A stretch of 64,000 nt of DNA from Vitis vinifera (lineage: Eukaryota > Streptophyta > Magnoliopsida > Vitales > Vitaceae), in NCBI RefSeq assembly GCF_030704535.1, contig NC_081823.1:22503001-22567000 (forward strand). Reading direction: 5' to 3'. Under the pieces are notes generated by a model that saw only the letters and a list, made by a program, of their open reading frames with translations, did no database searches and was not told where the DNA came from. Shown here in pieces: positions 1 to 64,000 of this stretch; the stretch's first letter is position 1, and the number at the start of each line of letters is the position of its first letter. The position numbers were made by a program, and so were the translations under genes.

Positions 1-1560
1 ACATTAACCCCATTTAGTAGTTAGGGACTATTTGGCTTAGTTTAAATATGCTCATGCGATTTCATTATGTTTTTATTTTTCCTATAATGTAGGAATATTG
101 AATGTATTGTACAATTTTTTTCTTGATTTTACCATGCTTCTAGTTTAGTCAAATAAATTCATTTTGATATATTATTGAAATTTGCTCTTTTTTTTTTCTT
201 ACCAATGTGTTTGTGATTAAATTTAGTATTAAACAAGACATGATTAAATTTTTTGGGTAATTGGAATGTCTTCTAGACTTGTTAAGAATATTGTAGAATT
301 TTTATTTTAGTGAAATTTCATTTTTAGATATTTTTTTAGGATTTATTTTACAAGTTCCTCTATTATGGTCGCATGTTGATTATTTTGTGTAGTGTCCTAA
401 GCATGAATTAATTTGGTATTAATTGCTACCTAATTTAGGCTTTTTTTGTTGTGATCTAAACATATTGAAGACGTTTTCCATATTTTATTTTGATGAAATA
501 ATATTTTTAGGTATTTATTTAGGATTTATTTTGGGAATACCTTTGTTTTGCTTTATAACTGAAATTCTTGTTTGTTGTTGATAATTTAGCTTCCTTAGGC
601 ATGCTTTTAGGTTGCTTGGAATTTGGTTATAAATTGTAGATGTATTGTATATACTATATGAGTTCTCTTTCATATTCATATCCCTCTCTTGACATGTTAT
701 TTGAAATTATTTTATGATTCAATATATGTTGAATTCTTCAACCTGATTGTTGTGTATTATTTTACCTTATTTCACTTATTTGCTCTTTATTTTGGATTTG
801 ATTGTATATAATATGAGTTCTTGCCTATGATATTGCATCCGTTATTTCATTCATTAAGCTAATCCATTCGGTCTTATGAAAACTCTTTATATGGTATCAA
901 GGTATGTTTCTTCTATCACTTATTTACTTAATTCCATGAAAATATGTCTTGTTTTTATATATTCTCATGCTTTGTTACATCTTGGTATGCCTTGATCACT
1001 ACTTTGATTATTGATTTTAGTGGAATGCATATCGTGTGTATTATAGGACATTTGTTATGTTATACTTGTTGAACTAACCCTATTATTTTATGAAAGTACT
1101 TTGGATTGCAATTGAGATACGTTCCTTTCATTTTCTTATATGTTTGATTTCATTTGATATCATGTTTTGTGTGAGTGGTATTTTGCTAAACTTTTTGTTA
1201 TTATCACCTTTACCCTATTTTTGCTCTTTGGTATCCATGATTTACCGATTAATTGTCATTATTATCTTAACTTGATTAGTAGAAACCTTTATTTAGGGCT
1301 TAAAGTGATGTTACCTTATGGTACCTTTCCGATAGGTAACCTAAACCCTAGACTTGGACTCGGTTTTCAAAGACATACTTTTCCTTCCAAAAGGAGTCAC
1401 TCTTAGGATTTTATTTCTTATTTTGTTTTCCCTTAAAAATAAAATAAAATAAGTAGCAACTCTAATTTTTATAAAAATCAGTATTCATTAAAAAGTGAGT
1501 CTTGCCATTGAGTGGGATTGCATGTGAAAAATGTGTCCATGGTCATTTCATAGGTCTAAA
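1..1560 (-). repeat. LTR-retrotransposon-derived repeat, inverted relative to the 19.5-kb and 26-kb copies
   Basis: AT-rich DNA with no credible gene. Read on the minus strand, about 1290-1480 matches the layout of the blocks near 19640-19870 and 26040-26290: a stretch reading 'cgccacttattttt' or similar, a purine/AT run, a phrase like 'aagtccaagtctaggg', then 'aggttac..t..gaaggta' and 'ctctaagcc' or a variant. The same relative order suggests one LTR family. Similarity was judged by eye; the outer boundaries are not visible and the copy runs off the window edge. Confidence 0.5.
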
Positions 1561-1673
1561 GAGAAACACCAAGTTCATCAACCCTCATAGAGTCAATATC
1601 CTTACTTTCCTCTTGTAGTGACCTTAGGCCTAAATCTTTTAAGAAGGGATCTCAAGATTTTTCTAATTATTTT

Positions 1674-2205
1674 TTAGTTAGGGATTAGTTCTCCTAGGTT
1701 AAAGGAAGAGTTCACAATGTCAATTGATTCAACATAGAATGTAGAGGAAGTTTGATTCTCTTGCATCCCAACGCTTTCAAACCTAGAGGTAAACATTTGT
1801 AAGTTAGACAACTTCATTGTTGAAGTGCCTTCATGAGTTACTTGGAGAATGTTCCAAGCTTTCTTAGCACGTTTACAAGTGGCTATCCTATTAAACTCGT
1901 CAGGATTCACCCCATTGAATATGATAAAAAGAGTCTGAGTATTAGTCTCAATTTTATCTAATTTATCCCATTCTTGTTTGGGTTTTAATTCACTAGTAGA
2001 TCTCCCAGTCACATCTAGTTTCAATGGGGCTTCCCATCCTTTTTCCACTATATTCCAAATCCTTTCTCCTTACATTTTCAGAAAAAATAAAAATAAAAAT
2101 CCATTTGGGCCTTCTAGATGGGATAGTTACTCTCATCAAAATAAGGTGGACTATTTAGATCTCAGTTGTTCCATATTGGACTTGCATGATCGATAAAAAT
2201 ATGAT
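1674..2205 (-). mobile_element. Copia-type gag fragment (degenerate)
   Basis: A 124-codon open stretch (1674-2048) encodes a piece of Copia gag (UBN2/DUF4219-type). Recognisable parts are LKPKQEWDKLD, FNGVNPDEF, a CKRAKKAWNILQ.THEGT block, and SFNLGELIP at the end. Upstream codons continue the match to about 2205 but contain stops. A TTGGTAT-like primer-binding remnant lies at about 2222-2233 on the minus strand, so an LTR should follow at higher coordinates. No protease, integrase or RT is attached, so this is a truncated relic. Confidence 0.7.
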
Positions 2206-3590
2206 TTTAAAGATCCACTTTAATACCAATTGAAAAACCTTTTATCTAGTAGGGTAACATCTTGGGTGAGAGTGGGTGAATGGGTGTGTTTAAAGATTAC
2301 AATATAAGAGTTGAATAAATTTACTCAAATTAATACCTAAAGATATTAGGAATTATCAAAGTAATCAAAGATTAAGCAAGGGATATAATAATTTTTTACA
2401 TGGAATACCCCCACACTAACTATGGAGATAAGAAACCACGGAGTCTAAGACCTCTAATCTAGAATCCACTGAGTTCAAAGCACACAAATTTAAATAGATA
2501 TTTTACCCTAAAGACTTACTATCCAACATTTATACCTTGATCCATGTATGTGATGCAGCACCTCTAATGCTCCAAAGGATTCCACTTAGGTTCTAAAGGG
2601 ATGCAAGTCCTTCCAACAACCAAGATTTCAATCCTATGAATTCTTTCTTGAGAGATTGGGAATGATAGGGTAAATTGGTTGATTCTCTCAAAGTGTCCAA
2701 CCCTAAAATGGGTTAAGAGAGAGTTTATATAGGCTTACAGACCTAAGAGATCAGTATCTAGAATTTACCAAAAAGAATACCCGTGAATTTTATAAATAAA
2801 AAAAAAAAGAATTTTGTCATATTCTGGACGATCGCTCAAGAACACTTAACAACTGCTCGAGTGCCTCAAGTACTTGAGAGTTGGATAAGCACTTGATCGG
2901 TTCCAATTCGTAAGTGTTGGTTCCATCGTTCAAGCATCCCTTGTTATTCTAAAACATCAATTTAAGCATTTTAGTTCATAGAAAAAAATATCAATCCACT
3001 TTAACCCTTTAATCACTAACTTGTCACTAAACAAATCTTTTTAGATTTACTTATGACTTTTGGATTGAACCAACAACCTTGAATCTTCGGTGGAGAGTGA
3101 ATCACTATCTAAAAAGTTTCCTAAATCGGGATGAATAGGAACAAAATTGCCAACAAACATAAATAAGACTCAATGTCTTAACAGGAGATAAAAACAAAAA
3201 GTATATAGAGCAAAGGGGAATCCTCTAAACTCTCCAAAAACCTCTCAAGGAACCTCCAAGGATCTTAAAAAGGATATAACTTTTTTCTATTTATAGCAAA
3301 GTAAAGCAAACAACCCTTCATTTAACCTGACGTGACTTGTAATCAAGTTTAATTATAAAGTAAGAGAAGGATCAAACGGCATGACAATTTAAATCAAAAA
3401 GTAAGAGGAGCAAATTTTTAGACTATATATGTTAATAAATTAACTAATTTTGTATGTTTATATTGTCAAAGTGAGAGAAACTTAATTGAGGATTAAAAAC
3501 TCTGAAAACTAAGAATAAGATAGGTTCATTCTTTGTAGAACTTTCCAAGAGAAATTTTAAAATCTAAATTGTTTTCTTGTAAAAGTTTAG
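2206..3590. other. Non-coding, probably LTR remnant and repeat-derived spacer
   Basis: No ORF or RNA gene is visible. The left part begins with 'ataccaattg', the complement of a degenerate tRNA-primer site, and is probably the LTR belonging to the adjacent gag fragment. I could not find the matching second LTR in the window. The remainder is AT-rich with no structure I can name. Confidence 0.3.
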
Positions 3591-3591
3591 G

Positions 3592-4115
3592 GCTTGTTTG
3601 GTGGTGTTTTTTAAAATTTGTTTTTTAAAATTGTCTTCAAAATAGAGAACAAAAAACACTTTTTTTATTATTATTATTATTAAAAAAAAAACAAGAGTGT
3701 TTGGCAAGATGTTTTAAAAAATGGTTTTTTAAAATAAAAAACATTGTTTGGATAAAAGAATTTGTATTGTTTTTAAAAACAATGTCGTACTTTTATTTTA
3801 TAAATTTAATTTATAATAGTATGAAATCAAATTCAATTTAAGTCTTATTAAAAAATAAAAATTAAATCTACATTATGTATGAGTTAAAGATAATTATTTC
3901 TTTTAATTATGAAATATTTTTTTATTAATTTTTTATTCTAGTGAAACAAAAATTACTAAAAGATAAAAATAATTTTAATATTCATTTTTATTAAAATTTT
4001 AAATTTCTTGTTTGACTTGTTTTTAGAAATTGTTTTTAAGTTAAAGAACCTTTTTTTTTTTTTAATGTTTTATAAAAATAAGGATATTTGGCAAGTTGTT
4101 TTTATAAAAATATTT
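3592..4115. repeat. MITE-like AT-rich element (tentative)
   Basis: The segment opens with 'gggcttgtttggtggtg' and closes with 'aaggatatttggcaagttg', with repeated tttggcaag-type phrases and long T/A runs between. Such 'tgtttgg' ends are typical of small hAT-like non-autonomous elements in plant genomes. I cannot demonstrate a clean TIR or target-site duplication, so this is a weak call. Confidence 0.3.
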
Positions 4116-4498
4116 TACAACATCCCTTGAAGAGGAAGATAATTCCTAAAAAGGCAATAACTCCTAAAGAGGCATAGGTACCTAAAAATTGTGAGATCTC
4201 CATAGGTCAAATAAAATGGGATCAAAATAATGCCTTCTTTCCAAAGTGACTCAACATCATTAAAAAATAATGAGGATCCCAATTGCACAAAAAAAGGTAC
4301 AAAACCATTAGTCAAAGTGGAAAGAAGTAATCTAAATATATCTAAACTCATTAACAAAACGAGAAATATTATAACTTGAAGTCCAATACAAAAGTAAAAA
4401 TAAGAGAACTAAAGCCTAAATCCTATTGGATAAAATGAGCATTTATATTAGAGTATTATGAAAAATGAGATCATTAGACATTAAACATTACTTATAAC

Positions 4499-5426
4499 CA
4501 AAGATGAAAATATAGGTAGTCACGGATATCAATACTTGGATTTTACGGATATATCAGAGATATATTAGCGGATATTTTGATACAAAATATCAATAGATCA
4601 AAAATTCATCAAAACTTATGAAAATGTAAGAAAAAAACTTTTAAAAATGAAATTACAAGTAAAATAGACATTTTAAATTTATTTTGTTGAAGAAATTAAT
4701 ATATGTATGATATGATTTGCGATATTAAATTTAATTATATAGTATCGGCGGATAAGAAATGTGAATTTTGTAAGTGTAGACTTATCATGAAGTTAAATTA
4801 TTACAAATATACTAATTATGTGATTTAAATATATTATTATGTTAAGTTAATTTACTAATCTCTATTGAAAACATATTAATTAACTATAAAAATGTATTAA
4901 TTTCAATTCAATGTTATACTAATTTAAAAATGTAATAAGTTAATTTATTCTCAATAGACTATTATTACACTTGAATATCAAAATAAAATAAAATAATTAA
5001 TTTAAAACTAAATTATTGCAAATGTACTAATTATGTTATTTAAATATATTTATGATTTTTATTTAAAAATATTGGTACATTTTGATACAAAATATTTTTA
5101 TTTAAAAATATTGATAATTTTATTTATGATTTTATATTTGTTTTATATTTAATTAGTATACAAAATAAAAAAATAATTAAAATTAACTTATTTTATAATA
5201 ATTTAATTTTTTACTGATTTTTCACCGATATATCTCCAAAATTTAAGCGATTTTTTCCCATTTAGAGCTGATATTTTACTTGTATTACTGATATATCCGT
5301 GATTACCGATATATCGCCGACATATTACCGATATTTACCAATATTTCTCGATATTTTCATCAGACGATATATCTTACCTATATATCGTATCCACCTTCTC
5401 CAATATATCCCGATATTTTCATCCTT
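4499..5426. mobile_element. Mutator-type MITE with 9-11 bp target-site duplication
   Basis: A non-coding element of about 930 bp. The left end carries 'aaagatgaaaatat' and the right end, read in reverse, 'aaggatgaaaatatcggg', giving short imperfect TIRs. Subterminal DNA is packed with iterated 'gatatatc', 'cggatatat' and 'accgatat' motifs on both sides of an AT-rich core. The flanks share the direct repeat ttacttataac (left 4488-4498, right 5425-5435), of which 9 bp is the size expected for Mutator-superfamily insertion. The exact end is ambiguous by 2 bp because TIR and duplication share bases. Confidence 0.75.
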
Positions 5427-5544
5427 ACTTATAACATGAAGTTTTCAGAAGAAACCATGTATTAGCTCTCGTAATGACTCAATTATGTAGTAGTCGTCCC
5501 AAAAAGACTTAATACACACTTTCTAAGTGTAGCTACAAATTATT

Positions 5545-6345
5545 TACATGGATCAATCGATATATACATGAAAATCCATGAAGGATTTTGAATGCCGGAA
5601 GGAAATAAATTAGAATATCAAATGTGTGAAATTATTGAAGAATTTAAAATGTTTAAAGCAAATTATTTAAAACCTCATGACATGTACTTGATCAAGTTAC
5701 AACGATCCTTATATGGATTGAAACAATTTGAACATATGTGGTACATTCCCTTAGTGAAAATGTTCTAAAAAAAAATGGTATGTGAATAATCCTATATGTC
5801 CATGCATTTTCATTAAGAAATCGACAATCAAGATTATAATAATTGTAGTATATGTGGATGATTTTAATCTTATAAGAACTCTTGAAGAGCTTACAAAAAC
5901 AATTAATTATTTAAAAATGGAATTTGAAATAAAAGATTCGAAAAAACAAAATATTGTCTCAGCTTGTGGATTGAGCATTGTTCAGATGATCTTTTAGTTC
6001 ATCAATTGGCATATATAGAGAAAGTATTAAGTCACTTTATATGGATAAATCACATTCATTCAATTCTCCTATGATTGTCCGTTCACTTGAAGTGAACAAA
6101 AACTTGTTTTGTTCTAAAGAAGGAAATGAAAATTTATTTGGTTCAAAAGAATCATATCTTAGTGTAATTAGTGCATTGATGCATTTTGTAAATTTTACTA
6201 GACCAAACATAGTCTTTTTTGTCAATTTACTAACAAAATACAATTCTGTCATAATTAGAAGACATTAAAATGAAATTAAACATATATCGTATTACCTTCA
6301 TGAACAAGTGACATGAGTTAATCTTATTAAAAAAAATCAAAATCA
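5545..6345 (+). mobile_element. Copia reverse transcriptase/RNase H fragment, decayed
   Basis: Translating plus-strand frames gives a diverged Copia pol: a LQRSLYGLKQ-like phrase near 5700, then NNPICPCIFIKKS and the catalytic YVDDFNLI box (5782-5997). A later frame carries a SPMIVRSLEV block and TRPNIVFFVNLL (6041-6268). Frames change several times and stops are frequent, so it cannot encode protein. No LTR was seen on either side. The 6041-6268 stretch is not a separate gene. Confidence 0.8.
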
Positions 6346-7070
6346 CAATTGATTATGTAAATGCGAGATATAATATTTTATATTTTTCATTTTCTAAAAG
6401 GATATATAAATTTATTTATACTTTTTGTTGCTATTTTGAAATTTTGTCTTATTTACTCTTTAAATTTTGATCTAAATCTATACAATTTTTTTAAAAAGAG
6501 TATTATAGATGGATTTTAGATTATGTAACCTGACCAACCGAAGTGTAACAAGATCAATCCAAATTCAATTGAAGTTCAGAAAAATTAGGTTAACTTGAAC
6601 TTAGTACCTCAAATTTGAGGTGGGATTAGGTTGAACTAAAATTGAATGTTTCTTAATATGGGTTTGGGTTCCATGAATTGCAACCTTAGACCAGATAGGA
6701 TTCGGCAGTGGGTGACCATCACCATTACATAGAGGGATGTACACGCGCCTCAGCAGCGAGTGATATGATACAATCCTCAAACACTTGGATAACAAAGGGA
6801 GGGAGTGCTCCAGACGGGATTGGTGGTGAGGAGCCACAATAACTTCCCTGCCAACCAAACACTCCACCACTGCTTGCAGGATGTGGGAAATTCAGCACCA
6901 ACTCCAACCCCTCTTCTTCACAACAATTTATTTTCACAAGTAACAACTCAAGCCTTCTTGGTGTTCTTCATTTATTTGTTTTTCCTTCATTCGATTTGAT
7001 TTTAAAGGGAAAAAAAGTAGAACCGTTTGTATAGTTCGTGGCTTCAATAACTGTACAGTTGTCTCCAGCC
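6346..7070 (+). other. 5' flank of the PPR gene
   Basis: No ORF with family resemblance. The GC content rises after about 6650, as expected for the upstream region and leader of the PPR gene. I could not single out a convincing TATA box. The short overlapping ORFs here are chance frames. Confidence 0.4.
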
Positions 7071-8774
7071 ATGGCAATCCTGGTGAATGCAATGTCTCCA
7101 ATTACAAGCCCATCTCCAGAAAATGCGAGAAAGGTTTGTGGATTCTTTTCCCAGGTTCCTAATCTCCATACCCTTTCACTGAACAAGGGTTTTTCTAGGG
7201 TTTTGGCATCTACCCAGATCACCATTTCTCCTAAGGACAATGTTTTCACACTCCCCAATTGGAGGTCTGGAAAGAACGACCCAAGAACTAGAGACCTCAG
7301 GCTCAATGATGCTTTTTTGTATTTGGAGTATATGATAGGGAAGGGACACAAGCCCGATGGAGGACAAGCTACTCAGCTCATGTATGAGCTCTGCAAATCA
7401 AATAAGATGAGGAAAGCAACTAAGGTGATGGAGTTGATGATCGGTTCAGGTACCACTCCAGATCCTGCTTCTTGTACCTTCTTGGTGAATAATCTGTGTA
7501 AAAGAGGGAATGTTGGGTATGCAATGCAATTAGTTGAAAAAATGGAGGAATATGGATATCCAACCAATACTGTTACCTATAATTCTCTTGTTAGGGGGCT
7601 TTGTATGCATGGAAACTTGAGTCAGAGCTTGCAAATTTTGGATAAATTTATGAAGAAGGGGTTGGTTCCAAACGTGTTCACATACTCATTCTTGCTTGAA
7701 GCTGCGTATAAGGAGAGAGGGGCTGATGAAGCCATAAGGCTCTTGGATGAGATAGTTGCTAAGGGTGGGAAGCCTAATCTGGTTAGCTACAATGTTTTGT
7801 TAACTGGATTGTGCAAGGAAGGCAGAACAGAAGAGGCAATGCAGTTCTTTAGGGATTTGCCATCTAAGGGGTTCAGTCCGAATGTTGTGAGCTATAATAT
7901 TTTGTTAAGGAGTTTGTGCTACGAGGGGCGATGGGAAAAGGCAAAGGAGCTTCTGGCTGAGATGGATGGCGGGGAACGTTCCCCATCCATAGTTACATTC
8001 AACATATTGATTGGTTCGCTTGCCCTTCATGGACAAACTGATCAGGCTCTTGAGGTTTTAGATGATATGTCGAGGGCACGGTTCAAGGCCACTGCTGCAA
8101 GCTACAACCCAATAATTGCTCGTCTTTGCAAAGAGGGGAAGGTGGATCTTGTGGTTAAGTGTCTTGACCAAATGATGTATCGACGCTGTAATCCTAATGA
8201 GGGTACATACAATGCAATTGCTGTGCTTTGTGAGGAGGGAAAGGTGCAAGAGGCATTTTCTATAATTCAGAGCTTAGGTAATAAACAAAATTCCTCCACG
8301 CACGACTTCTACAAAGGTGTTATCTCAAGCTTGTGTCGCAAAGGGAACACATACCCAGCATTTCAGCTTTTGTATGAAATGACAAAGTATGGATTTGTTC
8401 CAGACTCCTACACTTATTCATCTCTGATCAGAGGTTTGTGTTCAGAAGGAATGCTGGATGAAGCCATGGAGATATTCAGTATAATGGAAGAAAATTACTG
8501 CAGGCCTGATGTTGACAATTTTAATGCGCTAATACTTGGGTTATGCAAATGTCGAAAAACAGATTTGTCATTGATGGTTTTTGAGATGATGGTCAAGAAG
8601 GGCTATATGCCTAATGAAACAACTTATACCATCATCGTGGAAGGGATTGCCCACCAAGAAGAAATGGAGCTGGCAGCAGCTGTTCTAAAAGAGTTGTATC
8701 TAAGACAAGCTGTGGGCAGAAGTACCTTAGAAAGGCTTGTTATGCAATATGACCTTGAGGGATTACCAATTTAA
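7071..8774 (+). CDS. P-class pentatricopeptide repeat protein, probably plastid-targeted (At1g79080-like)
   Basis: Intronless 567-codon gene from the ATG at 7071 to the TAA at 8772-8774. The open frame extends 11 codons upstream but only through a GTG, so 7071 is the first ATG. After an N-terminal stretch rich in Ser, Thr and Lys/Arg and poor in acidic residues (about residues 1-75, transit-peptide-like), the protein is built of roughly thirteen 35-residue P-type PPR motifs. These carry the usual signatures, such as NTVTYNSLVRGLC, NVVSYNILLRSLC, PDSYTYSSLIRGLC and PNETTYTIIVEGIA. P-class PPR proteins bind organellar RNA through residues 5 and 35 of each motif and act in stabilisation, splicing or translation. 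There is no E or DYW extension, so no editing domain. The whole sequence resembles Arabidopsis At1g79080 as I remember it; the RNA target is unknown. Confidence 0.93.
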   Translation: MAILVNAMSPITSPSPENARKVCGFFSQVPNLHTLSLNKGFSRVLASTQITISPKDNVFTLPNWRSGKNDPRTRDLRLNDAFLYLEYMIGKGHKPDGGQATQLMYELCKSNKMRKATKVMELMIGSGTTPDPASCTFLVNNLCKRGNVGYAMQLVEKMEEYGYPTNTVTYNSLVRGLCMHGNLSQSLQILDKFMKKGLVPNVFTYSFLLEAAYKERGADEAIRLLDEIVAKGGKPNLVSYNVLLTGLCKEGRTEEAMQFFRDLPSKGFSPNVVSYNILLRSLCYEGRWEKAKELLAEMDGGERSPSIVTFNILIGSLALHGQTDQALEVLDDMSRARFKATAASYNPIIARLCKEGKVDLVVKCLDQMMYRRCNPNEGTYNAIAVLCEEGKVQEAFSIIQSLGNKQNSSTHDFYKGVISSLCRKGNTYPAFQLLYEMTKYGFVPDSYTYSSLIRGLCSEGMLDEAMEIFSIMEENYCRPDVDNFNALILGLCKCRKTDLSLMVFEMMVKKGYMPNETTYTIIVEGIAHQEEMELAAAVLKELYLRQAVGRSTLERLVMQYDLEGLPI

Positions 8775-11700
8775 GAAGTTCAAAAAAAAATCCCTGAATA
8801 CAGAGAGGACCAAACAAGACCATAGATTGGTGTCCGATGCAAATTAGGTTCAACAGATTGTGGGATCAGGAGCAGTAATGAATCTTTGATATGTATATTG
8901 ACAGATGAAACATTTGATACGGTATTTGAAGTTTTAGCAAGTTGGAAAGCGGCAAGTTCAACCATGAAATTGATCGGTATGCAGTATCTTTTTCTTTTTT
9001 TTTTCCAGCTTCTATCTGTGATTTTCAATTGGAACTTCTAATCGTGTAAAGGAGTTGTATCTGTCAATCTTTCATTTAATCTAATGGGGGATTTAGCGAC
9101 TTTTGATCGGTCAAGTCCTTCCTTCCTCAAATATCATTTTTGTAAGAATCAGTTCCCTTTTACCTACCTCTTCTTATTGTATTAACTGCTTGTTGCCCAC
9201 ATTGTCCATTAATTGGTCTTGTCATAATATGAAATGGCAAATCCTTAGGTGAGGATTGTATATTCTATGGTTTGAAAGGTAAATTTTCTCTTCTCATATA
9301 CACTTCTTAGTGCACTATATTATTTTGGGCTATGCTTTAAATATATGAAGACAATATAAGAACTGGAAACACGACCAACAAAATTCGTACTTAGAACCCT
9401 AAATTAGTTAATATTACTTAATAAAATGTCTTACTTTAGCTCTTTCATACTACAGTATGATATAATATGTTAAGAGCCTTATCTGAACCTGCTTGAGCGG
9501 GAATGCTCCTAGAGCAAGAGATCTTATCCTGAAGATCATTGGGTAGAACAATCTCCTGATGGAAGGAGATTTAGCCACTTGTTATATTCTGGGTGTCAAC
9601 AGAGGAAGACCTCCATGGAAGTTCGATGTTTGTTTGCTCAAAGTCATTGATATTGTTAGAGGATTGGGTTGTTCAAATCAATTGGCTAAGTGGGTGCCTC
9701 AAAGTTACGAGTCCTTGGTGGAGGATTTTATGCCGCATTGAGTTGTAGCCTCTTAACTCATGTCATGGGGTTTTCGGGTATTATAGCAGTGATATTGCTT
9801 GCTTCTTTTGTAACCTTTTGGTAATCATTTCAAGGATTTCTCATACTTATTTGATTCATTTTAATTATTGTTATTTCTGATTAAATGGTTTGAGTTCAAG
9901 AGAAAGCTTTAGGGTTTATTTGGGAACATTTTCAAAAATAATTTTCTAATATTTTCTAGAACAAAAGTCTATTTGGAAACTTAGAAAGGTTCTTATTCAT
10001 TCCAATTGCTTGTTTGAGTCGGCTTTTTGGGTGGAACCTTCAGAGTTTTTGCATGTACAATCTGCTCACCTTCTAAGCTAGCAGAAGGATGGATAATCAG
10101 AGAAGATGGCATCTTATCATTTTTTGGCTGAAGCAAGAAACTTTCCATAACTATTGTTGCTTAACTCTACATTATCTTGTTTGATTGAACTACTGTTTAA
10201 GCTTTTAAGGATTTGGAGTAGAGATATTGGCTTATTGGGTCTATATAAACTTTTTTCAGGTATTTGGCAGTGACCAATTCTATCTATGATCACGAATTAG
10301 TTTAAAGATCTTCGGGTACAGTTTGCCTGTACTTATAGATGGGATTAGTGACTTGTAAACTTCAATATCCTTGAGAAGCCTTGTTTCAAGCTCATATTTA
10401 CATGTTCTTTATGTCTTGAACTTTGATTTTATGTTGAAGTAGACATCCAAAACTTTTAATAACAATAGTCTCACTCATTTTGGATAGTGAATGAAGACAG
10501 ACACACTTTACATTGCTTGAGCTTGGTGCCAAGTTTGTTAATCAACTGAATTCATTCTTTGGAGTTCATGGCTCATGTTTTTTTTTTTTATAAATTTAAG
10601 AGTCTATTTGAATTGATTTTTTCTGAGGTTGAAAGTTATGCCTTTGTTTGGAATGTGTTTTTTAAAGTAGTTTTTAAGAACAATTTTTTAAAACTGTTTT
10701 TTAATGTTTTACACAACAAAAATCTATTTAAAAATTTAAAATTTTTTAAGCCTGTTTTTTATGTTTTTAAATATGTTTTACAAATAACTTATATATATAG
10801 TATTTTATTTTTAATCATTTTCCATATTTATGTAGCTATTTAAAAAAAATATCCTTAGAAAACAAGTCAAAACATCATATTTTCTATTTTTCATAATAAA
10901 AAAATGTTTTCTGTTTTTAGGTTTGCATACGGGTTTTTTTTATTATTTTGTTTTGGAGTATATAAAACTGTTTTAAAAAACAATAGTCAAACAAACTTTA
11001 TATGTTTATGACCCTGTGTAGTAATTTTAGGTAAAGAAAGAAAGATTGAAACAATGACAATTTTATTTTTGGTTTTATAATATCCTAAGGAGATATGGCC
11101 ATGGTACCCGATGGTACATCATAAATAAAGCTAACCTCGTGTATGCAAGCAAGCAAGATCTATCATTTTGATATATAATTGAGATTTGTATCTTAATCCA
11201 TGTGTTTGTAACCTCTATCATTAAAATTGCTCTTTTAAACTTTTGCAAACCTCAACTTCAAGCAAATACACCTTTTCAGTTTCTACTTTCTATATCCTTT
11301 GAAGTGTGACCTTAGCTTGTATATGGCCAAATGCCCTTGGTAAATGAGCTCAAATTTGAATTTGCAGGGTGGTGCTTCCCTGCAAATTTGGGTACGGATG
11401 ACTCGGCCAGTTGCTAATCAAATTAGCTTTAGAAGTACACTCTCAAGATAGAACCTGTTCCCATGCATACCTTTGAGAGGCCTACTGTCAGCCCCTCAAA
11501 CCGTGTGCGGCGCCAAAACTTGAGACCCAGACTTGCGTGTGACACCTATTCCAGGGCATGGGGCCAAATTTTGTATATTGTCTCAAACATTTATTAACCC
11601 AAACTCTGAACATTTCCCAGATGGATGAATGTTCCCCTTCATATCAAATTCTCTTCAGAACTGGATATAATTTTGCTTTTGAAAACAAGAGGGAGAATCC

Positions 11701-11950
11701 AACTCATCTATGGATCTTGATTGAAGTAAATTAATTATGCAAAATGCCTTTTAATAAAAAACTTATCTCCACTTTAAGCAGAAATCAGCACTGCACCTTA
11801 TCAACAGTCAAATCATTTTCCCGAAAGCTCACAAGCATCAATCATCCACCCCCTTGTTAAGATTTAATGAAAAATCCTTGCACCATTTGCAGCACATAAA
11901 AGATATTTCTAAGATGTTCAGATCAGAGATTCATTTTTAATGATCCATCC
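8775..11950. other. Intergenic, PPR 3' flank and repeat remnants
   Basis: The first few hundred bases after the PPR stop are probably 3' UTR. A 60-codon open stretch at 9559-9741 has balanced codons but no family resemblance and no start context; I do not call it a gene. Around 9905-9990 and 10590-11000 are 'gtttatttggga', 'gtctatttg' and 'caatagtcaaacaaac' phrases typical of hAT-like MITE debris. Nothing else is recognised. Confidence 0.4.
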
Positions 11951-12237
11951 AAGAGTTCAATCTTCTTCAAGTTTCATAAACCTTTTGAAAGCATATTAGA
12001 ATAAACAAAACTAAATGACTGTCTCAACGTTATCATCCGAAGCATCAATAATACTCTAAAGCCTAAAAGCCAAAACTCCATTGGCATCTCATAGAACAAG
12101 GTTTCCAATAAGATAGAAAAAGAACAATCCATCTCCATCAATCTTCCGATCCTCACAAGCCCGCATGGTCACGAATGCAGGTTATGAAGACAAAAAGGCA
12201 TATCAGGGAAGGTCTATCTTCTTGTCCTTGTAAACCT

Positions 12238-14689
12238 CTACTTTGATCTCTGCCTCATCTTTCGGCGCTTCCTCTTCAGCCTCCTCATGCGCTTCTTCTT
12301 CCACTGTAATGGCAAGCAAATATGCAATTGCCTTAGTTTTCATCAAATAAAATCAATAAATTCAAGTACATTGCTCACCAAGGAATTCTTTGAATGAAGA
12401 TAGGCGATAAACATTACTTCCAAGTTAACATTAATCGAAAAACTTCAGGCAAAAAATAACAGTGCGTTTTTAGAAAATAAATATATAAAGATTCCCTAGA
12501 GCAACTTCTTATTTAAAGCTTTCACAAACGGCTGAAATAGTTTTACAATAACAACATCAATGGTGTCATCGGTCACTCAGTTGAGTTCTGAAGAAAGGAT
12601 TCAATCTAACAAGAACAAATTAAGCAACAAAGAGGGGACACCATGATGGTCAGGGAAGAGTTTAGCATGAAACAATTTCAGTAAAATCCTGGCAAATACC
12701 AATGGCAGTTCTATGCGTTTCATTTGAATAGGACCCAACTAATTGATCAACCAAATTCAGAAAATCCAACACTCAGATTTCCCCAAAGCTTGGTTGATCA
12801 ACAGGAAAAGTAAAAGGAAGTGTGGATATCAGAGGAAGGTGCAGAACCACTTATTTGATATCCATTTTCCAGCTAGAAATGACAACCTAGGACTTCCTCA
12901 ATCTTTTATGCTACAGTGGGTCATGGAGAAGTTGGAATTTCATCTCTTACAAATTTTACCATAAATTAAGCAGCTTCCAAAAGATGCTTTTGCTTACATA
13001 ATTTTTTTCCCATCTTACTTGATCTCATTTTTCCGAGATTCTGAATTCCTGAACAAGTTTCTGAACAACCAAATTAAGTTCAAAGGACACAAGAATGGAT
13101 TCCCATTCAACACTATTCACTAGGAGCCAAGCAAAACATTAAACTCTTAAGATGAAATGCTAATCCCCTTTTACTTCTTTTGCATGTTATCTCCTAGACA
13201 TGAGTGCAAAGTCAGTAATCACTTAATTCATAATGCAAAATCTGGATTGTGAAGTTAGAGCCTGTTTTGCAATGATTCTAGAAAATGTTTCCGGCCTTTT
13301 CTAAGGCTTGAAAGGATAAAAATTTTCAAGTGCTAGAAATGTTAGAAGAGTTTCCTAGAATCACTGCCAAATGGGCTTTTAGTAGGTGTTGAGAAATCAC
13401 TTCAGTAAGGTGTCTAGAAGCAACCCAATTCAATCATCTTTTCAATAGGAAGTACTGAAAGAAAGAATTAGGAAATTGAAGAAAAAATGCTCTTGATTCG
13501 ATCAATGATACCCATACAAAGTTTAACCGAAATCACAACCAAGGCGCAAATCCTTTAAAAAGGATATTGATTATCTGATCAATATTATACATAACACAAT
13601 CTTCAAAAATAAAACCATTGAAAAAAAAAATCAATATCATTTTTTCTTGGTTTTCCAATATCATTCAATATAAATCTTAATTCTCTGCTTGGTTACTGGG
13701 AAAGGAAGGAGGAAAAAAGGAATCCAACATTTTCAATCTTAGATTACATTTTGAAATAAATAATATCCCACTACACAAGTGAGCCTCACAAAAGTAAAAG
13801 ACAAAAGACTACATACAAAATGTTTTGTTCTTTCAATTTTCCCAGCAACCAAACAGTGCTCCAGATCCTGGGAAATCTCAAGCCAAGAGAAGCCAAGATA
13901 CCAGCTTCTTCTTGAGAAATACCAGACTAACATAATACTAAAAACAATCACCATTTAATAACCTAAAATAGACCTCCAGTCCAAGGAGGGCGACTATGAT
14001 ATCAAATTTTCACCATACAAATAGCTCCGACCACCTAGGTGACTGAAAAAACTAAAAGATAAAAGATAGCGCCCAAAAATCAATTTGTTTTCGGTTTCTT
14101 CAGAACCTAAACTGGGTCCAAAGGCTGGAAAACCCAAACAATTGACACTCCCAGCTTCTACTTTTTCTTCAGTAATCCTAGGATGCTATAATACTAAAAA
14201 ATAAAATCACAATCAGAAAACCTAAAAAGGGGCTTCAGATCTAAACCAAATGGTTCAAATAGTTGGAGCTCAAAGTTCCGGCATCCGAGCACCGGAGCTG
14301 GCAGCAAAGCCATCGGCATTTGGTTGCTCCAAAAATACAAGACCTTAATACTCTGTTTGGTTACAGAGAAAATAACGCGAAAGAAAAAAGATTTCAGCCT
14401 ATTTTCATTAAAAATTAACAATATCCAAAAACCCCTTTTCCGCTTAATTTTCTCAGTATCCAAGCAGGTCTAAAGGCTAGAAAATTTCAAGCACAACTGA
14501 AACGCCCACAGCCATTGTTACGAAACCTCATATGAGCCTCCAGATCTAACCCAAATGATTCATTTTAAAGAAGATAATACAAGGATTACAATAAGCACAA
14601 AAAGCTTCTCGCTATTTGAGAGCGAAGAAATACAGTTACTGAAAAAACCACAAAAGAAAAAAGGAGAGGTTGTTTACCTTAGCTCTCAT
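12238..14689 (-). CDS. RPL41: 60S ribosomal protein eL41 (RPL41), two exons
   Basis: A 25-codon gene in two coding exons. Exon 1 (14678-14689) reads ATG AGA GCT AAG (MRAK) and is followed by a GTAAAC donor. Exon 2 (12238-12303) starts after an ATTACAG acceptor with WKKKRMRRLKRK and ends MRQRSK then TAG. The joined protein matches the nearly invariant eukaryotic eL41, the smallest ribosomal protein, an Arg/Lys-rich helix at the subunit interface of the 80S ribosome. The intron is 2,374 nt (12304-14677) and splits the frame after codon 4 in phase 0, so almost the whole gene is intron. Both splice sites fit consensus, and no other frame gives the conserved peptide. Too short for ordinary ORF calling. 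A telo-box and a TATA-like element sit upstream. Confidence 0.96.
13258..13381. repeat. Small hAT-like MITE in the eL41 intron
   Basis: The ends 'agcctgttttgcaatgattc' and, at the other side, 'gaatcactgccaaatgggct' are imperfect inverted repeats of each other, about 24 bp long, enclosing about 75 bp. The same 'gtgattctagaa... tgctagaatcact' pattern recurs in the pair at 21455-21700, so this is a family. No clear 8-bp target duplication is left. Confidence 0.55.
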
Positions 14690-14767
14690 GGCGACTCGCT
14701 CTTTGACTCAGCAGGCCGATTACAAATCCCCAGCTCTGAATATAGCTACCAGACGCCCCTTCTTTGA

Positions 14768-14808
14768 TATTTATAGGGCTAGGGCTCCAGAGTCTCAAAA
14801 CCCTAATC
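14768..14808 (-). promoter_or_regulatory. eL41 core promoter: TATA-like box and telo-box
   Basis: On the minus strand, CCCTATAAATATC lies at about 14767-14779, roughly 80 bp upstream of the eL41 start codon. A telo-box, AAACCCTAA on the plus strand, lies at 14798-14806, just upstream of it. Telo-boxes near the start of transcription are characteristic of plant ribosomal-protein and translation-factor genes, where they act with site II motifs. The assignment rests on position and motif only. Confidence 0.6.
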
Positions 14809-14939
14809 CTAAGGGCATTTTAGTCATTTACTATATTTTCGACAGCAACGAACCCTCCCCCATGGAAGCGGTTCAAATCTTAAACCGGACTCTCCGGTTG
14901 AACCGGATCAAATGTTAAAACCCATACAAATTAAAAGGT

Positions 14940-16380
14940 ATGTAAATTCTTCATAGAAAAATATATATATATTTTTTGCTTAAATCTAAGAAAAAATAAT
15001 TTTTTAAGAGTAGTTTTTAAAAATAGTCTTTAATGTTTTTAGAAATAAAATTGCTTTTGGATGTTGAATTCCAAAAAAAATGTTGGATTGAGTTATTAGA
15101 ATAAGTAAAACAAAAAACTTGTTTGTAAGTTTTTTTTTTTTAAATTGAGTGTTTTTTTTCAATTAATTTGATTTTATAAATATAAATAATTTTTAGATTT
15201 AGACTTCATTCAAATTTAAAACAATTCTATCATTTTTTAATTTTTAAATAATTATAAATGATGGAAATACATTCAATGCCTGATAGAGATGTGGTGGGGA
15301 CATTTTTAAGGTGTGACAAATTATTTTAAAATTGTGGTCTTGATCAATAAGTCAAAGGGTTTTGAGTTATATAAGTTTTTATGTCACCACAACTTAAAAT
15401 TTGATAATTGAAAAGTTCAAAAAATGATAAAAATTATTAAAATATATTTATAAATAAATATGTTTAAATCATTAAATTTATATCATATTATTAAATCTAA
15501 ATCCATATTATTTAGTAATATTTTACTGTTAACATATAAAATAATACTTCATTACCAAATAAAATAAAATATTACCAAACCTTATTCAAATCATATAATG
15601 TCATTAGAATTTATATTATATACCATATATGTTACTATTACCATGTAAATAACGATATGATTTTATTCAATATTCTTATTACACATTTGATAAAACATTT
15701 TTTTAGATCCTTTCTTTACAAATTGTCTCAATAATTTATCATACTATCTTGGATTTAGTGTTACAAATTACAATATCCACTCTTCCTTTTTATCTTTCTC
15801 ATCAATACAATTATGAAAGAATAAGATTTCATATTTAATTTAATTTCTCAATATTCTCATCAAATAAATAAAAAATATCCCAAAAAACAAATAAAAAATT
15901 ATAAATTCAAGAATATATTTATTAAAATAACACATAAAATAGAAAAAATTAAGTTATTTTTTGTGCAAAAGATTAGGTCAAAATAAGCAAGAATTTTTAT
16001 AAAAGTGAAATTGGTGTTGAAAAATGGGGTGAGAATGTTTTAATAAAATGAAGTTATTGAAAAAAGTATTAACATTTATTATAAAATTATTTTAAAAAGT
16101 ATTAACATTTATTTTGTAATGTATATTAGTATCTAAAAAAAGTTAATTTCATAAACAATAAACAAAATTTGAAATAAACAATTTTTTTTTATAAATAAAT
16201 ACAAAAAAAATTATAAAATTCATTTTAGTGTCCATACTTATGTAAATTTTTTTTTTCACATAAAATTAGTTTTTTAGGAGGGACAAACTTGTATTTTTCA
16301 TTTTTAAAATTCTTAAATAAATCAAAGTGTTGTAAAATGAGGATAAATGCAATGCAATTCATAGTGGAGATAAAATATAT
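14940..16380. other. AT-rich intergenic, no gene
   Basis: Very AT-rich DNA with runs of A and T and no ORF of note. No known element ends were recognised. A short 'tatatatata' tract near 16387-16402 closes it. Confidence 0.5.
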
Positions 16381-16439
16381 ATTACTTTAACAATATATAT
16401 ATATGGAAGGAAGGAATTAGAGAAGAGAGTTGAGAGAAT

Positions 16440-17740
16440 GAGATAAAGGGAGAAATTTCTTTCTTGCTTGGAGGTACATATTATAGGGAATGGGAAGCCC
16501 GGTCATAGACTTTCCAAATTGCTTCCATTAATATTCCCATTAATGAATATTAATGAAATTCATAAATAACATTAATGGTTTCCATTAATGAGTATTAATA
16601 GAAGTCATAAATAATATTTAGTTAACATTTATTATAATTAATGTGTTGACATTCATCACTTTAATTATAACACTCTCCTTTGGATGTCCATCACAATAAA
16701 AGAATATGCTTCATTAAAACCTTGCTAGTAAAAAACCCTATGGGGAAAACTTAGCGAAGGAAAAAAAGTATAATATTTTATAATTCTTTAAGTTGCTTTT
16801 AGTATGTTAAGATTGCCTCATTAAAAACCTTGTCAGTAAAATCCAATGGGACAAAACCTGGACAAGAGAAAAAGAGTACAATACACTAACACTCTTTTAC
16901 AAGCATACTCCTTTTCATGTTGATATCCTTGAGTTGACGCATTCCAATCTTCAATATTAACTTCTTGAATGTTAAGGTTGACAATGACTTTGTGAATAAA
17001 TCTGCTAGATTTTCACTTAAGTGTATTTGTTGCACATCAATTTCACCACTCTTTTGGAGTTCATGTGTATAAAAGATTTTTGGTGAAATGCGTTTAGTTC
17101 TATCTCCTTTAACATAACCCCATTTTATCTATGCAATGCACGTAACATTATCTTCAAATAATATTGTCGAGTCACCTTTGATAGAAGAGAGTCCACATGC
17201 TTCCTGAATATGTTGGATCATAGATCTCAACCATATACATTCACGACTTGCTTCATGAATTGCTAGTATTTCTTAATGGTTTGATGATGTAGTCACCATT
17301 GTTTGTTTGACAGATCTCCATGAAATAATATTACTATTGCAATTAAACACATACCCTATTTGTGACCTACCTTTATGTGGATCCGAAAGATATCCTGCAT
17401 TTGCATATCCAAACAATTATTGTTTTAATTCCCTTAAGTAAAATAGACTCATATCAGTATTTTCGCGAAGATAATGCAGTATATGTTTGATACAATTCCA
17501 ATGTCTTTGAGTTGAAGCGGAACTGTATCTTACTAATAAATTGACAGAAAAAGCAATGTCTAGACATGTACAATTGGCAAGATACATAAGTGAATTAATA
17601 ACACAAAGATATGGTACTTTAGGACCAAGTAATTCTTGATTTTTTTTTTTTTTTGCAAAGAGGAAATGTATCTTTTTTCACATCAAGTGATCAGACAACA
17701 ATTGGAGAACTTAAAGGATGTGTTTTATATATAGAGGAAA
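16440..17740 (-). mobile_element. Copia element relic: RT/RNase H end plus 3' LTR region
   Basis: On the minus strand, from about 17640 down to 16930, translation gives decayed Copia RT-tail and RNase H sequence: a YLCVINSLMYLANCT-like block, AGYLSDPHKGRSQIGYVF, a KQTMVTTSSNHxEILA block, and IDVQQIHLSENLADLFTKSL. Several in-frame stops interrupt it. The DNA beyond (16440-16930), with a 'gagtgtaacatt'-like and 'attaatg' repeat-rich sequence, is where the LTR should lie. Upstream gag, protease and integrase are missing. Confidence 0.8.
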
Positions 17741-18840
17741 TTGAATCAATTAAAACTTTCAATTTGTTATTTTTCTTGAAATATTTTTTAAAGAGTTGAG
17801 GGTACAAGAGAAATAGTTTTTTAACTGAGTATTATGTATTTAGTTTTAAGATTGATCCAAATTTAAGTAAGATTGATTTATTTATTGCTAGATCTTTTTT
17901 GGTCGTTAGATCAAGGTATCTCTTTCTTATTTAATCAAAATGTTTCCAATTTAGGAAGAGGAAAATTAGAGAATCCTAGCAATTGTCTTTCATTCCCTTG
18001 AAGCTCCCTCTCCTCATTCCGAATTGGGAGTATTTAGTTTTTGAGAAAATCCTTCTTACCTTGATTTCCATATTGTTTTTCAATTAGATTTTCTTCAAAA
18101 ATAGGTTGATTCATATAATTCATTCATCTCTCATTTTCTCATTTATTTGGTTTTAGATGAAACCCATTTTCTTCTTATGCCAATTCAAGAAGAGACTGAT
18201 ATTGAGTTTAGTGTGAACTTTTAAGTGTGTTAAAAAAGAAAAGGGTATAAAACTAAAGTTGAAAGGTGTTAATCAAGTAGTTCGAGAAGGACAAGTAGAC
18301 TTGAGTTAGGTAAAACTTTGTACTCAATTGGTTCAATGGAAGTTTTTTTATCTTTTATAGGCTCATGGTTTTTGATATCTTAGGAGATTTTCTATGTAAA
18401 AATTTTGTGGTATCATCTCTCTCTCATTCTTCTCTTTTGTTCATTTCCATTTATTGATCTTAATTTCATACTTGGGCATGTATATTGGATGGATGAAAAA
18501 ATTGAGTTGAAATGAGTTCGGATCCTTTGGAAATCTTGAATAATTTTCTATTCAATTTGATTAAAATAACAAGTAGTAATTAGAAATGTGTTGAGGAGTT
18601 AATTGTTCTCATGAATTTAGGTTGGGGAGTGTTGATTCATTTTTCATGTGAATTGAATTTATAAAATGTCAGGAGAATGTTGTTGCATTCATATTTGTAT
18701 GTGATTTTTATTCATTGTTGAAAAGTATTGGAATAAAGGAATATAAGTTATGAGAAATTCCAAGAAAAAATTATATATGTTGGGGAATCATTTTTGAATT
18801 TGTAAAAAAACATCTATTCAACCCCCTAGGTGTAGTCAAT
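17740..18840 (+). repeat. Copia LTR-like block, copy A part 1 (SIRE/Maximus type, tentative)
   Basis: About 570 bp (17740-18310) matches 25405-25935 closely in order and wording, with many small differences. It continues through 'tcaatggaag', 'ggctcatggtttttgatatc' and finally 'tcaaccccctaggtgtag' near 18820, phrases I associate with Maximus/SIRE-type Copia LTRs. No coding domain follows. The class assignment is from memory of the family. Confidence 0.5.
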
Positions 18841-19529
18841 CATTGAAATTCATCCTAAAAAAATGTAAGATAATAATTGAAACAAAGTTAGGAAGAGTTG
18901 ATATGATTTGATGAGTCACTTGGTCACAAATTGCCCTAATACTATTAATGTCTCCTTATATACATTGTTAATGAACAATAGTTGTTCCAAGATACAATCC
19001 TAATGTTGGCTCATAGTAATGTCTTCTTTATAGGCATGTGCATAGGAAGACTACAAAAAACCTATTCACAATCTAGTTGTTAAAAAAAAATATGAAGATT
19101 CAAAAGAAGAAGAAGATGATCTCTTTAATATTTTTATTATATATTTCCAAAATAAAGGAAACATTTTACAGAGTGAAAGTATGCTTGTTGTTTGACTTTA
19201 ACATGTCACACCCAAAGTATTGATATGAGACTTGATTCCAAGCTGGTTAGTTCTATTTATGTTTATATACTAGTGTCTTGATTCTCATGAGGGTTACTAG
19301 GGAACAACCCGACCTATTCCCATAATCACAACCTTATGAAGACTCTCATTTAGGTGTTATCCAAGCGTACTTGTGATATGTACCTCATAGGATTTCATGT
19401 CTTAGGCTCATTCAAGGAGATACATTTCCTCACATCAAATTAAAAGAATTATCATCAAAGAGATGAGGAGTAGACTCGGTCCTAAAAAATAGTGCTATTA
19501 AGTCAAGCAGAGTATATATTTTTTTGTCA

Positions 19530-20965
19530 ATTAAATCTTTTTCATGGTATCTCTAATCATAAAGGTTGGGTTACCCATAGACCTAAATTTTTCACATGCA
19601 TTCCTACTCGATGGCAAGACACATTTTTATTATGAAAAAATTATTTTTGAAAAATTTGGAGTCGCCACTTATTTTTATTTATTTTTAAAAAGAAAAATAA
19701 AATAAGAAAAAAAAAACGTTGTGTGACTCATTTTAAAAATTGGAAAAACATGTTTGTGAAAACTAAGTCCAAGTCCAGGGTCAGGTTACTTACTGAGAAG
19801 GTATCATAGGGTGACACCCCTCTAAGCCGTAAAAGAAAGCCTCTACTAAACAAGTGGAAAGAACTAAGACAATTGACTAATAGACCAATGGATATCAAGA
19901 TATAACGACAAGAATATACAAGAAGACAATGGTGATAACAAACAAGAGCATAGAACATCTAAAGCAAGGCATGCCTATCAAAAGAATCAAATAAATGAAG
20001 ATGGAAGGAAGTGTACCTCAATGATGTCCAAAGTAGGTCTATGTGCTTACATGAGGAAAAAGAGGGTAAGTTTACAAGCATATAAGAGATCAAATATCAA
20101 ACTAAGAGCCAAAAAATATATACAACGTGTACACAAATAAAATCTAAGAGTTAAAAGATGGTTGAACTAACATCAAGGTAAACTAATATACACTAATCAT
20201 GCAAAAGGATCATAATAGGACAACAAGTATGCAATCACAAAAAAAATTCAAATAAAATAGCTAAAGGGGAGTTATAACAAAGGGAAGCTTTTTTAACATG
20301 TATAAGATGTCAATAATACAAATCAAGGGTTAAAAAAGGTCAAAAGCATTCAAAAAGAGATTGGATTAGTAAGTTTATACAAGAAATACAAAACCTAGAT
20401 AATAAGTAGGTACTTATAAAATAAATCTAAATAAAATAGTTAGAGGTGAGATAAAATCCAAAAAAATAAAATAAAATTATACAACATCCTCAAAGTGTTT
20501 AAAATACAACCCTAAGGCTCAAAGATTCTAAAAATGCACTAGTTATCTTAGATTTCACTAAACATCTTATTGCTCAGAAACAGGGTAGAATAACAAGACA
20601 TACAAAATTGAATTATTTGACAAGCTTATAAGTAAGATAAAATAAAATAAAATTCTACAGCATATTTGAAGTGTTGAAAATGTATGATAAATTTCTATAA
20701 AGCTCAAACATGCATCAATTATCCTAGATTTTGAAGAACAATTCACAGTTCTAGATTTAGGTTAGCATAGTAAGCATTGAAAGATGAAATTAATTCTCAA
20801 CCTTAAAAAATAATTTTTGAATAAAAAAAAGCCCAAAACCTTATTTAAGAAGTCTAGAACATAGAAAAAAATATAAAAAATAATTAAAACCTCATGAGAT
20901 AGGGTTTATGTGAAAAAACATTTAAGGTATTAAAAACATGACAAAATTTGGGCACTTGGAAAATC
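19530..20965 (+). repeat. Gypsy-like LTR-derived repeat, copy A part 2
   Basis: Runs from 'ttcatggtatctctaatca' to about 'caaatataatta'. It aligns by eye with 25945-27260 plus 29336-29425, where the counterpart is split by organellar DNA. Landmarks in order are 'gagtcgccacttattttt' (19667), 'gtcaggttacttactgagaa', 'ggcatgcctatcaaaag', a series of short A-rich phrases, and 'cctcatgagatagggttta' (20891). It has no ORF. The stretch 18840-19530 has no counterpart in copy B. Confidence 0.65.
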
Positions 20966-21454
20966 AAATATAATTAGAAATTTAGACATTTTAAAATTAT
21001 TTAATTTTTATATAATGAAAATAAGTTAAATAAATCTAAAAAAACATATAAAAATTATTTATTGATTTTGAATGCATTTATTATCAATTGAGATTATTGT
21101 TTCTAAAGACAAACATCAATTGAGATGATTTTAACATCCTAATTGAAAGTGCTTGAGGAGAAGACCTTAGTCAAGCTGAGCAAGGTTGTGAAATTATTGG
21201 AAGTCCTTTCCTTATTATCTCAAAGATATAGTCTGTGATTCGTAATGTTTTTACTCGAAGCATTTTTAATAGATGTGTTTTATTTGAAAGTGTTTTTATA
21301 AGAATCACCTATGAAGTGTTTTTCTAGAAAATGCTATAAATGATTTTTCATATTTTTTAAAAGTGTTTTCTAAATTTTTTCAAATACCATTTTTTTTTCA
21401 GAAGCATTTTCAAGGCTAAAAGCATTTCTTAGAATCACTGTCAAAACCAACTCT

Positions 21455-21702
21455 TAGAGTGCATTTAGCGGTGATTCTGTAAAGTGTTTTTTGTCTTTCT
21501 AACACTTAAAATTTTTCATTTTTTAAGTTTTAGAAATGCTAGAATCACTTCTCAAAATCATTGTCAAACGCACTCTAAAAGTGTATTTGGTAGTGACTCT
21601 AGAAAACGTTTTTAGTCTTTTTAACACTTGAATAATAAATTTTTTTAAGTGTTAGAAAGGTTAGAAGCGCTTTCTAAAATCATTGTCAAACAAGCTCTAA
21701 GT
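21455..21702. repeat. Two adjacent hAT-like MITE copies
   Basis: Two head-to-tail units of about 123 bp. The first runs from 'agagtgcatttagcggtgat' to 'atcattgtcaaacgcactct'; the second from 'aaagtgtatttggtagtgac' to 'atcattgtcaaacaagctct'. Each has inverted ends of about 20 bp and an internal 'aacactt...aagtgttag' stem. The region 21240-21450 upstream holds a third, more decayed relative ending in 'agaatcactgtcaaaacc'. Confidence 0.6.
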
Positions 21703-23743
<2,041 letters not shown>

Positions 23744-25400
23744 AGATGAAACATTTATGAGCAAGTTTAGTAGATGATCCATGATTTTTTTTTTTTTTTT
23801 GCCTTTTTCTGTAATGTTATTTCTATACTTTGTTTATTGATAATATATTTATATAAGAAGACCGCACCAGCCGATCCAACTAGTTAAACCGTCGACTGGA
23901 GAACGACAATGAACTTTCTAGTTCGATCCATCTCAATGAACCGTTTTGTGATCAAACCAACATTAAACCATTCAAAGACAAACCATTTGGTTTTTTGCAA
24001 ACCGGCCACACCTTAATTTTACAAATATTTGTTTACTATTTAAGAGGCCCATTATCCACCAGGCCCATTCCATGCCCAATACTTACAAAACTAAAACTAA
24101 TTATAAGTCATCTTTGGCCCAAGCCACTAGGCCCAATCCAATGACAAGAAAGCTTATAACATGTTTGGCTTAAATATAACACTTTTATTTGGGTCATGCT
24201 TTCAAGCCCAATTTGCTGGCTTGTTTGGGTTAAAGTTATGTTGGAAGGTATTTATAGAGCACATAGAGCACATAAAATTCATGTGCTTCCGATGTGGGAT
24301 TGGGAATGAGACTGATTAGAGGATTGCCTCTTGGCGCACAGAACTTTGAAGTCTTTGAACTTTGAACCATGAGCATTGCACCATAATGTTGTTAAAATAT
24401 ATATATATATAATAAGAATCTAAGATTAATGTTTTTATTTCAAATTTTTATCATATAAAATCTTTAAAAAAAATGTAATTATTTAAATTCCTGTTTATTT
24501 TTATAATAATAATTATAAAAAATAATATAAATTAATTAATATAATAATTTTAAAACAATAAAATACAAAGACAAAAGGATAAAATTAAATATTATAAATT
24601 TTTTCATCTTAAATATATCTTCATTCTTAAATATTACATATTTCTATTTAATAAAATTTAAAATATTAAACTTTATCATTTAATTTAATATACCAAATAT
24701 AAAAATCAAACATTATTAAAATTTGTAATTTTATATATTTTTAATTTTTATAATTATTTTTAATTTTATATAATATATAAATTATATATTTAATTATTTA
24801 TTACATCGTCGGTTCAACCACGGTTTGACCGCCGATCCAACCAGTAAACCGTGAACCGGTAATTTTTCTGGTTCAATGATCGGTCCGGTTCTGAAAACAT
24901 TGGTGTTGATTAAATATATTAAAAAGTAATTAATTTGTATCAAATATAAATGTTTGATGTGTAAGTAGCAGTAAAATAATATGGTAATTGGTATATGACA
25001 ATGGGCCAGGTTTGAGATGAGTCACCTTCATCCCAACACCATCCCATTTATTTAAAATAATTTTCATCTTCGTCACATTAAAAAAATTAAACGAGGAAGG
25101 GCATGTATGAACAATTCACATACCCACCCGCCTTGTTTAACCTTTTTTTTTTCTTTTTTTTATTTGAAAATTTTTAATTTTTTTAATTACATTAAAATAA
25201 ATATATTTTATAAATAATTATATTATTATAATTTTTATATAGGATTTTATTGAAAAGTATTATTATTATTATTATTATTATTATCGGTGTATTAAAAATA
25301 GGAAATACAAATTAAATTAGATTAATTTTTAAAATTAATTTTATATATAATCAGGTAGCACAGGTATGTATTTGAGGGTAAGGTATGTATATGAGGTTGT
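23744..25400. other. GST 3' flank and AT-rich repeat debris
   Basis: After the 3' UTR, two GC-richer patches with 'gccgatccaac..agt.aaaccg' wording (23868-23900 and 24830-24860) bracket an AT-rich core. They may be the remnants of one repeat. A (TTA)n microsatellite of about 30 bp lies at 25257-25286. There is no ORF. Confidence 0.35.
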
Positions 25401-25404
25401 AAAT

Positions 25405-27268
25405 GGATGAAATTAAATCAACCAAAATTTTCAATATCTTGTTTTTCTTGAAATACTTTTTAAAGAGTTGAGAAAACGAGCAATAGTTTTTAAATTGAAT
25501 GTTTATGTATTTAGTTTCAGGATCGATCCAGATTTAAGTAAGATTGATTTATCTATTACTAGATCTTTTTTAGTCATTAGATCAAGGTATGTCTTTCTTA
25601 TTTAACAAAAATGTTTCCAATTTAGGAAAAGGAACATTGGAGAATACTAGCAATATCTTTCACTCTCTTTAAGTTCCCTCTCTTCAAGTCAAATTGAGAG
25701 TATTTGGTTTCCGAGAAAATCCTTCTTAACTTGATTTACAAATTGTTTTTCAATTAGATTTTCTTCAAAAATAGGTTGATTCATATCATTCATTCATCTC
25801 TCATTTTCTCATTTACTTGGTTTTGAATGAAACCCATTTTCTTCTTGCTCGAATTCAAGAAGAGATTGGGATCAAGTTTAGTATGGACTTCAAGTGTGTT
25901 AAAAAAGAAAAGAGTGTAAAATTGAGTTAGGTTTTCTTGTTAGTTGAACTTTTTTCATGGTATCTCTAATCACAAAGGGTGGGTTACCTATGGACCTACA
26001 TTTTTCACATGCGTCATCACTCGATGCCGAGACTTGTTTTTTATTATGAAAAACTTATTTTTGAAAGAGTTAGAGTCGCCACTTATTTTTGTTTATTTTT
26101 AAAAGGGAAAACAAAAAAAAATTGAAACCCTAAGTGACTCATTTTTTAAAGGAAAAACATATCTACGAAAACTGAGTTCAAGTCTAAGGGTCAGGTTACT
26201 TATTGAGAAGGTATTATAAGGTGACACTCCTCTAAGTCGTAAAGAGGTCTCTATTAAACAAGTGGAAAAAACTAAGACAATTGACTAATAGACCAATGAA
26301 TATCAAGATATAACAACAAGAATATACAACAAGACAATGGTGATAACAAACAAGAGCATAGAACATCCAAAGCAAGGCATGCCTATCAAAAGAATCAAAT
26401 AAACAAAGATGGAAGGAAGTGTACCTTAGTGATGTCCAAAGTAGGTCCGTGTGCTTACATAAGGAAAATAGGGTTAGTTCACAAGCATATAAGAATCCAA
26501 CATCAAACTATGAGCCAAAAAAATATATATACAAGATGTACACAAATCAAATCAAGAGTCAAAATATGGTTAAACTAACATCAAGGTAGACTAATAAACA
26601 TTAATCATATAGGAGGATCAGAATAGGATAACAAGTATGTAATCACAAAATAAATTCAAATAAAATAGCTAAATGGGAGTTATAATACAAGGGGAAGTTT
26701 TTATAACATGTATAGGATGTCTATAATACAAATCAAGGGTTAAAAAAGGTCAAAAAAATTCAAAAAGGAGACTGGATTAGCAAGTTTATACAAGATATAC
26801 AGAACCTAGACAAGAAGTAGGTACTTATAAAATAAATCCAAATAAAATAGTTAAAGATGAGATAAAATCCAAAAAAAATTATACAATATCTTCAAAGTGT
26901 CTAAAAAAAATACAACCTAAAAGCCCAAAAATCCTAAAAAATGCACTAATTATCCCAGATTTCACTAGACATTTTATTGCTTAGAAATAAAATGGAACAA
27001 CAAGTCATGCAAAATGGAATTATTTGACAAGCTTATAGGTAACATAAAATTCTAAAAAAATAAAAATTCTATAGCATATTTGAAGTGTCTAAAACGTATG
27101 AAAATTTTCCATGAAGCTCAAACATGCACCAATTATCCAAAATTTTGAAAAACAATTCATAGTTCCATATTCAGGTCAGCATAATAAGCATTGAAAGATG
27201 AAATTAATTCTCAATCTTAGGAAATAATTTTTGAATAAAAAAATCTTAGGAAATAATTTTTGAATAAA
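25405..27268 (+). repeat. LTR-derived repeat, copy B (left part)
   Basis: Counterpart of copy A. 25405-25935 matches 17740-18310 and 25945-27260 matches 19530-20830, here fused without the 1.2 kb that separates them in copy A. At the right edge the phrase 'tcttaggaaataatttttga' is tandemly duplicated (about 27216-27267), immediately before the organellar insert. No coding sequence. Confidence 0.65.
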
Positions 27269-27489
27269 AGAACGAAGGAAAAAAAAAGAAATATTGTTTG
27301 TCCAAAATCAAAAAAAGAAACCTGCAATTTTTTTTCATCCCAAAGACCTCTTTTTCTTTTATTCCTATCCCGAAATAATGAATTGAGTTCGTGAGCTCTT
27401 CATTATGTCTTGAGAATACAGCTTATGTTCAACACATTTATCAACTCGCATGAAAACATATAGAATCAATACTATGTATAAATATTTTT

Positions 27490-27625
27490 CTATGGAAAAA
27501 TAGAGCATTTTGTCGAAGTCTTTGCTAATGATTTTCAGACAATCTTATGGTTGTTCAAGAATCCTTTCATGCATTATGTTAGGTATCAAGGAAAATCCAT
27601 TCTGGCTTCAAAAGGGGCGCCTCTT
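27490..27625 (+). pseudogene. matK: matK fragment (plastid-derived)
   Basis: Translation gives FVEVFANDF, an ILW-containing turn, and [19 protein letters not shown], ending at about GAPLL. This is the central part of plastid maturase K, encoded in the trnK intron. Only about 45 codons are recognisable; the sequence on both sides leaves matK. It is non-functional in this location. Confidence 0.85.
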
Positions 27626-28214
27626 CTGAAGACAACTGATTGATGCAGTTCCGTATAGAAAGGGTCAGTCATCCGCTCGTACTATGATCAGTCCATGCAA
27701 GGAAGTGACACAAGCTATTCTAGCAAGTCTTCTGTGGAGGAAGGAAGCCAGGGAGTGAGTTTGTCAAATGCTCGACAAGCCGCTACATTAGCGGCGCATA
27801 AACCATGTTCGTCAACCAAGTTTGTTCAATGGAAACCCATAAGAGATGATATAATACCTTCATCTTTATCCGATATGCGTGGCAATTACTTAAGCATACC
27901 ATCAGGGGATTTTTATCAACAAAAACTGGTGGCAACACGTGACAGGCGAATGACATGATTCTCGAGGAGTTAGACGACGGACTGATGTTGTTTCCCACTG
28001 GGAGAGCTTTAGAGGGAATAGGGGTGGAGAGCCATTACCCAGCCCAACAAGACTGATATCATCGTTATGGATGCGCTTTCTCAGCATTTATCCTCAGGCT
28101 CAGCTCCCTAAAACAATAACATGACCTGGGAGGATAAATTGAATCTAATAAATAGAAGCTTACACTAACCGGCTCAACACGAACCCCATACGAGAATGAG
28201 TCTGCAATTTCGTC

Positions 28215-28305
28215 TGCTTTTTAGTGCTAGCTGAACGTAAAGTAATGGCTTTTGTACAATGTCGAAAGGGTCCTGATGTAGTGGGATCGTTCGGTGGCAA
28301 AGAGG
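28215..28305 (+). pseudogene. nad1: nad1 exon 1 fragment (mitochondrial)
   Basis: Reads [20 protein letters not shown] then GSFG, after which homology stops abruptly. This is the conserved membrane-loop segment of mitochondrial NADH dehydrogenase subunit 1. The usual Arg-Arg pair after VQ is Cys-Arg here, a CGT to TGT type change expected for methylated cytosine decay in nuclear DNA. The chloroplast ndhA protein is related but its wording differs, so nad1 is preferred. Confidence 0.85.
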
Positions 28306-28639
28306 TAAGCGCAGAAGGAAGAGGCGGGATAAGCAAAAGGAGTGGATTGGATATTTCGAGATGGATGAGTCAATTAGGCCTTTCTTGGATCCTGAATTAT
28401 AAGGGTTGCCCATAAGCTTCAGAACACTATAAAGAAGCGGCTGCGCTGCTAAGCTAGCTGCACCAGTCCATCTGTCGGTAGGGCGGGATTTCTTTGCAAA
28501 GGAGGATTTCTTGGCTTAAGGTAAGGGATCGAAGCTAGGCTAGGGTCATTGAATATCAACAGGGCCGTCGAGCTATTGAGGAATTCTTACTTATCGAATA
28601 ATGATTTGACGCAAGTTTGTAATTATCAGGATTTGCTTA

Positions 28640-28830
28640 AACGGGAGCTCCTCTAAGTGTTCCAGTCGGTGGAGCGACTCTCGGACGAATTTTCAATGTG
28701 CTTGGAGAGCCTGTTGATAATTTAGGTCCTGTAGATACTCGCACAACATCTCCTATTCATAGATCTGCGCCCGCCTTTATACAGTTAGATACAAAATTAT
28801 CTATTTTTGAAACAGGAATTCAAGCAAAGG
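28640..28830 (+). pseudogene. atpB: atpB fragment (plastid-derived)
   Basis: Encodes [20 protein letters not shown], then [19 protein letters not shown] and [18 protein letters not shown], colinear with the plastid ATP synthase beta subunit N-terminal third. It ends before the Walker A motif. Roughly 60 codons are intact. It cannot make a working subunit. Confidence 0.92.
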
Positions 28831-29335
28831 TATTTCACTCTTATTCCGGCATTTGAAAAAATCCGCTATTACTTACTGCTTTTAAGGGCTTTTTGCAAGG
28901 AATGGTTAGGACAGAGCATAGCCCCTTGGAAGGAGAACTCTCTAAAGGAGTCGAGTTCAAGGCATCAATAGTCGTCCTCTCCCTCACCCAACTCATCGGA
29001 TACTAAAACAGCTATTAGGGCCACACTCGTAAAACAAATAAGCAAATAAGGAAAAAGGGCTATCTTTTCCTTCCAAGTCCATAGGTGAGATGAAGAAGAA
29101 AATGGAATGTGAATGCCGGGGGGAAGAGGGCTAATGAAAGAGTACTAGTGCCTCTTCACTCAAAGAGCCTTTCGGAGCATGTGCGAGTGAGGGAATAATG
29201 GAGCAAGCAATAGGAAATGGCGTGGGCACCGCCACTAAGACTGAATGAATGCGGGCAAAAGCTATTACTTTCTTGATTCATTTATTTGTTATATACGAAA
29301 TGAGGTCTTCCCTGTCAGTCACTGGTTCAATTCTA

Positions 29336-31660
<2,325 letters not shown>

Positions 31661-34600
31661 AAGAGATATCAAATACCTAAAATCTTTCGATTGCTGGCTT
31701 TTCTTTGGTCTTGAAACCCAATTGATGGAGAAGAAGGGAGGGTGAAGGCTTTGGTTTCTCTCTCTTTGGATGAAAGACAACTCATGTCAAAAGTGATGGA
31801 AACCCTAACCCATAAGGGGTATTTATAGGGTCCTCTTAGTGGGCTTAAGTGACTTGACACTTATTGGAGCCAAAATATGTGCTATAATGGCACATATTCG
31901 ATATGATTTGTGTACCAAAGGACACTTAACCTAAATAGAAGCTAAGACCCTTTCCATGAGTTTAACTTGTATTTTAGAGATTTATCTCAGGTTTAAGGGA
32001 AGAAAAGGTGCAAGTTGAATCACTTTAGATTTTGAAAGATCAAGAAAGGGTTAAATGAGGAAATAAGTGAGTCAAGACTCATGGACCATGAGGAAAGGTA
32101 AGACGAGGATATCATGAGTTTGGAGGATGAGAAATGACCATTATGGAGTAAGAAAGAAGACAAGAAAACAAGGGAAATGAGGCATGAAGCAAGATTTAGC
32201 TGAATGAAAATTTAGAACTCTAAAATCTAATGGCAACATATATTCTAAATTTGAGGACAAATTTGGAGCACTTCTCAGAGTCCATTTTATACATACTATA
32301 TATTGTTTCGAAGCTTGGAAGTCAAGAGTCCAACGATTCAAAGGGTATTCTAATTGAAGCTGAAATGAAGAAGTTAGACCATTTGAAGACAAATGCACAA
32401 AACTGAATGGTCATTTCGCAATGATTTCGAAATTCACTTCGAAATGACCCCAATTTCGAATTCACCCACTATCACTTTGATGTTTCACTTCTTCTACCTC
32501 GGGAATTGCATCTAGGGCACTCTATCCGCCCTAAGTGGACCCTACATGACTAGAAATCACCATTTTATTATTTTTAATCATTTTTAGGTAATTATTTTGT
32601 AATAAGCAGCCAATGAGAGTGTGCCACATGTTAGGTAATTGATGATATTATATAAACTCTCTTAGTTCTAGGTTTTAGGGATCTTGGATATTTTTCCAAA
32701 GACTTGGACATTGAGGGTGGAAGAAGATGAGAACTTTGGTTTGTTTTCTTGTTCTTCTTTATTAAATATATTGTTTTTAGTTTTTTTTTATTCAAATTAT
32801 GGATTTTTACCCTATTATGAATTGTGAATGTGACATCACCCCTTTAAGAGGCTAAGAAGCCAACTTGGGGCTTGAAGCATGAAAACCTAAGGGGTAGGAA
32901 ACCTATAGAGACAATGGGTAAATTATTATAACAATAAGATTAATTATTGGTTGGGTGACAATTTATTAATTTTTTTTATCATTTCCTTGTGAGTTAGTTT
33001 AGGGAATGATATAGTAGGTTATTATCCGATACTAGTGATTCTTGGTAATTCTTGATCATTAGTTATCCTCGTCTTCCCTATCGTTATTTGCCCCAAAACA
33101 AAGCTATAAGGAGTATGAAGGTTAAAAAGCCAAATCTTAAACTAGTAATCAATCTCATTCATTTGATGGTTTAAGGAATTTGTTTTAAAAAGGAAAAATT
33201 AGGTTTCAGATGCAATTTTGAGTTATAGAACTCAACTTGATCGCGAACGGCCAAGGATCACAAAACCCTAAGATCGTATTACTTAAAAGACCTTTGTTTT
33301 CTTTAATTTCTATACCCTAGGTTGGATTGTGGAAAACCCCAAACTTGAATAAATCGAATTTAAAATCAATATTCATTTAGTTATTAATTTAATTTAATTT
33401 ATTTAGTTTCACATTATTCACATATTGTTTTTCACTTTAGGATTTAAACAAAAGCAATTCATTTATTCTAGTATTGACAATTTCCATAAGCCAATCCTTG
33501 AGAACGATACCTGAAGTACTACAAAATCCGTAGTAACTCTTTCTCTAGTTTTTCTTGACCAGAGTTGCTATGTAAAAAGGTTAAGTATTTTGGTACAACA
33601 TAGAAGTTCGGTCAGGTACCACTAAAGGCTTGGGTCACTTAATTTAGTGCAAAATGTGTCCTAATTGTTTAATTAACCTAATAAGGCTTACTAATTAATC
33701 AATTAGTCAAATCTAAAGACTTTGTTTACTAAGCCTTGTACAATCTTATGTAATTATCAAAATACCCTTATACACAAAAGTGAACCTAAAGCCAATCCAA
33801 CCTTAATAAACTATGTCATTGAGGTATATGAGCTCGAGTAGGGACCACTAAGACCTATAGGACAGTGTTGGCTTCCTTAAAATTCACTTTTGAAGTTGAT
33901 TTAACATCCCATTACAGATAATCAACCGCACTCTAATACCCTATATAAATAACAACGAGACACTAAGTGATTAGGTTTGTGAACTATTATCCACTGTGTT
34001 AAGTATCCCCATGAACTGGTGTTTGTAATCTAATAAAGTGAAAAATATTATCCTTTCAAGATTACTTTTACTATCCTTGAATTACAAATCCTCCTATTGT
34101 GTGTTCAATTGACATGTCTTAGCTTTCAAAGAGCCTATGTCAAGTTTCACTTAAGGAACTACTATGACCATAGTTTACATGAGCACACCTCTTTAGGATC
34201 ACCCAAGGGGACATTCTATCTTAATCTCATGAGATATCATGGTGCCTTTATTGAAAATGCCTATTGCTATTGGCTTTCGTCAATAGTGACCAAATCTAGA
34301 AAGAATATATGATCAACTTATGATCTCACTCGTAGGTCAAAACCACCACTAACTTTAGCATAAGCTCAATATTCTCTTAAGGTTGAGAGGCAACACAATA
34401 AAGCAACGTGGTGAAGTCATAACTACTTAATAGCCTTATGTCATAACTCATTGTAAGTTTTGTCCAATGTATAACTATACACACTAGTGTACTTACTATG
34501 GGCAATCGATGGCTAAGACCAATCGTCATTCCAATTAGGAGATATCACTACAACCTCTAAATGGGTTGTCTAAGCCCATGAATTGACTGTGAATATGTCA

Positions 34601-35240
34601 TCTACTTGCAAGGAACTCATGACTTGAATCTTCTGTGCAATTCCTAATGCACCAAAGTCACGTACAATGGAAAAAATGAATGTCAAAATGTTTTATAAGG
34701 TATAATGCATGGAATTATGATAGATAAAAGTGAACTTAGAATTTATTAATAAATAATAAAATCCAAAGTTTATTACATCATATCATACTATGAATCCAAA
34801 AACTCCTTCTAAAAGGTCTTTAAAAATGGCCTAAGAGTCAATACCAAACCGTGTAACAAGCAAACCACCAAGGAACTTGATGAACATCAAAGTAGAAAGG
34901 GGATCCTACATGTGCACTACATTAAAATGCATCCTCACCATGTAAAGCCAATCTATTTCTGCAGAAACTGAAGCTCTGTGATTTCTTTAGGATGAGACGT
35001 CCTTCTCTTACTCTGTCATAGAAATTAGATGGGAGAACCATAGACATACACAAAACTATCTATTTAAGGAAGGGACATTCTAGGACCATGTTGTATTTCC
35101 ACATCCTAGGAATCAATTGCATACTTCATGATTGACAAATATAAGGGTTGGAGCAATAAAATGGGATAGAAATCGGTTTTAGGCTTAATCCCAGATGAAA
35201 TTAGCTTAGTTTTTTAGGAAAAAGGATAATGTGCCAGTGG
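31661..35240. repeat. LTR-retrotransposon-derived non-coding DNA
   Basis: No coding region. 32230-32470 shares wording with the insert in the ULP intron at 56610-56790 ('cttctcagagtcca', 'gaagtcaagagtccaacg', 'gctgaaatgaagaag', and a motif with 'atttcgcaatg'). 33460-33540 carries 'ccttgagaacgatacctgaa', a phrase common just outside Gypsy LTRs. 33580-34700 and 34700-35240 are AT-rich, with no ORF showing family resemblance. Element boundaries could not be set. Confidence 0.4.
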
Positions 35241-35244
35241 AAAA

Positions 35245-36226
35245 TTAGCTTACCCTCCTAAATAAACAAAGTGCAAGGGTGCTCAACCCCTGAAAATAAG
35301 AACATACCTCATAATTCTTCATCTTAAGGATCAAGCACAAGAAAAAAAAAATGAATAGGTCTAATATATGCAAATGTTTCTTACCGTTTTTTGTAGCCAC
35401 TTTTGCCACAACATCCACTACAGATTTCTGAAGCCCAATTATTGTGACTCGCTTTTCATTGATGAATTTAGTGGCTAGATTACCACCCAAGGCAACATGA
35501 TCCATGGAGTGTATGACCTTCCCATTAAAGATATTTGGCCCCTTGTTGATCGAAAAATCAGGAATGTTTGGTAGATCATTGTACTTTCCAATGCAAAGAA
35601 TAACAAAATCCACTTCATAAAGTTGAAATCAATGTGCAAGACAAAAGGGTTGTCTCTATTTCTATCTGTTTCAACCATTTTTGTACACTCCATTCTTCAC
35701 ATTGTGCAATAAACCCATAACAAATATATTTAGCTATAATTCCACTAAAATAAACAGATCAGTAAATGAAACATCATATAAGGTTCTGTACTTACCTGAG
35801 TCACCACTAGTGGATGCCTAGTGACCTTCACAGTGATGTTCCATTTTCCAGTAGGTTAAAAGGGCCCATAAGTGCCACCCTAGAGATCTCGAGAAGGAAA
35901 ATCTTCATTGCAGGGTTTAAAATAGTCTATATTGATGACTCTGGAGCTGAATCTTATCTAAGGGAGGATGTTGAAGTGAAGGGCATAGGCTTTAAGATAC
36001 GCCATCACTTGGTTGTAGTAAGGGAAAGTCTTGGTCCTGCAAAATCCGAGAAACAGTGATAGGATATTGGAGTTTGTAGCTTGGTGGATTCAATTGTTTG
36101 AGACCAAACCCCTCTTATACTGCTTTTGGATTCAAAGACAATGGGATTGAAGCCCTTCTCTATTGCATATTTGCATGCAAGTAGGCCACTGATTCCAACA
36201 CCAACGATGGCAATTCGCTTATCCAT
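35245..36226 (-). pseudogene. Flavin-containing monooxygenase pseudogene (FMO, N-terminal part)
   Basis: The start codon at 36226 is followed by [20 protein letters not shown], with the FAD-binding GxGxxG at residues 9-14, then [16 protein letters not shown] 1-nt shift near 36020 and three in-frame stops (including TAG for the conserved Trp of DLWGGT) break exon 1, which ends at a good GTAAG donor (exon edge 35796). Exon 2 (about 35386-35690) retains VDFVILCIG and the NADPH-site-like GLQKSVVD, ending at another GTAAG donor. The C-terminal half of the roughly 500-residue family is not found. Plant FMOs act in defence (FMO1 type), glucosinolate or auxin metabolism; this copy is dead. Confidence 0.85.
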
Positions 36227-36389
36227 TTGTGTCCAAAACTGGGGATTGCATTGAGAAATCTAAGGGAGCTTTAAAATCACTATTGTTCAGATATCAGTGG
36301 TTTAGCTGACTCTGTCATGAAGTCCTTGTAATATCAATGACAATTGAAAAGGTGTATCTGAATTCAGTTGGTTGGAGGACAAAAATAAG

Positions 36390-39300
36390 CAAAGCATGCC
36401 ACCCTTTTTAATCTCACTGGCATATAATGGGGCAACTTATCACGAAAAAACTTAATAATCTCATTGGCATTTGCATTACACCCTTCCTTCGACTTCACAA
36501 ATGCACATGGTGTCTCTACTCAGTAGTCATCAGGCTTTCCTACCACAACTGCCTCAAAGATTGTTGGGTGACTAAAAAACAAAGCGTCTACCTTAATTGT
36601 GCTTATATTCTCTCCCCTAGAAATGATGATATCCTTTGAATGATCCTTTAACTCTATGTAGCCATCATGATGTTTCACTCCCAAGTCCTTGCTACGAAAC
36701 CACCCGTTTTCTAAGGCTTCCTATGTTGCTTTAATATTTATTATTCCTATTTTGTGGTTTTTTTTTTTTTTTTTTTTTTGTCATATGAGTGTATGGAAAC
36801 ACATTTTTTTAAGTATCCATTCATCACAGTGTTGTCTCTGAACATAACCTCACCTACGGCTTTGGCGTCAGGTGGTACGCTCTTCATAGTAATAAGGTCT
36901 TTTATGTCAATCTCCTCCATGCCAAGATGATGCAACCCTTGCCAGGCTTTGATCTTTGCTTGCTTCTTAGGAGGCAAAAGATCCTACTCAGGTTTCCAAG
37001 TGCAAACGCTTCCAGGACCATAGGTTACTATCAAGCCATATGAGTGACTTATCCCAAATCCTAGTTCTTTCATTTTGAAAAGTACTCATGGAAGTGGAGG
37101 GGTGAAGGGGCACGACTTGTCATTGCAGCCACCTTGATTGGAACTAGCCTTTGACCACTGACTGGAGTGTTAATGATCATGTTTAAAATAGTGGGTGTAG
37201 CACCCATATGGGTGGCCTTGTGTTGAGCAATACTTTCAAATATTCCCTTTACTGTCACATTTCTTAAGAAGACATTGATGCACCCTAGGCTGCCACACCC
37301 CAAGTGAGGCGCCACCCATTGCAGTGAAACATGGAAGCAGCCCACAAATTAACAGACATTGGGCCCATTTCATTAAGGAGAATAACTGCTAGGGAATTGA
37401 GGTAGGCACCTCTATGGCTATAAATAAACACCTGTTGGACTAGATGTTTTTAAGCTTAAAGATGTAATTAGTTAGGATATTATTTTATTTCTAGTCTTTT
37501 AGCTCCATAGTTAGGCACCTCTATAGTTGGTTAGGATGTGTATCTTTTACTTGTATATAATGTTTGCTCTGTTATTGTAGAAGACCACTAAGATAAATAA
37601 TATCAACATCTTTTCCTCTCATCTCTTTCTATTTCCCTCTGTTTCATCACTTCTTTCATCTTAGTATCAGAGCCTCCATGGCTTCTTTCAATAAGACCTC
37701 CGAATCACCTTCTGCTAGCACTGTGAATGTACAAAACCCATTATCTCAGTCAAACAACCTTCATCCACCAGTAAACACACCCTCTTTTTCTTTCCCGTCT
37801 ATGAATCAACCTCTCATAGTAAAGTTGGATAATAGGAACTACCTCATCTGGAATAATCAGCTTCTGAATGTCATCATCACTAACGAACTCGATGATTTCA
37901 TTGACGGATCTCGACATTGCCCTCCTCGATTCCTCAATCTGCAACAACAAATCATCAATCCAGAGTACTCGGTCTGGCAAAGATACAATCGACTTTTGAT
38001 GAGTTGGGCTATATGCATCCTTGTCCAAAGATATAATGGCTCAGATTGTTGTGTATTCAACAGTAGTGGAGATTTGGAACACCCTTAATCAGATTTACTT
38101 TACCTTTTCTATGGCACTAGTTACCGAGCTTCACACCAAACTTCAAACGCTTAGGAAAGATGAACTCTCAACTAGTGAATATATTCAAAAGCTCAAATCC
38201 ATTTGCAATAGTCTTGCAGCAATAGGAAAACCAGTTTATGAGAAAGAGCATCTCATCTATTTGTTCAATGGATTAGAACGTGAGTATAATCCTTTTGTTA
38301 CATCCATTCAAAATCGATCTGACCAACCAACTCTTGAGCAAATCCATAGCCTATTGCTTAGCTATTACTTTCGTCTTGAACAACAAAACTCTATTTCTCT
38401 CAATTCTGCCCAAGTCCATATGGCTCATCTAAACAAGAAACCTTATAAATCAACTCCTCAACTTACATTCAATCACATTCACATTCAACCTAGATACTCT
38501 CCTCCAACTTTTAAGCCAACCACTAGTCAATATCAACCCAACATTTTGGGCAAACCACAACCACGACAACCTCAATCTCAATGGAAACCACATTTTTCAA
38601 TCCAGAATCAAAAGTCTCAGTGCCAAATTTGTGGTAACTTTGGACACGCTACTCTTATTTGCTTCCATCACACAAATTTGAACTATCCATCCCAACTTTC
38701 TCCTAAATCTTTCAATGTTGTTCTCACCATAAATTCCCAACTCTCTAATCCTCTAGAATTTTCTTTCTCTACAATGGCTCATTCTTCTGTTACGCATAAG
38801 ACTGTTCCCGATACAAATTGGTACATGGACTCAGGTGCTACACATTAATTTACTCCGGAAATCAACATGCTTGACACTGTGACACCATTTAGTGTTTCAG
38901 ATCAGGTGACAATTGGGAACGGTAAGTAACTCTGTATCTCACATCTTGGTACTTCAAAAATACCATCCTCGTACTTCAAAAATACCATCCTCGTATTCTC
39001 CTCTTGTTCTACATCAAGTCTATCACACTCTAAAAATTTCAAATAATCTTATTAGTGTTACAAAATTGTGTTATGATAATAAAGTTTTTATTGAATTTTA
39101 TGCCACTCATTTTCTTGTCAAGGATCAGGTTCGAAGAGGGTTCTCCTTCAGGGTCAGCTTGATAATGCCTTATACAAAGTTCAATCCTCATTCTTTCCTT
39201 CTAGTGTTTCATTTTCTCCTCGAGTTTTCATAGCCAACATCAAGGATCCAAATCTATGGCACTAGAGACTAGGCTACCCAGCTTTATATGTTGTTAATCA

Positions 39301-42300
39301 AATCTTGGATTCTTGTAATATTGCTTGAACACATAAAATTCGTCTTAATTTTTGTAATTCTTGTCAATTAGCAAATAGCCACATGCTTCTTTTTCCTCTA
39401 TTTCCATCTATTACAGCAAAACCTTTTGAGTTAATTCATACAGACCTATGGGGTCCTTCTCCTGTTCGCTCTATTTCTGGTGCTCGTTATTTTTTACTTT
39501 TTATTGATGATCATACTCGTTTTACTTGGTTTTATTTGCTCAAAACAAAAGATGAAGCATATCCTACTTTTCTCAAGTTTCAAGTTCTCATTGAAAATCA
39601 ATTTAATAGCAAGATTAGGGTTGTCCAATCTGATTAGGGAGGTGAGTTTCGATCTCTCTCCATGATGTTTTCTAATATGGGCATTGTCCATCGTTTATCT
39701 TGTCCATATACACAACACAACAGAATGAGCGGGTTGAGAGAAAAAATCTTCATGTGGTTGAAATGGGATTATCCTTTCTTACTCACTCGAGTATGCTCCT
39801 ATCTTATTGGCCTTATGCCTTTTAAACTGCCACTTACTTTATTGATCGTCTCCCTACCCCTGTGCTGCACCATCAATCCCCTTACTTCGCATCTATCGCA
39901 AACTCCCAGTTTATACTCATCTTAAGGTTTTTGGTTCCTCTTGTTTTCCATATATGCGCCCTTATACTACCCATAAACTCTAATACACCTCTAGAGTGTG
40001 CTTTTCTTGGTTACAGTTCACACCACAAAGGTTATTTATGTCTTGACATTCATTCCGATAGGGTGTTTATTTCTTGCCATGTGATTTTTAATGAGGATTT
40101 TTTTCCATTCCAGAATTTGTCATCTTCTCATTCTCCGTCTATTTCTTTTTCCTCTTCCTTATCAGTTCCTCTATCCATTCCCTTGTCTCTCAGCTCCCTA
40201 TCTCTTCCTACTTCTCCATCTATACCTCATTCTTTTTCCTTTTTTTCTTCTACCTCTAGTACTTGTTCACGTCTCGTTGCCCTTATCTCATTTTTTTTTT
40301 CACACTATGTGTTTCCATTTGTTCCACCTTCTTCTCCTCTTCCTCCTTTCTCGGTAGTGGACCTGCTTGTACCTAGTATGAATACAGATTTACTTGTTTC
40401 TTATCGCACTCACAATATCATCTTATGGTGACCAGGTCTAAGGCTGGTATCTATAAGCCTAAACTGTTGTTGAGTGTCTCCACAAGTTTTCTTATCGAGC
40501 CTACTTCATTTCTCCAAGCTATTAAAGATCATTCATGGAAGCAGGCCATGGAATTGGAATTTGTTGCCTTTCAGCACAACAAGACCTGGCATCTTATTTC
40601 TTCACCTTCCTCATGCAAGATAATCGATTGTAAATGAGTCTATAAGCTAAAGCTTTAGCCTGATGACTAAATTCAGAGATACAAGGCCCATTTAGTAGCT
40701 AAGGGTTATCATCAAACGCATGTATTGACTACTTCGACACATTCATCCCTATTGTCAAGTCTTCTACTATCCGTATTGTGCTTAGCCTTGCTCTTTCACA
40801 GAATTGGTGTGTTAGATAACTGGATGTTCATAATGCCTTTTTACATAGCAACTTGGCTAAAGATGTTTTCATGGAACAACCACCTGGATTTGTTGATCCT
40901 TTTTATCCTACTCATGTATGCAAGTTGGATAAGTCTCTCTACGACCTTAAATAACCACCCCCGGCTTGGTATACTAAGTTTAATAATTTTCTGCTACACT
41001 TGGGATTTATTACTTCTAAATATGACATTTCTTTATTTATTTGTCATTCTTCTCATGGGTTACTTCTTGTTCTTGTATATGTGGATGATATAATAGTCAT
41101 TGGGAGCCACTCTACTCAAGTTACTCACCTTATCTAACAATTGCATCATCAGTTTTCTTTAAAGGGTCTTGGTCCTCTACACTATTTTTTAGGCTTGGAG
41201 GTTCATTGCACCCCTACTGGTATCCACCTCAGCCAAGCAAAGTATATCACTAATCTCTTTACCCGAGCTGCTATGTTGGATGCCAAGCCATGTCCCACTC
41301 CTATGTCCTTCAACACAAATTTCTCTCTTCATGATGGTATGACTCTTGAAAATGGTTCAAATTATCGAAGTTTTGTTGGTGTCCTTAAGTATTGTACCAT
41401 GACACGCCCAGATATAGGTTTTACAGAAAATAAAATGTGTCAATTCATGCACCACCCTCTGATGTTCACTGGTAGGCTGTTAAATGCATTCTTCGGTACC
41501 TAAAGGGCACATCTCATTTTGGTCTTTTCCTACAGCCTTCCCTGGACTTCAACATCACTTGCTATACAGATGCCGACTAGGCCTCTTGCCCCGATGACAG
41601 GTGTAGCACCAGTGGATACTGCCTCTTTCTTGGCTCCAATCTGGTTTCTTGGTCATCTTCCAAACAAAAAGTGGTATCCTGATCCAACACCAAATCAAAG
41701 TACCGAGGGGTAGCAAATAGGGCTGCTAAAATTGCTTGGATTGAATCTTTTCTTCATGAACTTTTCATTACTCCCACTCAATCTCCCCTCATTCTCTGTG
41801 ACAATAACAGTGCAACATACTTAGCTGCCAATCTTTTTTGCATGCCTGAACCAAACATGTGGAAATCGACTACCACTTTATTCAGGAACGTGTTTTTCAA
41901 CGCTCTCTCTCTAGTCTTTTAGCTCCACGTGTACAGTTGGTTAGGATGTGTATCTTCTGTTTGTATAGAATGCTTACTTTGTTATTATAGAAGACCATTG
42001 AGATAAATAATATCAACATCTTTTCCTCCCATCTCTCTCTATTTCCCTCTGTTTCATCACCTCTTTCATCTGATGTAATGCCTGAAAGGTAATTCATTGT
42101 GATAGGATCTCATTTATCATTTGGCCATCTAATATCAAAATCAATTTTCCCTAAAGTTTCTTATAGTGGGTTGGAGTTTATCACACTACCGCATTAGCAC
42201 TAGATGGGACATCTTGGTTCTTGTCTTGGATAGAATTTCTAGTGTTACCTGAGTAGAATCAAGAAGTTAGCAGTCTACAAAAACCATTTCGGCCTTTGAA

Positions 42301-42460
42301 TGTTTCAGTAATGTCGACACCATTGCTGAATCATGATGTATATTTAAGGTACAAAGAGCAGCCCTAGCCATTGGAACCCCAAAATGTAGCTCATTCATTG
42401 CTGGAAGAGGTGATCTCATATTTCTTAGTTTGCGAAGATGCATTGTTAGCTACTTCATTC
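36390..42460 (-). pseudogene. Acyl-activating enzyme (AMP-binding, AAE1-like) pseudogene split by a Copia element
   Basis: Pieces of a peroxisomal-type acyl-CoA synthetase lie in the right order on the minus strand on both sides of a Copia insertion. From 42460 down to 42069: [34 protein letters not shown], then the AMP-binding MNYLSGITSDE. From 37432 down to 37070: [41 protein letters not shown]. From 37075 to 36745: KELGFGISHSYGL, TYGPGSVCTW, a stop, then PPKKQAKIKA and GEVMFRDNTVMNGYLK. After a probable intron carrying a T tract, 36740-36390 gives [26 protein letters not shown] and ENISTIKVD. Stops and frameshifts occur in all parts. The intron shows it is not a processed copy. Confidence 0.88.
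37433..42068 (+). mobile_element. Degenerate Copia retrotransposon inserted in the AAE pseudogene
   Basis: The 5' LTR (37433 to about 37658) begins TGTTGGAC and is followed by a tagtatcagagcc primer-binding site for initiator Met tRNA (37662-37674). Gag starts at 37678 and shifts frame near 38020, continuing to a CCHC knuckle in CQICGNFGHATLICFHH. The protease-like WYMDSGATH then meets a stop at 38846-38848. The integrase core is seen at 39400-39640 (HTDLWGPSPVRS, DDHTRFTW). RT lies at 40430-41100 with YVDDIIVIGS, and RNase H at 41140-41890. Stops are frequent. The 3' LTR (about 41914-42068) lacks its first 70 or so bases and is joined directly to the pol end, so a deletion removed the polypurine tract. 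The pol wording matches a common grape Copia family. Confidence 0.88.
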
Positions 42461-42479
42461 ATTCACTTTCCACATTAAG

Positions 42480-42953
42480 GCCAAATCTAAACCTATGTTA
42501 GAATTTTTTTTATTTCCTCTCGTAATTCTCTATTTTTCCTCTATTGTGATTATGCAATTGTTAAGGGTTCAAATTATATGCTTTTGTATTGGAATTTGTA
42601 TTATTTAATAAATATGTCATTTTTAAATTAATTTTAAAATATTTATCAATAATTATAAAACAAGGACACAATATAAATTAAATTAATATATATATCAATG
42701 AGAAAAAAAAATTATCTTTTAAAAAATTTTAGGAGGAAGTCGGATTAATATCAATAAGAAAAAGCATTTTTTAAAAAAAATTTATATGAAGATAATTGTG
42801 TTGAGAGTTATTTATGTTATTTTATATATTTATATATTACTAATAAAATAAGACGTGTCATTGGCATGTCATTAACATCAATTATATATATATATATATA
42901 TATAATGTTAAAATATTATAGGAGGTAAAATAAGACGTGTCTATTATATATAT
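42480..42953. other. AT-rich spacer
   Basis: No gene. A (TA)n tract lies at 42884-42904. The 15-bp phrase aaaataagacgtgtc occurs at 42846-42860 and again at 42927-42941, close to the left LTR of the next Copia element. Nothing further recognised. Confidence 0.45.
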
Positions 42954-45900
42954 TGTTAGCATTATTAGCTCCACCATTTGTTCCTTAATTGTATTCTTAA
43001 CTATAGCCTAATTCCTTAATTGTATCCTTAATTGTAGCCTAATTCCTTACCCTTATTTCCTTAGTTCTACTATAAATAGTCTAGGATGTAAAGTTGTTGA
43101 ATTACAATAATATAAAAAATGCATTCATTCTCTCAGTTTTCTTTTATACTTATTTTTGTAACTTGGTATTAGAGCCTCCTATGAAGGCTTGGTGATTTTT
43201 TTTATCGTTGCTTAGAGTAGACGGTTTTCTACTAGGACCTTTTTGAATCTTTTTTTTCTTCTAGTTCCTAAACTATCCTTAAATCTTATATCAGTTGGAC
43301 AATTGTGTGAACTTGGTGTTGACTTACATTTTTCGAGTCATGGTTATACTATGTAGGATCCACAAACCGGCAGGATCATTGGGACAGGGTGTAAGGTTAG
43401 GCGACTGTTTGAGCTATCATCTTTTCAACTACCATCTTAAAGTTTTGTTGCTGCTATCACATCCAGTGTTTGGCATTCTCGTCTTGGTCATCTTTCCAAT
43501 TCTAGATTAGGATCTTTAATCTCAATCGGGCGTTTAGGTCCTGTTAAAACAGAAAATTTTGATCGTATCTCATGTTGTCTTTCCAAGCATCATGCTTTGC
43601 CTTTTCATATAAGTGACTATGTTTCTTCTACACCTTTTGATCTTGTTCATTATGATATTTGGGGTTCTTCCCCTCATAATACTATGGGTGGTTCTTGTTA
43701 TTTTGTGATTTTTGTTGATGATTTCTCTTAATATACATGGATTTATATTATGCCGAATAAATTTGAGTTACTTAATATTTATATGTAATTTGCCATTATG
43801 ATTAAAACTCAGTTTTCTTCTACAATTAAAATTTTTTAGCACTGACAATGCCATGGAATATAGAGATTCTGTTCTTACTCAATTTTTTTCACAAAATGGA
43901 ACCATTATTCATAGATCTTGTCCAGGTACTTCCCAACAAAATGGGCGTGCAGAACGGAAACATAGACACATTCTTAATACTACTAGAGCCTTTTTGATCT
44001 CTTTCTTTTGTCCTGAAATCTTTTAGGGGGAAGCGACTCATCAACAGAATTCCTTCTCTTGTTATTGGTAACATTTCTCCTTATGAGGGCTTACATGGTC
44101 ATTGTCCTAATTATCGGTCTCTTCGTGTTTTTGGCAGTGCTTGCTTTGTTCTTCCATAACCTCATGAATACACTAAATTGGAACCAAAGGCACGTTTATG
44201 TTGTTCTCTAGGATATGGTATTGAACACAAAGGGTATTAATGTTGAGATTCTCTTTCCAAACGTCTTTGTATTTTCCGTCATGTTACTTTTTAGGAACAT
44301 AAAATGTTCTCAAGCCTTTCTCCATTTCAGCTTAACATATCATCTTCACATTTTTCATTGATCCATTTGTTTTTCTTTTTCCCAATGATTATATCATAGA
44401 TTCTTCTATTCATCAGTCATCTGATAGCTCTCACAGTATTGCGCAACCTGCAATCTCTCTTGAGACATTTACTTTGGTTTTAGATCCTTCACTTTTACCT
44501 TCTTCTGAGTCTCTAGCTCATTCTGATGAATCTGATTCTAATCCTTCTAACCTTTAATTACGTCACTCTGGTCAGGTAGCTAAACTTTCTGTACTTTTTC
44601 ATGATTTTTACTGTTATTCTACCATTATGTCTCTATATGAACCTCGCACCTATCGTAAGGCCAATATTGACCCTCTATGGCAGAAAACAATGGTAGAAGA
44701 AAATCAAGCTCTCATAAGTAAACATACTTAGGATTTAGTTAATCTACCACCAAATAAATATGTGGTTGGTTGCAAATGGGTTTATAAAATCAAGACTCGG
44801 GCAGACGGTTCAATTGAAAATATAAGGCTAGACTAGTAGCAAAAGGGTTCACATAGAAATATGGCATTGATTATGAGGAGATATTTGCTCCAGTAGCTCG
44901 TCTTACCTCTGTTCTCAGTCTCATTGCCATTGTTGCTGCTAAGCAATGGCAACTATTTCAAATGAATGTTAAAAATGCTTTTCTCAATGGCGATTTTTCT
45001 AAAGAAGTTAATATGCAACCTCCTCTGGGTTATGATCATCCTCCTAATCAAGTTTGTCATCTCCGCAAGGCTTTATATGGACTTTAACAGGCACCTTGAG
45101 CATGGTTTTCCAAATTTAGTTATACTATTTGTCAATTTGGTTTTCAATCTAGCGCTTATGATCACGCCTTGTTCATTCGCAAGACGTCCTAAGGTTGTGT
45201 TCTTCTTTTGCCCTATGTGGATGACATGATTATTGTTGGTGATAATCTGTAGGGCATTTAAGATCTTATGTCTTTTCTTAGCAGATAAGATCTTGGCAAA
45301 CTAAATTATTTTTTAGGCCTTGAGGTCTCATAAGATCAATCTAAATATTACCTATCTCAAGCCAAGTATGCCACTAATCTTATTTCTCGTGTAGGACTCA
45401 CTAATACTAAGACTGTTAGCACTCCCATTGAGCCTAATGCTCATTATTCAGCCACTAATGGTACTCCATTGAGTGATTATACTCTTTATTGCCAGTTGGT
45501 TGGTAGTCTTGTATATCTTACTATTACTCGTCCTGATATTGCTTATGTTCATATTGTGAGTCAATTCATGTTTGCTCCTCGTACTACTCACTATGTTGTT
45601 GTGCTTTGCATCATTCATTATTTCAAGGGTTCATTGTTTCAAGGCCTTCACTACTCTAGTTCTTCCTCTCTTAGTTTGATAGCATATTCTAATGCTGATT
45701 GGGCTGGGGATCTCACTGATCGATTCTCCACGACTGGTAATTGTTTCTTTCTTGGTGATTCTCTTATATCTTAGTGCAGTAAGAAGCAAACAGTTGTCTC
45801 TCATTCCAGTACTAAAGCTGAATATTGAGCCTTTGCTGACACTACTTCTAAGCTTATATGGTTACGATGGCTATTTCATGATATGGGGATCAATCATTCC

Positions 45901-46353
45901 TCTACTACTTATTTTTATTGTGATAATCGTAGTGCCATTCAGATTGCTCACAATGATGTCTTTCATGAGCGCACTAAACATATAAAGACTAATTGTCACC
46001 TTATTCGTCATCATGTGTTTTAGGGTACCATTCATCGCGTTCTTGTTTCCTCCTCGGATCAATATGCGGATATCTTCACCAATGCTCATTTACTCTTTCG
46101 CCTTCGTACTCTTGGTGGTAAACTCCACATGGCTGATACATTACCATCTTGAGTTTGAGGGGGGATGTTAGCCCTTAACTATATCCTTAACTATAGTCTA
46201 ATTCCTTAATTGTATCCTTAACTGTAGCCTAATTCCTTACCCTTACTTCCTTACTTCTACTATAAATAGGCTAGGATGTAAACTTGTTGAATTACAGTAA
46301 TATAAAAAAATCCATTCATTCTCTCAGTTTTCTTTCTGCTTCTTTTTGTTACA
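42954..46353 (+). mobile_element. Second Copia retrotransposon, both LTRs present, gag deleted
   Basis: The left LTR (42954 to about 43161) and right LTR (46166-46353) begin TGTTAGC and TGTTAGCCC and agree closely, including 'ctactataaatag.ctaggat' with a TATA-like core. A ttggtattagagcc primer site follows the left LTR, and a gagtttgaggggggatg polypurine tract precedes the right LTR. Inside, gag and protease are missing (about 43200-43430). Recognisable parts are GAG-pre-integrase WHSRLGHLS, integrase IFVDDFS and SCPGTSQQNGRAERKHRHIL, RT with YVDDMIIVGD (45220), and RNase H with SNADWAGDLTDRFSTTG and VVSHSSTKAEY. Stops are scattered, so it is not autonomous. I saw no clear 5-bp target duplication. 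Confidence 0.9.
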
Positions 46354-46691
46354 TAAATAAATGGTGTAATAGTTCAAAAAAATTTGAACTTTAACTATAA
46401 AATAACTCATGCATCCTTAAAAAATTAATTACAAAATTAAAATTAAAATATGAAAAATTCAAATTAACAACTAAATTACATTTTCATGAAGCAATACAAT
46501 GAATAAAAGCTATTATTCTTGATAATTTAAGGACCTTCAAGCTTCATCTTCTTTTGTGCTTAGATTGAATGATTTAAACAAAAATGTCATCTGTCATGGA
46601 ATCCCAATAACCTACCACATCATCAATATCTCTATAATTATAGAGTTTCACAATTCCGGTGTCTATTGTCACTGGTAAGGCTATTTGCCAT

Positions 46692-46979
46692 CTACATTCC
46701 AAATGATAAGATCTTTTCTACCATGAACTCCTGATATTCAACAAGCACTTCATCATACAAAATATCATCCAAGATGATGCGGACAACTTCTTCACATAGA
46801 ACCAAAGTCATGTTGACATGTATTAATTTATGGGATGTATTGATGATAGTATAGTCCAAAGGATTATCTAGTTTTTGAACTATATGGTAAGTGCAACATT
46901 GGATAACGAACCCATCTTTTTGAAGAAACTCGTGTCTTGTGTGATCATGTTGCCATAAATCAATTTCAAACATCGGCAT
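46692..46979 (-). CDS. Hypothetical 95-residue ORF
   Basis: An ATG-started frame of 95 codons ending TGA or equivalent at 46692. The protein is acidic and hydrophobic-rich (IIINTSHKL, VVRIILDDILYDEVLVEYQEF) with no signal peptide, zinc-binding pattern or repeat that I recognise. The following 150 bp in another frame (46690-46540) also reads open, so this may be an exon or the remnant of a longer gene. I see no family and assign no function. Confidence 0.3.
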   Translation of the reverse strand: MPMFEIDLWQHDHTRHEFLQKDGFVIQCCTYHIVQKLDNPLDYTIINTSHKLIHVNMTLVLCEEVVRIILDDILYDEVLVEYQEFMVEKILSFGM

Positions 46980-46989
46980 TGATCTTTGA

Positions 46990-48813
46990 TGAAAAAAAAA
47001 TTAGAAGAAATCTTGATGGAATTATGCAAGATATATTAAGAAAATCCTAGTAACCAAATGTAATGCTAAAAGTAAAATATGTGTGAGATTTTGACACTTA
47101 TATACAATTTTTTTTTAAAAATTTGATATTATGGTTTCATAGTAATCTCAACATAAGACAAATGACATGTATAAGGGGCTAATCTATGCATCAACTACTC
47201 TTGAGTAGTCTTAACAATAATAAGTTTAATATCATTATATTATATGAAAAAAAAATGATATTTAGTTCATGATTGAATGTGTACCAAAATTTATTTCTAA
47301 AGGAAAAGGATATATAAATACATGTTCATTCTAAAACAAAAAATTTTGCTAAAGCTTCAAGTGTTAAAATGGACATGATAACAAAACACACACACACCCC
47401 AAATAAATGAAGACAAAAACAAAAAGATGTGCATTATATTCAATTAAGTACCTGATTCAAAGAATTAAGAATTAGTTTATGAGATGTTTGAATGTAATAT
47501 GAGGAGTTAAAAATTTTTAAATACATTTATTATATTTTTGGAGAAATCGAGAAAATGAGTTTTAGAGAGAAGAATAGGACTATTCTCGGTGATAAGAACC
47601 TTTAAGTTGAATAGACATATTTCCTTCTTTTTTTTTGTCATTTTATTTTGTGAGAATTTCTGTAAAAAGAACTTAAGTGTTTCTCCAAAATTGAAACATA
47701 TATTGCTTTTAACTTTTGCCAAATCACTAATTTCCATTAGTGAGCTTTTTAGACCATATATATTTTTTCAACTCCATAAAAAATAGTCACATGCAAATCC
47801 ATTTTACTCCTCAAACCAAAAAAAAAAAAAATGAAAATACAAAAGGAAGCATAGTAGAATTCATTCATGGCTGAAAATTTAGAACATAGGCCTTTTGGCA
47901 ATAAGCCAAATTTAGTCAATTCATGATATGCGAACTTGTTAAAGGAAGATTAAGAAAATAAATTTTCATTTTTTTTAATCATGAATATTGAGAACAGAAT
48001 ATGATCTCATAGGGGTAACTTTTGGGAAACATTTGAAGTACATAAACATCTTTGAAAGAACTCAACAACTCTTGATACACTTGTCATAAAACTTATGGGA
48101 AATGAATTTACAGAAAAAAATTTCTATCAAAGCACCTCTAAGAATTTAAATATAAATGAAAATATTAAAAAAAAAATGTCAAAATGGGTTGCTAAGGATA
48201 TACAACTATTTCTATGGTTTTCAAGAGAACTTTAACAAACTCCATTAAATGTCTGGCAGTAGCCAAAACACCTTTGGCAATAGCCCTTCTTTCATACAAT
48301 TATAGGCCACTTCAGAACATATCTTCTTAGAGATGATTATAAAATATAATGTTATGTTTGGTTCTCGGAAAATTTGAGGAAAAATGTAAAGGAAAAAAAA
48401 TAAGGACGAAAAGTGAAAGGAAAGAAAAAGTGAAGGAAAATAAAAAATAGATTTAAAGTCAATAAATTATTTTTATATACTTCTTTAAACATATTTTTCT
48501 TATTTTTCTTGATTATATAAAGATTAAATGATTTTAAAATGCATATACTTATAACTAATTTTAATTATATTTGATTTTTTTTTTTCACAATGAAACCAAA
48601 TGAAGTAAAACCAATTTTCTTGATTTTTTTTTCTTTCTTTACTATTTTCCAAGAAACAAACATAATTTAAGAGAAAAATCATAATTACACTCTACAAGTT
48701 TGTACCTAATTGCAAACAAGTAACACCCAACTATGATTTGTACTAGAATATAGTCTATGTGTTCAAAAATAAAACAAAAAACAAAGCAACCTAAACACAA
48801 ATTATATGTACAC
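46990..48813. other. AT-rich intergenic, no gene
   Basis: Contains A/T runs, a short CA tract (47388-47398) and no ORF with family resemblance. Nothing else was recognised. Confidence 0.5.
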
Positions 48814-48829
48814 TAAAAGAAAAGTAGAA

Positions 48830-49068
48830 TTTTTATTTTATTTTTTATTTTGTATTTTTATTATTATAATTGAGAAACCTTCCATGACCAAGTTTTTAGG
48901 ACTCTCCATGGGGGCCTAAACATCAAGGTGTTGACTATTGCACAACAATCAACATTGGGTAAATTCAAGGTATCATCAATGATAGGATTAGAACCCAGAA
49001 CCATGTGTCACTTATTGAAACCACACTTTTCAGTGTTCGTCTTGATCAATTGGACTACCCTAGTAGGT
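48830..49068 (-). mobile_element. tRNA-derived SINE with 16-bp target-site duplication
   Basis: A 239-bp element on the minus strand. A box A-like tagtccaattgatcaag lies near its 5' end (49058 downward), and a box B-like ggttctaatcc follows about 60 bp further in. The 3' end is an A/T-rich tail with ataataataaaaatac. It is flanked by exact copies of taaaagaaaagtagaa at 48814-48829 and 49069-49084, a duplication length typical of LINE-mobilised elements. It has no ORF. Parts recall the plant Au SINE, but that link is uncertain. Confidence 0.78.
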
Positions 49069-49351
49069 TAAAAGAAAAGTAGAAATATAAACATGAAATG
49101 AACAATTTTTTTTATACAATGAATTAAATTTGATTGATATTTTAGTCCATTGACACATAGGAGAGAAAAAAAATCCCATGTACTAAAATGTTGTCTTAAT
49201 TAAGTATTAATATATCCCAATTTATAACATACTGGTAAGTTCTAATTATGTTAAATTACTCTTATCTATCTATTTTTTATTGATTTAATTGTTTTTATTA
49301 TCACTTTAACAAAGTACGACAATATCCTTCATTTTTCGTCAATTAAAACTA

Positions 49352-49462
49352 GGGAAAGCTGATCAGAAGGGACAAAAATCCCTCAATATTGTAAAACTAA
49401 CCCTCCACTTTTAATAGCCTCTAAAATGGTCCGATCTGGACAAAAATACCCCTCAGCTACAT
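49352..49462 (+). repeat. Left terminal inverted repeat of the MULE
   Basis: About 110 bp, matching the right end in reverse. The motif ggacaaaaat(c/a)ccc occurs twice, at about 49369-49382 and 49438-49451, and the right TIR has the same pair at the same spacing. Paired motifs inside TIRs are candidate transposase-binding sites. Confidence 0.9.
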
Positions 49463-49622
49463 CAACTCCTTTTTCCCTCCCATTCTAATTTTATTTCCCT
49501 CCATTCACCTCCTTTTTATTATTTCTTCCACTTTCTCATTTTTTTCATTTTCTCCTGTTATTCCGTTTCTCTCTTTTCAGTGCATTTCTTCAAGTCTCAC
49601 ACAGTTTCTCTTCAGATTTCTT

Positions 49623-49644
49623 CAACTTAAAGCGCTTTAAGTTG
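49623..49644. promoter_or_regulatory. Perfect 22-bp palindrome in the transposase leader
   Basis: A 22-bp perfect palindrome centred on AGCGCT lies about 270 bp from the left end and 220 bp before the transposase start codon. Its arms end in the cttaa/ttaag wording that also marks the internal repeats of this element. It could be a binding site for a dimeric protein or an RNA hairpin in the leader; nothing in the sequence decides. Confidence 0.6.
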
Positions 49645-49864
49645 TGGTTGGATAAACAGTGTACGTTTATTTTTATTTTTCCATATTTTTTTCTTTCATG
49701 TTTTATTTATTGAATATTTTCAAACATTTAATGAGATGTAGTAAATATTTAAATAAGTTTGAAATTGTTATAATTTTTTTAATATCATTTACAACCATGA
49801 AAAAAGGGATTAAAAGAAGGAAACAATCAGCTTAAAAAGTGTAGCGTGGAGAAACATTGTCTAT

Positions 49865-52800
49865 ATGGAAAAATCAAATGATGGTAAGTAATAAAACTTA
49901 TGGAATTTTATGATGGTTTTGGTATTGTTTGCACATTTGTGCTTTATATAGATGTAAATATATGTGTTAATAGGGTTTTGACATAATATATAAAGTTATC
50001 TTTTTTAGTTATATATCAAAACCTTACGGATATTAAGTTGAACTTGACGTGTGTTAAGTTGAACTTGAAGTAAGTTAAGATTGTATATAGTTATTTTATA
50101 GTAACATTATATTTTTGTTATTGTATTTAATTATACTCAATTTGAGTTGAATCATTTGCAAATTAGCCTTGACATTAAATAAATTACAACATAACCAATC
50201 TTTTAGTAAACAAATATATTTTTATTGTTTAAAATAGTTTAGAGTTACAATGTCTGAATTTATTTAATAACTATATACATTGTATTTCTATATCATTATT
50301 GGTATTATTTGAGGTAGTAAAGATGATTAATAATGTTATTTATTTGTTGTTTATTAAAAAAATAAATATGTGTAATGAAATAATATGTATTTAATAATGA
50401 ATGAGTTTTTTAAAATTAATACCTACTTATTGGTGCTAATGCTATGATGTAACTAAAAAATATTCTAATATTGTTTGTTGATGCCACTAATTGAATTATT
50501 CTGTTATTTCAGTGGTTGATGAAGTAGGAATAATGCTTTTATATGAAGGAGAATGGGTACGAGATGGAAATGTTTTCTATTTCGAAGGAAGTAAAGGTAA
50601 AGGCATTGAGATCCCGAAAACTATATCATATAAAGAGTTATTAGGGGTTGTCCATCATATTTTGAAGCTAGATCCAACAAATTGTTTTCTTTCAATGAAG
50701 TATGTATTCAATGCCAACATACCCACAAGTCCTATACAACTAACTGATGATGGGGATGTGAAATTCTTTATTGGTTTAAATTGTACAAATGGTAAGCTGC
50801 CTGTTCCATTATGCATCACAGTTGAAAAGAGAATTGATAATCACAATCAGAAATCAATTTGCAATTCTTATTTCGAATGTCATATGTCTTCTGAGATTGA
50901 TAAAGAATTGAATGAGGACTCAATGTTGATGCATAAAAGTAGACACATTCATTGTGATTCAGTTGAAACTCTTACTGTTGATGGTGAAAATGGACCAAGA
51001 TTTCAAAATGAGTCACATGAAGAGTATAAAGTTCATGATTGGAACATGAATGAGACTGCAATTAATGAGGAGGATTATAGAATGAATACTAACCCTACTA
51101 GTGATAAGCAAGTGACCCAAATTGGCTCATTCAGAACTGGTTCAGCTCAGAGTGCAGAAATCTTGACCATGATTGATACAAGTGATGGGTTCATACATGA
51201 CAATCCCACTATAATCGAAGATGTAGCAAATGAAAGACAAAACATGATGCAACAACCTATAGTTAGTGGAATTAGTGATGACCATCTAGAAGAACACCAA
51301 ATTTACTCAAGTAAGAAAGAATTACAAAGGAAGTTGTATATGATGGCTCTGAAAAGGAAGTTTGAGTTCAAAACAACTAAATCCACTACTAAGTTATTGC
51401 TTGTTGAATGTTTTGATAAAGAATGCAAGTGGCGAGTTCGTGCTACCAAGTTGGGGATTTCCAATATGTTTCAAATAATGAAATTCTATTCAACACACAC
51501 TTGTCGGTTAGATATGATGTCTCGTGACAATCGACATGCAAGTAGTTGGTTGATTGGTGAGAGTATAAGAGAAACATATCAAGGGATTGGTTGTGAATTT
51601 CGACCAAAAGACATTGTAGCAGACATTCGAAAGCAGTATGGCATTCAAATCAGTTATGATAAGGCGTGGAGAGCCAAAGAACTTGCTCTAGGTTCTATTA
51701 GGGGATCACCTGAGGAGTCTTATAACACTTTACCATCCTATTGCTATGTTTTAGAGCAAAAAAATCCTGGTACCATTACTGATATAGTTACTGATTGTGA
51801 TAATCAATTCAAATACTTTTTTATGTCGATTAGTGCATCTCTTGCTGGGTTTCACACATCAATAAGGCTTGTGGTTGCAGTTGATGGGACATTTTTGAAA
51901 GCAAAGTACTTAGGGACTTTATTTATTGCAGCGTGTAAAGATGGCAACAATCAGATATACCCTTTAGCCTTTGGGATTGGTGATTCAAAAAATGATGCCT
52001 CATGGGAGTGGTTTTTACAAAAACTACATGATGCACTTGGACACATTGATGATTTGTTTGTGATATCAGATCGACATGGTAGCATTGAGAAAGCAGTACA
52101 TAAAGTATTTCCCCATGCGAGGCATGGTGTCTGCACTTATCACGTTGGACAAAATTTGAAGACAAAGTTCAAGAATCCTGCAATTCATAAGTTGTTCCAT
52201 GATGCTGCCCATGCTTATCGTGTTTCAGAGTTTAATTTTATATTTGGGCAACTAGAGATGATTGACCCAAGAGCAGCAAGATATTTGATGGATATAGGTG
52301 TTGATCGATGGGCACGTTCATATTCTACCGAAAAAAGATATAATATCATGACGACAGGGATCGTTGAAAGCCTTAATGCTGTGTTGAAAAATGCTAGAGA
52401 TCTTCCGGTTTTGCAATTGGTTGAAGAATTGAGAAACTTACTTCAAAAATGGTTTGTGACTCATCAACAACAAGCAATGTCAATGTCAACTGAACTTACC
52501 ATGTGGGCTGATGGAGAACTTCGTTCTAGGTATAATATGTCAGCAACATATCTAGTGGAACCTATCAACTCCAAGGAGTGTAATGTTAACTATGCTGGCA
52601 TTAGTGCTCAAGTGAATTTAGACACTCGTTCATGCACATGTCGACAATTTGATCTTGATCATATTCCATGTGCACATGTTATTGCTGCTTGTAGATTTTA
52701 CAACATTTCATGTTACACTTTGTGCTCCAAGTATTTTACTACTAAAGCATTGTTATCTTCATATTCAGAGTGTATTTATCCAACTGGAAATGAAATAGAT

Positions 52801-52980
52801 TGGGTAGTACCTAATCATATTCGTGATAAAGTTGTGTTACCACCTAAAACAAGACGCCCAACAGGAAGACCAAGGAAAGTAAGAATTCCTTCTGGTGGAG
52901 AGGGCAAGCGCACATCTCGTTGTAGTCGATGTGGTCAATATGGGCATAATCGGAAAACATGCAAACGACCAATCCCTTGA
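49865..52980 (+). CDS. MuDR-type MULE transposase, two coding exons
   Basis: Exon 1 (49865-49883) encodes MEKSND plus one base and ends at G|GTAAGT. Exon 2 (50513-52980) starts after TTATTTCAG and restores the frame, giving 828 codons with no stop. The domains in order are: a PB1-like N-terminal region typical of plant MuDR proteins (about 1-110), an acidic linker, a MuDR-type zinc-binding DNA-binding region (about 265-335, with VECFDKECKWRVRA and a downstream C/H pair), and the MULE DDE core. Core catalytic candidates are Asp464 (VVAVDGTFLK), Asp526 (FVISDRHGS) and Glu625 (GIVESLNAVL). A SWIM zinc finger, CTCRQFDLDHIPCAHVIAAC, lies at about 714-733, and a CCHC knuckle, CSRCGQYGHNRKTC, near the C-terminus. 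The continuous ORF from 50491 begins inside the intron and lacks a reason to be the start. It should cut and rejoin at the TIRs in the nucleus. Confidence 0.93.
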
Positions 52981-53282
52981 TATCATGATAGCTTTGGCAC
53001 TCTATGAACTTACATGGAATGAAAATTGTAATAGTGAGCTTTTTTGTTTTTTTGGTACCCATGTGAACAGAAATGTAAGTTACTTTTTTGTATAAGGTGA
53101 TAGGATAAGCACATAGATGAATATTGTAATAATGATCCCCTTTTTTTGCATAACCATAGAAATGGAGATATTTGTTACTTTTGTACATATATGTTATGAT
53201 GAGTTATGTATAAAGTATAAATGAAAATTACATGTTTATTCTCAAACTATGGACTCAACTGTTCTCACGTTTATTGATAAGG

Positions 53283-53974
53283 AACTTGACAATAGTTAAG
53301 TTCAAGTTTTGTCTGAAGACTGTGGACTTAACTACCTTCAAGTTTGTACATAAAACAACTTGACAATAGTTAAGTTCAGGTTTTGTCTGAAGACTGTGAA
53401 CTTAACTACCTTCAAGTTTGTTCATAAAACAACTTGACAATAGTTAAGTTCAGGTTTTGTCTGAAGACTGTGGACTTAACTACCTTCAAGTTTGTACATA
53501 AAACAACTTGACAATAGTTAAGTTCAGGTTTTGTCTGAAGACTGTGAACTTAACTACCTTCAAGTTTGTTCATAAAACAACTTGACAATAGTTAAGTTCA
53601 GGTTTTGTCTGAAGACTGTGGACTTAACTACCTTCAAGTTTGTACATAAAACAACTTGACAATAGTTAAGTTCAGGTTTTGTCTGAAGACTGTGAACTTA
53701 ACTACCTTCAAGTTTGTTCATAAAACAACTTGACAATAGTTAAGTTCAGGTTTTGTCTGAAGACTGTGGACTTAACTACCTTCAAGTTTGTTCATAAAAT
53801 AACTTGACAATAGTTAAGTTCAGTTTTTGTCTGAAGACTGTGAACTTAACTACCTTCAAGTTTGTTCATAAAATAACTTGACAATAGTTAAGTTCAGTTT
53901 TTGTCTGAAGACTGTGAACTTAACTACCTTCAAGTTTGTTCATAAAATAACTTAACAATAGTTAAGTTCAGGTA
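53283..53974. repeat. Tandem array of 74-bp units, nine full copies plus a partial
   Basis: Units start at 53283, 53357, 53431, 53505, 53579, 53653, 53727, 53801 and 53875, with a partial copy at 53949. The period is exactly 74 bp with few substitutions. The first six units alternate between two variants (tgtggactt with tgtacat, and tgtgaactt with tgttcat), so the array grew largely as 148-bp dimers. Each unit holds an imperfect inverted repeat: acttgacaatagttaagttc, a spacer of about 20 bp, then gaacttaactaccttcaagt. The array lies between the convergent 3' ends of the transposase and ULP genes. Single diverged units follow to about 54210. Confidence 0.97.
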
Positions 53975-54380
53975 AAAATGACAATTGTAGACACAACTTC
54001 TTATGAGTCTATAGAAGATCAACTTGATACCTGTTAAGTCCAGATTAAATATGTTATTCTGGAATAGATTTCGACTTAATATCTGTCAAGTTTGTTCACA
54101 GTTAACTTGATAGTAGTTAAGTTCATGTGTTCTATTAAGACTGTGGACTTAATTACCTTCAAGTTTGTACCCATAACAACTTGACAACATTGAAGTTTAG
54201 TTTAAAATGTCAATTGTATGCATAACTATCGAACAACATTCATCAAAATATCCAAGTAGATATATCAACCTGTCCAACTACATTTATCAAAATGCCTAAC
54301 TACATATATGAAGCTATCCAATTACATATAACAAACCATCCAACTACATTATCAAAATGTGAAATATCAACATGAATTCA

Positions 54381-57300
54381 TTACATAGGCAAGTATTTCA
54401 TATAAAATAACTCTGCTACCATCTTTTCCCGAAACCAGTCCATTCGTGCACTTGTTAATGACTTCAATGGATGGTTGTGCATTAAGTATTCAGCATATTT
54501 GATAACAAACATGCCACAATCACCACTGCATGGTACACAAATAATCAATGTTAGGGCTATTATTAAAGATTAAGTGTATAAGTTATGAAAGTAAATTTAA
54601 GATCACTTACTCATTTTCCTGTTGAGGAATATCTTGCAGCCATTCAATTTCCCATTCTTGGTAGTTAACTTTTGTGTCACCATGAAAACCATAATATGCT
54701 ATTGCATTCAATATATGCGGCAACAATTTGGCTAATGGTTTAATGGCAACTTGCAATCTTGCATTATTATTGATGCCCATCAATGAGTCATATACGTATA
54801 TAATCCTTCGATGAAGGTGGACAACTCCTAATACCCAGTGACTAGCCCGAACATTGATAGGGACATACACAATGTCAACATCAGGCCATTTGACAGAATA
54901 AAGAGGCTGCAAACCATTGGCATAATCAATAAGGATGTCATTCTCTAGTAATTTGAATTGGTTCCACTTCTTGCCATGCTTAATCCATCTTGCTTGAGCA
55001 TTTTGCTACATAGAATAAAGTTAATATACATAAATAAATAACCAAGATCATAAGATTCATTATTACAAAAAAATTAAAAATGTTAACTAAAATTCAAACT
55101 ACACATACCCAAAACATAGTATCCACTGTGGTAAACTTTTGGGAAAAAAGATGAGGATTTTCTATTCGCCGCTTCCGGAAAAAGAAGAAGGCAACATCAA
55201 TGTGCTAACAATTACAATAAAGTAAATTAGTTATATTATTTGGTTGTAAGCTGAACATAATAATAAATAAAAACAAAAACAAAATGCATCATTTACAAAC
55301 CGTGTCAGCAAGCCATGAACCATGATTAGACAGTGATTGAAACCATTTTTTATCTATATGCATGTAGTCAATGTCAATTGTGGACCTTTGACATAAAAAA
55401 TAAAAATAAAAACATTAGTAATTTTATAACTTGTGAAGAACACAAATTTACAAGTATGGATGTATACAACTTACCCTTGGTCATCACTCATCCACTTTTG
55501 AAAGGACTCTAATGCTTCTTCAGAGATTGGATGCAAAGGATCAAATGAAGTTAATGGTTTCTCAATCTCTTTTCTTAGTTTCTTTCTCTTGGTGGGATCT
55601 GTAAAAGGGTGCTGTAAGATATGAGACTTTTTAATCTCACGCCTTCGCTTAAAAATGGCAGGAGATAGATGGTGAGGTATGACATATACTGAAAACTCGC
55701 CCGACATAGTTGGGGTACCAAACAACTTGGCAATATCAATAACTGGATCATCAATAGAGTAGTCATCTTTCAACTCTTTAGTCATGTGTTTTTCTGCAAG
55801 CTGAAGGTTTCTAGAAGCTTCCATATCAATGTTCACATCCATGGGAATGTCATTTCTCTCCACTTCATCATCTGTAACATCCTAAAAAATTCCAGTCTGG
55901 AAATCAAAGCCCATATTGTTATCATTTTCTTTTGTACTAGATTTTCTGAATCTAGTGTCATGCATACCGTGTTCCTCATTCGAACTCTTAACCTAAAATT
56001 GCATACACCACCCAATAATAATAAATATGAGAAAACACAAATGTCAAAACATTGAAGTATTAGAAAATTTAAACAAGTAAACATGTCACTAACTTCTAAT
56101 AAAAGTTGTTTCAATTCATCCATCTTCAAGTTGAGTCCTTCAATTTCTTTCTTTAGATGATTGAAATTTAACTCTGAGCTTTGTCTGAATTTCACAAACT
56201 CCATCCATAATTTCTGCACATATTGCACATAAATGAAATAAAAATTTAACACTTACAATATTTATATATATATTATGACAAGTTTGTTCACTTTGTGATT
56301 ACTACCAAAAAGTGCTATTTTGTAGACCTAATTATAATGGTTTTAAGCACCTTTGAGTAGTAATCATATTCATTTAACCCAATTAATTCATTAAGGTCCT
56401 TAGTAATTGGTTTTAACCATTTTGTGGCAAGTTTACATGTTTTTATCAGTTTATGAACCAATTCAAGCATGCCAATTGTTGGAGGAGCTACTTGGGCGAG
56501 TTAAGCAAGGATTTTGTACGTTTATAGGCTTGAATTTCAAGTGGAAACACGAGCACAAGCAATGGAGAAGAGGAAAACAGAGTGAAGAAAACAGCTGCAG
56601 TCTTCTTTCGAACTTTTGAGGCACTTCCCAAAGTCCAATTTTTGCATGTTATATACCATTTGAAAGCTTAGGAAGTCAAGAATCCAACGCTTCAAACTGT
56701 GTATGATTTGGAGCTGAAATGAGGAAGATATGGCCTTCGGAAGACAACTGCATCATGTCAAATGGCCAATTTCGCAAGGTGAATTTCACATTGCGAAAAT
56801 TTCGCAATGGGATTTTCTTCATGGTGCGAAATTTTGCCATTTCGCACCATGAAGAGCCACATTGCGAAAATTTCGCAAGGGGATTTTCTTCATGGTGCGA
56901 AATTTTGCCATTTCGCACCATGAAGAAACACATTGCGAAAATTTCGCAAGGAGGATTAGGCACATTGCGAAATTCCTTTGAATCCCCTGTTTTGAGACAT
57001 TGTTGATGTTATTCCACTACCGGTTCTCCAAGATATTTTGCTTGATTTTTAGCTTTGTAAATACCTATTTTACCCTTGTAATCAACCAATGAATAGGTTG
57101 CTTTTGTAATAGCTCTTGTTTATTTATAGTTAAGGTCAGGTTCCACATGTTAATTATGGAATGAACATCTTATATTAAATAAAGTACCGAAAAAAAAAAA
57201 CATGCATGCATTATTTATGATGGCTAAGTTTAGTTTAAGTTACCTCTATTGATGGGGTGATTGCATCATTTGTTGTTTCTTCTGCCATTGCAGCAGTAGC

Positions 57301-59286
57301 AGCAGCAACATATGCAGCAGTGTCAGATGAGCTTTTTTCATGCCTTAAGTCATCATTCTTGGCATCTTGTGAGGCATTTGATTGGTGCAACATTTCTGCT
57401 GAAGCTCCTTGTTTATCTACATGCTTGTAATAGTCTTGTTGTTGCTCCTCTAAAGTGGGTGTTAGAAGCGAATGAAAAGTTAACTACAAAGTCCAAATCA
57501 AATATAATTATTAATAAACAACAATACAATAATATTTATAATTGCATTCTTAAAATGTAAAGGTAAAGAATTACTTACATGAGGCTCTAGAAATACATTT
57601 TCAACCTCAGTAGACCTTGGAGCACTTGTTGCACTCCAATTTAATATTCGAGGATACCTCTCAGATACACGAGTGGCATATTTCAATCCAATAAGTGGAA
57701 TAGCCTCGTATGCCCAAACCTGGAATGCATATGGAAATCCAACAAGACTATATGCTTCAACTGCAGCTTCTCCCTTTGTTTTCTTTTTATCTTGGTATTT
57801 GGATATCCGGTTCTCCAAAGCTCTTTGCAAACCAAATAGTGTCCTCTCATAACAAATCCCCCCCATGGATACTTGTTAAAAGCCTCCAAATTATCAACCA
57901 AAGCAACCCATTCCATATCTATCAAATTTTTTCCTTCTTTCCCAAATAAAACATGCTCTAAAAAATACAAAAGTGCCAACTTTATCACCTCTTCATCTTC
58001 AAATCCTTTTTTTTTATTTTTCTTATTCTTTTTCTTTTTCTTTTCCTCTCCTAAAGAAAGAAAAACTTTCTCCAACTCATCATTACGCACCTTGTTTTCT
58101 CCTTTAAAGTATGTGTCCCTTATTCGTAATGATTTTTTATCACATTTTGTAATAGGACCAAAACTCAAGCCCGTAATCAATGCAAACTCTTCTTTACTAA
58201 ATCTTAAGCCCTTTGACTTTAATAAAATCCATATTTCATTGTCTTTTTTGGTTTCACATTGACGTAACAACAATTGATGAACAATTTGGGCTGAAAATCT
58301 AAGTTCGGGAAGGAGTAAAAAATGACCAAAACATGATTTTCTAAACATCTCCAATTGTGGTTCAGTCAATTTCTTCTTAATATTTTCAATGGCTACCAAG
58401 TGAGACAAACATGCAATTTTTCCAGGAAAGTACTCCTCTTTAGATATTTTAGATATAAAAGATAGGAGAGGAGGAGGAATGTCAATCTGCAAAATAATAA
58501 CAAATTGTAAAAATATCAATATAAATTGAGCAAAATTATATTACCAAACTTATCCAACTATGTTAAATCCATCATTTTGTATTACTTCTTAACATAGACT
58601 TTATTTTCCTATTATTTAAGGATGTCGTGTCAAATGCTAATATTCTAAAGATATTATTTTACTAATGCAATTGAAGCTATTATATTTTAGTAAGTTGCAG
58701 CTACAAAAAATTGGAGACATTATTCTAGTGTTTATTGAAATTTGAAACAAAACAAAACCATTTTGAAATTGCAACCTGACAATGAACTTGATAGCAGTTA
58801 AGTTCAGTTTCTTCTTAACATATATATTTAAATCAAAATTCTAAATATTTGGATAAAATAATTTCACAAAAATTATATTCAAATACGTTATAAATTCATA
58901 ACAAATAACTTCATTACACAAAATTTCAAAACCTTTTGATGGTAAACTTGATAGTAGTTAAGTTTAGTTTTTTCTAATAATTCAAATATTGCTTTAAACC
59001 TTGGACTATAACCTCACTGAGAAAATTTCCAACAATTAGATTATCAATTCATGAAAAATAAATTCACAAAAAAAAATCTATTAAAAATGATAAAATTAAA
59101 AAAAAAATTAAAAATCAAAATTTCAAGTAGACAATTAATGCTTACTGAATCAGTTGATTTCTTCTCATTTTCTGATGACGATGAAGAGGTTTCAAAACCT
59201 GGCTTTCTTTCACTTCTCTTTTTTCCCAAAATTTTATACCTCTTCTGTTTCGTATTTTTCATCACAGAATTTTTTTCTTCCTCCAT
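54381..59286 (-). CDS. Ulp1-type (C48) cysteine protease gene of the MULE, nine exons, one frameshift
   Basis: Exons in transcription order: 59286-59146, 58486-57579, 57483-57244, 56213-56094, 55881-55475, 55385-55301, 55204-55109, 55005-54611, 54525-54381. All introns are GT-AG and phases agree. About 845 codons result, except that exon 2 lacks one base in a G run (57858-57864). Exon 2 holds a DUF1985-like region (ALITGLSFGP, LLYFLEHVLFG) and a Lys/Asn-rich nuclear-localisation-like run. The C-terminal protease domain (exons 6-9) shows IDIDYMHIDKKWFQS, the catalytic His in RASHWVLGVV, Asp in VYDSL and Cys in GDCGMFVIKYAEYL. Ulp1 proteins remove SUMO or related modifiers in the nucleus; whether TE versions do so is unknown. 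An alternative exon-5 acceptor near 55992 would include an in-frame TAG at 55882-55884, so 55881 is preferred. Confidence 0.88.
56290..57195 (+). repeat. LTR-type repeat inserted in ULP intron 3
   Basis: Fills most of the 1,030-bp intron 57243-56214. It includes 'gaagtcaagaatccaacg' and 'gctgaaatgaggaag' phrases shared with 32230-32370. It also contains two copies, 71 bp apart, of a hairpin with arms cttcatggtgcgaaa and tttcgcaccatgaag around an 8-base loop. A shorter foldback, gattactacc..agtgct against agcacctttgagtagtaatc, stands at its left edge (about 56297-56373). No protein domain was seen. Insertion within an intron leaves the splice sites in place. Confidence 0.6.
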
Positions 59287-59570
59287 TTTCATGAACTGAA
59301 TCAACACACAATATCAGAAAGATGAAAAATCGGGTTTGATTAAAAGAAAAAAATAAGAACCAAAATAAGACACTTAGGGTTTCTTCTCATTTCATGGATG
59401 AAGATTCATATATACAGTTCAAAAAACCAAAATCAAAGAATGAAACAGTGAAACTTACTTTCTGTTTTTTCTTTGTATTGTGTTGCCTTTTTGTTCTCTT
59501 GCAATAAACGGAAAAATCCTTCGTGATTTCTTTCTCGCAGGTTAACAGATGGAACAAATGGGTTTGCAGG

Positions 59571-59670
59571 GTAACGAAGAGACACAATACAAGAGAAAAT
59601 TGGAGTTGAAGGGAAAAAGGGTAACGAAGAGACACAATACAAGAGAAAATTGGAGTTGGAGGGAAAAAGG
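59571..59670. repeat. 50-bp tandem duplication upstream of the ULP start
   Basis: Two nearly identical 50-bp units begin with gtaacgaagagacacaatac at 59571 and 59621. They lie between the ULP start codon and the right TIR, in the probable leader or promoter of the ULP gene. Confidence 0.9.
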
Positions 59671-59687
59671 GCTGAAAAAGATAACTG

Positions 59688-59798
59688 AGGGGGTGAGGGG
59701 GTATTTTTGTCCGAATTGGGTCATTTTTGAGACCTAAATAAGTAAAGGGTTAGTTTTGCAATATTGAGGGATTTTTGTCCCTTTTAATCGGTTATCCC
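59688..59798 (-). repeat. Right terminal inverted repeat of the MULE
   Basis: Reverse counterpart of the left TIR. The paired motif reads as gtatttttgtcc at about 59700-59711 and gggatttttgtccc at 59768-59781 on the plus strand. The element ends at 59798, directly before the second copy of ttaaaacta. Confidence 0.9.
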
Positions 59799-59901
59799 TT
59801 AAAACTAAGGTAGTTGGAATGTTAAAAAGTCATTAAAATGAAAATGAAAATGAAAATAGGTCATACATGATTCTGTATCTATTCTGTAATGAAAATAGGT
59901 C

Positions 59902-60280
59902 AGGGTTACGAGGAGTCCATACTTATATAATGCTAAGAACTTTCCCCTATCTGATGTAGGATGTCACAAACACCCCACATATAGGTACAATGTCCTCATT
60001 GTGTCGCACGGGATTATGGGGCCAAACAGACAAACACTCTTATGAGCCCAAACAAACCCCACACCGAGGTCGGGGATCGGCTTTGATACCATTTGTAATG
60101 ACCCGCTCTCAACCGTATAAATATTATCCACTTTGGACTCAAATGAGCTTTCATGACTTTAAAACGATTCTATAGGGTTAAGAGAAGTTCATACTTATAT
60201 AGTGTTATGAACTTTTCCTTTTATCCGATGTGGGATGTCACAAACAACCCTCCTATGCAGACACAACGTTCTCATTGTGT
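59902..60280. mobile_element. TRIM-like element with about 100-bp direct terminal repeats
   Basis: Two direct repeats, 59902-60002 and 60174-60280, share 'catacttatata', 'gatgt.ggatgtcacaaaca' and 'ctcattgtgtc'. They enclose about 170 bp containing 'ggctttgataccatttgtaa' and 'gacccgctctcaacc'. The layout and wording match a widespread plant terminal-repeat retrotransposon in miniature. There is no coding capacity and no 5S-like sequence as in Cassandra. Target duplication not evident. Confidence 0.55.
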
Positions 60281-60691
60281 CAAATGTTTAATCTAAATAA
60301 ACATTTAAAATAAAAACAATTTAAATTATAAAAATTAACACCATTTAATCTAAATTAATATGTGTCAAATGTTTCTCTTAACTTTTCGTTCCTTCTCTTA
60401 GCTCATTTTTAATGGTGGGTTCAATTACGATCTATAGAGACCATTGGTGGTGAGAGAGATGAAGTATTAGAGCTTTTGAGGAATGTGATGTCTTTTTGGA
60501 GAAAAATAAATAAGGATAGAAATGTCTAAATATGGTTATAACATGAAAGAATTAGAAGGTTGGATTAATTTTCCAATTTGACCTTCATTTTGAGTCTCAT
60601 GTCCAAATAACCCAGACGTGTCTGCACCTCCCTTTCATTGAGAAGTAAAGAAATAGGCTGTGATATGTGAAACAAGACTTTCTTCTCTGCC
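60281..60691 (+). other. 5' flank of the SNAPIN-like gene
   Basis: No gene. Probable promoter and leader of the plus-strand gene at 60692. I see no certain TATA box. The antisense ORFs at 60565-60925 are shadows of the CCCTAA-type coding repeat. Confidence 0.4.
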
Positions 60692-60956
60692 ATGTCCGAG
60701 GAAGACATACCTTGTAAATCTCCGTATGAACCTCGACCAAACCCTATCCCTAACCCTAACCCTAACCCTAGCCCTAACCCCAACCCTGACATTTCCAACG
60801 ACGATGAGAACAACAATAGCATCAACACTTGCGAGTCCTTGGGCACAGCAATATCCTCCATGCTGGGCTCTGTAATTAGGGACTTCGATTCCAGAGCTGA
60901 CGCCGTTATTCGAAGCCAGGATCACCTCTCTCTCGTCATTGATCGTCTCACCGGAG
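60692..60956 (+). CDS. First exon of a probable SNAPIN-like BLOC-1/BORC subunit (partial)
   Basis: ATG at 60692; 88 codons plus one base to an AG|GTCC donor (phase 1). After a low-complexity Pro-Asn segment (about residues 15-33) the protein reads SLGTAISSMLGSVIRDFDSR then AVIRSQDHLSLVIDRLTG. This heptad-type helix resembles the first helix of SNAPIN (pattern D..S....AV..SQ..L...ID.L). SNAPIN is a small coiled-coil subunit of BLOC-1 and BORC, which act in endosome and lysosome trafficking. The next exon should start with AG and encode a continuing coiled coil; I do not find it before the window ends, and the intron holds a LINE. Reading through the donor gives an unrelated tail, so the exon should end here. 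Confidence 0.6.
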
Positions 60957-62611
60957 GTCCATATCTCAACTCTTTTTACTTGAGTTATACTTGCTTATAC
61001 AATTATCGGAATTGGGGTTTTAATACTAAGGTTATATGGAATCAAATCCTATTTCCTTTTTCTCGCATCTTGATTGTTGTTTTTTGGGTTTCTGCTTTTG
61101 TCTAAATCTTCGTTTTATTTGGTTTATTTGATTTTGATTGTAAAATCTCCACATTTCACTCCTCCCTTGAAATTCAACCCCAAATTTCAACTTTTGTTAC
61201 ATGGATTATGCTTGTTTTTATAATATGAATTTGGGTTTCCAATCAACAGATATTGGGAATTTGCTTCCTGAATTCCAGTTTCCGTCAATTTTTCCCATTT
61301 TATTTGGTTTATTCTCCAGGATCTGATCTGCAGGGTTTGCTTTGCAGTTTCATGAATTTTTGTTTTTTCCCTTTAAATTGTATTTTTTTTCCTTGTATTT
61401 TTATTTAACCTTCCAGAGATTTCCTTTGAACTTTTCCTTGTATATAAGGAAGCAAACATTATGCTTCCTTATAAAATTAGAATTAGAATTTGAATTCCTT
61501 TTGTGCCAATGAACAGAAACTAGGATTGAATTCTAATGACACAAGGTTCTTATAAAGAATGAGACTCAATTTTCTTTATTTCATTTCCTTGGGCTTTTTT
61601 CTGGTGGTGGTGGCGCCAGAGGAATGGAGGGGTAGCTTTCTGTTTTATTTGGTTTATTTTTAGGGTTTTGTTATGGGGTTCATGAAAATGGACTTCTATC
61701 TTCTTCATTTCATGCCTTGGTTGTAGTTGTTAGTAACTGTTATGTAGGGTTTGTTAATAGACTATGATGGCTTTTTTTTTCTTTTTCAAAATTTGGGTCA
61801 AAGATTGTTTTCCTTTTGGTTAAGAAGAATAATTTAGGGTTTGGAGATGTGGAATTTAAAAATAAGTGATGCAATTGCTAAATTTGACTGAATTTTTTTA
61901 TGCCCCATTTTATAAATGATTAGAAGTCCTTCAAACTGGAAAGCCTCTGTTCCTGATTAATTATTATAATTGTAATTGGGTAAGAAATGGAGTTTTTATG
62001 TTTTTGAAGGTCTAAAATTCCATTCATGAGAAAATGCTTTCATAACAACACTGGAGCACATTCTGGAACTCTGAAATAACAGTTGCTCATTTACAATTCT
62101 TATTGTTGGTTCATCTTCATCCTACAAATCCCTACATATTTATTTTATTCTTGCGTATTTTTTCAACATTTTAAATTGAAATGTTGGAAAGGTTTTTTAT
62201 GGTCAGCTAATGGGACATGCTTTCTAATATATAATATCTATGGTCTTTGAAAAGGGGAAGTTTGAGGGTTTATTAAAGATTGGGATTTGGATCGGCTATA
62301 GTTCAAATCAGCTTTGTCATGTTTAGTTTCTTATTTGTCACACATCTAGTTCAAATTGTGGAGAAATGAGGATGGTGGCATTTAACTCAACATTTCAAAA
62401 AGCTAATAATGAGATCTTTGAGAAAAAACATATAAAGTTAAAAAATATGGCCAGAAGACGCTGCTGGATCTGATATCAGCCTTTACTTATGGAATGAAAG
62501 TTGTTTGATGTTCACATAGTAGCCTGAGTGGGGTTAGGGAGCCAAAATGGTTCTGTAACACAAGGAACTAGATAGGCTTTTCTTGATGCTAGCCTCTAAG
62601 TCATTGATATA
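60957..62611 (+). other. Intron 1 of the SNAPIN-like gene, non-coding
   Basis: T-rich DNA without ORFs of note, consistent with a long plant intron. No second coding exon was recognised. The intron must extend past 64000 or the gene is disrupted. Confidence 0.45.
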
Positions 62612-64000
62612 ATTAGAAGCAGAGAATCTTGAGATTCCATTCTCTGAAAATGAGATTCATTCAGCTTTAATGGAGATGAGTGGGGATAAAGCCCCTGGGC
62701 CGGATGGCTTTACTATGGCGTTTTGGCAAAGTTGTTGGGATTTTGTGAAAGGGGAGATCTTGGAGATGTTTAAGGAGTTTTATGAGCAAAGCTCCTTTCT
62801 CAAAAGTCTCAATAACACTTTTCTGGTTCTGATTCCTAAGAAAGGGGGAGCGGCTGATTTGGGAGATTTTAGACCCATTAGTCTCTTGGGGGGGGGGGGG
62901 GGGGGGGGGGGGCGCGCTATACAAATTGATGGCTAAAGTGTTAGCTAATAGACTCATGAGAGTGTTAAACAAAGTGGTAGCCCCAACTCAGAATGCATTT
63001 GTGATGGGAAGACAAATCCTTGATGCTTCTTTAATTGCGAATGAGGTGATAGACTCGTGGCAGAAAAGAAAAGAGAAAGGGCTCATTTGTAAGTTGGATA
63101 TTGAGAAAGCGTATGATAGCATCAACTAGTAGTTCTTGTTGAAGACACTACACAAAATGGGATTTGGCTCAAAGTGGTTGGGGTGGATGTGGAGTTGTAT
63201 ATCTTCAGCCAAGTTTTCAGTTCTAGTTAATGGGGTTCCAGCCGGATTCTTCCCGAGTTCTAAAGGGCTTCGTCAAGGGGATCCATTATCTCCTTACCTC
63301 TTCGTCTTGGGAATGGAAGTTCTAGATGCCCTAATTAGGAGGGCGGTTGCGGGGGGCTACCTCTCAGGTTGCAGTATTCAGGGTGATAGGAGACACAATC
63401 TAAAAATCTCCCATCTCTTCTTTGTTGATGATACAATCGTGTTCTGTGAGGCTAACAAAGAGCACCTAACACATTTGAGCTGGATTCTTTTGTGGTTTGA
63501 AGTAGCTTCAGGCCTAAGGATTAACTTGGACAAAAGTGAAATTATCCCAGTTGGTGTGGTGGAGGAGATTGAGGAGATGGTAGTGGAGTTAGGATGTAGG
63601 GTGGGCTCACTGCCTTCTCAATACTTGGGCTTGCCATTAGGGGCTCCTAACAAAGCCCCTTCAGTTTGGGATGGGGTGGAAGAGAAAGTGAGGAGGAGAC
63701 TAGCGCATTGGAAACGACAATATATCTCAAAAGGGGGGAGAATCACTCTCATAAGAAGCACTTTGGCTAGCATGCCAATCTATCACATGTCTTTGTTCCG
63801 GATGCCTAAGTCAGTGGCTAGGAGATTAGATAAAGTTCAAAGAGATTTCCTTTGGGGAGGGGGAAGTGTGGAAAGGAAAGCTCATCTAATCAAATGGGAG
63901 GCGATTTGTGAGGATAAGAGCAAGGGAGGACTAGGCTTAAGGAAGCTAGTGCTCTTGAACAAAGCTTTGCTTGGTAAATGGATCTGGAGATTTGCTTATG
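62612..64000 (+). mobile_element. L1-type LINE, reverse transcriptase part, 5'-truncated and running off the window
   Basis: Begins about EAENLEIPFSENEIHSAL, continues with [34 protein letters not shown], and after a 25-base G tract (62888-62912) that shifts the frame, [32 protein letters not shown] and [12 protein letters not shown]. Two consecutive TAG codons follow (63127-63132), the first or second in place of the conserved Trp. The frame then stays open to the window end with GLRQGDPLSPYLFVL, the catalytic FVDDTIVF (normally FADD), GLPLGA and the LWGGG block. The endonuclease domain is absent. It lies in the sense orientation within the presumed intron of the SNAPIN-like gene. Confidence 0.93.

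Follow-up and report, generated by a model that had tools for sequence, protein, structure and literature searches.

In Arabidopsis, the transposon anti-silencing protein VANC21 binds a short motif in noncoding tandem repeats of its own elements and causes them to lose DNA methylation (as set out in parts of Hosaka 2017, PMC5735166, and of Sasaki 2023, PMC10398659). Sections of a 2026 review (PMC13317346) report that Ulp1-bearing VANC genes (KIU) act likewise with motifs of their own, and describe the role of Ulp1 there as unknown. VANDALs are called TIR-less or short-TIR in PMC6446971, yet the table there gives 46–174 bp for VANDAL-group members. Grapevine MULEs with a ULP gene (Mutavine) were surveyed in Benjak 2008 (PMC2528002); the main text of that survey uses none of the terms ‘tandem’, ‘DUF1985’ and ‘anti-silencing’. 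In what follows we describe a grapevine MULE that probably belongs to an autonomous family with an anti-silencing system of its own, its ULP gene being the putative VANC-type anti-silencing factor. We favour this reading because the DUF1985 half of the ULP protein is homologous to VANC21 and because candidate target dyads are placed where such a system would have them.

The window (the whole 64,000-nucleotide stretch analysed; contig C19, 22503001–22567000) contains a MULE of 10,447 bp at 49352–59798, lying between exact 9-bp target-site duplications (TSDs) TTAAAACTA at 49343–49351 and 59799–59807. An earlier note on this DNA had claimed a complete MULE with an exact 9-bp duplication, and we agree on both points, as the ends, TSDs, transposase and ULP gene were all found there. 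A paralogous site on contig C9 reads straight across this junction and lacks the element (alignment with 161 identities, 29 mismatches and 10 gap positions), which supports the TSD assignment. The terminal inverted repeats, at 49352–49475 (plus strand, beginning GGG) and 59674–59798 (minus strand), occur at other genome copies; they measure about 124 bp instead of the 110 bp or so previously given, and are identical at 97 of 123 aligned positions (79% identity, 21% mismatch). Because each end is 98–100% conserved among the young copies of the family, despite the difference between left and right, the asymmetry is a family trait common to the siblings, and not decay. Elsewhere the window holds a PPR protein gene at 7035–8774 (a 579-codon open frame; PF13041, 4e-102), a Copia-type gag at 38003–38848 (PF14223, 1.8e-17), a reverse transcriptase frame at 63133–63999 that runs past the window end (PF00078, 5.6e-19), and eight imperfect copies of the telomere-like 6-bp repeat AACCCT at 60740–60787, 0.9 kb to the right of the element.

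The transposase is an 828 aa open frame predicted to have two exons on the plus strand, exon 1 at 49865–49883 (ATG and GT donor) and exon 2 at 50513–52980. Exon 2 encodes DBD_Tnp_Mut (3.1e-9), the MULE DDE domain (PF10551, 3.6e-20), SWIM (1.6e-8) and a CCHC knuckle, and the protein carries VDGTF at 463, SDRH at 525, CTYH at 547, GIVESL at 622 and CX2CX4HX4C at 810, so that the full frame with DDE, SWIM and CCHC motifs noticed earlier is borne out. A search of a viral contigs collection with the transposase gave no relative, and the single PDB match, at E=0.73, was not taken as real. In sibling copy C6b (L021, L022) the sole premature transposase stop falls at codon 625, the presumed catalytic Glu of GIVESL.

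The ULP gene lies on the minus strand, convergent with the transposase gene, and is predicted to have nine exons with GT–AG borders, all within the element: exons 1 (59146–59292), 2 (57579–58486), 3 (57244–57483), 4 (56094–56213), 5 (55475–55881), 6 (55301–55385), 7 (55109–55204), 8 (54611–55005) and 9 (54381–54525). Exon 2 carries DUF1985 (2.4e-22), exon 8 the Ulp1 catalytic domain with its His, Asp and Gln, and exon 9 the catalytic Cys in GDCGMF; Peptidase_C48 matches at 1.8e-17 and 1.7e-7, and SENP1 aligns, with E=1.6e-4, across both His and Asp. We also considered one more exon between exons 4 and 5 and rejected it, as it hits a stop or breaks the frame. The His, Asp and Cys are present in all 14 long copies of the family. 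The exons and catalytic residues of the earlier description stand, but the reading frame is not whole: the window copy is out of frame in exon 2 at a run of seven C (57858–57864), and its frame stops after 316 codons, ahead of the protease half. This copy, called ‘nearly intact’ earlier, is therefore not intact.

Three of the 14 long copies (C14a, C6b and C7c) have a ULP frame of 847–849 codons with no stop. We take the other exon-2 frame to be the right one because these siblings are free of stops and because L049, a divergent relative, and the VANC21 alignment that crosses the 7-C run agree with it. The run is eight long in eight of the 13 other long copies, and in the remaining five it is longer or was missed by the search pattern; an assembly error in this homopolymer may be the source of the window frameshift. 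Of the other nine young copies, six have likewise lost the ULP frame, each with an exon-2 length that differs from the 909 of C14a. Altogether, the ULP frame is uninterrupted in three long copies, the transposase frame in nine, and both in two.

The DUF1985 exon of C14a matches VANC21 (PDB 9lnj/9lnk) with E=3.3e-4, and that of L049 with E=9.9e-5. A five-row DUF1985 profile reached 5.4e-7 (best domain 4.9e-6), and VANC21 was its only match in the PDB up to E=1; the part of the window copy that precedes its frameshift reached E=0.056. We conclude from these alignments that the DUF1985 half of the ULP protein is homologous to VANC21. Acylphosphatase matches (E 0.058) to the latter half of exon 2 were taken as chance, and a single-sequence AlphaFold model of DUF1985, with a mean pLDDT of 36.5, was too low in confidence for fold comparison.

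The noncoding DNA of the element contains 27 copies of an inverted dyad, ACTTRA-N6-TYAAGT. Nineteen are exact dyads in a tandem array at 53283–53973 (period 74 bp, 9.3 units), each unit holding two dyads with 42/32-bp spacing; we regard this array as a candidate target of the DUF1985 protein. The other eight are upstream of the transposase ATG (49625–49642), in the transposase intron (50042, exact, with a one-mismatch dyad 21 bp away at 50063; 50042–50080), between the convergent genes outside the array (54022, 54074, 54105 and 54147, exact, with a one-mismatch dyad at 54179; 54022–54196) and in ULP intron 1 (58786 and 58946; 58786–58963). The dyad is absent, even with one mismatch allowed, from the 5,030 coding bases of the element and from the 53,553 window bases outside it, and the element ends have none. 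Shuffling gave a mean of 0.005 dyads outside the array and a maximum of one in 2000 shuffles, against the eight observed. Among spacers of 2–15 tried outside the array only N6 occurs, and an unguided scan for gapped pairs of 6-mers, with the array removed, ranked the same dyad first.

The association extends to the genome (495.6-Mb assembly, 21 contigs). The 20-mer AACTTGAYARTAGTTAAGTT, with at most one mismatch, was found at 573 places, compared with two for the reversed control; 89 of the first 100 places listed are no more than 6 kb from an element end or DUF1985 match that was itself listed, where the random-place baseline is about 0.6% at 10 kb. ACTTGA-N6-TTAAGT occurs 1325 times, against 158 in the control. 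A literature search, with Sasaki 2022 EMBO J outside it, found no earlier description of the dyad in grapevine. Between copies, the dyad cores vary at 4 of 90 sites and other noncoding DNA at 442 of 3358, a difference with p=0.010 (P=0.015 by template permutation). The dyads compared had been selected for matching in the window copy, and significance is lost within A/T sites (2/72 versus 187/2520, p=0.17) or within non-CpG G/C sites (2/18 versus 234/804, p=0.12).

Short spacings between dyads are mostly near multiples of 10.5 bp (21, 31, 32, 41, 42, 52 and 72–74), many of them not independent; two others, 160 and 67 bp, are not whole numbers of helical turns. In a scan of periods 10.5 bp did not stand out (for six spacings, R was 0.89 at 9.75–10.0, 0.76 at 10.5 and 0.87 at 10.75), and we treat helical phasing of the dyads as suggestive only.

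The position of the array between two convergent 3′ ends could also mean that its palindromic repeats form RNA hairpins or a terminator, feeding or blocking small RNAs. We find this most improbable, since dyads also occur in introns, at distances of 3.2 and 4.6 kb, and since the two dyads of a unit are oppositely oriented, so that on either RNA strand one dyad per unit would have an A–C mismatch in its stem.

Searches of the genome with the left and the right end gave at least 42 matches each, the best 40 of 122 and of 142 candidate places being scored. The earlier proposal to look for copies with both ends thus yielded siblings, and 25 of them were compared with the window copy. At the coordinates used, exact 9-bp TSDs were present in 24 of these 26 copies, no two of them alike, with 94% A+T. 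The two misses are explained by placement: the left end of C14b was set one base off, and the left limit of C19c was mis-set, the window's first base aligning at position 135 of C19c. Ten long copies, the window copy included, form one clade (98/95) in the tree built on the transposase exon; their tips are short and their pairwise identities are 99.4–99.6%, from which we infer a recent burst. The suspicion of recent activity is confirmed at the level of the family, and vegetative propagation means that new insertions can be kept in grapevine. The expectation that most copies are decayed holds for the ULP frame, broken in 11 of the 14 long copies, and fails for the transposase, open in nine of the ten youngest.

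Eight copies of about 6.2 kb form a separate, older clade (100/100) from which most of the ULP gene (54837–58758) has been deleted. They share transposase stops at codons 278 and 370, the former also present in the long copy C13b, and each keeps 17–21 dyads; most likely they moved in trans. Array repeat number varies between near-identical copies. A mini-copy of 358 bp (L015, C7:27401898–27402255) joins roughly 166 bp from the start of the element to 192 bp from its end, contains no dyad, and sits 8 bp from a full copy (C7:27402264–27412597), the two together being flanked by an outer 9-bp duplication, TAAATTTTT.

The ten young copies carry in ULP intron 3 a piece of about 820 bp (56297–57117, plus strand) from the LTR of a high-copy LTR retrotransposon, for which a first look over the genome gave 4057 candidates. 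It took the place of about 60 bp of older intron in the ancestor of these copies, a stretch that four older long copies keep. A search for a TSD around the piece turned up no convincing one; a clean insertion was rejected, as copies without the piece show replacement instead.

Within the family, dN/dS was 1.41 for the transposase and 0.80 for the ULP gene in young pairs, and 0.74 and 0.50 in young–older pairs. Fixed differences between young and older copies are few (five synonymous and nine not in the ULP gene; three and four in the transposase), and any selection these sequences suggest among copies of the window family alone is weak.

The genome contains at least 151 DUF1985-matching stretches, of which three divergent loci were read (L049, L050 and L051). 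L050 represents a second family, with tblastn identities to the window family of 65% over 172 aa for the transposase, 65–69% for DUF1985 and 58% for Ulp1. It has the same convergent two-gene layout, with a 73-bp array between the transposase and ULP genes in which dyads are 41 and 32 bp apart and one arm is changed (ACTCAA-N6-TTAAGT). Dyads with at most one mismatch number 17, where 0.33 are expected. Aligned to each other, the array units of the two families score 77 against a maximum of 44 in 60 shuffles, the match being in opposite orientation with respect to the genes. L050 is decayed, with two stops in the Ulp1 stretch, and keeps the catalytic residues. Between families, dN/dS was 0.14–0.19 for DUF1985, 0.21 for Ulp1 and 0.26 for the transposase, at dS of 0.9–1.8, near saturation, a distance at which the array can still be aligned. 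Ratios so low for both halves of the ULP gene (0.14–0.21), despite near-saturated dS, indicate that both were kept by purifying selection.

These comparisons bear on whether the ULP gene is a host gene fragment that was captured passively and has no role, and the array an ordinary unstable tandem repeat. Gene capture is frequent in MULEs, sections of the 2008 survey took the ULP regions of grapevine elements as transduplications (PMC2528002), and the frame is broken in most long copies of the window family. We nevertheless judge passive capture very unlikely, given the constraint over dS above 1, the retained catalytic residues of L050, the collinear layout and dyad array that the second family shares, and the dyads that lie outside the array.

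L049 and L051 have one dyad pair each, 32 bp apart. No transposase or Ulp1 match was found in the 8.9 kb read at L049, and no transposase match in the 8.0 kb read at L051. L049 (C11:9476500–9485400) has a DUF1985 gene with a 342-codon open frame beside its dyad pair, and is possibly a freed or domesticated relative.

Other DNA transposons have internal or subterminal transposase binding sites. The dyads could be such sites, the ULP gene then acting on another target, such as the transposase itself or repair proteins of the host; the array does adjoin the transposase gene and is retained in non-autonomous copies. This we think unlikely: the dyads are internal, in introns and between gene 3′ ends, and not subterminal, with none in either end; the 358-bp mini-copy has none (though it possibly never moved alone); and dyads stand beside DUF1985 genes that lack a transposase match, at L049 and L051.

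We therefore return to the VANC-type reading. The DUF1985 half would bind the dyads in the introns and intergenic DNA of the element, perhaps as dimers arranged along the same face of the helix, and the Ulp1 half, judged by its protein family, would remove SUMO from silencing proteins there. The element would then lose DNA methylation and could be expressed and mobilized, and the ULP-less 6-kb copies, with their dyads, would probably be served in trans. A sharper version makes the DUF1985–Ulp1 protein a sequence-addressed deSUMOylase, with DUF1985 seated on dyads at whole-helical-turn spacing (32 and 42 bp; 73/74-bp units), the fused protease stripping SUMO from the silencing machinery, and ULP-less copies exploiting it in trans. 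We offer this version tentatively, as possible but on balance doubtful; if true, local deSUMOylation would be how this VANC branch erases DNA methylation. The earlier note had left unresolved why a transposon keeps a SUMO-protease-like gene. The homology to VANC21, together with the dyad array, neither of which that note mentions, suggests a likely answer, and the question becomes testable with a named protein and a named DNA motif, for which uninterrupted copies, gene-less copies and the second family, whose motif has diverged, are natural controls.

The comparison with described elements points to a VANC-type system in a grapevine element. As in VANDAL/VANC of Arabidopsis, we find a MULE with a DUF1985 protein homologous to VANC21, a short motif that is placed in introns and intergenic DNA and forms tandem repeats (compare parts of PMC5735166), here presumably bound by that protein, and repeat numbers that differ between near-identical copies. 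The window element differs from VANDAL/VANC in having an Ulp1 domain in the same gene and in its motif, a dyad of inverted arms set 6 bp apart where theirs is YAGTATTAY or AGTTGTMC, as given in sections of PMC5735166; its inverted ends of about 124 bp may be a further difference. SWIM and CCHC, which the window element has together with ends of about 124 bp at 79% identity, also occur in VANDAL-group members (within PMC6446971). As in the KI-MULE/KIU (Kaonashi) group, the Ulp1 gene is reverse to the transposase (passages of PMC2528002) and Ulp1 lies within a VANC-type gene (KIU; sections of PMC13317346), although the same passages of PMC2528002 describe KI-MULEs as non-TIR, unlike the element with its ends of about 124 bp. 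Grapevine Mutavine MULEs with ULP resemble it in their 9-bp TSDs, where found, and in a ULP gene that follows the transposase, although there it can point either way (parts of Benjak 2008, Table 4 included, PMC2528002). On the best reading of these sequences, the element would be of a known kind, a VANC-type anti-silencing MULE, to which the dyad adds a candidate target motif.
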